Of a stretch of DNA of 53,092 bases, positions 1 through 53,092 are shown piece after piece (the first letter of the stretch is position 1; each line of letters opens with the position of its first letter). The translations under genes and the position numbers were made by a program. The notes under the pieces were generated by a model. That model did not search any database and was not told the DNA's origin. It was given only the letters and a program-made list of their open reading frames with translations. The stretch comes from Bacteroides sp. (GTDB lineage Bacteria; Bacteroidota; Bacteroidia; Bacteroidales; Bacteroidaceae), in the NCBI GenBank assembly GCA_017992695.1, contig JAGOOC010000012.1, positions 7,571-60,662 of the forward strand, read 5' to 3'.

Positions 1-25
1 TTTTTAGTGTCTTATCAGCAATAGG

Positions 26-661
26 CTATTTCTCCAGAGCGATCAGTTGGCGCAGGTAGTTGCCGGTAACCTCGGCCGATTCGCTGTTCTCCTCGATATA
101 TGCCTCTTTCAGTGCCGGATATCGGGTGAGCAGGTGCAACATCTTCTCTTTGCCCACAAAGTCGACCCGGCCGGTAATTCCATCTATCTCATAGTAAACA
201 CGCTTTGACACCTGCCCGGAGGCAGCAATGGCATCGCCCAACGTGCCGCCCAGCGTGACCGACATATTAGTAGAAGAGCCTGCGGCAACGGTGCCCAGGG
301 GTATGGCGCTGAAGTAAATCGATCCGTTTAGTAGCATAGCGGGGGCGTACCATGCGCCAAACTGAAGTTTCTTGTAGCGCAACTTGCGGCAACTTACGTA
401 GAGTGTACTGTCGACCTTAACCAGAAAACAGCGTTTCTTAAGGTATTTGGAGAGTGGTTCGTTGTCGTCGACACTGAGTTTGTAATCGGCTCCTCCGGAC
501 AGCATAATCTGATTCTTGGCACGCTTCTCGACGTTAATGGCAGCTAGTGTATCGCCTCGTTGGGCAGCGAAATCTTTTAGACTCGAATATACAACGACTT
601 GTGCGTTCAAGCAGCATGTTGCTAAACTGAATAGGAATAATGCGATGCCGATCTTCTTCAT
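26..661 (-). CDS. Exported protein of unknown function
   Basis: This 211-residue protein cannot be assigned to a pathway. Residues 1-20 form a signal peptide: a basic MKK start, a hydrophobic run, and a likely cut after LNA. The cysteines at 17-18 do not make a good lipobox, so a soluble periplasmic or surface protein is more likely than a lipoprotein. Residues of about 115-150 are rich in Gly, Ser and Thr, and the last 50 residues are charged and probably helical. It resembles small secreted proteins of unknown function found in Bacteroides (possibly the DUF6563 type, recalled and not checked). Start and stop are both inside the window. It points away from the next gene, and no convincing two-box promoter was seen. 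Confidence 0.75.
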   Translation of the reverse strand: MKKIGIALFLFSLATCCLNAQVVVYSSLKDFAAQRGDTLAAINVEKRAKNQIMLSGGADYKLSVDDNEPLSKYLKKRCFLVKVDSTLYVSCRKLRYKKLQFGAWYAPAMLLNGSIYFSAIPLGTVAAGSSTNMSVTLGGTLGDAIAASGQVSKRVYYEIDGITGRVDFVGKEKMLHLLTRYPALKEAYIEENSESAEVTGNYLRQLIALEK

Positions 662-764
662 AAGTATCTTTTCTTTGCTGGTATCAATGATTTCGGAAAG
701 TTACAGCTTTTTAGTCAATTGAGAGAACTTTTTGCCTAGAAAGTTATAAAAAAACGAGGAAAGT

Positions 765-796
765 GTTGACTTTCGATGCAGAATGTTGTATATTTG
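765..796 (+). promoter_or_regulatory. Promoter of candidate small RNA
   Basis: GTTG at 765-768 lies 20 nt upstream of a perfect TAnnTTTG box (TATATTTG, 789-796). This is the spacing and sequence of the Bacteroidetes primary sigma factor promoter. The expected start is about 800-803, exactly where the structured RNA begins. No open reading frame follows before the terminator at 837-872. Confidence 0.6.
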
Positions 797-799
797 TTC

Positions 800-872
800 G
801 TGTAATCCTGAATTAGTTTCAGGATAAACTACACGTAAAGGAGGAAGCAGGCGCTTTCTCCTTTCTTTTTTT
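800..872 (+). ncRNA. Candidate small RNA with two hairpins
   Basis: Between the promoter at 765-796 and a T-run at 866-872 there is a compact structured unit of about 73 nt and no open reading frame. The 5' hairpin pairs GTGTA (800-804) with TACAC (830-834) and ATCCTGAA (805-812) with TTCAGGAT (818-825); the loop is TTAGT and AAAC bulges on the 3' side. The second hairpin pairs 837-848 with 853-864 (11 of 12 pairs, the twelfth G-T) around a 4-nt loop and is followed by seven T residues, the form of an intrinsic terminator. A leader or riboswitch is unlikely because the next rightward gene starts 367 nt beyond the terminator. The target or role is unknown. Confidence 0.5.
837..872 (+). terminator. 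Intrinsic terminator of candidate small RNA
   Basis: Stem 837-848/853-864 with loop AGGC is followed by C and then seven T residues (866-872). It is oriented rightward, yet no annotated rightward gene lies upstream in the window. It therefore has no purpose unless a short transcript starts at about 800. Confidence 0.65.
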
Positions 873-896
873 GTGCACGGTGCACATCGGGACTGC

Positions 897-998
897 GAAC
901 CGTGCATTCGGCTTCAATGAACCGTGCATTCGAGGTTGAAGAACCGTGCATTCGAGGTTGAAGGACGGTTCATTTGAGGCTGAAGAACGGTTCAAACC
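897..998. repeat. 22-nt tandem repeat array
   Basis: Four full units and a partial fifth follow each other without spacers: 897-918, 919-940, 941-962, 963-984 and 985-998. Units two and three are identical (GAACCGTGCATTCGAGG plus TTGAA). The first differs at its end, and the fourth and fifth carry GGACGGTTCA or GAACGGTTCA in place of GAACCGTGCA. The array begins 24 nt after the small-RNA terminator. A weak leftward reading frame across it has no coding character. Confidence 0.85.
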
Positions 999-1041
999 CA
1001 CGAATAACGGTTTCTCTCGTGTCAAATGGGTATGGGTTAGT

Positions 1042-1086
1042 CCCCGAAAGGGTATACCTTTCGCATCAAGAGCCATACTGTCGGGG
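1042..1086. other. Competing inverted repeats in the gap before the MutS-like gene
   Basis: CGAAAGG (1045-1051) pairs with CCTTTCG (1057-1063) around GTATA. An outer pairing of CCCCGA (1042-1047) with TCGGGG (1081-1086) uses some of the same bases, so the two stems exclude each other. Nothing else with coding or RNA character was found between 999 and 1188. Confidence 0.35.
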
Positions 1087-1188
1087 GCGAAGGGGTGGTA
1101 AGGGGGCTGTAAAGCGCTCGCTCTGTTAATAGTTTATAATTCTGCTTTTGACAAAAACAGACTCCTCATCGACTTCTTGTAAAAATAT

Positions 1189-1196
1189 TATCTTTA
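1189..1196 (+). promoter_or_regulatory. Possible -7 box for the MutS-like gene
   Basis: TATCTTTA differs from TAnnTTTG only in the last base and lies 43 nt before the ATG at 1240. No TTTG-like box is found 19-21 nt upstream, so this is a half-site call only. Confidence 0.35.
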
Positions 1197-1239
1197 CGAC
1201 AAACTAATAGCACCTTTACGCCAAACTAACAGAAACAAG

Positions 1240-3054
1240 ATGAATTCGACACACACGCTTATCCAGACCTATCAAAGCATTATCAATAAAACCGAACAGG
1301 AAGTTACAAAGGTGAAACAACGCATCTATCGCGTGGGGACGTTACGCTTGGTGCTATTCGTTGCAGGCGTAGCAGGTATTATCCATTTTTGGGCGGGCGG
1401 TGCATTATTGCTAATGGGCATTGCAGCCCTTACGTTTCTTCCCTTTCTGGTGTTGATCAAGCTTCACTCGCGCCTATTTAACCGCAAAGCGTATTTAGAA
1501 CAGAAGATAGAGGTCAATCGACAAGAGCTTCGAGCGATGAACCATGACACTTCGGCATTCGATGGCGGCAGCGAGTTTACCAACCCTACGCACCTCTACT
1601 CGTATGATCTGGATGTGTTTGGCGAACGCTCGCTGTTTCAGTACATCAATCGCACATCGACCGAGTTGGGCAAGAAACGACTTGCCTATTGGTTGGGCAA
1701 GCATCTGGAAAATAAAGCGGCTATTGAGAGGCGTCAAGAGGCGGTTAAAGAGTTGGCTCCCGAGCTGCATTTTCGTCAAGAGTTTCGCATCTTGGGATTA
1801 TTATATAAAGGTAAGTTAGCGGACGAAAGCGAGATTAACGCTTGGGCATGCAGCCCCAGCTATTACCGCAACCGGATGTTTCTGCGTATGCTACCGATTG
1901 TGGTCTGTACAATCAATTTGCTTTTCATCGGACTGGCAGTGGCGGGTATCTGCTCATCGACCGTTGCCGGAACCGTCTTTGTCGGTTTCTCACTATCGAG
2001 CTTTCTTTTCTCCAAAGGAATCTCGAAAATTCAAACCCTTTACGGCAAGAAGCTACAGATACTGGGCACGTATGCCGATCTCATTCACCTCATCGAGCAA
2101 CAACCGGTGAAAAGCAAAGCCCTGAAAGAGATCAAAGCATTGGTGGGGGGCGAAAAGCAAATAGCCTCGCAAGCTGTAGCGCGCCTTACCGCACTGATGA
2201 ATGCGCTCGACCAGCGCAACAACGTGATGCTGGCCATGATCTTGAACGGACTGTTCTTTTGGGAGCTGCGACAGATAATGCGCATTGAAGCTTGGAAAGA
2301 GCAGCATGCAAGCGAACTGCCACACTGGCTCGAAGCTATCGGAGAGATGGATGCCTATTGCTCATTGGCTACGTTTGCCTATAATCACCCCGATTATACG
2401 TATCCTCAACCCACATCACACCCCTTCAAACTACAAGCGAAGGAGTTAGGACATCCGCTGATGCCGAGAACCAAATGTGTGCGCAACGGCATTGAAATGG
2501 ATAAGCGCCCGTTTTTCATTATCATCACAGGAGCCAACATGGCAGGTAAAAGCACCTACCTGCGTACCGTTGGTGTGAACTATTTATTGGCTTGCATCGG
2601 TGCACCGATTTGGGGTAAGGAGATGGTGTTCTATCCGACCAAGTTAGTGACCAGCCTACGCACCAGCGATTCGCTCACTGATAATGAGTCGTACTTCTTC
2701 GCCGAATTGAAGCGGTTGAAGCTCATCATCGACAAGCTTAATGCCAAGGAGGAGCTCTTTATCATCCTCGATGAAATTCTGAAAGGAACCAACTCAAAGG
2801 ATAAACAAAAAGGATCGTTTGCACTCATCAAGCAGTTCATGAACCTACAGGCCAACGGCATCATAGCCACTCACGATCTGCTGTTGGGCACATTGATCGA
2901 CTCATTTCCTGAGGAGATTCACAACTACTGCTTCGAGGCAGAGATTACGAATAACGAACTCACCTTTTCCTATCAAATGAAAGAGGGGATAGCGCAGAAC
3001 ATGAACGCCTGCTTCTTAATGAAAAAAATGGGGATTGCCGTTATCAACGACTAA
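1240..3054 (+). CDS. Membrane-anchored MutS-family ATPase
   Basis: This 604-residue protein carries a MutS-type ATPase at its C-terminus. The Walker A loop GANMAGKST is near residue 430, the Walker B stretch FIILDEI followed by LKGTNS is near 506, and a later ATHD motif follows at about 545. It lacks the N-terminal mismatch-recognition domain of MutS. In its place are two predicted membrane helices (about 34-50 and 52-74), and a second hydrophobic pair lies at about 213-258. Residues 260-400 correspond to a lever/core helical region. MutS2 proteins carry a C-terminal Smr nuclease domain, which is absent here. Proteins of this type are widespread in Bacteroidetes and usually labelled 'MutS-related', but a mismatch-repair role should not be assumed. 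It is monocistronic. Confidence 0.85.
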   Translation: MNSTHTLIQTYQSIINKTEQEVTKVKQRIYRVGTLRLVLFVAGVAGIIHFWAGGALLLMGIAALTFLPFLVLIKLHSRLFNRKAYLEQKIEVNRQELRAMNHDTSAFDGGSEFTNPTHLYSYDLDVFGERSLFQYINRTSTELGKKRLAYWLGKHLENKAAIERRQEAVKELAPELHFRQEFRILGLLYKGKLADESEINAWACSPSYYRNRMFLRMLPIVVCTINLLFIGLAVAGICSSTVAGTVFVGFSLSSFLFSKGISKIQTLYGKKLQILGTYADLIHLIEQQPVKSKALKEIKALVGGEKQIASQAVARLTALMNALDQRNNVMLAMILNGLFFWELRQIMRIEAWKEQHASELPHWLEAIGEMDAYCSLATFAYNHPDYTYPQPTSHPFKLQAKELGHPLMPRTKCVRNGIEMDKRPFFIIITGANMAGKSTYLRTVGVNYLLACIGAPIWGKEMVFYPTKLVTSLRTSDSLTDNESYFFAELKRLKLIIDKLNAKEELFIILDEILKGTNSKDKQKGSFALIKQFMNLQANGIIATHDLLLGTLIDSFPEEIHNYCFEAEITNNELTFSYQMKEGIAQNMNACFLMKKMGIAVIND

Positions 3055-3072
3055 TCCCCACCTCGACTATTA

Positions 3073-3240
3073 CGCATGTTCAATGTTAGCGTATTTTGCA
3101 TGTAGCATGGAACTTGTTTGCTAAGTCGGGCACAGCATTAAGCACATGCTTGATGGTAGTCCATTTAGCATGAAGTTTGTTTACTAAGTTTCGCGCACCA
3201 TTGGACACATGCTTGATATTAGTGCATCCTGCATCTTTTC
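3073..3240. repeat. Degenerate tandem repeat of about 63-70 nt
   Basis: Three copies start at 3073, 3143 and 3206, each opening with a CNCATG-like hexamer. Copies one and two share a long segment (GCATG, then AACTTGTTT or AAGTTTGTTT, then CTAAGT). The third copy is cut short and runs into the last codons of the gene on the opposite strand, so the C-terminal residues of that protein are encoded by repeat sequence. It lies between two convergent genes. Confidence 0.7.
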
Positions 3241-3758
3241 AAGAAAGCTGCTAACTCCGATGCTTCATTGTTTGTGTAATAACACACAGCGGTAACTGGG
3301 TTATACGTATAAGGAACAAACTGAAACAGCTGTACGGCTGCAAAATTAGCATCTTCAGTAAGTATAACATCCATACGAATATTGCCACTAGAATCTCCTT
3401 TCACCTCGGAGGCTGCAGAAAATGAGCCTTTTTTTACAACCTCAGCTAGCAGATTAAGGTCTTTCAAATCAAAGAAAATAGTATGTTCTTTGGCAATGCT
3501 ACCGGTAGGCAGGTAAACCACCTCCTTTGATTTCCAGAAAAGTCTGAACACTCCAAATAGGAACAGCCCCGCTCCTAACACCATCAATGCCATGCTAAGC
3601 GTTGATGATCTATCTGCCAATTGAAAGGTAGATACAAAAGCCAAGATGCCAAAAAGAAGCATGACACACGTAAGAATTAGACCTGAGGTACTGGTACGCT
3701 TGGTAATATCGGGATGTGAAGATACAAAAATAGTTGTATCCATTGTTTGAGTTGACAT
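3219..3758 (-). CDS. Two-helix membrane protein of unknown function
   Basis: This 179-residue protein is not recognised. After about 25 polar residues there are two hydrophobic segments (about 26-46 and 53-73), then a soluble domain of about 100 residues rich in beta-forming stretches (KEHTIFFDLKDLNLL, NIRMDVILTED, AAVQLFQFVPYTY). The order suggests a small inner-membrane protein with a soluble C-terminal domain. Its last residues, RCRMH, are encoded inside the third copy of the intergenic repeat, so the C-terminus may have been extended or replaced by repeat DNA. It lies downstream of another unknown gene on the same strand. Confidence 0.65.
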   Translation of the reverse strand: MSTQTMDTTIFVSSHPDITKRTSTSGLILTCVMLLFGILAFVSTFQLADRSSTLSMALMVLGAGLFLFGVFRLFWKSKEVVYLPTGSIAKEHTIFFDLKDLNLLAEVVKKGSFSAASEVKGDSSGNIRMDVILTEDANFAAVQLFQFVPYTYNPVTAVCYYTNNEASELAAFLKRCRMH

Positions 3759-3865
3759 AGGTAATTACGTTTAATTTATTAGTATATTGAAAAGAGTAGA
3801 TAGAATGAAAATGCTCCACGTATGATTCATACGCAGCGACACAGTAGTGAACTAATAACAAACGA

Positions 3866-4270
3866 TTAAATGATAATACGCCGTAACGCGAAAACGTAAT
3901 ACTGGCTGGAAGGTTGACAATAATAAGAAGTGGTAGTGTTATAAATTTTCTCTTGATGCAGGGACAAGGCAGCTTCGCGATTGGCCATACTCCTCAGGAG
4001 TTCCTTGAGAAATAGAGAACATTCAACGAGCTGTATACGCTGCAAACGAGACATCGCAACATGATGCATCGTTAGTGCTCCGCCAAGAAGCTCGGCATCT
4101 GGGAAATAGGGTAAATCAGCACTGGTTAGGCAGCAGTGTTGAGCGGTGGGGCAGACGGTAATGACATGCGAATCTCGTTCTACTGAATGAGCAGAAAAGC
4201 CGTTTACGCCGCTATATAATGCTATGGTAAACAACAAAAACATGATTCCTCGTACTATCCTTGACATCAT
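3866..4270 (-). CDS. Small exported or membrane protein of unknown function
   Basis: The reading frame can be opened upstream at a TTG, but ATG codons at 4270, 4267 and 4243 are more likely starts; 4270 is reported, giving about 134 residues. The first 25 residues are a signal peptide or membrane anchor (MFLLFTIALYSGVNGFSA). The rest contains a CPTAQHCC cysteine cluster and a helical segment with RSMANREAALSLHQEK. No family is recognised. A TAnnTTTG box ends only 7 nt before the first ATG, so transcripts would be almost leaderless unless translation starts at 4243. It follows the rplQ terminator. Confidence 0.55.
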   Translation of the reverse strand: MMSRIVRGIMFLLFTIALYSGVNGFSAHSVERDSHVITVCPTAQHCCLTSADLPYFPDAELLGGALTMHHVAMSRLQRIQLVECSLFLKELLRSMANREAALSLHQEKIYNTTTSYYCQPSSQYYVFALRRIII

Positions 4271-4276
4271 ATGCTG

Positions 4277-4284
4277 CAAATATA
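4277..4284 (-). promoter_or_regulatory. -7 box for the 3866-4270 gene
   Basis: TATATTTG on the minus strand is a perfect TAnnTTTG match. No TTTG is seen at the usual distance upstream. Its nearness to the ATG bears on start-site choice. Confidence 0.45.
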
Positions 4285-4348
4285 ACAGATTATTAGGATA
4301 AAGTCATTATTATAACCAAATATAAATGTATCATTAGTCAATTAGGCA

Positions 4349-4377
4349 TAAAAAAAGGCTGCTCACATAGAACAACC
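4349..4377 (-). terminator. Terminator of the ribosomal super-operon
   Basis: Read leftward, GGTTGTTC pairs fully with GAGCAGCC (two G-U pairs) around a 5-nt loop. Seven T residues follow. It starts 28 nt past the rplQ stop codon and closes the 18-kb run from rpsL. Confidence 0.85.
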
Positions 4378-4405
4378 TTTTTATATCTATAGAATAATCT
4401 TCTAA

Positions 4406-4888
4406 TTATTCTGCTTTCGCTTCTTCTGCTACAGGAGCTTCAGCAACTGGAGTCTCAACAACGACATCTGCCTTTTTTGAACGACGGGTACGTGTAGCTT
4501 TCTTAGCAACTTTCTCTTTAGCCATGTTCTCATTGTAATCAACAAGCTCGATAAAGCACATCTCTGCGTTATCACCCAAACGGTTTCCGGTTTTGATGAT
4601 ACGTGTGTAGCCACCTGGACGATCAGCAATCTTCACAGCGATCTCTTTAAACAGTTCGGTTACAACAATCTTATCTTGCAGGTTGCTAAATACAACACGA
4701 CGAGAATTCGTAGTGTCTTCTTTAGACTTTGTAAGCAAAGGCTCAACGAATTTCTTCAATGCCTTAGCCTTCGCTACAGTCGTAGTGATTCTTTTGTGCG
4801 TAATCAAAGAACATGCCATGTTTGACAACATAGCCGATCTATGAGTAGCCGTACGACCTAAGTGGTTAAATTTCTTATTATGTCTCAT
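4406..4888 (-). CDS. rplQ: 50S ribosomal protein L17
   Basis: L17 sits on the 50S subunit close to the exit of the peptide tunnel. The N-terminal 115 residues are the usual L17 core, opening [20 protein letters not shown]. The protein is 160 residues, longer than the roughly 120-130 of many bacteria. The extra C-terminus is low-complexity: first Lys/Arg-rich ([13 protein letters not shown]), then an acidic Val/Glu/Ala/Pro tail. It is the last gene of the operon, 3 nt after rpoA, as in most bacteria. Confidence 0.97.
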
Positions 4889-4891
4889 TTG

Positions 4892-5884
4892 TTATTCTTT
4901 ATCTAATTTATATTTAGAAATGTCGGTTCCAAACGACAGATTCAGACCTCCCAGCAAATCATCAAGCTCGGTAAGCGATTTCTTTCCAAAGTTTCTGAAT
5001 TTCAATAGATCAGTTTTGTTGAATTGCACTAAGTCGCCCAATGTTTCTACGTCGGCTGCCTTCAAACAATTGAGTGCACGTACCGATAAGTCCATATCGA
5101 CAAGTTTAGTCTTCAACAACTGACGCATATGCAATACCTCCTCATCAAACTCTTCGTTGCCATCAACGTCTGTATTCTCAAGCGTAATCTTTTCGTCAGA
5201 GAACAACATAAAGTGATAAATCAGGATTTTCGCAGCTTCTTTCAGTGCTTCTTTGGGATGAATGGAACCATCCGTACTAATTTCAAGTACTAGTTTTTCA
5301 TAGTCAGTCTTCTGTTCTACACGGAAGTTTTCTACGTTGTACTTTACATTACGGATTGGTGTAAAAATAGAGTCGATTGGAATTACATTCACATCAGTAC
5401 AGTACTCACGGTTCTCCTCAGCGGGAACATAACCACGGCCTTTATTGATTGTAATATCAATCTGCATAGTTGCTTTTGAATCTAACTGACAAATAACTAA
5501 TTCAGGATTTAACACTTCAAATCCAGTTAAATACTTACCTATGTCACCTGCTTTAAATTCATTTGAATTCTCGACGGTGATACTCACCTTCTCGCTCTCG
5601 AATTCTTCAACTACTTGCTTGAATCTTACTTGTTTTAGATTCAAGATAATGTTGGTAACATCCTCCTTTACCCCTGGTACACTAGAAAATTCATGCTCAA
5701 CACCTTCTATGCGGATAGTGGTGATAGCAAAACCCTCTAATGAGGAAAGAAGAATTCGGCGTAATGCATTACCTACAGTAATACCAAAACCGGGTTCCAA
5801 CGGACGAAATTCGAATTTACCGAATTTGGAGTCCGCTTCCAACATTAATACTTTATCAGGTTTTTGAAATGCTAATATCGCCAT
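4892..5884 (-). CDS. rpoA: RNA polymerase alpha subunit
   Basis: Alpha dimerises to start assembly of RNA polymerase and contacts UP elements and activators through its C-terminal domain. The 330-residue protein has the N-terminal dimerisation domain up to about residue 230, including [18 protein letters not shown]. An acidic linker follows ([15 protein letters not shown]), then the helix-hairpin-helix C-terminal domain from about 255, ending with [13 protein letters not shown]. It lies between rpsD (11 nt) and rplQ (3 nt), which couples polymerase and ribosome synthesis. Confidence 0.98.
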
Positions 5885-5895
5885 GAAATTAATTA

Positions 5896-6501
5896 TTATT
5901 TAGAATACAATTCAACGATCAAATGCTCTTTAATGTTCTCTGGAATATCTGTTCTTTCAGGAATGTGCAACAATTTGCCCACCTTAGAAGCCTCGTCCCA
6001 CTCCATCCATGCATATTTACTGTGATTGAAACCTGCAAGAGAGTTAGTAATAGCTTCCAAAGATTTAGATCTTTCACGAACACCAATCAATTGACCAGGC
6101 TTAACTGCAAAAGAAGGAATGTTAACTACCTTACCATCTACTGTGATGTGTCGGTGACTAACCAACTGACGAGCTGCAGCACGTGTAGGAGCAATACCCA
6201 AACGGAATACAACGTTGTCAAGGCGAGCTTCTAGCAACTGAAGAAGTACTTCACCGGTAATACCTTTAGCGGTTGCTGCCTTCTCAAACAAGTTGCGGAA
6301 TTGTTTCTCTAATACTCCATAGGTATATTTAGCTTTCTGCTTTTCGCGCAGCTGAATACCATATTCTGAAGTTTTTCTTTTTCTTGAATTACCGTGCTGT
6401 CCGGGAGGATAGTTTTTCTTCGACAAAACTTTATCAGCTCCAAAAATACCTTCACCGAATTTACGGGCGATTCTTGATTTTGGTCCAGTATATCTAGCCA
6501 T
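5896..6501 (-). CDS. rpsD: 30S ribosomal protein S4
   Basis: S4 is an early 16S rRNA-binding protein, and in many bacteria it represses its own operon. At 201 residues it has the usual length. The S4 RNA-binding domain covers about 93-155 and includes [12 protein letters not shown] and the [12 protein letters not shown] strand. The N-terminus lacks the four cysteines of zinc-binding S4, so this is the zinc-free form. A 119-nt gap to rpsK is the largest inside the alpha section and could hold an S4 control site, although no clear fold is seen there. Confidence 0.98.
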
Positions 6502-6620
6502 TTCTTTTTAAAATATTTAATTGTTTATTCATGAACTCAATTTGTTGCAGCCGCGATTACAGAGAAGAAATTATTGCAATCCCAAAACAAAATCAAGTTT
6601 CATTTAATTAAAGGTAAATC

Positions 6621-7010
6621 TTATACTCTACGTCTTTTTGGAGGACGACATCCGTTGTGTGGAAGTGGAGTTACATCGATAATTTCAGTAACTTCAATGC
6701 CAGTACCATGAATCGTTCTGATAGCAGACTCACGTCCATTACCTGGTCCTTTAACGTAGGCTTTTACCTTTCTTAGGCCAAGATCAAATGCAATTTTTGC
6801 ACAATCTTGAGCAGCCATTTGAGCTGCATAAGGAGTATTCTTCTTAGAACCTCTAAATCCCATTTTTCCTGCAGATGACCAAGAGATGATCTGCCCTTCA
6901 CTGTTTGCAAGAGAAACAATAATATTGTTGAAGGAAGAATGAACGTGCAACTGTCCATTAGCGTCTACCTTAACATTTCTCTTCTTAGCTGCGACTGTTT
7001 TTTTTGCCAT
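6621..7010 (-). CDS. rpsK: 30S ribosomal protein S11
   Basis: S11 forms part of the 30S platform near the E site. The 129-residue protein has the S11 core ([42 protein letters not shown]) and the conserved end [11 protein letters not shown]. It begins 11 nt after rpsM and precedes a 119-nt gap before rpsD. Confidence 0.98.
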
Positions 7011-7021
7011 ATCAACAATTA

Positions 7022-7402
7022 TTATTTAGTAGCTTTTTTCTTATTAGCAACGGTTTTCTTTCTACCCTTACGAGTACGTGCATTGTTCTTAGTGCTTTGA
7101 CCACGTACAGGTAACCCAATACGGTGACGCACACCACGATAACAACCAATATCCATTAATCGCTTAATGTTCAATTGTACCTCTGAGCGAAGGTCGCCCT
7201 CTACTTTATACTCTGCGCCGATAATCTCGCGAATCTTAGCAGCCTGCTCATCTGTCCAGTCCTTTACTTTCAGATCCTTGTCTACACCAGCTTTATCCAA
7301 AATCTTCGCTGAACTACTACGACCTACTCCATATACATAGGTCAACGCAATCTCGCCTCTCTTATTTTGAGGCAAATCGACACCAACTATTCTTATAGCC
7401 AT
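7022..7402 (-). CDS. rpsM: 30S ribosomal protein S13
   Basis: S13 lies at the top of the 30S head and contacts P-site tRNA and the large subunit. The 126-residue sequence opens [15 protein letters not shown] and has the central [18 protein letters not shown] segment. It ends in the basic tail ([19 protein letters not shown]) that reaches tRNA. It is 35 nt downstream of rpmJ and 11 nt before rpsK, as in the canonical alpha operon. Confidence 0.98.
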
Positions 7403-7437
7403 ATATACTAAATTATTTTTTTTGCAAAAATAAGAAA

Positions 7438-7554
7438 TTATCCTTGACGTTGTTTAAACTTAGGATTTTTCTTGTTAATAACATACAAACGGCCATTACG
7501 TCTAACGATCTTACATTCTGGCGTACGTTTCTTTAATGATGCTCTTACTTTCAT
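7438..7554 (-). CDS. rpmJ: 50S ribosomal protein L36, zinc-free form
   Basis: Translation of this 117-nt frame gives 38 residues beginning [20 protein letters not shown] and ending NPKFKQRQG. That is L36, which binds 23S rRNA near the base of the L7/L12 stalk. The usual zinc ligands (three Cys and one His) are missing except for one Cys at position 14, so zinc cannot be held. It lies between infA (8 nt) and rpsM (35 nt), its standard place. Confidence 0.95.
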
Positions 7555-7562
7555 ATCTGTTT

Positions 7563-7781
7563 TTATTTATATCTAAATACAATTCTTCCTTTCGATAAGT
7601 CGTAAGGAGACATTTCTACTCTCACCCTATCTCCCGGTAAAATTTTAATGTAGTGCATTCTCATTTTACCAGAGATGTGCGCAGTAATCTCATGTCCGTT
7701 TTCTAATTCTACACGAAACATTGCATTAGACAATGCTTCGATTATAACTCCATCTTGTTCTATTGCAGATTGCTTTGCCAT
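7563..7781 (-). CDS. infA: Translation initiation factor IF-1
   Basis: IF-1 blocks the A site of the 30S subunit during initiation. The 72-residue protein is a single OB fold with the family blocks [34 protein letters not shown] and the end KGRIVFRYK. It follows map with a 1-nt gap, which suggests tight coupling. Placement of map-infA-rpmJ between secY and rpsM is common in Bacteroidetes and Firmicutes. Confidence 0.98.
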
Positions 7782-7782
7782 A

Positions 7783-8580
7783 TTATATAACTTTATCTCC
7801 TAAAACTTCTTCAATGAATTTAAATGATGACAAGATATCGGCTTCACCTACTCCCACTGCAACTGTATGTTCAAAGTGCGCAGCAACTTTACGATCTCTT
7901 GTTCTCACAGTCCATCCGTCATCTTCCATTATTACTTGTCGGTCACCCAAAGTGATCATAGGTTCGATTGCAATACATAAACCTTTCTTAAGCAGTGTAC
8001 CGCATCCTCTCTTTCCATAGTTTGGCACTTGAGGATCTTCATGCATTGTTTTACCAATGCCATGACCTACAAACTCTCGTACAACACCATAAGCATGTGA
8101 CTCACAGTAATGCTGGATAGCATATCCTATATCACCAACTCTTTTGCCTTGTACTGCATTTTGAATACCAATATATAACGCCTCTTTGGTTACCTTCAAC
8201 AAATTGCGAACTTCATCGTTCACTTCACCCACACAAAACGTATAAGCCGAGTCACCACAAAAACCATTCATATAAGTTCCACAATCTACAGAGACGATAT
8301 CACCATCTTTCAAGACAATATCTCCTGGAATACCGTGTACTATTTGTTCATTGACCGAAGTGCAAATAGAGCTAGGAAATGGTTCCCCTTGTTGATTGCC
8401 GAAACCTTTAAACGTTGGAATAGCTCCATTATCGCGAATAAACTCTTCTGCAACTTTATCCAGTTCTCTAGTGGTGACACCCGGTTTTACAAGTTTGGCA
8501 ACTTCAGCCAGCGTTCTTCCTACAAGTAAGTTACTCTGACGAAGCAACTCTATTTCATCTTCAGTTTTAAGAAATATCAT
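7783..8580 (-). CDS. map: Methionine aminopeptidase, type I
   Basis: This enzyme removes the N-terminal methionine from new proteins when the second residue is small. The 265-residue protein has the pita-bread fold with all five metal ligands: Asp99 and Asp110 ([15 protein letters not shown]), His173 (VGHGIG), Glu206 (AIEP) and Glu237 (HFEH). The substrate-binding His82 is also present. There is no N-terminal extension, so it is the short type Ia form. It is 13 nt downstream of secY and 1 nt before infA. Confidence 0.97.
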
Positions 8581-8593
8581 TTCTACTAAAGAA

Positions 8594-9943
8594 TTAATAT
8601 GCGGCTACGCCACTACCTGCAGTACGTCCTTTGATGCGACCTGACTTTAGTAAACCGTCATAATGTCTCATCAACAAATGACTCTCTATCTGCTGCAAGG
8701 TATCAAGCACAACACCTACAAGAATTAACAAAGATGTACCTCCGAAGAATTGAGCGAACTCAGCTTTCACTCCAAATAAGCCAGCAAAAGCAGGCATAAT
8801 AGCAATTAAAGCCAGAAAGAAAGAACCGGGTAAAGTAATACGAGACATGATGTCATCAATATACTCTGCAGTATGCTTTCCAGGTTTAATTCCGGGAATA
8901 AAACCATTGTTTCTCTTCATATCCTCAGCCATCTGAGTGGGGTTTATTGTGATTGCAGTATAAAAATACGTAAAAAGCACAATCATTACTGCAAAAACAA
9001 AATTATACCAAAAACTTGTATGATCGGTAAACGCATGAACAAAACTACTCACACTGTTTGTATTTGAAAAGCCAATGAAAGTAATTGGGATAAACATAAT
9101 TGCTTGCGCAAAAATAATAGGCATTACACCAGCTGCATTCACTTTAAGTGGAATGTACTGTCTTGCGCCACCATACTGCTTATTTCCGACGATTTTTTTA
9201 GCGTATTGCACAGGAATCTTCCGTGTACCTTGTACCAACAGAATCGCAGCTGCAATTACCAACAGCAAGAATACTATTTCAAATAAAAACATGATCAAAC
9301 CACCAGTTTTGTCAGTCATACGGGAAATCAACTCCTGAAATAAAGACTGAGGAAGACGAGCGATAATACCGACCAAAATGATAAATGAAATACCATTACC
9401 AATACCTTTATCAGTGATTCTTTCGCCGAGCCACAAGATAAACATACTTCCAGCAGCCAGAATAACAGTAGAAGTAACCATGAACAGAGTCCAATCTAAT
9501 GAAGCATTTAAAGAAGGTCCTGCCTGCATTTTAAGATTGAGCAAATAAGAAGGTGCTTGAACTAACAGAATAGCAATCGTTAAGTAACGAGTATACTGGT
9601 TCATCTTTCTTCTGCCGCTCTCCCCTTCCCGTTGTAGCTTCTGGAAATAAGGCACAGCTATTCCCAATAACTGGATAACGATAGATGCAGAGATATAAGG
9701 CATAATTCCTAAGGCGAAAATTGACGCATTAGAAAATGCTCCACCCGAGAACATGTTTAACAAGGCTAAAAGGCCTTCACTTGTTTGCTGGTGTAATTGC
9801 GATAACATTGCAGGGTTGATTCCCGGAAGTACCACATACGAACCAAAACGATAAATCGCCACAAACAATATGGTGATGAGGATCCGTTGTCTTAGATCCT
9901 CAATTTTCCATATATTCTTCAATGTTTCAATAGCTTTTCTCAT
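8594..9943 (-). CDS. secY: Protein translocase channel subunit SecY
   Basis: SecY is the channel of the Sec translocon in the inner membrane. It works with SecE, encoded at 34194-34382 in this window, and with SecA. At 449 residues it shows about ten hydrophobic helices. The first begins around residue 20 (ILITILFVAIYRFGSYVVLP), and the plug-region sequence NMFSGGAFSNASIFALGI follows. The cytosolic loop with GERITDKGIGNG and the loop with NPTQMAEDMKRN near residue 340 are typical. It is translationally close to rplO (4 nt). Confidence 0.98.
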   Translation of the reverse strand: MRKAIETLKNIWKIEDLRQRILITILFVAIYRFGSYVVLPGINPAMLSQLHQQTSEGLLALLNMFSGGAFSNASIFALGIMPYISASIVIQLLGIAVPYFQKLQREGESGRRKMNQYTRYLTIAILLVQAPSYLLNLKMQAGPSLNASLDWTLFMVTSTVILAAGSMFILWLGERITDKGIGNGISFIILVGIIARLPQSLFQELISRMTDKTGGLIMFLFEIVFLLLVIAAAILLVQGTRKIPVQYAKKIVGNKQYGGARQYIPLKVNAAGVMPIIFAQAIMFIPITFIGFSNTNSVSSFVHAFTDHTSFWYNFVFAVMIVLFTYFYTAITINPTQMAEDMKRNNGFIPGIKPGKHTAEYIDDIMSRITLPGSFFLALIAIMPAFAGLFGVKAEFAQFFGGTSLLILVGVVLDTLQQIESHLLMRHYDGLLKSGRIKGRTAGSGVAAY

Positions 9944-9947
9944 TGAA

Positions 9948-10397
9948 TCAGAGTTTTACTGCATTTCCACCAACAGCTTCAATAGCAGCTACTGCACTCT
10001 TAGAGAATCCATGTGCTTCTACTTCCAACTTAACTGTTAATGTTCCGTTTCCTAATACTTTTACTAACTGATTCTTTGAAGAAACAAATCCTGCAGCAAG
10101 AAAATCATTAATGCCAACTTTCTCCAAACCCTTTGCAGTTGCAAGTTGTTGGATCAAATCAATATTAATAGCTTTATATTCTACACGATTAAAATTCTTA
10201 AAACCAAATTTGGGTACACGACGTTGAAGAGGCATCTGCCCACCTTCAAAACCAACTTTCTTCGAGTATCCTGATCTTGATTTAGCTCCTTTATGACCTC
10301 TTGTAGAAGTACCACCTAATCCAGAACCAGCACCACGGCCAATTCTTTTTCTTGTCTTAGTAGATCCTTCTGCAGGTTTTAAATTACTTAAATTCAT
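9948..10397 (-). CDS. rplO: 50S ribosomal protein L15
   Basis: L15 is a late-assembly protein whose extended N-terminus threads into 23S rRNA. The 149-residue protein opens with the Gly/Arg-rich segment MNLSNLKPAEGSTKTRKRIG followed by RGAGSGLGGTSTRGHKG. The globular domain begins at about residue 70 and includes LTVKLEVEAHGFSKSA. It is preceded by rpmD with a 30-nt gap and followed by secY after 4 nt. Confidence 0.97.
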   Translation of the reverse strand: MNLSNLKPAEGSTKTRKRIGRGAGSGLGGTSTRGHKGAKSRSGYSKKVGFEGGQMPLQRRVPKFGFKNFNRVEYKAINIDLIQQLATAKGLEKVGINDFLAAGFVSSKNQLVKVLGNGTLTVKLEVEAHGFSKSAVAAIEAVGGNAVKL

Positions 10398-10427
10398 ATT
10401 GTAATTCGTTTTATATTCAACAAATAA

Positions 10428-10604
10428 TTACTTAACAATGGTAACCAAGTGTTTCACTTTATCTACCATCCCAAGAATTGAAGGATTACTTTCGTGTTCA
10501 ACCACACGGTTTAGTTTACGAAGCCCTAGTGCATCAAGAGTTCTCTTCTGATCAGCCGGAGCACCAATTCTACTTTTAATTTGCTTAATTTTTATAATTG
10601 ACAT
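10428..10604 (-). CDS. rpmD: 50S ribosomal protein L30
   Basis: A 58-residue frame opens MSIIKIKQIKSRIGAPADQK and continues with RTLDALGLRKLNR and a HESNPSILGMVDKVKHLV end. This is the full bacterial L30, a small protein of the large subunit. It lies between rpsE (9 nt) and rplO (30 nt), the standard place in the spc operon. Confidence 0.96.
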   Translation of the reverse strand: MSIIKIKQIKSRIGAPADQKRTLDALGLRKLNRVVEHESNPSILGMVDKVKHLVTIVK

Positions 10605-10613
10605 ATCTCCTCC

Positions 10614-11132
10614 TTATCCTCTAAATACTTTTTCAACACTAATCCCTCTGTTTTGAGCAACCATTCTTGCATCACGCATTTCACTTAAAGCCAAAACAGT
10701 GGCTTTAACCAAGTTGTGCGGGTTTGAAGAACCTTTCGATTTTGCCAAAACATCAGTAATTCCTACGCTCTCTAATACAGCACGCATAGCACCCCCAGCT
10801 ACAACACCGGTACCGTGAGATGCCGGTTTGATGAATACTTCAGCACCACCAAATCTTGCAGTCTGCTCGTGAGGAACTGTACCTTTCAAAATAGGCACTT
10901 TAGTTAGGTTCTTCTTAGCAGACTCAACACCTTTAGCAATAGCTGCTGTTACTTCACCTGCTTTTCCAAGTCCCCAACCAATAACTCCCTCTTCGTTACC
11001 TACAACAACGATTGCAGAGAAACTAAAAGTTCTACCACCTTTGGTAACCTTTGTAACACGATTGATAGCAACTAGTCTATCTTTCAGTTCTATATCGTTA
11101 GAAATCTTTACTCTGTTATTAACTCCTGCCAT
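10614..11132 (-). CDS. rpsE: 30S ribosomal protein S5
   Basis: S5 sits near the mRNA entry site and affects decoding accuracy. The 172-residue protein has the double-stranded-RNA-binding-like N-terminal domain ([19 protein letters not shown], then [14 protein letters not shown]). The C-terminal domain follows, with [20 protein letters not shown] and [15 protein letters not shown]. Gaps to rplR (5 nt) and rpmD (9 nt) are short. Confidence 0.98.
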
Positions 11133-11137
11133 AATGA

Positions 11138-11482
11138 TTAAAAATTAAGTCCACCGTTACGAGCAGCATCAGCTACTTCTTTTACTCTCCCATGATACAA
11201 ATAGCCATTACGGTCAAACACAACAGTCGTTATACCTGCTTCCTGAGCTTTCTTAGCAATAATTTCTCCTACCTTAGTTGCTTGTTCTTTTTTAGCAAAC
11301 TTTTCAGTCAGACCAAGTGAAGAAGCAGCAGCCAATGTTTTACCTGAAAGATCATCAATAATCTGAACGTAAATCTGCTTATTGCTTCTAAATACACTCA
11401 TACGTGGACGCTCAGCAGTACCTGACATTTTATTGCGTACTCTATATTTGATCTTTATTCGTCTTTCTATTTTTGTTGTCAT
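11138..11482 (-). CDS. rplR: 50S ribosomal protein L18
   Basis: L18 binds 5S rRNA and helps dock it into the central protuberance. The 114-residue sequence has the basic start ([16 protein letters not shown]), the [20 protein letters not shown] core and the end [20 protein letters not shown], all typical. It follows rplF after 22 nt. Confidence 0.98.
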
Positions 11483-11504
11483 AATGATATAAATTTTATA
11501 TAAT

Positions 11505-12059
11505 TTACTTAGCGCCGGCTGATTTACCTGACTTTCTGCGAATTACCTCGCCAACAAACTTAATACCTTTACCCTTATATGGTTCCGGCTTACGGAAAGA
11601 ACGTATTTTAGAGCAAACTTGACCTATCAATTGCTTGTCACAAGATTCCAAAAGAATAAGAGGATTCTTATTTCTTTCAGATTTTGTCTCTACTATAACT
11701 TCAGGAGGTAATTGAATGAAGATATTATGTGTATATCCTAATGATAACTCAACGATGTTTCCTTGGTTAGAAGCACGGTAGCCAACGCCTACCAATTCTA
11801 ATGATTTCTTATATCCTTCTGATACACCCACAACCATGTTGTGAATCAAAGACCGATATAAACCATGGAACGCACGTTCCTGTTTGTCATCACTTTGACG
11901 GCTCAAAACTAATTGGCCATCCTCAATCGCCACGCTAATCAATGGATTAACATACTGATTCAACTCTCCCTTTGGACCCTTTACTGTAACTACATTATCT
12001 TTGTAAGTAACAGTAACACCAGCGGGTATACTAATGGGTAATTTTCCTATTCTTGACAT
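11505..12059 (-). CDS. rplF: 50S ribosomal protein L6
   Basis: L6 lies near the sarcin-ricin loop and the factor-binding site. The 184-residue protein opens [15 protein letters not shown] and has the two tandem L6 folds of the family. The second contains the signature [14 protein letters not shown] followed by [11 protein letters not shown]. It is 16 nt downstream of rpsH and 22 nt before rplR. Confidence 0.98.
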
Positions 12060-12075
12060 TGCTTATTTCCTCCTA

Positions 12076-12471
12076 TTAATATACATAACACAATACTTCA
12101 CCACCGATCTTCAGTTCAGCAGCTTCTTTGTTTGTCATTACACCCTTGGAAGTAGATATTATAGCAATACCCAAACCATTAATAACACGCGGCATACCTT
12201 TGTAACCAGTATACTGACGCATACCAGGCGAAGATATTCTTTGAAGTTTTTTGATTGCGTTAACTTTGTTAACCGTATCATACTTCAAGGCTACTTTAAT
12301 AGTGCCTTGAGGACCGTCTTCTACAAACTTATAGTTAAGAATGTAGCCTTTTTCAAAAAGAATCTTAGTGATGTCTTTTTTCAAATTTGAGGCAGGAATG
12401 TCTACTACTCTGTGTTTAGCGTTAATCGCATTCCTTAACCTAGTCAAATAATCTGCTATTGGATCAGTCAT
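12076..12471 (-). CDS. rpsH: 30S ribosomal protein S8
   Basis: S8 is a primary 16S rRNA binder and, in E. coli, the translational repressor of the spc operon. The 131-residue sequence starts MTDPIADYLTRLRNA and ends with the signature ISTSKGVMTNKEAAEL plus KIGGEVLCYVY. A 49-nt gap separates it from rpsN; no S8-like target was recognised there. Confidence 0.98.
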   Translation of the reverse strand: MTDPIADYLTRLRNAINAKHRVVDIPASNLKKDITKILFEKGYILNYKFVEDGPQGTIKVALKYDTVNKVNAIKKLQRISSPGMRQYTGYKGMPRVINGLGIAIISTSKGVMTNKEAAELKIGGEVLCYVY

Positions 12472-12520
12472 AAAAAAATGATTAAATTAATCAGGACTAC
12501 CCTGACAATATTTATAAAAA

Positions 12521-12790
12521 TTACCAGCTTGCTTTTTTAACACCTGGGATCAAGCCGTTAGATGCCATTTCGCGGAACTGAATTCTTGACACACCAAATT
12601 GACGGAGATATCCTTTTGGACGACCGGTCAATTTACAGCGATTGTGCAGACGTACTGGTGAAGAGTTTTTAGGCAAAGCCTGCAATCCTTCATAGTCTCC
12701 GTCTTTCTTCAGTTGAGCTCTTTTATCTGCATATTTGGCTACTAATTTAGCACGCTTAACCTCACGTGCTTTCATTGATTCCTTTGCCAT
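12521..12790 (-). CDS. rpsN: 30S ribosomal protein S14, zinc-free form
   Basis: S14 is part of the 30S head near the A site. At 89 residues this is the long form without the paired CxxC zinc motifs; only one Cys is present. The C-terminal signature [19 protein letters not shown] is intact and the end [11 protein letters not shown] is typical. It begins 1 nt after the rplE stop codon. Confidence 0.97.
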
Positions 12791-12791
12791 A

Positions 12792-13349
12792 TCAGTCTTT
12801 TTTAGCGTTTTTAAAAGGTAAACCGAATTCCTTCAACAAGGCATAACCTTCTTCATCTGTCTCTGCAGAAGTCACAAAGGTAATATTCATTCCGAGAATT
12901 CTTGTAATACTATCGATATTAATTTCAGGGAAAATAATTTGCTCCTGAATACCAAGAGTATAGTTACCTTGACCATCAAACTTGCTTTCGATACCTTTGA
13001 AGTCACGGATACGTGGCAAAGCAACACGAACTAACTTTTCCAAGAATTCGTACATTCTTTCGCGGCGCAATGTTACCATTACCCCAATCGGCATTTTTTT
13101 ACGCAACTTAAAGTTGGCTATATCTTTACGAGAAATTGTAGCTACGGCCTTTTGACCAGTAATTGCTGTCATTTCATTAATTGCCACTTCAATAATCTTC
13201 TTATCTGCTACAGCCATACCTAATCCTTGATTGATAACAATCTTTTTAAGTACAGGTGTTTGCATAATTGAAGAATACTGAAATTGCGACATCAATGCAG
13301 GAGCGATACGCTCTGCATATTCTTTCTTAAGGCTTGCAGTATTACTCAT
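12792..13349 (-). CDS. rplE: 50S ribosomal protein L5
   Basis: L5 binds 5S rRNA and contacts P-site tRNA. The 185-residue protein has the usual blocks: [42 protein letters not shown] and [12 protein letters not shown]. It is packed between rplX (3 nt) and rpsN (1 nt), which suggests translational coupling of three genes. Confidence 0.98.
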
Positions 13350-13352
13350 TGC

Positions 13353-13670
13353 TTAAATCTCCTCTCCTGATTTTTTAGAATAACGCACTAAAGTTCCTTC
13401 CGAACTTTCTTTTCTTCCAACACGCGTTGCTTTACCAGTTTTTGGATCAACCGGATTCAAGTTTGACAAGTGGATAGAAGCTTCTTGCTTCACAATTCCA
13501 CCTTGTGGGTTCTTTGCATTAGGTTTTGTGCTTTTAGATACCATATTGATACCTTCAACTATTGCACGACCCTCTTTTACAAGAACCTTTAATACGCGAC
13601 CAGTTTTACCTTTATCTTCACCAGTATTAACGTAAACTGTATCGCCTTTTTTAATATGTAATTTACTCAT
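13353..13670 (-). CDS. rplX: 50S ribosomal protein L24
   Basis: L24 is one of the first proteins to bind 23S rRNA. The 105-residue protein has the N-terminal KOW motif ([20 protein letters not shown]), the [20 protein letters not shown] segment and a basic C-terminus. It is 20 nt downstream of rplN and 3 nt before rplE. Confidence 0.98.
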
Positions 13671-13690
13671 TACTTAAATCTATTACAAAA

Positions 13691-14056
13691 TTAAAGTACC
13701 TCAGGTGCAAGTGACACAACTTTCATGTTCGTAGCACGAAGTTCTCTTGCCACGGGACCGAAAATACGACTACCTCTAATCTCGCCTGCGCCATTCAACA
13801 GAACGCAAGCATTATCATCAAAACGTATATAAGAACCGTCGGGACGACGGATTTCTTTCTTAGTACGTACGATCAAAGCCTTTGACACTGCACCTTTTTT
13901 AATATCACTAGAAGGGATGACGTTCTTTACAGAAACGACAATAACATCCCCCACCGAAGCATAACGACGACCTGTACCACCCAATACACGGATGCACAGC
14001 GCTTCTTTTGCTCCACTGTTGTCACATACTGTAAGTCTGGATTCTGCTTGTATCAT
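13691..14056 (-). CDS. rplN: 50S ribosomal protein L14
   Basis: L14 lies at the subunit interface, where it contacts 16S rRNA and is the known docking site of the silencing factor RsfS. The 121-residue sequence opens [20 protein letters not shown] and has the [13 protein letters not shown] segment and the close [13 protein letters not shown]. It begins 2 nt after rpsQ. Confidence 0.98.
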
Positions 14057-14058
14057 AA

Positions 14059-14328
14059 TTACTTAGCTCTTTCGATTATTTCTACTAATCTCCATCTTTT
14101 GGTTTTGCTCAAAGGACGGGTTTCCATGATGTGTACAGTATCACCGATATTGCACTCATTCTTTTCATCATGAGCATGGTATTTCTTCGTTTTACTAACG
14201 AACTTACCATATATAGGGTGTTTTTCTTTAAACTTTGCAGCAATTGTAATGGTTTTATCCATTTTATTGCTTAGCACAACCCCTGTTCTCTCTTTTCTTA
14301 AATTTCTTGCTTCCATCAAGCTGATCAT
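14059..14328 (-). CDS. rpsQ: 30S ribosomal protein S17
   Basis: S17 is an early-binding OB-fold protein of the 30S body. The family core ([50 protein letters not shown]) is complete. The first ATG gives 89 residues and overlaps the rpmC stop as ATGA, a form that favours re-initiation, so it is chosen here. A second ATG at 14316 ([12 protein letters not shown]) is a possible start and would give 85 residues. Confidence 0.96.
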
Positions 14329-14522
14329 TTATTGTTAAGTTCTCTTTGGCGCAATTCTGTTCTCATACGCGCAATAGTCCTGCGTAATTGTTTGATTAAC
14401 GCAGGATTTTCCAAAGGAGAAATAGCATGATTGATAACCATTTGGTTGTAACCAACCACTTCTGCCTCTACTCTTTCTACTAAGTCATTAGTAGACATCT
14501 CTTTTATTTCTGCAATTTTCAT
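14325..14522 (-). CDS. rpmC: 50S ribosomal protein L29
   Basis: L29 is a two-helix protein at the peptide-tunnel exit, near the binding sites of signal recognition particle and trigger factor. From [14 protein letters not shown] the protein is 65 residues and ends in the typical [16 protein letters not shown] helix. An ATG two codons upstream (14528) overlaps the rplP stop as TAATG and could also be used. The 3' end overlaps rpsQ by 4 nt. Confidence 0.95.
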
Positions 14523-14527
14523 AAACA

Positions 14528-14962
14528 TTACGCATTTTGATTTTGAACATCGTAGTCACGTCTAACGATAAACTTCGTTGTAATAGGAAGTTTTTGCGCA
14601 GCTAAACGCAAAGCTTCTTTAGCGATATCATAAGACACTCCTTCTACTTCAATGATAATTCTCCCCGGCGTAACTGGAGCAACAAATCCTTCTGGATTAC
14701 CTTTACCCTTACCCATACGAACCTCTGCAGGTTTCTTTGTAATGGGTTTATCTGGGAAAATGCGGATCCATATTTGTCCTTGACGTTGCATATATCTTGT
14801 CACAGCGATACGCGCTGCTTCAATTTGTCTACCCGTAATCCACTTGTATTGCAGAGCCTTAATACCAAAAGAACCAAAAGCAAGTTGATTGCCTCTCTGG
14901 GCATTGCCCTTCATGCGGCCCTTTTGTTGTCTTCTGAATTTTGTCTTTTTCGGTTGTAACAT
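14528..14962 (-). CDS. rplP: 50S ribosomal protein L16
   Basis: L16 lies beside the A site and helps organise the peptidyl-transferase centre. The 144-residue sequence opens [19 protein letters not shown]. It has the signatures [20 protein letters not shown] and [11 protein letters not shown]. It precedes rpmC and follows rpsC after 23 nt. Confidence 0.98.
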
Positions 14963-14985
14963 AGTTTCCTAAAATTCAAATTCGT

Positions 14986-15726
14986 TTAGCGATTATTTTT
15001 CTTTCTTTTGAAGTTCTTTCCGCCGCTGTTGTTTCCACTGTTATTGCTGTTTCCACGACTATTGTCTTTGCTTTGAGTAAAGTTTGGAGATAAATCTCTT
15101 TTTCCAAATACTTCACCTCTACAAATCCAAACTTTAATACCGAGAAGACCAACCTTCGTCAATGCTTCTGCATTGCAATAGTCGATATCTGCTCTAAAAG
15201 TATGTAACGGAGTTCTTCCTTCCTTATACATTTCAGAACGAGCCATTTCAGCTCCATTTAAACGTCCTGAAATCTGAACTTTGATACCTTCAGCACCCAT
15301 ACGCATAGTATTTGCGATAGCCATTTTAATGGCACGGCGATAGGCAATTTTCCCTTCCACCTGGCGAGCAATATTGTTTGCAACAATAACTGCATCCAGT
15401 TCAGGTCTTTTCACTTCAAAGATATTAATTTGAATATCTTTGTCAGTGACCTTTTTCAACTCTTCCTTTAACTTATCAACTTCTTGGCCACCTTTACCGA
15501 TAATGATACCTGGACGCGCAGTGCAAACAGTAATAGTAACGAGTTTCAATGTACGTTCAATCACTATTCTTGATACACTCGCCTTCGCAAGTCTTGCATT
15601 AAGATATTTACGGATTTTGCTATCTTCCAGCAAAGAGTCACCGTAATCATTTCCACCATACCAGTTAGAATCCCATCCTCTGATAATTCCTAAACGGTTG
15701 CTTATTGGATTAACTTTTTGTCCCAT
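14986..15726 (-). CDS. rpsC: 30S ribosomal protein S3
   Basis: S3 forms part of the mRNA entry channel. The N-terminal KH domain ([11 protein letters not shown]-type loop, seen here as [17 protein letters not shown]) and the C-terminal domain ([19 protein letters not shown]) are complete. The 246-residue protein ends in about 35 residues of Asn, Gly, Ser and Lys, a disordered tail absent from the E. coli protein. It is 5 nt after rplV. Confidence 0.97.
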
Positions 15727-15731
15727 CTACC

Positions 15732-16142
15732 TTAGTTTTGTTCTTCGTTATTACTCTTAGCATCAACGAACAGCGTCACATGATTTGAACGTTTGCGAAT
15801 TCTGTAACCTCTTCCCTGTGGAGCCGGTCTCATTCTCTTGAGTGAAGCACCACCATCAACAAAAATCTTAGTTACAAATAATTCACCGCTTTCAGCTTTC
15901 CGCTCGTTCTTCTGTTCCCAGTTAGCAATTGCAGAGCGCAATAATTTTTCCACTCTTGCGGCAGCTTCCTTTGAAGAAAACTTCAAAACGCCAAGTGCTC
16001 TGTTCACTTCCATCCCGCGAATCATGTCTGCCACAAGACGCATTTTGCGAGGAGAAGTAGGAACATTTTGCAATTTAGCAAAATACATGGTTTTAAGGGC
16101 TTCTTTTCTTTGATCAGCCGATATTTTTTTTCTTGCTCCCAT
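15732..16142 (-). CDS. rplV: 50S ribosomal protein L22
   Basis: L22 lines the peptide exit tunnel through a long hairpin. The 136-residue protein has the core [20 protein letters not shown] and the tunnel hairpin [20 protein letters not shown], without an obvious deletion of the kind linked to macrolide resistance. It is 5 nt from rpsC and 35 nt after rpsS. Confidence 0.98.
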
Positions 16143-16177
16143 TATATTTATTACTTTATTATTTCAGATAAATCCTG

Positions 16178-16447
16178 TTATCTTTTTTTGTTACCACTGT
16201 GTCCTCTGAAAGTACGAGTGGGTGAAAATTCGCCCAGCTTGTGACCTACCATGTTTTCAGTAACATAAACAGGAATAAATTTATTTCCGTTGTGAACTGC
16301 AACTGTATGCCCTACAAAATCAGGCGAAATCATTGAAGCTCTGGCCCAGGTCTTAACAACAACTTTCTTGCCAACTTCATTCATGGCAAGAACTTTCTTC
16401 TCAAGCTTTACGTTAATATGTGGACCTTTTTTTAATGAACGACTCAT
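16178..16447 (-). CDS. rpsS: 30S ribosomal protein S19
   Basis: S19 pairs with S13 at the top of the 30S head. The 89-residue sequence opens [15 protein letters not shown] and has the block [20 protein letters not shown] and the end [18 protein letters not shown]. It lies between rplB (20 nt) and rplV (35 nt). Confidence 0.98.
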
Positions 16448-16467
16448 AGTTTACTCAATTAATCAGA

Positions 16468-17292
16468 TTACTTTTTTCTTCTCTCTATAATGTACTTAGA
16501 CGAGTGCTTCTTCGGAGCTCTTGTCTTGAGTCCCTTAGCATACAATCCCTTACGAGATCTCGGATGTCCTCCAGAAGCACGTCCTTCACCACCACCCATT
16601 GGGTGATCGACAGGGTTCATAACAACACCACGAACGCGCGGACGACGACCCTTCCAACGAGAACGACCAGCTTTACCTGAACGTTCCAACGCATGGTCAG
16701 AGTTACCTACACTACCGATAGTAGCCTTACAAGTACTAAGAATCTGCCTTACTTCACCCGATGGCAATTTGACTACACAGTATTTACCTTCTCTCGAAGT
16801 TAACTGAGCAAAATTTCCTGCCGAACGAACGAAAGAAGCCCCTTGTCCTGGACGTAACTCAATATTGTGAATTACTGTACCAACAGGGATATTCTGAAGA
16901 GGAAGTGCATTACCAATCTCTGGTGCTGCATTTTCACCTGACATCAAAGTCGTACCAACTTGCAATCCATTGGGAGCAATAATATATCTTTTTTCTCCGT
17001 CTGCATAAAACAACAACGCAATACGAGCCGAGCGATTCGGATCATATTCAATTGTTTTCACTACTGCTGGAACACCGTCTTTGTTTCTCTTGAAATCAAC
17101 AATTCTAATCACCTTTCTTTGGCCGCCACCAATGTAGCGCATCGTCATCTTACCTTCGCTGTTGCGACCGCCCGATGATTTCTTACCATATACAAGAGAC
17201 TTTTCTGGTACTTGTGCAGTAATCTCCTCAAAAGTACCAATAATTTTATGTCTTTGCCCCGGTGTTGTGGGCTTAAATTTACGTACTGCCAT
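16468..17292 (-). CDS. rplB: 50S ribosomal protein L2
   Basis: L2 is a primary 23S rRNA binder needed for subunit joining and peptidyl transfer. The 274-residue protein has the OB and SH3-like domains. The conserved C-terminal loop [20 protein letters not shown] includes the histidine linked to activity. The basic end [17 protein letters not shown] is typical. It is 5 nt after rplW. Confidence 0.98.
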
Positions 17293-17297
17293 TTTTT

Positions 17298-17588
17298 TTA
17301 AATATTGCTATAAAAATCAATAGTATCTCCTTCTTTCAACGTAACCACTGCTTTCTTAAAAGCGTTGGTTCTGCCATTGATGATACCTGCTTTCGTATAA
17401 CGGCTTTTGTTCTTGCCAGAATACTTCATTGTATTAACATCAACTACTGTAACATTGTAAAGGGTTTCAACTTCACTCTTAATTTCCAATTTATTAGCTT
17501 CAGGACGTACGATAAAGCCAAAGCGATTCAGCTTATCTGTTATCGCAGTCATCTTCTCTGTCACCAACGGTTTAATAATAATTCCCAT
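17298..17588 (-). CDS. rplW: 50S ribosomal protein L23
   Basis: L23 surrounds the tunnel exit and is the docking site of trigger factor and signal recognition particle. The 96-residue protein opens with [20 protein letters not shown] and has the family segment [18 protein letters not shown]. It follows rplD after 17 nt and precedes rplB by 5 nt. Confidence 0.97.
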
Positions 17589-17605
17589 TACTTAAGCCTC
17601 CTTCA

Positions 17606-18232
17606 TTAAATTAAGATATTGTCGATAGTCGAAAGGGCGCTCTCAGTAAATACAAGAACTCCAGCATTCAATACTCTGTAAGTATTTAATCCTGAGAGAG
17701 TCTGTACACTAGCACGCTCAATGTTACGAGCCGACAAATATACGTTTTTATTTGCTTCTGGTAAAATCATAAGCAGCTTTTTATCAGAAACTTTAAGATT
17801 TTTTGTCATAGCAACAAATTCTTTCGTGCTTGGAGTCTCAAAATTGAAATCTTCCAATACTATAATTGCATTGCTTTGAGCTTTATAAGACAAAGCTGAT
17901 CTACGAGCCAATGTCTTTACTTTTTTATTCAACTTAAAGAAGTAATCTCTTGGTTTGGGGCCGAATACACGCGCACCACCAACAAGCAGGGGCGATTTCA
18001 GGTCACCTCTACGGGCACCACCACCACCTTTTTGACGACCAATCTTACGAGTTGACCCGCTAATTTCACTTCTCTCTTTTGTTTTATGTGTACCCTGACG
18101 CTGGTTAGCCATGAACTGCTTTACATCCAAGTAAATTGCGTGGTCGTTGGGTTCAATTCCGAAGATAGATTCGTTTAACGTAATCTTTCTCCCAGTGTCC
18201 TCACCTTTAATGTTATATACGTTAACTTCCAT
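17606..18232 (-). CDS. rplD: 50S ribosomal protein L4
   Basis: L4 reaches the tunnel through a long loop and, in E. coli, represses the S10 operon. The 208-residue protein has the tunnel loop region [20 protein letters not shown] and [15 protein letters not shown]. Its ATG overlaps the rplC stop by one base (TAATG), so translation is probably coupled. Confidence 0.98.
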
Positions 18233-18849
18233 TATTTCTCAATTATTACGATTGAACCTTTGCAACCCGGTACAGAACCCTTAATCAAAAGAAGATTATG
18301 TTCCGCGATTACTTTTAATATCTGCAAGTTTTGAACAGTAACTCTGTCACCACCCATTTGTCCGCCCATGCGCATGCCCTTAAATACCTTTGCTGGGTAT
18401 GAACAAGCACCGATAGCACCTGGTTTACGAAGACGGTTGTGCTGACCATGAGTCGCTTGACCCACACCACCAAAGCCATGTCTTTTAACTACACCTTGAA
18501 AACCTTTACCTTTAGAAGTTCCAACAACATCAACAAATTCTGCGCCGTCAAACAACTCTACAGTAACTGTGTCTCCTAGGTTCAATTCACCTTCAAACTC
18601 TTTGAACTCGGCCAAGTGTCTCTTTGGTGCTACTCCAGCTCTTTTGAAATGACCCATCATCGGTTTAGTTGTATGTTTTTCCTTTTTGTCTTGGAAACCC
18701 AACTGAACAGCTGCATAGCCATCTTTTTCGAGAGTTTTTACTTGAGTAACAACACAAGGACCTGCTTCGATAACAGTGCATGGTACATTTTTACCCTCGG
18801 CACTGAAAACGGATGTCATTCCGATTTTTTTTCCTAATAATCCTGGCAT
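18232..18849 (-). CDS. rplC: 50S ribosomal protein L3
   Basis: L3 starts 50S assembly and reaches towards the peptidyl-transferase centre. The 205-residue sequence opens [15 protein letters not shown]. It has the signature [19 protein letters not shown] followed by the [20 protein letters not shown] loop. It follows rpsJ after 21 nt and overlaps rplD by 1 nt. Confidence 0.98.
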
Positions 18850-18870
18850 TTCACTAATTTTTTAATAATA

Positions 18871-19176
18871 CTAAACTTTAATTTCTACTTCTACACCACT
18901 TGGTAGTTCAAGTTTCATCAATGCGTCTACTGTCTTTGCTGTAGAGCTATAGATGTCGATCAACCTCTTATAAGAAGAGAGTTGGAACTGCTCGCGCGAT
19001 TTTTTGTTCACGAAAGTTGAACGGTTCACTGTAAAAATACGCTTGTGCGTAGGAAGGGGAATCGGGCCACTAACGATGGCACCTGTAGCCTTCACAGTTC
19101 TTACAATCTTCTCAGCTGACTTGTCAACCAAGTTGTGGTCATAAGATTTCAGTTTAATTCTGATTTTCTGACTCAT
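18871..19176 (-). CDS. rpsJ: 30S ribosomal protein S10
   Basis: S10 is part of the 30S head, and with NusB it also forms an antitermination complex. The 101-residue protein opens [20 protein letters not shown] and has the conserved [17 protein letters not shown] loop. It would head the S10 operon in many bacteria. Here it follows fusA after 85 nt that hold an 11-bp hairpin. Confidence 0.98.
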
Positions 19177-19215
19177 TGTCTTTTGTTAATTAATAAATAA
19201 ATAAAAATATAAGGT

Positions 19216-19255
19216 AAAGCAGCAGGCTAAGAGTCATTCGCTAACCTGCTGCTTT
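19216..19255 (-). other. Hairpin between fusA and rpsJ
   Basis: AAAGCAGCAGG (19216-19226 on the plus strand) and CCTGCTGCTTT (19245-19255) are perfect 11-bp arms around an 18-nt loop. Read leftward there is no direct T-run, but a T-rich stretch follows some 10 nt later. It begins 6 nt after the fusA stop and marks the joint between the str and S10 sections. It could be an attenuator, a processing site or a 3'-end stabiliser. Confidence 0.7.
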
Positions 19256-19261
19256 GAGCCT

Positions 19262-21379
19262 TTAGAGTAAATCAGTGCGTCCTTTAACTTCATCCAACAC
19301 CGCCTTAGCGATAGAAGAAGAAACTTGCGCATGATGTGAGTATGTCATTGAAGAGGTTGCACGACCAGAAGAGATTGTACGCAACGACGTTACGTAACCA
19401 AACATCTCAGCGAGTGGCACAGTTGCCTTTACAATACGAGCACCTGAACGGCTTGACTCCATACCTTCAACTTGTCCGCGACGCTTATTCAAGTCACCGA
19501 TCACGTCACCCATATTTTCTTCTGGAGTAACTACCTCCAGCTTCATCATAGGCTCCATCAGCACCGGACCTGCTTTTGCGCAAGCACTCTTGTATGCCAT
19601 TTGCGCACAAATCTCGAACGAAAGTTGGTCAGAGTCAACCGGGTGGAATGAACCATCTACCAAGGTTACTTTCAGTGAATCGAGTGGATAACCAGCTAAG
19701 ACACCATTTTTGATAGCTGCTGTAAAACCTTTCTGAACGGAAGGAATGAATTCCTTAGGAATGTTACCACCCTTTACTTCATCCACAAATTGCAAGCCAC
19801 CTTCAGTGAACGTTGCATCAACAGGACCAACGTTTACAATAATATCAGCAAACTTACCGCGGCCACCCGACTGTTTCTTATACACTTCGCGCAAATTAAC
19901 AGTCTTAGTAATAGCCTCTTTGTAGTTTACTTGAGGTTTACCTTGATTACACTCTACTTTAAACTCGCGTCTCAAACGGTCGATGATAATATCAAGATGA
20001 AGCTCGCCCATACCTGAAATTACAGTCTGTCCTGATTGCTCGTCCGATTTTACAGTAAAGGTTGGATCCTCCTCAGCCAGCTTAGCTAAGCCGATAGAGA
20101 GTTTATCCATATCTTTTTGAGTTTTAGGCTCAATAGCAACACCAATAACCGTTTCTGGGAAATCAATTGATTCGAGAATAATTGGAGCCGATTCGTCACA
20201 AAGCGTATCACCAGTGCGAATATCTTTAAAGCCTACACCTGCGCCAATATCACCTGCAGCAATCACTTCAACAGGGTTCTGTTTGTTTGAATGCATTTGG
20301 AATAAGCGTGACACACGTTCTTTCTTGCCCGAACGTACGTTATAGATGTAAGAACCAGCCTCGATTTTACCTGAATAAACGCGGAAGAAAGTCAAACGAC
20401 CTACATAAGGGTCAGTTGCAATCTTAAAGGCCAATGCAGAGGTCTTCTCCTCCTCACACGGTTTACGATCTTCTTCTAGACCTGTATCTGGGTTTGTACC
20501 TATCACGTTTTCAGCATCTGCGGGTGAAGGTAACAATGCGCAAACATAATTAAGCAACGTCTGCACACCTTTATTCTTAAATGAAGAGCCACACAGCATA
20601 GGCACAATAGCCATCTGAACGGTAGCGGCACGAAGAGCTCTCATAATTTCTTCTTCTGTAATCGTAGAAGGATCATCGAAAAATTTCTCCATTAAAGAGT
20701 CATCAAAATCAGCTACTTTTTCAAGCAGGTTATCTCTCCACTCCTGTGCTTCTTCAAGAAGATCTGCTGGGATTTCTTCAACGTGATAATCAGCACCCAT
20801 GGTTTCATCGTGCCACAGAATAGCTTTCATCTGAATCAGGTCAACTAACCCTTTGAACGTTTCTTCAGCTCCAATTGGAACAACAATAGGACAAGGATTT
20901 GCTCCCAAGACTGTTTTCATCTGTCTAACTACATCAAAGAAGTTAGCTCCCGAACGGTCCATCTTGTTTACGTATGCAATACGTGGAACATTATATTTGT
21001 CAGCTTGACGCCATACAGTCTCAGATTGAGGTTCAACACCACCTACCGCACAGTAAGCAGCAATAGCCCCATCAAGAACACGCAATGAACGCTCTACTTC
21101 TGCAGTAAAGTCAACGTGTCCTGGAGTATCAATCAAGTTAATTTTGTAAGTTTCACCGGCATATTTCCATCTGGTTGTTGTAGCAGCAGAGGTAATCGTG
21201 ATACCACGCTCCTGCTCTTGCGCCATCCAGTCCATTGTTGCAGCGCCATCATGCACTTCACCAATTTTATGGGTCAATCCTGTGTAAAACAGGATGCGCT
21301 CTGATGTAGTTGTCTTTCCAGCATCAATGTGGGCCATGATGCCGATATTGCGGGTAAAATGTAAATCTTGTTTAGCCAT
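19262..21379 (-). CDS. fusA: Elongation factor G
   Basis: EF-G drives translocation of tRNA and mRNA with GTP. The 705-residue protein has the GTPase motifs in order: AHIDAGKTT (16-24), RGITITSA (58-65), DTPGH (84-88) and NKMD (138-141). The usual domains II to V follow, and SYSHHAQV-type sequence lies near the end. Its place behind rpsL and rpsG marks it as the canonical EF-G. Bacteroides also encode a second, divergent EF-G elsewhere. It is 50 nt after rpsG. Confidence 0.98.
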
Positions 21380-21429
21380 TTTATTCTTTTACTTTAAATG
21401 TTTAGTCTGATAGGTAAGCCTAGCAGTAG

Positions 21430-21906
21430 TTAGAATCTAAAATGAGCAAATGCGCGGTTGGCTTCAGCCATTCTATGCATATCTTCTTTACGCTTGAAAG
21501 AACCACCTTGCTCGTTGTATGCGTCAAGGATTTCAGCTGCAAGTTTATCAGCCATTGACTTTCCGCCTCTTTTACGAGCGTACAAAATTAAATTCTTCAT
21601 TGAGACAGACTCTTTGCGATCTGGACGAATTTCAGTAGGCACTTGGAAAGTAGCACCACCTACGCGACGAGATTTAACTTCAACTTGTGGAGTAATATTA
21701 TCTAAAGCCTTTTTCCAGATTTCTAGAGAAGATTTTTCTTCGTTAGGAAGCTTAGCTTTCACTGTTTCTAAGGCAGCATAAAAAATTTCATAAGAAGTGT
21801 TCTTTTTGCCGTCGTACATCAAGTGATTTACGAACTTAGAGACTTTTTGATCATTAAACACGGGATCTGGAAGAATAACGTGTTTTTTTGGTTTTGCTTT
21901 TCTCAT
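21430..21906 (-). CDS. rpsG: 30S ribosomal protein S7
   Basis: S7 starts assembly of the 30S head and, in E. coli, represses the str operon. The 158-residue sequence opens [19 protein letters not shown]. It has the [19 protein letters not shown] loop and the C-terminal [20 protein letters not shown] helix. A 138-nt gap lies between it and rpsL. In E. coli the equivalent gap is the S7 control site; no matching fold was identified here. Confidence 0.98.
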
Positions 21907-22044
21907 TTGTTTGAAAATAATGTTTTTTGTTTCTGGGTTGCATTTTGTCTACTTCAACTCTCCCACCGGAGTGTTTACTCAACCTTTAAGCTTTTCCAAC
22001 AAACTAAAACGAATTAGTTACTTTTAATTTTGGCTACCGCCTTT

Positions 22045-22455
22045 TTATTTCTTCTTTCCTTTTACTGGTGCTGCTGGTTGTCCTGCTTTTGGACGCTTAG
22101 CTCCATATTTCGAGCGTCTTTGAGTACGACCGGCTACGCCTGCTGTATCAAGAGTACCACGAACGATGTGATAACGCACACCTGGGAGGTCTTTTACACG
22201 ACCACCACGAACCAATACGATCGAGTGCTCTTGCAAGTTGTGTCCTTCTCCTGGAATGTAAGAGTTCACCTCTTTTTGGTTAGTCAAACGCACACGAGCT
22301 ACTTTACGCATTGCTGAATTCGGCTTCTTGGGAGTAGTGGTATACACTCTCACGCAAACGCCACGTCTTTGAGGACATGAATCCAGGGCTGGAGATTTAC
22401 TTTTCTCCACCAGCACCTCGCGTCCTTTTCTTACTAATTGCTGAATTGTAGGCAT
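22045..22455 (-). CDS. rpsL: 30S ribosomal protein S12
   Basis: S12 sits at the decoding site and sets accuracy. The 136-residue sequence has the blocks [19 protein letters not shown] and [20 protein letters not shown]. The lysines changed in streptomycin-resistant mutants (in TPKKPNS and RVKDLPG) are both wild type. The C-terminus carries a Lys/Pro/Ala-rich tail. It is the first gene of the 18-kb run, with a clear promoter about 60 nt upstream. Confidence 0.98.
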
Positions 22456-22516
22456 TTCAATTGTTTTTAATTTATATTATTGTTATATTAATTTCGTAAC
22501 GATACAATTTGGGCTG

Positions 22517-22547
22517 CAAAAATACGAATAATATTTGAATAATCAAT
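22517..22547 (-). promoter_or_regulatory. Promoter of the str-S10-spc-alpha super-operon
   Basis: Read leftward, ATTG (22544-22547) is 19 nt upstream of TATTTTTG (22517-22524), a perfect TAnnTTTG box. The expected start near 22511 gives a leader of about 55 nt for rpsL. The rest of the gap (22548-22743) shows no gene. Confidence 0.75.
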
Positions 22548-22743
22548 GCACTAGCTCTTTTTTTTGATTTTTAAGGGTTCGATTCCTAACATAACCAACG
22601 CAATCAAATGGCAAACAATCAAGATTGAATAAAATTTGCGATTCTGTTCGTCTAGTTGTTTTATGTTTCAACAATCATCACACTCAACTTTCTGCGTAAA
22701 AGAGTCAAAACGAGAGATATATTGACGTTTTATTGGTCAGTAA

Positions 22744-23049
22744 TTAAGCCTCCCCTGGCGCAGCCATCGGTACAATCGATTGATCTTCGGGTAAGCGAAC
22801 CTGACCAAATACACGCTCATATTTAGCTATGTTTTCATCCAAGGCACGCAACAGCCTCTTTGCATGTTCGGGTGCAAGAATAACGCGTGATTCCACATTT
22901 GCTTTGGGTGTTCCAGGCATTATTCTTACGAAATCTAGTATAAACTCCGAGCTTGAATGGGTAAGAATTGCCAAGTTGGCATAGGTGCCTTGAGCAATCT
23001 CGTCTTTCAATTCTATTTGTAACTGATTATCACTATTCATATTTTCCAT
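22744..23049 (-). CDS. DUF3467 family protein
   Basis: This 101-residue soluble protein matches my memory of the DUF3467 family. It has the segments ELKDEIAQGTYANLAILTHS, SEFILDFVRIMPG and AKVESRVILAPEHAKRLL (here ANVESRVILAPEHAKRLL). Its function is unknown. It lies between the rpoC terminator and the rpsL promoter on the same strand and could be reached only by read-through from rpoC or by its own weak promoter, which was not seen. Confidence 0.8.
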   Translation of the reverse strand: MENMNSDNQLQIELKDEIAQGTYANLAILTHSSSEFILDFVRIMPGTPKANVESRVILAPEHAKRLLRALDENIAKYERVFGQVRLPEDQSIVPMAAPGEA

Positions 23050-23092
23050 TGATTTAAATGATTTTTAAATTACCACATAGGGCGCATGATGT

Positions 23093-23128
23093 AAAAAGGA
23101 GCAATCGCCATGTAGCCATTGCTCCTTT
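23093..23128 (-). terminator. Terminator after rpoC
   Basis: Read leftward, GGAGCAAT (23125-23118) pairs perfectly with ATTGCTCC (23105-23098), and flanking A/T pairs extend the stem. Five T residues follow at 23097-23093. It begins about 25 nt past the rpoC stop codon. Confidence 0.88.
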
Positions 23129-23151
23129 CAGAGTTATGATTAATCGATAGA

Positions 23152-26100
23152 TTATTCTACTTCATTATAATCAAGTACTGTTTTCTTGTTTGCCAAGATA
23201 CGATCGTACTCTTCTTTTGAACCCACAATAATCTTTTCGTACTCGCGCTGACCTGTTCCTGCAGGAATTAAGTGTCCGCAAATTACGTTTTCCTTCATAC
23301 CTTCCAGACGATCAACTTTACCGTTAATAGCAGCCTCATTAAGTACTTTGGTTGTTTCTTGGAACGAAGCAGCCGACATGAAACTTGATGTTTGCAGAGC
23401 TGCGCGGGTTATACCTTGCAAGATCTGAGTGGAAGTCGCCGCAATAGCATCACGCACTTCAACTGGTTTCAAGTCACGACGCTTGAGCATACTATTCTCG
23501 TCACGCAATCTGCGCGAAGTAACAATCTGTCCCTTTTGTAGAATTGGTGAATCACCAGCATCTACCACTACTTTCTTACCCCAGATACGGTCATTCTCAT
23601 CCATAAAGTCGAGTTTGTCCACCACTTGTTGTTCAAGGAAGCGAGTATCTCCAGGTTCATCAATTGTCACCTTACGCATCATCTGACGCACAATAATCTC
23701 AAAGTGCTTGTCATTGATTTTCACACCTTGCAAGCGATATACATCTTGAACTTCGTTCACGATATACTCTTGCACTGCTGTAGGTCCTTTAATTGCCAAA
23801 ATGTCAGCAGGAGTTGTAGCACCATCAGACAAAGGAGTTCCGGCACGTACATAGTCGTTCTCTTGCACCAGAATCTGCTTAGACAGAGCAACGAGGTATT
23901 TTTTCACCTCACCAGTCTTAGAAGTAACTACAATCTCACGATTACCTCGCTTGATTTTACCCATGGCCACCTCACCATCAATTTCAGATACAACAGCAGG
24001 GTTCGACGGGTTGCGAGCTTCAAAGAGTTCGGTAACACGAGGAAGCCCACCGGTAATGTCACCTGCCTTACCAACAGCACGAGGAATCTTCACGATAACC
24101 TCACCAGCTTTCACCTTCTGACCATTGTCAATGACAACGTGTCCGCCTACTGGTAAGTTGTAGGTACGAATTAAACCACCGTCCTCAGCAATAACATGCA
24201 ATGCCGGCAATTTGGTTTTATCTTTGGATTCAATAATGATGATTTCACGAAGTCCGGTTGTTTCATCTGACTCGACTTTGTAAGTCACATTCTCAATCAC
24301 ACCTTCAAACTCTACCTTACCTGTAGCTTCGGTAATGATTACAGCGTTAAACGGATCCCATTTAGCAATGAGTTTTCCCTTTTCAATAACTTCACCATCC
24401 GACACATATAGGGTTGATCCATAAGGAACGTTATGCGTAGAAAGAACAATTCCAGTATTCACATCGACAGAGCGTACCTCGGCCAAACGCCCTACTACCA
24501 CTTTAGCCGACTGACCCGACTCATCAACGATATCAACAGTACGAAGTTCTTCAAACTCCAAACGTGCATTATTCTTAGCATGGATATTGGCATTGGCCGC
24601 AATATTAGCAGCCGTACCACCTGCATGGAACGTACGCAGCGTCAACTGAGTACCAGGCTCACCAATAGATTGAGCAGCAATAACGCCAACAGCTTCACCT
24701 CTTTGAACCATGTGGTTCGTAGCCAAGTTACGACCGTAACACTTCGCACAAACTCCCTTCTTGGATTCACAAGTCAACACCGAACGAATTTCCACACTCT
24801 CAATTGGAGAGTTGGTAATCTTCTTAGCAACATCTTCTGTGATCTCTTCGCCTCCGTTAACCAATAGTTCGCCCGTTTGTGGGTGTATAATATCATGCAC
24901 TGATACGCGTCCTAAAATACGTTCATAAAGGGTAGCGATAACCTCATCGTTGCTTTTAAGATCGGTGCAAATCAATCCACGAAGCGTACCACAGTCATCT
25001 TCATTGATGATCACATCATGTGAAACATCGACCAAACGACGAGTCAAATATCCAGCATCGGCAGTTTTTAATGCAGTATCCGCCAAACCTTTACGAGCAC
25101 CATGGGTAGAGATAAAGTACTCTAATACCGAAAGTCCCTCTTTAAAGTTCGACAAAATGGGGTTCTCAATAATCTGACCACCCTCGGCACCTGCTTTTTG
25201 AGGCTTAGCCATCAAACCACGCATACCAGAGAGTTGACGAATCTGTTCTTTAGAACCACGAGCACCCGAATCGAGCATCATGTATACAGAGTTAAAGCCT
25301 TGATCATCTGTCGAAATTGTTTTCATCAAAATGTTCGACAATTCAGAGTTTACATGCGTCCAAATGTCAATAACCTGATTGTAGCGTTCATTATTGGTAA
25401 TAAAACCCATATTGTAGTTACTAATCACCTGCTCTACTTCATCGTAACCTCTCTTTACAAGAACCTCTTTCTCTTTGGGGATAATAATATCACCTAAGTT
25501 AAATGACAAACCACCTTCGAAAGCCGTCTTATAACCCAGATTCTTGATTCCATCAAGGAAGTCCGCTGTTTTAGCCACGCCACATACTTTGATAACATCG
25601 CTAATGATGTCACGCAGTGATTTTTTTGAGATTACAGTATTGATATAGCCAGCCTCAGGCGGAACAATTTCATTCACGATTACACGACCCACAGAAGTTT
25701 CGCGCATCACATTAACAATATTACCGTTCTCGTCTAAGTCTTTCACAATTACTTTTACAGGAGCGTGAATGTCTACTTTACCCTCATTGTAGGCGATCAT
25801 AGCCTCCTCGGGACCGTAGAAAGTCAACCCTTCACCCTTCGTACCATGGCGTAGCTTAGTAATGTAATATAAACCAAGCACCATATCCTGTGAAGGCACC
25901 GTAATAGGAGCACCATTGGCAGGATTTAATATATTATGAGAAGCCAGCATCAACATCTGCGCTTCAAGGATTGCTTCATTACCCAGCGGTAAGTGAACGG
26001 CCATCTGGTCACCGTCAAAGTCAGCATTAAATGCCGTACAAGCTAACGGATGCAGTTGGATCGCTTTACCTTCAATCATCTTCGGCTGAAACGCCTGAAT

Positions 26101-27435
26101 ACCCAATCGGTGCAACGTCGGTGCACGGTTTAGTAGTACCGGATGTCCCTTCATTACGTGTTCAAGAATATCCCAGATAACCGGTTCCTTGCGATCAACG
26201 ATTTTCTTTGCCGACTTTACCGTTTTCACTATACCACGCTCAATTAGCTTACGGATAATAAATGGTTTGTACAGCTCAGCTGCCATCAGTTTCGGAATAC
26301 CACATTCATGCATGCGCAATTCCGGACCTACGACAATTACCGAACGAGCTGAGTAATCGACACGCTTACCAAGCAAGTTCTGGCGGAAACGTCCTTGTTT
26401 ACCCTTCAAGCTATCTGATAGCGACTTCAACGGACGGTTAGCATCAGTTTTAACTGCACTCGATTTACGCGAGTTGTCAAACAGCGAATCCACAGATTCC
26501 TGAAGCATACGTTTTTCATTACGCAAAATCACTTCGGGAGCCTTGATTTCGATCAGTCGTTTCAAACGATTATTACGAATAATCACCCGACGATAAAGAT
26601 CATTCAAATCAGACGTAGCAAAACGACCACCATCCAACGGAACCAACGGACGAAGCTCAGGCGGAATCACCGGCACCATGCGTATGATCATCCATTCGGG
26701 CTTATTGCGGCCGCGCGATGTACGAAACGACTCTACTACCTGCAGACGCTTCAACGCTTCGTTTTTACGTTGCTGTGAAGCATCGTTTCCGGCACGGTGA
26801 CGCAAATCATAAGACAACGCATCGAGATCCAAACGCGACAGCAAATCGTAGATCGCTTCAGCTCCCATCTTAGCAATAAACTTATTGGGGTCTGTATCAT
26901 CTAAGAGTTGATTCTCGCGTGGTAGGGTATCCAGAATATCGAGATACTCCTCTTCAGAAAGCAGATCAAATTCAGCAACGCCGTCTTCTGCCTTCACACC
27001 CGATTGAATCACCACATAACGCTCGTAATAAATAATTGAGTCCAGCTTCTTGGTAGGCAAGCCCAGCAAGTAACCTATTTTATTGGGAAGCGAACGGAAG
27101 TACCAGATGTGAGCCACAGGCACAACAAGCTGTATATGTCCCATACGTTCGCGACGTACCTTCTTCTCAGTAACCTCTACACCGCAACGGTCACAGACGA
27201 TACCTTTGTAGCGAATACGCTTATACTTACCGCAATGGCACTCGTAGTCCTTGATTGGACCGAAAATGCGTTCGCAGAACAAACCATCACGTTCAGGTTT
27301 GTACGTACGGTAATTTATGGTTTCAGGCTTCAATACTTCACCACTCGAATTCTCAAGGATTTCCTCCGGAGAAGCCAAACCGATTGAGATTTTCGAGAAA
27401 TTACTCTTCGTTTTATTTTCTTTTCTAAAAGCCAT
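23152..27435 (-). CDS. rpoC: RNA polymerase beta-prime subunit
   Basis: This 1427-residue protein holds the catalytic centre of RNA polymerase. The N-terminal zinc ribbon ([20 protein letters not shown]) is near residue 66, and the active-site loop NADFDGDQM covers 470-478 with Asp473, 475 and 477 binding magnesium. A second cysteine cluster ([13 protein letters not shown]) is near 890, and the bridge-helix/trigger-loop region [20 protein letters not shown] follows. It comes 119 nt after rpoB, and that gap holds a long hairpin. Confidence 0.99.
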
Positions 27436-27490
27436 ACTTTTGTATAATTGAAAAATTGAAAATTGAAAATTAAAAATTAAAAATCGAAGA

Positions 27491-27539
27491 TTGAGAATTG
27501 AAAATTAGAAATGTTTTATTTCTAGGTTTCAATTCTCAA
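27491..27539 (-). other. Long hairpin and A/T-rich repeats between rpoB and rpoC
   Basis: TTGAGAATTGAAA (27491-27503) and TTTCAATTCTCAA (27527-27539) are perfect 13-bp arms. Inside them TAGAAAT (27506-27512) pairs with ATTTCTA (27518-27524) around a 5-nt loop. On the rpoC side, 27450-27490 is made of short repeats of the type ATTGAAAA and ATTAAAAA. There is no T-run of terminator type. It may be an RNA-processing site or a repeat insertion. Confidence 0.75.
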
Positions 27540-27554
27540 CTCACAATTTTATAA

Positions 27555-30500
27555 TTATTCCAGGTTGATACTCAAGCCCAAGCCTCTCAATTCGTGCAAT
27601 AACACGTTCAGAGATTCCGGAATACCAGGAGCTGGCATAGGTTCGCCCTTCACTATGGCCTCGTAAGCCTTCGAACGACCCACTACGTCATCCGACTTAA
27701 TAGTCAGAATTTCCTGGAGAATGTGTGCAGCACCGAATCCTTCGAGTGCCCAAACCTCCATCTCTCCGAAACGTTGACCACCAAACTGAGCCTTACCACC
27801 CAGCGGTTGTTGAGTAATCAATGAGTATGGTCCGATTGAACGTGCATGCATCTTATCCTCAACCATGTGTCCAAGCTTAAGCATGTAAGTAATACCTACG
27901 GTTGCCGGTTGGTCAAACTGCTCTCCTGTGCCTCCATCACAAAGATAGGTTTTACAGTAGCGAGGCAAGCCCGCCTTGTCAGTCCATTCAGATAAGTCAT
28001 CCAACGATGCACCATCGAAAATCGGCGATGCAAACTTTACTCCAAGCGTTTTTCCTGCACGCCCTAGAACAGCTTCAAAAATCTGTCCGATGTTCATACG
28101 TGAAGGTACACCCAGTGGGTTCAACACAATATCAACCGGAGTACCGTCTTCAAGGAATGGCATATCTTCGGCACGCACAACTCGGGATACAATACCCTTG
28201 TTTCCATGACGACCAGCCATTTTATCTCCAACGCCAATTTTACGTTTCTTAGCAATATAGACCTTAGCCATTTGAATGATACCTGAAGGAAGCTCATCAC
28301 CTATGGTGATTGCAAACTTCTTTCGTTTGAGCTCGGCATCCAATTCCTTGTACTTCTTGATAAAATTCAACACCAGATCACGAATCATGCTATTTGTTCG
28401 CTCATCGCTTGTCCAGTTACTAAGCTGGATTGAGGTGAAGTCAAGTGAATCGAAATCAGAGACACTAAAGCGTGCTCCCTTCGCAATCACATCGGATCCT
28501 AAGTAATCTTTCACACCTTGTGAAGTTTTACCTTCAGTCAGCTGCATCAGCTTCTTCACCAGAATGGCTTTGAGTTCAGCGATCATGTTCTCAAACTCAT
28601 CATCAATTTTCGGTAGCAATGCCTTGTCAGCCAATTTTGAGCTACGGTTCTTAACGACACGTGAGAATAGTTTTTTTCCAATAATCACCCCTTTCAATGA
28701 AGGAGAGGCTTTCAATGAAGCGTCTTTAACATCACCCGCCTTATCACCAAAGATAGCACGAAGAAGTTTCTCTTCCGGCGATGGATCTGATTCACCTTTC
28801 GGCGTAATTTTACCAATCAGAATGTCACCCGGCTCAATACGTGCTCCAATACGAACAATACCATTTTCGTCGAGGTCGCGCGTAGCTTCCTCACTGACAT
28901 TTGGAATATCCGCAGTAAGCTCTTCCATACCGCGTTTCGTTTCACGAACTTCGAGTGAGTACTCCTCCACATGGATAGAGGTCAATAGGTCTTCACGAAC
29001 TACTCGTTCGTTTAACACAATCGCATCCTCATAGTTATAACCTTTCCAAGGCATGTACGCCACAAGAAGATTTTTACCTAATGCCAACTCTCCGTTTTCA
29101 GTAGAGTAGCCTTCAGTTAAGATATCTCCTTTTTTCACACGCTGACCTTTTTCACAAATCGGACGAAGGTCAATCGTCATGTTCTGGTTAGTTTTACGGA
29201 ATTTCGGTATATTGTATTCTTTAACACCCGATTCGAAGCTTACAAATTCTTCGTCTTCAGAACGGTCGTACGAAATACGAATAGTCGTTGCATCAACAAA
29301 TTCAATCACACCATCGCCCTCAGCGGCAATTTGAGTACGCGAATCGCGCACCAACTGGTGCTCAATACCCGTACCAACAATCGGAGCTTCGCTTCTCAGC
29401 AAAGGAACTGCCTGACGCATCATGTTAGATCCCATCAGTGCACGGTTAGCATCGTCATGCTCCAAGAAAGGAATCAAAGAGGCAGCAATCGAAGCAATCT
29501 GCTGCGGAGCCACATCCATCAATTCTACCTCGCCTGGTTCTACTACAGGGTAGTCGGCATCTTGACGTGCTTTGACTTTGTTACGAATAAACGTACCATC
29601 ATCATTCAACGGCGCATTACCTTGTGCAATGACCTTATCTTCTTCTTCTTCAGCTGTAAGATAAATCAAACCTTCGTTTGTTAAATCTACTTTTGCATCG
29701 TTTACCTTGCGGTAGGGCGTCTCAATAAATCCTAATTCATTAATCTTTGCAAACACACACAAAGACGAAATCAAACCAATGTTAGGTCCCTCAGGAGTTT
29801 CAATTGGGCAAAGACGACCGTAGTGCGTGTAATGAACGTCACGCACCTCAAAGCCGGCACGTTCACGGGAAAGACCACCAGGCCCGAGGGCAGACATACG
29901 ACGTTTGTGCGTAATCTCGGCCAGCGGATTCGTTTGGTCCATAAACTGCGACAAAGCATTTGTTCCGAAGAAAGAGTTAATCACTGAAGAAATAGTCTTC
30001 GCGTTGATCAAATCAATCGGAGTAAATACTTCATTGTCACGTACATTCATTCGTTCGCGGATAGTACGCGACATACGAGCTAAACCAACAGCAAACTGAT
30101 TGGATAATTGCTCACCTACTGTGCGTACACGACGGTTGCTCAAGTGGTCGATATCATCAACATCTGCTTTTGAGTTAATCAGCTCAATCAGGTATTTGAT
30201 GATCTCAATAATATCTTCCTTGGTGAGGACGCGTACGCCCATATCAGTTGTTAAGTTTAACTTTTTGTTAATACGGTAACGACCAACATCACCTAAGTCA
30301 TATCTTTTTTCAGAAAAGAAGAGGTTATTAATCACCTCACGAGCACTGGCATCATCTGCTGGGTCAGCATTACGTAGCTGACGGTAAATGTAAAGCACAG
30401 CCTCTTTTTCAGAGTTACTCGGATCTTTCTGAAGAGTATTATATATAATCGAATAGTCGGACTGATTCGGTTCATTTTTATGAATCAAAATGTTTTGAAC

Positions 30501-31367
30501 GCCCGATTCAATAATTTCACTGATATGTTCTTCTTCGATAACAGTTTCACGGTCAATAACTACCTCGTTACGTTCGATAGAAACTACCTCTCCAGTATCT
30601 TCATCAACAAAATCTTCAATCCAGGTTTTCAGCACACGTGCAGCCAACTTCCGACCGACTACCTTCTTAAGATTCGTCTTGTTAACCTTAACATCCTCTG
30701 CAAGGTTAAATATCTCAAGAATGTCTTTATCGTTCTCAAAGCCAATGGCTCTAAGCAACGTTGTTACAGGCAGTTTCTTCTTGCGGTCAATGTATGCATA
30801 CATCACATTATTGATGTCGGTAGCAAACTCAATCCACGATCCTTTAAAAGGAATAATTCGCGCAGAGTAAAGCTTCGTACCATTTGCATGTACACTTTGG
30901 CCAAAGAATACGCCTGGAGAACGATGCAGTTGCGACACAACTACACGTTCGGCACCATTAATGACAAAAGTGGCTTTCTCTGTCATATAAGGAATCGGAC
31001 CCAAGAATACATCCTGAATTACCGTATCAAAATCCTCGTGGTCGGGATCTGTACAGTACAACTTGAGTTTAGCTTTCAATGGGACACTATAAGTGAGCCC
31101 ACGCTCTATACAATCATCGATGGTATAACGCGGCGGATCAATATAATAGTCTAAAAACTCAAGAACAAAGTTGTTTCTTGTGTCGGCAATAGGGAAGTTT
31201 TCCGCAAACACTTTATACAATCCTTCGTTCTTACGCTTTTCGGGCGGTGTGTCTAATTGTAGAAAGTCTTGGAATGACTTCAATTGTACTTCCAGAAAAT
31301 CCGGATAACCCAGCGGATTCTTAGTTGAAGCAAAATTAACTCTTTGATTTACAGTATTTGAAGACAT
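27555..31367 (-). CDS. rpoB: RNA polymerase beta subunit
   Basis: Beta forms one pincer of the polymerase and much of the active-site wall. The 1270-residue protein has the rifampicin region at about 470-500 ([18 protein letters not shown], then MSALGPGGL) with the key Gln, Asp, His, Arg and Ser residues in susceptible form. The C-terminus contains HNKGIVSRV and [20 protein letters not shown]. It lies 104 nt after rplL, with an attenuator-like hairpin in that gap. Confidence 0.99.
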
Positions 31368-31408
31368 CTGTCAATGGATTTGAAGAACTTAATTTTAAAT
31401 ATATACAC

Positions 31409-31446
31409 AAAAAGGTTAAGAATCCTCTTACGAAGGACTCTTAACC
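31409..31446 (-). terminator. Attenuator-like terminator between rplL and rpoB
   Basis: Read leftward, GGTTAAGAGTCC pairs with GGATTCTTAACC (11 Watson-Crick pairs and one G-T) around a 9-nt loop. TTTTTG follows. Because rpoB and rpoC lie downstream, full termination is unlikely. Partial termination would lower polymerase output relative to L7/L12, as the rplL-rpoB attenuator does in E. coli. Confidence 0.75.
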
Positions 31447-31471
31447 GAATCACCTGATTACCAGGCTAATG

Positions 31472-31843
31472 TTATTTAAGCTCAACTTCAGCTCCAGCTT
31501 CTTCCAATGTTTTTTTCAATGATTCTGCTTCGTCTTTAGCTAAACCTTCTTTTACTACGCTTGGTGCGCTATCTACCATGTCCTTAGCTTCTTTCAAACC
31601 AAGACCACAAGCTTCTTTCACGGCTTTAACAACCTGAAGTTTAGCAGCTCCGGCGCTCTTCAATACTACGTCGAAAGAAGATTTTTCTTCTACAACATCA
31701 GCTGCAGGGCCAGCAGCAGCTACAGCTACAGCAGCAGCTGCAGGTTCAATACCGTATTCGTCTTTAAGGATAGTCGCAAGTTCATTAACTTCTTTAACTG
31801 TCAAGTTAACCAATTGTTCTGCAAAAGCTTTCAAATCTGCCAT
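31472..31843 (-). CDS. rplL: 50S ribosomal protein L7/L12
   Basis: L7/L12 forms the mobile stalk that recruits translation GTPases. The 123-residue protein has the N-terminal dimerisation helices ([20 protein letters not shown]), the Ala/Val/Pro hinge at about 35-50 and the C-terminal domain with [20 protein letters not shown]. It follows rplJ after 47 nt. Confidence 0.98.
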
Positions 31844-31890
31844 TTTTGTATGATTTTAATGTTTAATTTACTAAAAAATAAGTGTTATAA

Positions 31891-32403
31891 TTATCTTTCA
31901 CCCAGAGTTTTGAGTACTCCGTGAAGGGTGTTTCCACCTGATTGAAGAGCCGAAATAACATTCTTGGCCGGTGATTGCAACAAAGCAATAACGTCAGCAA
32001 TAACTTCATTCTTACTCTTGATTGATACGAGAGCATCCAATTGGTCTACACCAATATAGAAGCTTTCTTCTGCATATGCAGCTTTCAGTGAGGGAACACC
32101 TTCTTTCGCCTTACTTTTGATCAGTTTAGCAGGAGCGTTAGCTACATTACTAAACATTACGGCAGTTGTGCCTTTTAAAGATCCATAAATAGGAGAGTAA
32201 TCGTTCTCTAAGCTTTCTAATGCTTTAAGAAGTAGCGAGTTCTTAACCACCACCAATTTGATGTCAGTTTGGTAACACTCTCTTCTCAGCGCACTCGTTT
32301 TAACAGCGTTCATCGCTGTGGTATCCACTAAGTAGAAATGATTGTATTCCTGTACCGTAGCAGCAAGCTGCCCAATAATCGTATTTTTATCTTCCTTTCT
32401 CAT
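31891..32403 (-). CDS. rplJ: 50S ribosomal protein L10
   Basis: L10 anchors L7/L12 dimers to the 50S subunit and in E. coli represses its own operon. The 170-residue protein has the N-terminal rRNA-binding domain (MRKEDKNTIIGQLAATVQEY, VVKNSLLLKALE, GTTAVMFSN) and a C-terminal helix for the stalk. It is 15 nt after rplA. The gap to rplL is 47 nt. Confidence 0.97.
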   Translation of the reverse strand: MRKEDKNTIIGQLAATVQEYNHFYLVDTTAMNAVKTSALRRECYQTDIKLVVVKNSLLLKALESLENDYSPIYGSLKGTTAVMFSNVANAPAKLIKSKAKEGVPSLKAAYAEESFYIGVDQLDALVSIKSKNEVIADVIALLQSPAKNVISALQSGGNTLHGVLKTLGER

Positions 32404-32418
32404 CGTTACTCCGTTTTA

Positions 32419-33117
32419 TTAGATTTCCTCTATTGTTTTCGGGTCAATTTTGACACCTGCACTCATCGTGCTGGAAAGATAAATACTCTTAATATATGTA
32501 CCCTTGGCTGCTGTTGGTTTCAGCTTGTTCAATGTAGACATGAACTCCTTCGCATTGTCGCGAATTTGGTCTACAGTGAATGAAACTTTGCCAATTGAAG
32601 TATGAACAATACCGCTCTTATCAACTTTAAAGTCGATCTTGCCTTGTTTTACTTCTCTAACAGCTTTAGCAACATCCATAGTCACAGTGCCACTCTTCGG
32701 ATTAGGCATCAGTCCGCGAGGACCAAGCACACGTCCGAGCGCACCAATTTTACCCATAATAGATGGCATAGTGATGATTACATCAATATCAGTCCATCCG
32801 CCTTTGATCTTGTCGATATATTCGTCCAGACCTACATAGTCGGCACCAGCTTCTTTTGCAGCAGCTTCAGCATCCGGTGTACACAGTACCAAAACACGTA
32901 CCTCTTTACCAGTTCCGTGAGGAAGTGAAACAACACCTCTCACCATTTGGTTAGCCTTACGTGGATCAACACCTAAACGTACATCGATATCTAATGAAGC
33001 ATCAAACTTAGTAAAGGTGATCTCCTTTACCAAAGTTGCAGCCTCTTTCAGTGAGTATGCTTTCCCTGCTTCAATTTTCTCTGCAGCTAACTTTTGATTT
33101 TTTGTCAGTTTACCCAT
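32419..33117 (-). CDS. rplA: 50S ribosomal protein L1
   Basis: L1 forms the stalk that guides release of the E-site tRNA. The 232-residue protein has the family blocks [19 protein letters not shown] and [20 protein letters not shown], and the end [18 protein letters not shown]. It lies 15 nt after rplK, the universal L11-L1 pairing. Confidence 0.98.
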
Positions 33118-33132
33118 TACAATTGAAGTTTA

Positions 33133-33576
33133 TTAATTATTAACCGGGAACTCCCCTTTTACAGCGATACCCATACTTCTAGCTGTACCTGCAACCATTG
33201 TCATGGCAGCTTCCACAGTGAAACAGTTCAAGTCAACCATTTTGTCCTGAGCAATCGTACGAATTTGTTCCCAAGATAACTCGGCAACCTTCTTACGGTT
33301 AGGCTCAGCAGAACCACTCTTTACCTTAGCTACCTCAAGCAATTGAATAGCAACAGGAGGAGTCTTGATTACAAAATCGAAAGACTTATCTGCGTAGTAA
33401 GTAATGATAACAGGCAAAATCTTACCTGCTTTGTCCTGGGTTCTGGCGTTGAATTGTTTGCAAAACTCCATGATGTTGATTCCCTTTGAACCCAAAGCAG
33501 GTCCAACGGGAGGTGATGGATTTGCCGCGCCTCCTTTAATCTGTAATTTGATTAGTCCAGCAACTTCTTTAGCCAT
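33133..33576 (-). CDS. rplK: 50S ribosomal protein L11
   Basis: L11 forms the base of the factor-binding stalk and is needed for the RelA response. The 147-residue sequence opens [20 protein letters not shown]. It has the proline-rich [19 protein letters not shown] loop and the C-terminal rRNA-binding domain with AGTARSMGI. It is 56 nt after nusG and 15 nt before rplA. Confidence 0.98.
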
Positions 33577-33632
33577 TGTTATAAAATTTATATATAAAAA
33601 TTAATGAAGAATACCACAGCGTAACACCTGTA

Positions 33633-34178
33633 TTATTCCTTTTCCACTTGTGTAAAGCCTAATTCTAGCGGCGTTTTGCGCCCGAATATCTTTACCATGA
33701 CCTTCAGTTTCTTTTTTTCATTATTCACTTCTTCAATGAGACCACTGAATCCGCTAAAAGGTCCAAAAGTAACTTTGACAGTTTCACCTACAATATATGG
33801 TGTCGACATATCTTCGCCTCCATTTTCTTGTAGTTCATCCACTGACCCAAGTATCCGATTCACTTCTGACTGTCTGAGGGGCACCGGTTTATCGTTACCG
33901 CCCAAGAACCCAATCACATTTGGAGTACTTCTCAAATGATGAGAAACCTCACCAACAAGAGCCGCCTCCACCAAAACGTAACCAGGAAGATAACTTCTTT
34001 CTTTCACAACTTTTTTGCCGTTGCGAACCTGATATACTTTTTCAGTTGGAATCAATACCTGAGACACATAATCGCCAAGGTCGCTGTTTTTTATATCAGC
34101 TTCAAGATACTCTTTAACCTTGGACTCTTTTCCGCTAATAGCACGCAAAACGTACCATTTCTTTTCAATCTCAGACAT
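33633..34178 (-). CDS. nusG: Transcription antitermination factor NusG
   Basis: NusG binds the polymerase clamp and links it to Rho or to the leading ribosome. The 181-residue protein has the NGN domain (KWYVLRAISGKESKVKEYL, RSYLPGYVLVEA) up to about residue 105. The KOW domain follows with GETVKVTFGPFSGFSGLIEE. It is 15 nt after secE, in the standard secE-nusG-rplK order. Confidence 0.97.
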   Translation of the reverse strand: MSEIEKKWYVLRAISGKESKVKEYLEADIKNSDLGDYVSQVLIPTEKVYQVRNGKKVVKERSYLPGYVLVEAALVGEVSHHLRSTPNVIGFLGGNDKPVPLRQSEVNRILGSVDELQENGGEDMSTPYIVGETVKVTFGPFSGFSGLIEEVNNEKKKLKVMVKIFGRKTPLELGFTQVEKE

Positions 34179-34193
34179 TTAAAATCCTCTTGT

Positions 34194-34382
34194 TTAATTT
34201 GGGTAAATAAATTCCATTAAGTGTTGGAAACAGAAGTCCATCGCAAACACCACCAATGCAATAAGCAGGGAAGCATATAAAACAACTACCGCACTGTTGG
34301 TTAGTTCAGCATACGTAGGCCACGATACTTTATGCACAAGTTCGTCGTAAGATTCCTTAAAATAAGCTACTACTTTTTTCAT
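34194..34382 (-). CDS. secE: Protein translocase subunit SecE
   Basis: SecE clamps the two halves of SecY. The 62-residue single-helix form has the amphipathic segment YFKESYDELVHKVSWPTY and a transmembrane helix at about 30-55 (VVVLYASLLIALVVFAMDF). The frame can be opened further upstream, but that would translate through the tRNA-Trp gene, so MKKVVAYF at 34382 is the start. The ATG is only 14 nt from the end of the tRNA. Confidence 0.96.
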   Translation of the reverse strand: MKKVVAYFKESYDELVHKVSWPTYAELTNSAVVVLYASLLIALVVFAMDFCFQHLMEFIYPN

Positions 34383-34396
34383 TTCAAAAATGTTAG

Positions 34397-34469
34397 CACG
34401 GGAGGAGAGGCTCGAACTCCCGACACCCGGTTTTGGAGACCGGTGCTCTACCAACTGAGCTACTCCCGT
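34397..34469 (-). tRNA. tRNA-Trp (CCA)
   Basis: The 73-nt cloverleaf has acceptor ACGGGAG/CTCCCGT with a G discriminator, D-arm GCTC/GAGC, anticodon stem CCGGT/ACCGG with loop CTCCAAA (anticodon CCA), and T-arm GGGAG/CTCTC-type pairing. The terminal CCA is not encoded. It sits between tuf and secE. Confidence 0.96.
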
Positions 34470-34474
34470 GGATA

Positions 34475-34511
34475 TAGTCAGTTCCCGATGAGACCCACCG
34501 GGAACTGACTA
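34475..34511 (-). other. Perfect hairpin between tuf and tRNA-Trp
   Basis: TAGTCAGTTCCCG (34475-34487) and CGGGAACTGACTA (34499-34511) are perfect 13-bp arms around an 11-nt loop. Read leftward there is no T-run, so a simple terminator is unlikely. It stands between the tuf stop and the tRNA 5' end and is a good candidate for a processing site that frees the tRNA and protects the tuf 3' end. Confidence 0.8.
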
Positions 34512-34524
34512 AATTTGGTATTTC

Positions 34525-35706
34525 TTACAGAATTTCTGTGATCTGACCTGCACCTACTGTGCGTCCACCTTCGCGGATAGCGAAACGAAGACCAGTGTTC
34601 AGCGCTACTGGGTAGATCAACTCTACTGTGATTGTAACGTTATCACCAGGCATTACCATCTCAGTTCCTTCTGGAAGTGTGATTTCACCTGTACAGTCCA
34701 TCGTACGCAGGTAGAACTGAGGACGATATTTGTTGTGGAATGGGGTATGACGACCACCTTCTTCTTTCTTCAGGATATAAACCTCTGCTTTGAAAGTTGT
34801 GTGAGGTTTAATCTTACCTGGGTGGCAAAGTACCATACCACGTTTGATGTCTTCCTTAGCAACACCACGAAGCAACAAACCTACGTTATCACCAGCTTCA
34901 CCTGTATCAAGAAGTTTGCGGAACATTTCAACACCAGTTACTACTGATTTCTTATCTTCACCCAAACCAAGGATTTGAACTTCTTCACCTACTTTGATAA
35001 TACCGGCTTCGATACGGCCTGTAGCTACAGTACCACGACCTGTGATAGAGAACACGTCTTCAACAGGCATCAAGAAAGGTTTATCAACATCACGGGGAGG
35101 AAGTGGAATCCAAGTATCAACAGCTTCCATCAGATCCATGATTTTGTTTTCCCATTTCTCTACACCGTTCAAGCCACCAAGAGCAGAACCTTGGATGATA
35201 GGTGTGTTATCACCGTCGAAATCGTAGAATGAAAGCAACTCTCTCATCTCCATTTCAACAAGCTCCAACATCTCTTCATCTTCAACCATGTCACACTTGT
35301 TCATGAAAACAACCAACTTAGGTACGTTTACTTGACGAGCCAATAGGATGTGCTCACGAGTTTGAGGCATAGGACCATCAGTAGCAGCAACTACAATGAT
35401 AGCACCATCCATTTGAGCAGCACCTGTTACCATGTTCTTAACGTAGTCAGCGTGACCCGGACAGTCTACGTGCGCATAGTGACGATTTGCAGTCTGGTAC
35501 TCAACGTGCGAAGTATTAATAGTAATACCTCTTTCCTTTTCTTCAGGAGCGTTATCGATAGAATCGAAAGAACGCATTTCTGAAAAACCTTTCTTAGCCA
35601 ACACCGTAGTGATAGCAGCAGTCAGGGTTGTCTTACCGTGGTCTACGTGACCGATTGTTCCAATGTTTACGTGCGGTTTGTCACGATTGAATTTCTCTTT
35701 AGCCAT
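34525..35706 (-). CDS. tuf: Elongation factor Tu
   Basis: EF-Tu delivers aminoacyl-tRNA to the ribosome. The 393-residue protein has GHVDHGKT (19-26), DCPGH (81-85) and NKCD (136-139), with domain II and III sequences such as [20 protein letters not shown] and the end [18 protein letters not shown]. It follows the four-tRNA cluster and precedes tRNA-Trp and secE, as tufB does in E. coli. Confidence 0.99.
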
Positions 35707-35761
35707 AGCTTTACTTGTTATTTATTATTTGATTAATAATCAGCATTTACACTTTCGTATG

Positions 35762-35833
<72 letters not shown>

Positions 35834-35842
35834 GAAAAAGAG

Positions 35843-35915
35843 AGCGGAAGACGGGGCTCAAACCCGCGACCCTCAGCTTGGAAGGCTAATGCTCTATCAA
35901 CTGAGCTACTTCCGC
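35843..35915 (-). tRNA. tRNA-Gly (TCC)
   Basis: The 73-nt cloverleaf has acceptor GCGGAAG/CTTCCGC, anticodon loop CTTCCAA on the TTAGC/GCTGA stem (anticodon TCC), and a GTTTGAG T-loop. The CCA end is not encoded. It lies between the Tyr and Thr(GGT) genes. Confidence 0.95.
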
Positions 35916-35945
35916 AATCTCGCCAAAGCTTTTATACTGTTATTG

Positions 35946-36028
35946 TGGGCAAAGAAGGATTCGAACCTCCGAAGTCGAAAGACAACTGAGTTACAGTCAG
36001 TCCCATTTGGCCACTCTGGAATTTGCCC
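35946..36028 (-). tRNA. tRNA-Tyr (GTA)
   Basis: The 83-nt class II tRNA has acceptor GGGCAAA/TTTGCCC, a long variable arm, and anticodon loop CTGTAAC on the ACTGA/TCAGT stem (anticodon GTA). The T-arm contains GGTTCGAAT. The CCA end is not encoded. Confidence 0.96.
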
Positions 36029-36088
36029 TTACCTAAAATCTAAACAGTTATTCAAGCCACTGCAATAGCGCTTCTTTTTCACATTTTG

Positions 36089-36162
36089 AGCCTCTTGTCG
36101 GATTCGAACCAACGACCCCGAGATTACAAATCACGTGCTCTGGCCAGCTGAGCTAAAGAGGC
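36089..36162 (-). tRNA. tRNA-Thr (TGT)
   Basis: The 74-nt cloverleaf has acceptor GCCTCTT/AAGAGGC, D-arm GCTC/GAGC and anticodon loop TTTGTAA (anticodon TGT). The anticodon stem CGTGA/TCTCG contains one T-T mismatch. It is the first gene after the promoter at 36213-36243. Confidence 0.93.
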
Positions 36163-36212
36163 AATCTACTAAAAAATGCAACCGAAACGGCTTAATGCGA
36201 GCGAAACGGCTG

Positions 36213-36243
36213 CAAATTTAGTGATTAATTTCTTTCCCGCAAA
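36213..36243 (-). promoter_or_regulatory. Promoter of the tRNA-tuf-secE operon
   Basis: Read leftward, TTTG (36240-36243) lies exactly 19 nt before TAAATTTG (36213-36220), a full match to the Bacteroidetes consensus. The start is expected near 36207, some 45 nt before the first tRNA. The 15-nt palindrome at 36238-36252 covers the upstream box. Confidence 0.85.
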
Positions 36244-36258
36244 ACTTTTGCGAACTTT

Positions 36259-36558
36259 TTATTTAATGCGTTGTTTTTCTTTGTGCTTAATCAGTTGCTT
36301 CTCCAGTGCTTCCACACTTTCGTCTACCGCTTGCTCAAATGAATCACAAATCTTATTCACGTAAAACTCACCATTTGGAATAAGCACCTTCAATCCAGCC
36401 TCTTTATTCTCAGCTGTTTCTGGCTTTACTACCTTTAGTGACACTTCTACTTTTTGTATATCTTCGTAAAACTTTTCCAATTTAGACACTTTTCTCTGAA
36501 CGAAAGCTTGCAGTTGTTCTGTTGCATCAAAGTGAATGGATTGAATTCTAATTTCCAT
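36259..36558 (-). CDS. hpf: Ribosome hibernation-promoting factor, short form
   Basis: The 99-residue protein has the fold of the HPF/RaiA family (MEIRIQSIHFDATEQLQAFV, then KVSKLEKFYEDI; KEAGLKVLIPNGEFYVNK). Members bind in the mRNA channel of idle 30S subunits and promote inactive ribosomes. The long C-terminal dimerisation domain of long HPF is absent. It follows the recombinase gene after about 15 nt and is co-directional with rpsU, so a stationary-phase translation link is reasonable but inferred. Confidence 0.9.
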   Translation of the reverse strand: MEIRIQSIHFDATEQLQAFVQRKVSKLEKFYEDIQKVEVSLKVVKPETAENKEAGLKVLIPNGEFYVNKICDSFEQAVDESVEALEKQLIKHKEKQRIK

Positions 36559-36573
36559 AGTTACCTCCTTTTT

Positions 36574-37455
36574 TTAAGCCCTTGGATGAGCTTGTTTATA
36601 CACTTTTTTAAGTTCTTCAAAAGTGGTATGCGTATAGATCTCCGTAGTCGCAAGACTGCTGTGACCCAAGAGTTCCTTCACCGCTCCAAGCGTTGCATCA
36701 TTATTTAGCATTGTTGTAGCAAAAGTATGCCGAAGCACATGAGGACTTCTCTTTTTTAGCGTTACCACCTTTGACAGGTTTCGTTTAACTAAATTATAGA
36801 TTTGCGTAGGCTGAAATCTCTTACCACTCTCTCTTATAAAGAATGCATCTGTTCGCTCAGGCACCGCCTCATCTCTTATGTCAACATATTCGCGCATTCG
36901 CTCCTTTAATTCCTCACCAAAGGGTATCAAACGTTGCTTATTTCTTTTCCCTGTCACCTTCAGCAGAGATGCCGAGAAGTCCACATCCTTGTCATTGAGA
37001 TCAATCAATTCGGAACGCCGCATGCCGGTAGCATAAAACATTTCGATAATCAAGCGATCTCTACAACCCTTAAATCCTCCACCGTAATCCACTTCATCCA
37101 GCAACCGATTCATATCACTCTCTTTGAGAAACGAAGGAAGCGGCTTCTTGTTCTTCGGACCCGTTATTTTAATTAACGGATCTACAGTAACCAATCCTTG
37201 CCTTAAAAGATATCTATAAAACGAGCGGAGCGAACTCAGCTTCCGATTAACCGAAGTTGAGGTGTACCCCTTATCCATCAATGAAACAATCCATTCACGA
37301 ATAAGTCCAGCCTCGACTTCTAACGGATTAAACTCCCCCATCTCCTCTTGGGCAAACTCCCGTAACTGCACAAGATCCTCGCCATAAGCCCGAATGGTCT
37401 TATCAGAGTAATTTCGTTCATACCGGAGATAGTCAAGAAAAGAGTCTGTCAACAT
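36574..37455 (-). CDS. Tyrosine recombinase, XerC/XerD type
   Basis: Recombinases of this type resolve chromosome dimers at dif sites. From MLTDSFLDYL the protein is 293 residues, the usual Xer length. It has a SAM-like N-terminal core-binding domain and the catalytic set Arg146 (ATGMRRSEL), Lys170, His239, Arg242 (HVLRHTF), His265 (LLGHSS) and Tyr274 (EIYTH). The frame extends nine codons upstream, through a hairpin at 37461-37484, so the internal ATG is preferred. It lies between rpsU and hpf, a place found in other Bacteroides. XerC is likely, but XerD was not excluded. Confidence 0.93.
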   Translation of the reverse strand: MLTDSFLDYLRYERNYSDKTIRAYGEDLVQLREFAQEEMGEFNPLEVEAGLIREWIVSLMDKGYTSTSVNRKLSSLRSFYRYLLRQGLVTVDPLIKITGPKNKKPLPSFLKESDMNRLLDEVDYGGGFKGCRDRLIIEMFYATGMRRSELIDLNDKDVDFSASLLKVTGKRNKQRLIPFGEELKERMREYVDIRDEAVPERTDAFFIRESGKRFQPTQIYNLVKRNLSKVVTLKKRSPHVLRHTFATTMLNNDATLGAVKELLGHSSLATTEIYTHTTFEELKKVYKQAHPRA

Positions 37456-37460
37456 AATAT

Positions 37461-37484
37461 CGTTGCATCTATAATTATGCAACG
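37461..37484 (-). other. Inverted repeat just before the recombinase start
   Basis: CGTTGCAT (37461-37468) and ATGCAACG (37477-37484) are perfect 8-bp arms with an 8-nt loop, ending 5 nt before the ATG at 37455. In the mRNA it would fold directly upstream of the start codon and could reduce translation or mark the binding site of a regulator. Confidence 0.55.
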
Positions 37485-37528
37485 AATGTATGAAAAGAAT
37501 TCAATAAACCAAAGGAAATTACGAATTA

Positions 37529-37720
37529 TTAATCTTCTATTTCCTGAAGTTTTTGTACGTAAACAGCACGTTCTTTCTTAAATCTGTTAGTTACAGACGG
37601 TTTGTCAAACTGTTGTCTTCTTCTAAGCTCTTTAACGATACCAGTTTTCTCAAATTTTCTTTTAAATTTCTTCAGCGCTCTTTCGATGTTTTCGCCTTCT
37701 TTTACAGGTACTACAATCAT
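37529..37720 (-). CDS. rpsU: 30S ribosomal protein S21
   Basis: S21 binds next to the anti-Shine-Dalgarno end of 16S rRNA. The 63-residue sequence opens MIVVPVKEGENIERALKKFK and has the basic KELRRRQQFDKPS block, complete for the family. In Bacteroidetes S21 belongs to the group of proteins that shield the 16S 3' end, which fits the lack of Shine-Dalgarno sites in this window. It has its own clear promoter. Confidence 0.97.
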   Translation of the reverse strand: MIVVPVKEGENIERALKKFKRKFEKTGIVKELRRRQQFDKPSVTNRFKKERAVYVQKLQEIED

Positions 37721-37773
37721 TTTGTTCTTATTAAATATGTTATGGTTTTAAATTCCGCAGTTAAAATGCGCCG

Positions 37774-37804
37774 CAAAATTACACATACTTTCTTTATTCA
37801 CAAA
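37774..37804 (-). promoter_or_regulatory. Promoter of rpsU-recombinase-hpf
   Basis: Read leftward, TTTG (37801-37804) lies 19 nt before TAATTTTG (37774-37781), a full consensus match. The start near 37768 gives a leader of about 48 nt for rpsU. Confidence 0.85.
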
Positions 37805-37896
37805 ACTTTCGGCAATTATTTCTCAAAATCAATGCATAAGAGCACTTTTAGTAGCTAAAAAATTTCAGTTCGAGGTCCTGCTTTCTAAAAAGTCGT

Positions 37897-37904
37897 TATC
37901 TTTG
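37897..37904 (+). promoter_or_regulatory. -7 box for the aminopeptidase operon
   Basis: TATCTTTG is a perfect TAnnTTTG match 25 nt before the ATG at 37930. No good TTTG lies 19-21 nt upstream. Confidence 0.5.
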
Positions 37905-37929
37905 GAGAATCTCACTAATACCTATTTAA

Positions 37930-39714
37930 ATGATGAAGCAAACGATTAGCGAACGAATGCATTCGCTACGGATGGCATTCGACCCATCTCATATAAACGC
38001 ATTTATAATACCCAGTACCGATCCGCACTTAAGCGAATACGTGGCTCCGCACTGGAAATCACGCGAGTGGATATCGGGATTTACCGGCTCGGCCGGCACC
38101 GTGGTGGTTTTGAAAGACAAAGCCGGATTATGGACAGACTCTCGCTACTTTCTACAAGCAGAAGAACAGTTGGAAGGAACGGGCATTACTTTATATAAAG
38201 AGATGCTACCTGAGACACCCAGCATCACCACGTTTCTCTGTCAAAACCTTAAACCCGGAGAGAGGGTAGCCATTGATGGGAAAATGTTTTCGACCCAGCA
38301 AGTACAGCAGATGAGGTTGGAGTTGGAAGCGCATCAGTTGGAGCTACACACGTGTGGCGATCTCATCAAGGAAGTTTGGGAGGACCGACCAGCTATGCCC
38401 GAAGCACCAGCCTATATCTATGAGCAGAAGTATGCCGGAATGAGCTGCCGAGAGAAAGTAAGTTATATCCGCACAGAACTCCAAAGAAAAGGGGCAGAAG
38501 GTTTATTTGTTTCGGCACTTGATGAGATAGCGTGGACACTCAACCTGCGCGGGAGCGATGTGCATTGCAATCCTGTTGTTATAAGTTACCTACTTATCAC
38601 GCCAAACCAAATCATCTATTTTATTTCGCCGGAGAAGATTACAACCGAGGTAAAAACTTACCTCGATTCACAATCTGTCACCCTTCAACCCTACGCAGCG
38701 GTAGAGGCGTACCTGCAACAATTAACGATGCGCAGCCTATTGCTGAACCCCGGGAGGACAAATCATGCTATATATTCGGCAGTAAATGCACAATGCCAAA
38801 TCATTCAGGACGAATCGCCGATAGCCTTATTGAAAGCAGTTAGAAACGAACAAGAGATTTCCGGCATTCATAATGCTATGCAAAAAGACGGTGTAGCCAT
38901 GGTCAAGTTCTTAAAGTGGCTGGAGCAAGCGGTGCCATCGAAGCAGGAAACAGAGTTAAGTATTGATGAAAAGCTGCACGAATGCAGAGCCGAACAACCA
39001 CTGTATATGGGCAAAAGTTTTGATACCATCGCCGGATACAAAGAGCATGCAGCCATCATTCACTACAGCGCCAATGCAGAGAGTAATGCTACGCTTCAAC
39101 CCAACGGTTATCTGTTGCTCGACTCGGGTGCTCAATACCTGGACGGGACAACCGACATTACGCGCACCATCGCTCTGGGCGAACTCACAGCCGAGGAAAA
39201 GACGGATTATACACTCGTCTTAAAAGGACATATCGCACTATGCATGGCAAGGTTTCCCTCAGGAACTCGCGGCGCACAGCTTGACGTACTGGCACGCATG
39301 CCTATTTGGAGCCATGGAATGAATTACCTGCATGGCACCGGACACGGCGTAGGACACTTTCTCAGTGTTCACGAAGGGCCACAGAGCATTCGTATGAATG
39401 AAAATCCGGTAACACTACAGCCGGGTATGCTTACTTCTAACGAGCCGGGTGTATACAAAAGCGGTAGCCACGGCATCCGCATTGAAAACTTGATGCTTGT
39501 TTGCAAAGACCGCGAAGGGATGTTTGGCGAATACCTGAAGTTCGAAACAGTAACCCTTTGCCCCATTTGCACGAAAGGTATCATTAAAGAGATGCTTAGC
39601 CAAGAGGAGGTAGCTTGGTTAAATGACTACCACCAATTGGTGTATCAAAAGTTATCGCCTTCTTTGAATGAGTCAGAAAAGGCTTGGCTCAGAGAGGCTA
39701 CAAAAAACATTTAA
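37930..39714 (+). CDS. Xaa-Pro aminopeptidase (M24B family)
   Basis: This cytosolic enzyme releases an N-terminal residue that precedes proline. The 594-residue length matches the three-domain type of eukaryotic XPNPEP1, with two creatinase-like N-terminal domains and a C-terminal pita-bread domain. The dinuclear metal ligands are all present: Asp398 and Asp409 (LDSGAQYLDGTTDITRT), His472 (HGTGHGVGHF), Glu505 (NEPGVY) and Glu519 (RIENLM). No signal peptide is seen. It is followed after 12 nt by the gamma-carbonic-anhydrase-like gene, so the two are probably co-transcribed. Confidence 0.95.
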   Translation: MMKQTISERMHSLRMAFDPSHINAFIIPSTDPHLSEYVAPHWKSREWISGFTGSAGTVVVLKDKAGLWTDSRYFLQAEEQLEGTGITLYKEMLPETPSITTFLCQNLKPGERVAIDGKMFSTQQVQQMRLELEAHQLELHTCGDLIKEVWEDRPAMPEAPAYIYEQKYAGMSCREKVSYIRTELQRKGAEGLFVSALDEIAWTLNLRGSDVHCNPVVISYLLITPNQIIYFISPEKITTEVKTYLDSQSVTLQPYAAVEAYLQQLTMRSLLLNPGRTNHAIYSAVNAQCQIIQDESPIALLKAVRNEQEISGIHNAMQKDGVAMVKFLKWLEQAVPSKQETELSIDEKLHECRAEQPLYMGKSFDTIAGYKEHAAIIHYSANAESNATLQPNGYLLLDSGAQYLDGTTDITRTIALGELTAEEKTDYTLVLKGHIALCMARFPSGTRGAQLDVLARMPIWSHGMNYLHGTGHGVGHFLSVHEGPQSIRMNENPVTLQPGMLTSNEPGVYKSGSHGIRIENLMLVCKDREGMFGEYLKFETVTLCPICTKGIIKEMLSQEEVAWLNDYHQLVYQKLSPSLNESEKAWLREATKNI

Positions 39715-39726
39715 ATCATAAGAAAC

Positions 39727-40242
39727 ATGGCTATAATCAGATCAGTACGGGGGTTTACACCCGAATTTGGAGAGAATTGTTTTTTGGCAGATAATGCCGC
39801 TATCATAGGCGATGTGAAAATGGGGCGCGATTGCAGTATCTGGTTCAGCACCGTATTGCGTGGTGACGTTAATTCCATCCGCATCGGAAACGGAGTGAAC
39901 ATACAGGATGGAAGCGTATTGCATACCTTGTACCAAAAGTCGACGATCGAAATCGGAGATAATGTCTCTGTGGGACACAATGTGACCATTCATGGTGCAA
40001 CCATCAAAGACTATGCACTTATTGGCATGGGCTCTACCCTACTCGACCATGCCGTAGTTGGCGAAGGTGCCATTATTGCCGCCGGGTCATTGGTGCTAAG
40101 CAATACCATCATTGAACCGGGTAGCATCTGGGCGGGTGTTCCTGCCAAGTTTATCAAAAAAGTAGATCCGGCACAAGCGAAGGAGCTCAATGAGAAGATT
40201 GCACACAACTACTTGATGTATTCGAATTGGTATAAAGAATAA
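39727..40242 (+). CDS. Gamma-carbonic-anhydrase family protein
   Basis: The 171-residue protein is a left-handed beta-helix built of hexapeptide repeats. The three zinc-binding histidines are in the right places: His66 (SVLHTL), His84 (VGHNV) and His89 (TIHG). Arg45 and Asp47 (RGDVNSI) form the expected salt-bridge pair. It may hydrate CO2, but many members of this group show weak or no such activity. It is co-directional with the aminopeptidase, 12 nt downstream. Confidence 0.93.
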   Translation: MAIIRSVRGFTPEFGENCFLADNAAIIGDVKMGRDCSIWFSTVLRGDVNSIRIGNGVNIQDGSVLHTLYQKSTIEIGDNVSVGHNVTIHGATIKDYALIGMGSTLLDHAVVGEGAIIAAGSLVLSNTIIEPGSIWAGVPAKFIKKVDPAQAKELNEKIAHNYLMYSNWYKE

Positions 40243-40254
40243 GATTTCATACAA

Positions 40255-40318
40255 CAAGAGTACGTATTTAACACAGCGTTAAGTACGTATTTAACACTGT
40301 GTTAAGTACGTACTCTTG
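40255..40318. repeat. Palindromic array with a 23-nt period between convergent genes
   Basis: Two 23-nt units (40261-40283 and 40284-40306, TACGTATTTAACAC then AGCGTTAAG or TGTGTTAAG) are followed by a partial third. The outer ends CAAGAG and CTCTTG make the whole 64 nt an inverted repeat: arms 40255-40274 and 40299-40318 match at 19 of 20 positions. The centre is itself nearly palindromic. There is no T-run, so it is not an ordinary terminator, although a two-way 3'-end role is plausible. Confidence 0.85.
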
Positions 40319-40332
40319 GTATATAAAGAAAA

Positions 40333-41553
40333 TTAAAAGTTAATCATCCGCATCACCTTGTCTGTAGCACCGGCATTACTGATGACGTAGTTTCCGGCAT
40401 TTGCTCCGGTCTGCTTGAGAAAAGCGTCATCCGCCAACATTTTATCGAGTAAAGCCTCGAACTCTGCATAGTCTTTAATCGAGTAAGCCGCTTTGGCTTC
40501 AAGCAGCTGAGTTGCTTCCATGAACTTGTGGTATTTAGGACCAAAAATCACGGGGATGCCATAGACTGCTGCTTCGAGTGTGTTGTGAATTCCTACTCCA
40601 AAGCCACCACCAATGTAAGCTATTTCGCCATAGCGATAGATGGATGACAACAGTCCGAAACAATCAATCAGTAAGCAATCAGCTTTCTGCACATTCTTCT
40701 CATTTGCCCGGGTATAGCGCACGTAAGGGCGTTTCAATTTACTGATAATCTCTACCAGATGGTTTTCATCGATTACGTGCGGAGCAATAATCAACTTCAT
40801 CTCGGGATGGCTGTTAAAGTATTGGATAAACAAATCTTCATCGGGGCCCCAAGAACTTCCGGCCACAAATGTCAACGAATCTTTCTTAAACTTTTCGACT
40901 AGCTGCAGCTCTTTAGCCTCTTCGCGTATCTGCAACACACGGTCAAAGCGAGTATCACCCACTACCGTGACACGCGTAATGCCAATCTTCGACAAAAAGC
41001 GCTTGGAGGCTTCATTCTGAACAAACAGGTGATCGAAATCACGCAGCACATGGCGATATATACCGCCGTACCACTTAAAGAACACTTGGTCGCGACGAAA
41101 GATAGAGGATAAGCTGTATACTGGAATGCGACGTTTGTACAACTCATCTAGATAGTTCTTCCAGAATTCGTACTTGATAAAGAATGCCATGCAGGGGTTA
41201 GCTATATCAAGGAATTTCTTCACATTGCGCGGTTTGTCGAACGGCAAGTAACAAACAATGTCGGCTCCGCTATAGTTCTTACGTACTTCATATCCCGAGG
41301 GAGAGAAGAAGGTAAGAAGAATGCGATAGTCGGGGTATTCTGCCCGAATCTTTTCAATTAACGGGCGCCCTTGTTCGAACTCGCCCAACGAAGCGGCATG
41401 AAACCAGATGTAACGGGCATCCTTCTCTACCTGCTGGCGAAGAAGCTCATACACCACCCAGTGCCCTTTCATCATCTTTCGAGGCTTGCGGCTAAACGGA
41501 GCTACCAGATGAACAGCAAGGTCGTAAAGAACGATTGCCAGGTTATAAAGCAT
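40333..41553 (-). CDS. waaA: 3-deoxy-D-manno-octulosonic acid transferase
   Basis: WaaA (KdtA) adds Kdo from CMP-Kdo to lipid A precursor at the cytosolic face of the inner membrane. The 406-residue protein has an N-terminal membrane anchor (MLYNLAIVLYDLAVHLVAPF). The N-terminal glycosyltransferase domain contains FHAASLGEFEQGRP with the catalytic Glu58. The C-terminal nucleotide-binding domain contains AYIGGGFGVGIHNTLEAAVY. It is 12 nt downstream of gltX and probably forms an operon with it. Confidence 0.95.
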   Translation of the reverse strand: MLYNLAIVLYDLAVHLVAPFSRKPRKMMKGHWVVYELLRQQVEKDARYIWFHAASLGEFEQGRPLIEKIRAEYPDYRILLTFFSPSGYEVRKNYSGADIVCYLPFDKPRNVKKFLDIANPCMAFFIKYEFWKNYLDELYKRRIPVYSLSSIFRRDQVFFKWYGGIYRHVLRDFDHLFVQNEASKRFLSKIGITRVTVVGDTRFDRVLQIREEAKELQLVEKFKKDSLTFVAGSSWGPDEDLFIQYFNSHPEMKLIIAPHVIDENHLVEIISKLKRPYVRYTRANEKNVQKADCLLIDCFGLLSSIYRYGEIAYIGGGFGVGIHNTLEAAVYGIPVIFGPKYHKFMEATQLLEAKAAYSIKDYAEFEALLDKMLADDAFLKQTGANAGNYVISNAGATDKVMRMINF

Positions 41554-41565
41554 AATTTCGGTTTA

Positions 41566-43083
41566 TTATTTCAATTCATCAACAGCGCGTTTCAACCGCG
41601 CCAATGTCTCTTCTTTGCCCAATATCCAAGAAATGTCGAACATGTGAGGCCCTTTGCCTTCGCCCACCAATGCCAACCGGAAGGCATTCATGATGTTTCC
41701 GGTGTGATAGGCTTTCGCAGCAATCCAATCCATCACGATTGGTTCTTGTCCTTCAATGGTGAAATCATCAATTCCTGCTAATACATCGGCAAGTTCGGTC
41801 ATGCAGCGGGCAGAATCTTCCTTCCACCGCTTCTTTGCCGTTTTCTCATCGTACTGGGTTGGAGCCACGAAGAAGAAGCTACACACCTCCCACAATTCGC
41901 TTACAAAGCTCACGCGATCTTTCATCATACCCACTACCGCCACCACTTTATCCATCGGGGCTTCTACACCGTGTTCTTTAAGGATGGGCATAAATAGTGA
42001 AGCAACCTCTTCGTTTGATTTTTGCTGAATGTACTGATGGTTGAACCAGACTGCTTTTTTATAGTCGAATTTTGCACCCGACTTACTGCAACGGTGCAGG
42101 TCGAAAAGCTTGATCAGCTCATCCATCGACATCACCTCTTGATCGTTACCCGGATTCCATCCCAGTAGCGCAAGGAAATTGATTACCGCTTCGGGCAAGT
42201 AGCCTGCCTCGCGATAGCCCGACGAAATCTCGCCTGTTTTAGGATCTTTCCACTCGAGCGGAAAAACCGGGAAGCCGAGCCGATCGCCATCTCGCTTGCT
42301 TAGTTTACCGTTCCCTTCGGGCTTGAGCAACAAAGGCAAGTGGGCAAATGCAGGCATAGTATCTTCCCAACCAAAGGCACGGTAAAGCAACACATGTAGC
42401 GGAGCTGAGGGCAGCCACTCTTCGCCACGAATCACGTGCGACACATCCATCAGGTGGTCGTCAACGATATTGGCTAAATGATAGGTAGGTAGTCCGTCGG
42501 ACGATTTATAGAGTACCTTATCGTCTAGAATGGACGAGTTAATAATCACTTCGCCACGGATCAGATCGTTTACTACTATATTTTCATTGGGTTCGATCAG
42601 GAAACGAACCACGTATTGCAGCCCGTCGCCCATCAATGCATCTACCTCTTCTTTAGATAAGGTAAGCGAATTGCGCATCAGTCGGCGAGTAGAAGCATCG
42701 TATTGAAAATTAGCAATCTCGGCACGCTTGGCATCTAACTCTTCGGGAGTATCAAAAGCGATGTATGCTTTGCCCTCTTGCAACAACACTTGCACATACT
42801 TTTTGTATATTTCTCGACGTTCGGACTGGCGATAGGGACCACACTCTCCGCCAAAGCTTACGCCTTCATCAAAATGAATGCCCAGCCACTTGAAGGACTC
42901 GAGAATGTACTCTTCCGCACCCGGAACGAAACGATTGGAGTCGGTATCTTCAATGCGAAAAATCAGGTCACCACCATGCTGGCGAGCAAATAGATAATTA
43001 TACAAAGCGGTGCGCACACCACCAATATGCAGTGCTCCCGTAGGACTTGGAGCGAAGCGAACTCTTACTTTTCTTTCTGCCAT
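41566..43083 (-). CDS. gltX: Glutamate-tRNA ligase
   Basis: The enzyme charges tRNA-Glu. The 505-residue class I synthetase has the HIGG signature (19-22, in [10 protein letters not shown]) and KLSKR (260-264) as the KMSKS loop. The C-terminal anticodon-binding helices follow. No tRNA-Gln amidotransferase gene lies in the window, so whether it is discriminating cannot be judged. It is upstream of waaA with a 12-nt gap, and a TAATTTTG box lies about 30 nt before its ATG. Confidence 0.97.
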
Positions 43084-43111
43084 AATTTGAGTTAGTATAG
43101 GTAAATCGCAG

Positions 43112-43119
43112 CAAAATTA
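43112..43119 (-). promoter_or_regulatory. -7 box for gltX-waaA
   Basis: TAATTTTG on the minus strand is a perfect TAnnTTTG match, 28 nt before the gltX ATG. No convincing upstream box is present at the right distance. The divergent 43178 gene has a weaker TACTTTTC at 43152-43159. Confidence 0.45.
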
Positions 43120-43177
43120 AGCCTTTTTTTTCATACTACGGTTATTTTTCGTACTTTTCGCAAAAATATCAAAGTCC

Positions 43178-45238
43178 ATGAATCATCTCCAAAAGAAAAA
43201 GCGCTTAGCGCTCAAAGATTTACTATACAAAGCTTTGCTGCTGATCGGAACCGTAGCCGTAATTGTTTACTTTTTGCCGCGAGAAGGGAAGTTCAATTAC
43301 GAGTTTGACGTAAACAAACCTTGGAAGTACGGGCAGCTAATTGCTGCATTCGATTTTCCTATCTATAAGGACAATGCGGTGATCAAGAGCGAGCAAGATA
43401 GCTTACTGGCTTCATTTCAGCCTTACTACCAACTACAGAAAGAGACCGAGATGGAGATGATCAATCACCTGAAAGAGAACTACCAAAGCCGACTCAAAAG
43501 CATTCTCCCTTCGGCCGATTACTTGCGCTACATCGAGCGCACCTTAAAAGAGATATACAGTGCAGGCATCGTATCGACCGAGGAGATGAACCTGTTACAG
43601 AAAGACAGCTCGCGATCGGTGATGGTTATTGATGACAAACTCGCCAATCCGCGTACCATACAAAGCCTGTTTACGGTAAAGAAAGCATACGAACGTCTGC
43701 TGTCGGGCGATTCGATGCACTATAAGCGCGACCTTCTAAGCCAGTGTGCGTTGAACGACTACATTTCGCCGAACCTACTCTTCGACAAGGAGCGAACCCA
43801 GGCAGCAAAGAAGGATATACTAAGCAGCTATTCCATGTCGGACGGCATGGTGGTTACCAAGCAGAAAATCATTGACCGAGGAGAAATCATCACCCCCGAA
43901 ACGTATCGCATTCTTGAATCACTTCGAAAGGAGTACGTCAAGCGCAGTGATTCCATCGAGCAGCAGCAGCTTATTTTAGCCGGACAGGTGTTGTTTGTAG
44001 GCATCTGGATACTCTCTTTTATGCTGTACTTGTATCTGTTTCGCAGAGATTATTATAAGAATAAAGGTGGGTTGTCGTTACTGTTTATGCTCATTATTTT
44101 CTATTGCATAGCTACCTCGTTAATGGTGAGCAACAACATTTTCAATGTGTACATCATCCCCTATGCGATGATTCCTATCATTATACGGGTGTTTCTTGAT
44201 TCGCGAACAGCTTTCTTGACGCACGTCATCACGATGCTGATTTGCTCCATCACCCTACGCCTGCCTTATGAGTTTTTACTGGTACAGGTGGCTGTGGGCA
44301 TGGTGGCTATCTTCAGCTTGCGCGAGCTATCGCAGCGTTCTCAACTTTTCCGTACAGCATTTTTGGTGATACTAACTTATGCCACACTTTATTTTGCTTT
44401 TGAGTTGATTACAGAAAACGACTTATCGAAGCTGAACCTTCGTATGTATACGTACTTTGCACTGAATGGAGTGTTTTTACTCTTTGCTTATCCGCTGCTG
44501 TTCTTGCTGGAGAAGGTTTTCGGTTTTACTTCGAATGTAACCTTGGTCGAGCTGTCGAACATCAACAATGACTTGTTGCGCAGGATGTCCGAATTGGCAC
44601 CCGGTACCTTTCAACACTCCATGCAAGTGGCCAATTTAGCAGCCGAAGCGGCTATCCGCATTGGCGCCAAAACGCAGTTGGTTCGTACCGGAGCATTGTA
44701 TCATGATATTGGTAAGATGGAAAACCCGGCCTTCTTCACCGAAAACCAATTAGGCGACATGAATCCCCATAAGAGCTTGAGCTACGAGCAGAGTTCACAG
44801 GTGGTGATTAATCACGTGACAGACGGACTGAAGCTGGCCGAGAAGCACAACCTGCCGAAGGCCATCAAAGACTTCATCAGCACCCACCACGGACGAGGAA
44901 AAACGAAGTTTTTCTACATCTCTTGGAAGAATGAGCATCCCGGAGAAGAGCCTGATGAGGAGTGCTTCACCTATCCCGGGCCGAACCCATTCACCCGAGA
45001 AACTGCTATCTTGATGATGGCAGACTCAGTTGAAGCTGCCTCCCGCAGTCTGGTTGAATACACAGAGGAGAGCATCAACAATCTGATCGATAAGATCATC
45101 GATTCGCAGGTAGCCGAAGGGTATTTCAAAGAGTGCCCCATTACCTTCAGGGACATTTCGATTATCAAGACGGTGTTTAAGGAGAAGCTGCGAACGGCCT
45201 ATCACACTCGCATCAGCTATCCCGAGTTAAAGCGTTAA
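43178..45238 (+). CDS. 7TM-HD phosphohydrolase, PgpH type
   Basis: The 686-residue inner-membrane protein has one N-terminal helix (about 16-33) and an extracytoplasmic 7TMR-HDED domain (about 35-265). A block of about seven helices (268-455) follows, then a cytosolic HD domain with His509-Asp510 (LYHDIGKMENP), HHGRG near 570 and MADSVEAASR. In Firmicutes PgpH hydrolyses cyclic di-AMP, so a nucleotide-second-messenger role is likely but not shown for this clade. Its 3' end overlaps the convergent phosphatase gene by 26 nt. Confidence 0.9.
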   Translation: MNHLQKKKRLALKDLLYKALLLIGTVAVIVYFLPREGKFNYEFDVNKPWKYGQLIAAFDFPIYKDNAVIKSEQDSLLASFQPYYQLQKETEMEMINHLKENYQSRLKSILPSADYLRYIERTLKEIYSAGIVSTEEMNLLQKDSSRSVMVIDDKLANPRTIQSLFTVKKAYERLLSGDSMHYKRDLLSQCALNDYISPNLLFDKERTQAAKKDILSSYSMSDGMVVTKQKIIDRGEIITPETYRILESLRKEYVKRSDSIEQQQLILAGQVLFVGIWILSFMLYLYLFRRDYYKNKGGLSLLFMLIIFYCIATSLMVSNNIFNVYIIPYAMIPIIIRVFLDSRTAFLTHVITMLICSITLRLPYEFLLVQVAVGMVAIFSLRELSQRSQLFRTAFLVILTYATLYFAFELITENDLSKLNLRMYTYFALNGVFLLFAYPLLFLLEKVFGFTSNVTLVELSNINNDLLRRMSELAPGTFQHSMQVANLAAEAAIRIGAKTQLVRTGALYHDIGKMENPAFFTENQLGDMNPHKSLSYEQSSQVVINHVTDGLKLAEKHNLPKAIKDFISTHHGRGKTKFFYISWKNEHPGEEPDEECFTYPGPNPFTRETAILMMADSVEAASRSLVEYTEESINNLIDKIIDSQVAEGYFKECPITFRDISIIKTVFKEKLRTAYHTRISYPELKR

Positions 45239-45686
45239 GCAATCCCGCACAAGCATCTTCAAGAATATCAATCACGTATTCGAACCCTTCGGAACCTCCA
45301 TAGTAAGGGTCGGGAACATGATCGGTCGGAATACGGGTACAGTAATCCGTCATCCGATGAATTTTCTTCTGTTCTTCGGGACCGGGCGCGCGATCATTCA
45401 AGTCGGCTATGTTTCGATCGTCCATTCCGAGAATCAAATCGAAGTCGTAGAAATCTTCGGTACGAACAGGGCGCGAACGGTGTACCAATTCATAACCGCG
45501 TCGACCGGCATGTGCTCTCATTCGGCTATCGGGCAGTTCGCCTTGATGACAAGAGAGGATTCCTGCAGAATCAATCACAAACTCATGCTCCAAGCCGGCT
45601 TCTTTAAGCAGGTGGAGCATCACACCCTCGGCGGTAGAGGAACGACAAATATTGCCTAAGCAAACAAAAAGAATTCTATGTTTCAT
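45213..45686 (-). CDS. Low-molecular-weight protein tyrosine phosphatase
   Basis: The 157-residue enzyme has the CX5R active-site loop at the N-terminus (Cys9 to Arg15, in VCLGNICRSS) and the general-acid aspartate Asp126 in PDPYYGG. All catalytic parts are present, so activity is expected. In Bacteria such enzymes often act with tyrosine kinases of capsule export or on arginine phosphates; no such partner is in the window. The 3' end overlaps the PgpH-like gene tail to tail by 26 nt. Confidence 0.94.
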   Translation of the reverse strand: MKHRILFVCLGNICRSSTAEGVMLHLLKEAGLEHEFVIDSAGILSCHQGELPDSRMRAHAGRRGYELVHRSRPVRTEDFYDFDLILGMDDRNIADLNDRAPGPEEQKKIHRMTDYCTRIPTDHVPDPYYGGSEGFEYVIDILEDACAGLLNALTRDS

Positions 45687-45745
45687 ACAGTTTATAATAG
45701 GGGATTACAAGAAGAATACAGGAGGCTATGTTTCGTTACACACTT

Positions 45746-48205
45746 CTACATGGGGTCTACATCATAATAAACAATCAGGGATTTGAAGCGTTCATCTTCG
45801 ATCATCTCGCGCTGTACGCGCAACAACAATTCGCGAGCCCGGCTCATCGGAGCGTTATACTCTATCTTCAGCACAATCTTTTTAATAAAAAGAGATTGCA
45901 CCCGAGCCACCGGTGGTTTATCCGGCCCCAGCACCCGGCTGCCAAAGAGTGCACGCAGCTTTTCGGCCATGACATCGGCCATGGTACTGAGCAGGGTTTC
46001 GTTGCGATTCTTCAGGTAAACATAAACTAAGCGATAATAAGGTGGGTAGTGAAACAGCTGTCGCTCGACGAGCTGTCCCGCCACCATCTGTTCGTAATCA
46101 TTGTTAATGACCTGCGTAATGATTTCATGATCGATGCTCTTGGTTTGCAGCACCACTCTTCCCTGCTTGTGCTTTCGTCCGGCTCGGCCCGAGACCTGCG
46201 CCATGAGCTGAAAGGCACGTTCGTAGGCACGAAAGTCGGGATAGTTCATCATAGTATCGGAGTTGAGAATGCCCACTACACTTACATGATCAAAGTCGAG
46301 CCCTTTCGACACCATCTGGGTGCCAATCAATATGTTGGTCTTTCCTTGTTCAAAGTCGGCAATGATCTTCTCATAGGCCGTGCGGGTGCGGGTGGTGTCC
46401 AGATCCATGCGCGCCACAGAGGCTTCGGGAAACAGCACCTTAATATCGTCTTCGATCTTTTCCGTACCGAAGCCGCGATTCACCAACTCCACCCCCTCGC
46501 AAGCCGGGCATGAGCGGGGCAACTGATACGTATATCCGCAATAGTGACAGGTCAGTTGATTGATACCTTTGTGATAAGTCAGGCTGACATCGCAATTCTT
46601 GCACTTCGGCACCCAGCCACACGTGCGGCATTCAACCATTGGGGCAAATCCTCGTCGGTTCTGAAACAGAATCACCTGCTCCTTTTGGTCGAGTGCTTCG
46701 CGGATGTATTGCATCAGTAGCGGAGAGAAGGGTCCTACCATCCGTTTCTTGCGATGCAGCTCTTTGATGTCGACAGGAATAATTGCGGGCATTTGAATCT
46801 CTTTGTAGCGCTCATTCAGTTGTACGAAACCATACTTTCCCGTAGTGGCATTGTGCCAACTTTCGACCGATGGAGTTGCCGTGCCCAGCAATGTTTTGGC
46901 CCCATACATGGAGGCTAAAACGGTGGCAGCGTTGCGCGCATGATAGCGCGGAGCGGGGTCTTGCTGCTTATAAGTATTCTCGTGTTCTTCGTCGACAATG
47001 ACCAGCCCCAAGTTGCGAAAAGGCAGAAAGATGGAAGAGCGAACGCCGAGGATAATATCGTACCCCTTATCACCCAACTGCTTCTGCCAGATCTCTACGC
47101 GCTCGCCATCGGGGAACTTGGAGTGATAGATGCCCAAACGGCTACCAAACACCCGCTTCAACCGTTCGGTGATCTGGGTAGTCAGTGCAATTTCGGGCAG
47201 CAGATAGAGCACCTGCTTGCGTTGGCGCAGGGTCTCTTCGATGAGGTGGATGTAAACCTCGGTCTTTCCACTCGACGTAACGCCATGAAGCAGACAGACG
47301 TTCTTTTCCCGAAAGCTATCAGTAATGGCGTTGTAGGCTTGCTGCTGAGGTTCGTTCAGGGGATGGAGTGACATGACCTCGTCGGCATGAACGGTTAAGC
47401 GGCCAATTTCATGCGCATAGGTCTCAAATACATTCTTCTCCACCAACCCGTTAAAGATAGCCGGAGAAGCACCCGTTCGCACCAAGAGTTCTTTCTTAGC
47501 CACCTCTTTGAGCACACCGCCGCCCAGGGCGCCCGATAGTTCGACGTACTTCATTAGCAACGCCAACTGCTTCGGTGCGCGTCCCAGCTCATCGAACAAC
47601 ATCCGCATCCGTCGCTCATTGGCAGCAGAGGGGCTTAAACGCACCCGTACTTCGGTCTTGGGCTTGTAGGTGCGGCGCAGCTCCTCTTTAACGAAAATCG
47701 CTCCTTTATCGAGCAACGATTTCACGATGTTCAGGATGTTCTTGAGGCCGCTCTCTTTCTCCAATTTGGTCACACACTGCTCGGGTTCTTGTGCCAGCAG
47801 ATCAAGTATCTGCTGCTCCCGATCAGATAGCGGTGCTTCGGCTTCAAAGTTGGGGTTATATTCAACCATCGTTTCACTTTCCAGCTTCAACCCCGAAGGC
47901 AAGGCAGCTTTGTACACATCGCCCTGCGTGCAGAGGTAGTATTCGGCCAGCCACTCCCAAAAGCGAAACTGCACGGGCAATAGTATGGGTGAGGTATCGA
48001 GCACAGTGGTAATCTCCTTCACCTCGTACTCGGTAGGGGCACAGTAGTGCACATTGCGCACAATGGCCGTATAGAATTTCTTTCTTCCGAAAGGCACCAC
48101 TACACGACATCCGATCTGCACCTCCTCCGCACCCTCATCGGGTAGAGAATAGGTGAAGCTCTTCGGAAGCGGAAGGGGTAAAATAACATCAACATACTTT
48201 TTCAT
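45746..48205 (-). CDS. priA: Primosomal helicase PriA
   Basis: PriA reloads the replicative helicase at collapsed forks. From MKKYVDVILPLPLP the protein is 819 residues. Walker A is at 308-315 (GVTSSGKT), DEEH at 405-408, and paired zinc-binding cysteines follow near 525-565 (CRTCGWVPKCKNC, CHYCGY, CPAC). Late helicase motifs include GTQMVSKGLDFD and QVSGRAGR. The frame stays open 49 codons further upstream, through the promoter and the preceding terminator, so that longer start is rejected. Confidence 0.96.
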   Translation of the reverse strand: MKKYVDVILPLPLPKSFTYSLPDEGAEEVQIGCRVVVPFGRKKFYTAIVRNVHYCAPTEYEVKEITTVLDTSPILLPVQFRFWEWLAEYYLCTQGDVYKAALPSGLKLESETMVEYNPNFEAEAPLSDREQQILDLLAQEPEQCVTKLEKESGLKNILNIVKSLLDKGAIFVKEELRRTYKPKTEVRVRLSPSAANERRMRMLFDELGRAPKQLALLMKYVELSGALGGGVLKEVAKKELLVRTGASPAIFNGLVEKNVFETYAHEIGRLTVHADEVMSLHPLNEPQQQAYNAITDSFREKNVCLLHGVTSSGKTEVYIHLIEETLRQRKQVLYLLPEIALTTQITERLKRVFGSRLGIYHSKFPDGERVEIWQKQLGDKGYDIILGVRSSIFLPFRNLGLVIVDEEHENTYKQQDPAPRYHARNAATVLASMYGAKTLLGTATPSVESWHNATTGKYGFVQLNERYKEIQMPAIIPVDIKELHRKKRMVGPFSPLLMQYIREALDQKEQVILFQNRRGFAPMVECRTCGWVPKCKNCDVSLTYHKGINQLTCHYCGYTYQLPRSCPACEGVELVNRGFGTEKIEDDIKVLFPEASVARMDLDTTRTRTAYEKIIADFEQGKTNILIGTQMVSKGLDFDHVSVVGILNSDTMMNYPDFRAYERAFQLMAQVSGRAGRKHKQGRVVLQTKSIDHEIITQVINNDYEQMVAGQLVERQLFHYPPYYRLVYVYLKNRNETLLSTMADVMAEKLRALFGSRVLGPDKPPVARVQSLFIKKIVLKIEYNAPMSRARELLLRVQREMIEDERFKSLIVYYDVDPM

Positions 48206-48213
48206 TGCACGGG

Positions 48214-48221
48214 CAAAGATA
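48214..48221 (-). promoter_or_regulatory. -7 box for priA
   Basis: TATCTTTG on the minus strand lies 8 nt before the priA ATG, so the transcript would have a leader of only a few bases. Its spacer is occupied by the T-run and hairpin of the upstream gene's terminator. The -33 position reads CTTC. Confidence 0.5.
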
Positions 48222-48222
48222 C

Positions 48223-48254
48223 AAAAAAAGAGGCTCCCGGGAAGTGGAAGCCTC
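48223..48254 (-). terminator. Terminator of the outer-membrane barrel gene
   Basis: Read leftward, GAGGCTTCC pairs with GGGAGCCTC (one G-T) around a 7-nt loop, and seven T residues follow (48229-48223). It lies about 30 nt past the stop of the barrel gene and directly abuts the priA -7 box. Confidence 0.88.
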
Positions 48255-48284
48255 AATATTCGTATGTGTTTAAAATGCGAATGA

Positions 48285-48869
48285 TTAGAAAAGGTAGGCG
48301 GCAGAAACTTGCCATACTTTGGTCTTGGATGAGAACAAGGCTGTGGTGGCATCTTCTACTGTAAAGCTATCGCCCAATGGTACATTGTAGTTAAACCCAA
48401 CTTGAAGGTGCTTAAGCAACTTCACACCGGCACCCAGGTTGATGCCTACTTGTGCGTTTTTTCTATTCAGATTGAGATTTTGCCCCAAACTCTTGTCTTT
48501 GGCGAAGTTAAAATAGAAATCGGGACCGGCCGCCACGTAAATGCCCAAAAGACTACCCAAGCCGATGGTATACTTCAAGTTAACCGGAATCTCCAGTCCA
48601 TTCTCTTTTTCAGATTGTCCATCCAACTTGATTCCTCGCTGAGAGAATAAAAGTGCACCATCCACACCCAATCCCACGATAGGAATAGTCAGTTCTGCCA
48701 TCGGGCCAATAAAGAAACCGGTAAAGTTATCTGTCTTTAAATCAGACTTATTAAAATCGGCTTTTGCCAGATTCAATCCACCCTTCACACCAAACTTAAG
48801 TTGGGCCTGAGCGGGCATAGCCATCACTAAACAGATGGCTACTAGTAAAGCACTAATCATTTTTTTCAT
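48285..48869 (-). CDS. Outer-membrane beta-barrel protein, PorT-like
   Basis: The 194-residue protein has a signal peptide (residues 1-22, cut after PAQA) and then alternating strands typical of small outer-membrane barrels. It opens QLKFGVKGGLNLAKADF and ends with an aromatic C-terminal residue (VSAAYLF), the usual sorting signal for the Bam complex. Repeated patterns such as GVKLLKHLQVGFNYNVPLG support about eight strands. Its substrate is unknown. It is a single-gene unit with promoter and terminator. Confidence 0.88.
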   Translation of the reverse strand: MKKMISALLVAICLVMAMPAQAQLKFGVKGGLNLAKADFNKSDLKTDNFTGFFIGPMAELTIPIVGLGVDGALLFSQRGIKLDGQSEKENGLEIPVNLKYTIGLGSLLGIYVAAGPDFYFNFAKDKSLGQNLNLNRKNAQVGINLGAGVKLLKHLQVGFNYNVPLGDSFTVEDATTALFSSKTKVWQVSAAYLF

Positions 48870-48896
48870 ACTTCATTGTGTTTAATATTTCGAGCG

Positions 48897-48928
48897 CAAA
48901 GATATCTATTTATTGCTAAAGGAACAGA
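48897..48928 (-). promoter_or_regulatory. Promoter of the outer-membrane barrel gene
   Basis: Read leftward, TCTG (48925-48928) lies 20 nt before TATCTTTG (48897-48904). The start near 48891 would give a leader of about 22 nt. Confidence 0.6.
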
Positions 48929-49058
48929 AAAGCAAACACTTTTGTTCGCCCAAAGTTCTTATTTTAGGGAGAGAAGGTGCCTTGTCACTACGCAAGCGAA
49001 GTAAGCAACGTTTTGTTTTAACGGTAGCATGAAGGGTGTTTCGTGCTTAGATTTTTAC

Positions 49059-49150
49059 CTCCCCACCTGTGTGGGGAGAGATGCTCACCTAAGTGGGGAG
49101 AGGTGCTCACGCGGGTGGGGAGATCTGCTCACCAAGGTGGGGAAGCAAAT
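49059..49150. repeat. 22-nt tandem repeat after the GNAT gene
   Basis: Units at 49067-49088, 49089-49110, 49111-49132 and a partial one at 49133-49150 share GTGGGGAG and TGCTCAC. The left end also forms a perfect 8-bp hairpin (CTCCCCAC 49059-49066, GTGGGGAG 49071-49078). The array abuts the stop codon of the acetyltransferase gene, so it forms the 3' part of that transcript. The sequence is unrelated to the array at 897-998, but the period is the same. Confidence 0.85.
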
Positions 49151-49642
49151 TTATAAGGTTAATTGCCAATCTCCCACGTCAAGTAATCGTCCGAACTTAC
49201 GCCCCACTTCGCTATAGTGAGCCACCTTCTTGAATCCTAGCTGCTCGTGCAGCCTGACACTTGCCTCGTTGGGGTAAGAGATGCAGGCGATGGCTACGTG
49301 AAAGGAGTGTTCCCTGAGCCGATTGAGCAGTGCCTGCATCAATGCCCGCCCGATACCTCGCCCTACACAGTCGGAGCGCAGGTAGACGGTAGTTTCTACC
49401 GTATCATGGTAAGCAGCACGAGCTTTCCAGGTGTGCGCATAGCAATAACCCAGCACCTCTTTATCGGAAGCGTAAACCAAATAAGGGAAATGGGCAGAAA
49501 TGGTAAGAATACGCCTTCGCATCTCCTCCTCTGTCACAGGTTCGGTCTCGAATGTGACAATGGTATCCGTGATGTAATCATTATAGATACGCTGAATGTC
49601 GGAAACATCTTGTTCTGTTACCTCTCTGATACATTCGTTCAT
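49151..49642 (-). CDS. GNAT family N-acetyltransferase
   Basis: The 163-residue protein is like phosphinothricin-type acetyltransferases. The N-terminal IREVTEQDVSDIQRIYNDYI and FETEPVTEEEMRRRI blocks are typical. VYLRSDCVGRGIGRALM (about 87-102) carries the acetyl-CoA pyrophosphate loop, and a C-terminal GFKKVAHYSEVGRKFGRLLD segment follows. The acceptor is unknown; family members act on amino-acid analogues such as methionine sulfoximine. It has a strong promoter of its own. Confidence 0.88.
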   Translation of the reverse strand: MNECIREVTEQDVSDIQRIYNDYITDTIVTFETEPVTEEEMRRRILTISAHFPYLVYASDKEVLGYCYAHTWKARAAYHDTVETTVYLRSDCVGRGIGRALMQALLNRLREHSFHVAIACISYPNEASVRLHEQLGFKKVAHYSEVGRKFGRLLDVGDWQLTL

Positions 49643-49717
49643 AAATAAAGTTCGTTGATGGGTTCGTTTCCTGATTTTGTCTCAATTATAGCATCAAGGA
49701 CAATGCATCAGTGTGTC

Positions 49718-49749
49718 GCAAATATAAAAGGTTTTGAGCAAGTATACAA
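49718..49749 (-). promoter_or_regulatory. Promoter of the GNAT gene
   Basis: Read leftward, TTTG (49746-49749) lies 20 nt before TATATTTG (49718-49725). The start near 49712 leaves a leader of about 70 nt. Confidence 0.75.
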
Positions 49750-49800
49750 AAACCAATCCATTTCTTTTCTTGTTTTTTTCCCTATTTGTAAGAAACATAG

Positions 49801-49808
49801 TATCTTTA
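49801..49808 (+). promoter_or_regulatory. Possible -7 box for the C4-dicarboxylate transporter
   Basis: TATCTTTA differs from TAnnTTTG only in the last base and lies 20 nt before the ATG. The region 20-21 nt upstream is T-rich without a clear TTTG. Confidence 0.35.
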
Positions 49809-49828
49809 CCTAAGATTATAAAAAGAAT

Positions 49829-51142
49829 ATGATTCTACAACTACTTTTTGTGTTAATGGCAATCATCATTGGTGCTCGTTTGGGCGGCATCGGTTTGGGA
49901 GTGATGGGAGGTGTGGGACTCGCCATACTCACCTTTGTGTTTGGTTTGCAACCTACTAACCCTCCTATCGATGTGATGTTGATGATTGCGGCTGTTATCT
50001 CGGCAGCCTCGTGTATGCAAGCAGCCGGTGGACTCGATTATATGGTGAAATTGGCAGAGAGGCTGTTGCGAAGGAATCCATCACACGTTACGCTGTTGAG
50101 CCCCATTGTGACCTACCTGTTTACATTCGTTGCGGGCACCGGACACGTGGCTTATTCCGTGCTACCGGTCATTGCCGAGGTAGCTACCGAAACGAAGATT
50201 CGCCCCGAAAGACCATTAGCCATTGCCGTTATCGCTTCGCAACAAGCCATCACGGCAAGTCCTATATCAGCTGCTACAGTTGCCTTGTTGGGGTTGTTGT
50301 CGGGCTTCGACATCAGCTTGTTCGATATTCTAAAAATAACCATTCCTTCTACCATTATCGGTGTGCTGGTGGGCGCTCTATTATCTATGCGTGCCGGCAA
50401 AGAGCTGGTTGACGACCCCGAATACCAGAAGCGTGTATCCGAAGGACTTTTCGACCACAAGCGAGTGGAAATTGAGGAGGTAAAGAACAAACGGCAGGCC
50501 TTGGTGTCTGTTTTAGTGTTTATGCTGGCTACGGTATGCATCGTCTTCTTCGGTTCGTTTGATTCGATGCGTCCTTCGTTTCTGGTCAACGGAGCGCGCG
50601 TTATACTCGACATGTCATCTATCATCGAGATCGTGATGCTTTCTGCAGCAGCACTGATTTTATTGCTCACCAACACAAACGGTATCAAAGCCACACAAGG
50701 CTCCGTGTTTCCTGCAGGTATGCAGGCGGTGATTGCCATCTTCGGTATTGCTTGGATGGGCGACACCTTTCTTCAAGGCAATATGGGGCAGTTGACTTCA
50801 TCCATCGAAGGTATTGTGCGCGAAATGCCTTGGCTGTTTGGCATTGCGCTCTTCGTGATGTCTATCTTGCTCTACAGTCAAGCGGCTACGGTGCGTGCAC
50901 TGATGCCGCTAGGCATTGCTTTGGGCATCTCACCGTTGATGCTGATTGCCATGTTTCCGGCAGTCAACGGATATTTCTTTATCCCCAACTACCCCACGGT
51001 AGTGGCTGCCATCAATTTCGACCGAACAGGCACAACAAAGATTGGTCGGTATGTATTAAATCACTCCTTCATGATTCCCGGTCTTGTTTCCACAAGCGTA
51101 GCTATCGGGTTGGGATTACTCTTTATCCAATTCTACTCATAA
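49829..51142 (+). CDS. Anaerobic C4-dicarboxylate transporter, Dcu family
   Basis: The 437-residue inner-membrane protein has about ten to twelve hydrophobic helices and the Dcu signatures ARLGGIGLGVMGGVGLAIL and FVAGTGHVAYSVLPVIAE near residue 100. QQAITASPISAATVALLG follows near 150, and PNYPTVVAAINFDRTGTTKI lies near the C-terminus. DcuA/DcuB proteins exchange fumarate, aspartate or malate for succinate, which fits fumarate respiration in an anaerobe that excretes succinate. DcuB is slightly favoured but not separable from DcuA by eye. Confidence 0.93.
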   Translation: MILQLLFVLMAIIIGARLGGIGLGVMGGVGLAILTFVFGLQPTNPPIDVMLMIAAVISAASCMQAAGGLDYMVKLAERLLRRNPSHVTLLSPIVTYLFTFVAGTGHVAYSVLPVIAEVATETKIRPERPLAIAVIASQQAITASPISAATVALLGLLSGFDISLFDILKITIPSTIIGVLVGALLSMRAGKELVDDPEYQKRVSEGLFDHKRVEIEEVKNKRQALVSVLVFMLATVCIVFFGSFDSMRPSFLVNGARVILDMSSIIEIVMLSAAALILLLTNTNGIKATQGSVFPAGMQAVIAIFGIAWMGDTFLQGNMGQLTSSIEGIVREMPWLFGIALFVMSILLYSQAATVRALMPLGIALGISPLMLIAMFPAVNGYFFIPNYPTVVAAINFDRTGTTKIGRYVLNHSFMIPGLVSTSVAIGLGLLFIQFYS

Positions 51143-51152
51143 AGGTATAACG

Positions 51153-51209
51153 ATTAAAAAGAGGATGATACAATTGCTTTCAAGCAAATGGTATCATCCT
51201 CTTTTTAAT
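51153..51209. terminator. Bidirectional terminator
   Basis: Perfect 19-bp arms (51153-51171 and 51191-51209), each ending in an A-run or T-run, enclose a 19-nt loop that can form a further small stem. T5 follows the GC part on both strands. It lies between the convergent transporter and DUF2795 genes and can serve both. Confidence 0.92.
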
Positions 51210-51236
51210 AGTTCTGTCAATAGCGATCAGGCCCTA

Positions 51237-51458
51237 TTAATACTCCTCTTCATTGAAGAAAAAGTCTTCTTTACTTGGGTAGTCCGGCCAAATATCTTCT
51301 ATGCTTTCATAGATTTCACCTTCATCTTCCATTTCTTGCAAATTCTCAATGACTTCGAGAGGAGCACCTGAGCGCATGGCATAATCAATAAGTTCGTCCT
51401 TCGTTGCCGGCCAAGGGGCATCTTCTAACTTTGATGCTAATTCTAATGTCCAATACAT
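51237..51458 (-). CDS. DUF2795 family protein
   Basis: This 73-residue acidic protein (MYWTLELASKLEDAPWPATK, DELIDYAMRSGAPLEVIENL) matches my memory of DUF2795. It has a small helical core of about 50 residues followed by a very acidic tail ending FFFNEEEY. Its function is unknown. It is a single-gene unit: its promoter overlaps the end of the adenosyltransferase gene, and it ends at a bidirectional terminator. Confidence 0.85.
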   Translation of the reverse strand: MYWTLELASKLEDAPWPATKDELIDYAMRSGAPLEVIENLQEMEDEGEIYESIEDIWPDYPSKEDFFFNEEEY

Positions 51459-51509
51459 AAGCTTTTACTATTTAATAGTGAATGTTGATTTTTACTTGCT
51501 AATTTTCGG

Positions 51510-51540
51510 CAAAAGTATAATAAAATTCCTCACTTGCAAC
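51510..51540 (-). promoter_or_regulatory. Promoter of the DUF2795 gene
   Basis: Read leftward, GTTG (51537-51540) lies 19 nt before TACTTTTG (51510-51517). The upstream box falls inside the last codons of the adenosyltransferase gene, whose stop codon is at 51530-51532. Confidence 0.65.
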
Positions 51541-52093
51541 TATTATTCCAGAAAATTTCATTATTGCCTTCATTAAAGTTTATTTGACGTGACAAAACAA
51601 ACAAATAATCTGACAATCTGTTTATGTAAGCTAAAACCTCGGGTGCGATGACACAATTTTCGGACAAAGCTAGCACCCGTCGTTCGGCGCGTCTACAAAC
51701 CGTTCGGCAGATATGACAAACGGCTGCCCCTCTGCTCCCCCCGGGAATGACAAAGGCGTGTAGAGGTGGAAGCACCTCATCTATCGCGTCTATTTCGTGT
51801 TCAATCGCTTCGACCTCTGCCACACTGATAATGCTGGCATCGTTCAGTTTGGTTTGCTCCTGATCGGTAGCCAAATGCGAACCAATTGCAAACAGTTTAT
51901 ACTGTACAGTTTGTACAAAATCGATAGATCGCTTTTCGGTAAGATACGTTACCAGATTCCCCAAGTTGGAGTTCAGCTCATCAATGGTTCCGTAAGCTTC
52001 GAGGCGAATGTGCGTTTTGGGCACACGGTTACCACCTACCAGAGCAGTCATTCCACGATCGCCGGTTTTGGTATACACAAGACTTTTCTTCAT
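51530..52093 (-). CDS. Cob(I)yrinic acid a,c-diamide adenosyltransferase, PduO type
   Basis: The enzyme transfers adenosyl from ATP to cob(I)alamin. From [14 protein letters not shown] the protein is 187 residues; an ATG two codons upstream is an alternative start. The ATP loop ([20 protein letters not shown]), the helix [19 protein letters not shown] and the late [13 protein letters not shown] motif are present. Bacteroides use adenosylcobalamin mainly for methylmalonyl-CoA mutase in propionate formation, but that gene is not in the window. It lies 55 nt downstream of a methyltransferase-fold gene. Confidence 0.93.
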
Positions 52094-52148
52094 AATCACT
52101 ATTTATTAATCGTTTCTTATCTTATATTAGGTTAACACGCGAAGCGTT

Positions 52149-52778
52149 TCAGAAGTTGACCTTATAGTGCTGTTTTATTTTGCAACGGTCAAAGAAAAGG
52201 ATACCTACGTCGTAAAGATCAAAAGTAATCCCCACCCGCTCATCGGTCCTAAACTTTTTCCAAAGCCCCTTCATGGCGCGCGAAGCGTGAATGCCACCAA
52301 TCACAAACACACTCTGTGAAGTCGTTCGGGTTACACAAAGCGCAAAGACAGCCTCCACAAACGAGGCGTTTTTCTCATGGTGTAGGTATAAGAAATCGAC
52401 AGGAGTATCGACTTCGAGAAAGAGCTCCGAGAGATCGGATGCAAAGAGATAATTCGCGTCCGCCTTGCTGGCTTGCAGGTAAAGAGACGAAGCCGAGAGC
52501 ACCCCGGCATCAACCACGCAACGAGGTTGAAACCTGTTGATTAATCGAAAGAGCAAACGGTTCACCTTTCGTGTCTCCTTGTTCCATCCCCTACCCCGCT
52601 GCGCAGAAAGTCGCTTTTGCTCTTCAGCCAGTTGCTGATAAGCATAATAAGGCGTCTTCTCGTAAATAAGGAAGGTTATCAATTCAAAGGCAAAAGGCGA
52701 GTGCACCCCGTAGCCACAACGGTGCCTAATGCGCCCTAACCAAATGAAGGGACGTTTCAATGGATGAAGTATGTTCAT
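52149..52778 (-). CDS. Divergent methyltransferase-fold protein of unknown function
   Basis: From MNILHPLKRPFIWLGRIRHR the protein is 209 residues; a longer frame adds 11 residues. The order of strands looks like a class I SAM-dependent methyltransferase: CVVDAGVLSASSLYLQA in place of the glycine loop, DFLYLHHEK in the middle and VFVIGGIHASRAMKGLWKKF late. The usual GxGxG is not intact, so catalytic activity is doubtful. A perfect TATCTTTG box lies about 31 nt upstream. It is close to the adenosyltransferase gene and may share its transcript. Confidence 0.7.
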   Translation of the reverse strand: MNILHPLKRPFIWLGRIRHRCGYGVHSPFAFELITFLIYEKTPYYAYQQLAEEQKRLSAQRGRGWNKETRKVNRLLFRLINRFQPRCVVDAGVLSASSLYLQASKADANYLFASDLSELFLEVDTPVDFLYLHHEKNASFVEAVFALCVTRTTSQSVFVIGGIHASRAMKGLWKKFRTDERVGITFDLYDVGILFFDRCKIKQHYKVNF

Positions 52779-52808
52779 AATTCGACGTTGGTTTCGTTTT
52801 ATCTCGTG

Positions 52809-52816
52809 CAAAGATA
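52809..52816 (-). promoter_or_regulatory. -7 box for the methyltransferase-fold gene
   Basis: TATCTTTG on the minus strand is a full TAnnTTTG match. The position 19 nt upstream reads TGTT, a weak -33 box. The start near 52803 gives a short leader. Confidence 0.5.
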
Positions 52817-52841
52817 TAGCTTTTTATACGTTTTGAACATA

Positions 52842-52934
52842 TTACTTTTCATTATCCAGCGATTGACTGATACCAAGGTTTATAAATTCTTGGTTTAATT
52901 CTTCTATTTCTAGCCAAATACCTTTTTCCATCAT
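52842..52934 (-). pseudogene. Remnant like the N-terminus of a Fic protein
   Basis: An ATG-started frame of 30 codons reads MMEKGIWLEIEEL, then NQEFINLGI, then SQSLDNEK and a stop. This resembles the first 30 residues of Bacteroides Fic-domain AMP-transferases, which continue with a DY-x-KFYLYSIITHST block that is absent here. The assignment is from memory of the family and is tentative. It is followed at once by the promoter of the next core gene, so the rest of the gene seems to have been deleted. Confidence 0.4.
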
Positions 52935-52986
52935 AATGTAGAAGGAGTGTCTTTATTATTATTTCGTAAATTTAGCAGAGAAACCA

Positions 52987-53091
52987 TTACTGAACAAGAA
53001 AACCATTGTCTTTTTGAATAAATAGTTTGCGAGCACTACCCCAACTTGATATCACAATTTGTGATATCAAGATTTGCCATTCATCGGAAGT
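52987..53091 (-). pseudogene. Fragment of an ORF6N-domain protein, cut by the window edge
   Basis: Read leftward from the window edge, the frame gives TSDEWQILISQIVISSWG, then SARKLFIQKDNGF and a stop after LVQ. The first part matches the core of ORF6N-domain proteins (EEW-x-NLISQ-x-VISSWGG-x-RKLPYAFTE). The match ends at RKL, where the family continues PYAFTE, so the gene is broken or spliced to unrelated DNA. Its start lies beyond the window. Confidence 0.55.
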
Positions 53092-53092
53092 T

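Follow-up and report, generated by a model that had tools for sequence, protein, structure and literature searches.

A multicopy and apparently undescribed family of predicted small RNAs in Bacteroides, carried in a composite repeated element with a 22-bp array

Near the left end of the 53,092-nucleotide stretch of Bacteroides DNA analysed here (the window), a gap of 578 nt separates a leftward gene for a DUF6563 protein (26-661) from a rightward gene (1240-3054) that encodes MutS domains III and V, and within this gap sits a compact unit without an evident gene of its own. A first-pass annotation, made from the letters alone, had read this unit as a two-box promoter, a 5′ hairpin with a TTAGT loop, and a terminator with seven T residues, all without a reading frame. 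Each of these parts is present on direct reading, and no plus-strand open reading frame of 20 or more amino acids lies within the unit. What that annotation took for a single self-contained unit of about 108 nt is, however, one of several copies, and the conserved unit extends beyond position 872, to about 1161, over a 22-bp array and a right-end block that had been overlooked. The features are as follows.

765..796, plus strand: two-box promoter of the sigma-ABfr type, GTTGAC ... TATATTTG, by consensus scan and direct reading.
800..872, plus strand: predicted small RNA of about 73 nt, by folding and covariance model, with a predicted start.
799..835, plus strand: 5′ hairpin with the loop TTAGT, by folding; found in the window copy and a small subgroup.
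837..872, plus strand: intrinsic terminator, a 12-pair stem (837-864) with a 4-nt loop, followed by seven T (866-872).
873..1030, plus strand: array of about seven 22-bp units with the core ACCGTGCA / ACGGTT; Tandem Repeats Finder reports 897-994, and the outer units were added by eye.
1125..1161, plus strand: right-end block GTTAATAGTTTATAATTCTGCTTTTGACAAAAACAGA (family form GTTAATAATNNATAAANCTGCTCTTGACAARAA), by alignment of copies, shuffles and pattern search.

In the window copy the promoter boxes are GTTG (765-768) and TATATTTG (789-796), separated by a 20-nt spacer, and the start of the RNA is placed about 4-6 nt past the -7 box. The predicted RNA has a folding energy of -32.9 kcal/mol, while shuffled versions average -16.5 (z -5.7), and none of 200 shuffles equals it. 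The promoter ranks best of the five found in a scan of positions 1-3000 (10 of 12 consensus positions) and the terminator is the longest of three (12 pairs), but shuffles of the same 3000 nt yield a mean of 3.7 promoter-like and 3.4 terminator-like sites, and the counts alone are therefore not above chance. What lifts the small-RNA unit above a chance arrangement is that its promoter, 5′ segment and terminator are found together again at other places in the genome and in the genus. The three features by which intrinsic small RNAs are recognised, a promoter, no open reading frame and an intrinsic terminator, can all be read in its sequence, and the next rightward open reading frame, that of the MutS-domain gene, begins 368 nt past the T run. 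Paralogues in which the promoter is conserved and the terminator covaries give good support to the first-pass view of an intrinsic small-RNA unit rather than a leader.

The Rfam search which that annotation had proposed gave no Rfam 15 match at thresholds: the window unit and 14 paralogue loci produced no score above any gathering threshold, and a search of 700-1240 at loose E-values returned five look-alikes, all far under the thresholds. Literature searches found no publication describing the family, which thus appears to be an undescribed small-RNA family, multicopy in Bacteroides. Elsewhere in the window, the minus strand at 6548-6581 carries an S4-Bacteroidia ribosomal protein leader (Rfam RF03139), just before the open reading frame at 5896-6501.

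A BLAST search with 760-880 found five places in the same genome at E<=1e-7, the query included, and also matched other genomes of the genus. We then used a covariance model, R1, of 14 aligned copies with the terminator as its sole structure. Such a model, built from Bacteroides copies, had been suggested as a check, and it recovers seven credible copies in the genome of the window (E<=6.5e-6; four weaker matches, up to E 0.5, were left out). Across 158 Bacteroides genomes it matches 40 at E<=1e-3 and 30 at E<=1e-6, with up to 27 matches in a genome, counts which may be low since 31 candidates per genome were scored under strict filters. The 118 genomes that have no match at E<=1e-3 under these filters make a generally essential role unlikely. 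Carriers include B. xylanisolvens XB1A (G179, NC_021017.1) and a B. acidifaciens contig (G009). The B. xylanisolvens genome has two solid copies; its third match, L060 (E 6.4e-5), and likewise L062, are treated as chance terminators because they have neither promoter nor array. In an order-wide sample of 295 genomes, five matched at E<=1e-4, two of them Bacteroides; the three others (L140-L142) also have no promoter and no array and were set aside as chance terminators, and nothing credible outside the genus was found among these 295. Because chance matches reach E 1.1e-5, the 10 of the 40 genus genomes whose best E is above 1e-6 are uncertain. The copies within the genome of the window are about 66% alike, hardly closer to one another than to copies in other genomes (about 64%, both as pairwise identities), so these copies are old here. 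The promoter is mostly TTGACTTT ... ATGTNGTATNTTTG in the family, as against GTTGAC ... TATATTTG in the window copy.

The first-pass annotation had made the conservation of both stems a test of its reading, and the two stems fared differently. On a MAFFT alignment with 13 distinct rows, 94.9% of the cells of the terminator stem are paired, and both partners have changed in nine of its 12 pairs. Five measures of this pairing were compared with 500 shuffles: for four of them no shuffle reaches the observed value, and for the fifth, the number of pair types, 92 shuffles do; sliding the partner strand abolishes the signal. A larger alignment, fitted to the model and therefore biased towards the structure, has paired changes at 12 of 12 pairs; its rows include L060, L062 and two partial antisense matches. 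RNAalifold without an imposed structure returns the terminator stem only. Throughout the family, paired changes have preserved the terminator stem. The 5′ stem, on the other hand, is lost in most relatives: on the MAFFT alignment only 58.9% of the cells of the window copy's 5′ hairpin are paired, and 355 of 500 shuffles are as high. When the first 40 nt of 44 copies are folded, the median is -2.7 kcal/mol, 12 of the 44 reach -5 or lower, and the window copy is the extreme at -16.1; four others (L045, L069, L048 and L044) have a TCCTGA..TTCRGGA hairpin in common with it, at -8.4 to -9.7 kcal/mol. From these energies, the 5′ segment of the family is mostly weakly folded and the window copy belongs to a folded subgroup. 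The 5′ hairpin does not characterise the family; most copies have a conserved, weakly folded 5′ segment, and a single-stranded 5′ stretch followed by a terminator describes the family consensus but not the window copy. The idea that the TTAGT loop is a pairing seed stands in part, because the loop falls in a well conserved stretch of the family (UAG-UUC), while the segment around it is weakly folded in most copies.

Downstream of the terminator a regular array begins. Over 44 flanks, mean identity there is 0.471 at a lag of 22 and 0.395 at a lag of 44, with other downstream lags at 0.22-0.30, and upstream it is 0.243 at lag 22. (From 49 matches, removal of L005 and L009, which repeat one place, and of two partial antisense matches left 45, of which 44 have downstream sequence; L060 and L062 were retained.) Of the 52 lags compared, 22 stands alone as the best in 39 of the 44 flanks; the exceptions are L023, L034 (tied with 44), L044 (44), L060 and L062. 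As a control, lag-22 identity is 0.285 downstream of 32 copies of FopS-like small RNAs. A scan of whole loci found 38 lag-22 arrays in 46 family loci (150 kb), several of which are one place fetched twice, against two in 90 kb of control loci and four in another 199 kb, two of the four being one place. Within the window, lag-22 stretches comprise 842-1040, 49017-49184 and an A/T-rich region around 27.4 kb, which means that arrays of this kind occur in the absence of this RNA as well. The array at 49064-49143 has a different 22-bp unit (CACCTAGGTGGGGAGAGATGCT) and no R1 match nearby. Another intergenic repeat, with units near 23 bp (AGTACGTATTTAACACAGCGTTA), was seen at two intergenic places of the same genome, 40259-40312 of the window and 7791-7894 of L090. 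At six loci of one genome, G073 (L158, L164, L170, L176, L180 and L184), the period of the array is 21 and not 22 bp.

Beyond the array lies the right-end block. First seen as GTTAATAATNNATAAANCTGCTCTTGACAA in an alignment of 23 copies, it is found in all 43 copies examined, each time above that copy's own 20 shuffles and its own upstream side, and 20 of the 43 scored played no part in defining it. Within the block, TAA, TAA, C and TTGACA are invariant in the 43 copies. The distance from the end of the RNA model to the block is 187-191 in seven copies, 200-201 in four, 208-211 in 19 and 230-233 in six, with single values from 158 to 335. The spacing thus moves mostly in steps of about 21-22 and sometimes about 11, which would fit, though it does not prove, gain and loss of units or half-units; a 22-bp ladder test on the block offsets gave 21 and 22 as the best periods, with vector lengths of 0.68 and 0.66. 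As a pattern with up to three mismatches the block occurs at 68 places in six of ten genomes, and the reversed control at none. Six of these places are in the genome of the window, every one adjoining an R1 copy, and 26 are in G073. Thirty loci were fetched by the block alone, as a subset of the 68 places with some previously seen, and 28 have the promoter 292-363 nt upstream; the best periodicity in these 28 is 22 (20 loci), 21 (seven) or 44 (one). Two loci in two genomes, L169 and L172, have the block with no promoter or array upstream and are possibly decayed elements. Judged by its sequence, the window copy of the RNA gene, like every other well-supported copy, forms the left part of a composite repeated element of about 400 bases, which lies here at roughly 765-1161. 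The TTTG expected past the right block is weakly enriched (44-74% per base), and a weak outward promoter just after the block is possible; the genes downstream of the element run in both directions.

For 39 of 43 copies of the element the gene upstream has the same orientation, a count in which orthologous loci are counted separately and short open reading frames leave a few calls uncertain; the window copy is among the four exceptions. Most of the ten upstream genes that were scanned have no relation to one another, though an esterase occurs twice; they include a GH123 protein, a TonB barrel, M20 and M3 peptidases, a BNR/rhamnosidase protein, a CarbopepD_reg_2 protein, an SNF2 protein and an alanyl-tRNA-synthetase-like protein. 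The site after the esterase gene holds the element in several species, and the copies there are 88% alike from one species to another. Among 23 esterase loci taken from further genomes (the query covered 25 genomes, 22 of them picked for having no R1 match), 22 are without the element and one, in G077 (L191), holds it reversed. Three empty sites (L188, L189 and L190) have an esterase 86-89% identical; a homologue of the convergent gene on the far side is absent from L189 and L191 but present in L188 and L190, the two loci for which orthology is therefore firmest. The flanks of occupied and empty sites are too diverged for a target-site duplication to be read.

In the 20 copies measured, all with a same-strand upstream gene, the promoter begins 5-84 nt past the upstream stop. 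This closeness would suit a cis-acting 3′-end module, whose hairpin terminates the preceding gene while promoter and array merely insulate the neighbours, as would the plain terminator-like hairpin, seen by eye, that follows the same esterase gene in L190, where the element is missing. Such a module would leave the conserved promoter and 5′ segment unexplained, and it does not fit the window copy, which has a leftward gene as its left neighbour and so follows no same-strand gene; we regard it as distinctly unlikely.

A more serious rival is that the element is a dispersed repeat of the BOX or MITE kind without host function, in which promoter, hairpin and terminator are structural and the RNA is a by-product. 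Pneumococcal BOX elements are described as composites of a left part, an array and a right part with a variable number of units (PMC3049150), and that layout recurs here; the common same-strand upstream gene and an esterase site that is occupied, empty or reversed depending on the species also agree with it. So do unit boundaries common to several copies: the copies in G017 have one unit from about 50 nt before the RNA through the right block, and L014 and L016 remain nearly identical to the end of the array but differ before the block is reached, a pattern suggestive of gene conversion. A parasitic sequence whose RNA does nothing for the host would likewise be compatible with dispersal inside a repeat. 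Against these readings, terminator changes are paired and promoter boxes kept in copies that are only about 66% alike within one genome, and the esterase-locus copies have stayed closely alike among species; in copies this old, terminators with compensating changes and promoters that have been retained argue against a useless RNA, though they do not amount to proof of a function. No terminal inverted repeats were seen by eye, and CTTGAC stands at both ends in direct orientation in most copies. Phage sequences gave no match; a first plasmid query gave none and a second gave 28 records at E about 0.9 from unrelated genera; two patterns searched in viral contigs found nothing, so that no credible carrier emerged among phages, plasmids or viral contigs. 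On balance we consider a repeat without function unlikely, yet it deserves to be taken seriously. What the sequence comparisons do establish is the family itself, its covarying terminator, the array, the right block, and presence or absence at one site.

The initial reading was that the window unit belongs to FopS, which is described as a set of multicopy paralogous small RNAs in B. thetaiotaomicron with 12-15 copies per genome (PMC11697453). By this view the RNA would repress the mRNAs of susC-like transporters. The layout of the family consensus is indeed the same (a canonical promoter, an open 5′ segment and a terminator), the RNAs are multicopy in the same genus, and the window family has the canonical sigma-ABfr promoter by which FopS is recognised. 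The 5′ segment reaches z above 3 against FopS in three of 16 copies tested and falls below 0 in another three (60 shuffles), with the window copy at 2.3, and exceeds 3 against the GibS segment in one of 16. We located GibS by synteny, between the pab genes and the glgB operon, in G179, in G021 and in the genome of the window (L090); GDE_N proved the wrong marker for this locus, which was marked by the branching-enzyme family. A 23-nt pattern for the GibS seed, built on the GibS locus and general background and not on published sequences, then exposed a different seed family: it occurs, GibS included, at 14 places each in G179 and G021 and nine in the genome of the window, some with up to three mismatches, and has no control matches. 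The eight FopS-like places besides GibS in the latter genome, at loci L113, L120, L127, L134 and L090, include six exact ones, and L134 has two such places within 3 kb. The copies other than GibS are taken to be FopS from the promoter, seed, terminator and copy number given in the description of PMC11697453. GibS and the 13 further FopS-like copies of B. xylanisolvens have CATAGTATTAGATTTAAGGTTAA-like seeds, which the window family does not, and the FopS-like copies have no 22-bp periodicity downstream. Since that same genome has 13 further places of the seed family but only two solid copies of the window family, we dropped FopS membership. That the RNA belongs to FopS or GibS proper now seems very improbable; by sequence the family appears separate from both, perhaps distantly related.

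We favour, at a probability of roughly 0.55, a trans-acting, FopS-like small-RNA family carried by a BOX-like dispersed repeat. We infer that the left module is transcribed from its sigma-ABfr-type promoter into a noncoding RNA of about 70-75 nt, made of a conserved A/U-rich 5′ segment with the intrinsic terminator directly after it. The middle module would be a few 22-bp DNA repeats, and the right module the near-invariant block with TTAA..TAA..TTGACA. By analogy with the open 5′ seeds of GibS and FopS, the 5′ segment UAAUC-U-AA-UAG-UUC would pair in trans with mRNAs, probably near their start codons, perhaps assisted by an RRM-type (RbpB-like) protein; the genome of the window encodes two RRM_1 domains. 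Because its seed is folded into a hairpin, pairing by the window copy would start at the UUAGU loop or need an opening of the stem. Many copies would raise the dosage, as is described for the multicopy FopS small RNAs. The array and right block would act, if at all, as DNA, by binding a protein or as an outward promoter, and they may alternatively be remains of the unit's spread; they show that the RNA gene itself spread, or was homogenised, within a repeat unit. A bolder reading, which we hold to be rather doubtful, takes the small-RNA gene, a phased 22-bp protein-binding array and the near-invariant TTAA..TAA..TTGACA block as one genus-wide device. In it, a protein sitting on array and block would govern the RNA gene between them and the promoter, or would spread it, which would make a self-dispersing small-RNA locus, unlike FopS and other multicopy small RNAs.

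If the favoured reading of a trans-acting family is right, it would add another multicopy small-RNA family to Bacteroides, a genus whose regulatory RNAs have only begun to be charted. It would also show, in a tangible example, how a small-RNA gene can be multiplied and maintained inside a dispersed repeat. From the periodic array and the nearly unchanging right block one would further predict a specific DNA-binding or recombining protein.

Among the closest known systems, FopS is, like the window family, multicopy in Bacteroides and combines a sigma-ABfr promoter, a short RNA, a 5′ segment that is open (in the window family by its consensus) and an intrinsic terminator. The 5′ sequence of the window family differs, with no clear homology, and the presumed FopS copies, assigned by description, do not share its downstream periodicity. 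GibS, too, is a Bacteroides small RNA with an open 5′ seed segment and a 3′ terminator, and both it and FopS are reported to act through 5′ seeds at start codons (PMC7366714, PMC11697453). Unlike the window RNA, GibS is reported as about 145 nt long, with a PM2 promoter and a place between the pab and glycogen genes (PMC7366714), and it has another seed; its locus is present in the same genome. The six-member RbpB-bound family BTnc020/054/075/172/213/266, as PMC11697453 describes it, likewise consists of multicopy Bacteroides small RNAs, but by that description its members lie beside transposases and invertases, whereas none of the ten upstream neighbours that were scanned belongs to these classes; the two families may yet be one. 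A likeness in architecture comes from an unrelated host, Streptococcus pneumoniae, whose BOX elements consist of constant left and right modules that flank a variable tandem array and are over-represented between convergent genes, as described in PMC3049150; the comparison is with that described layout and not with sequence, and it is a likeness of layout, not homology. The left module of the window element is a promoter-terminator RNA gene, a component that does not figure in the BOX description drawn on here.
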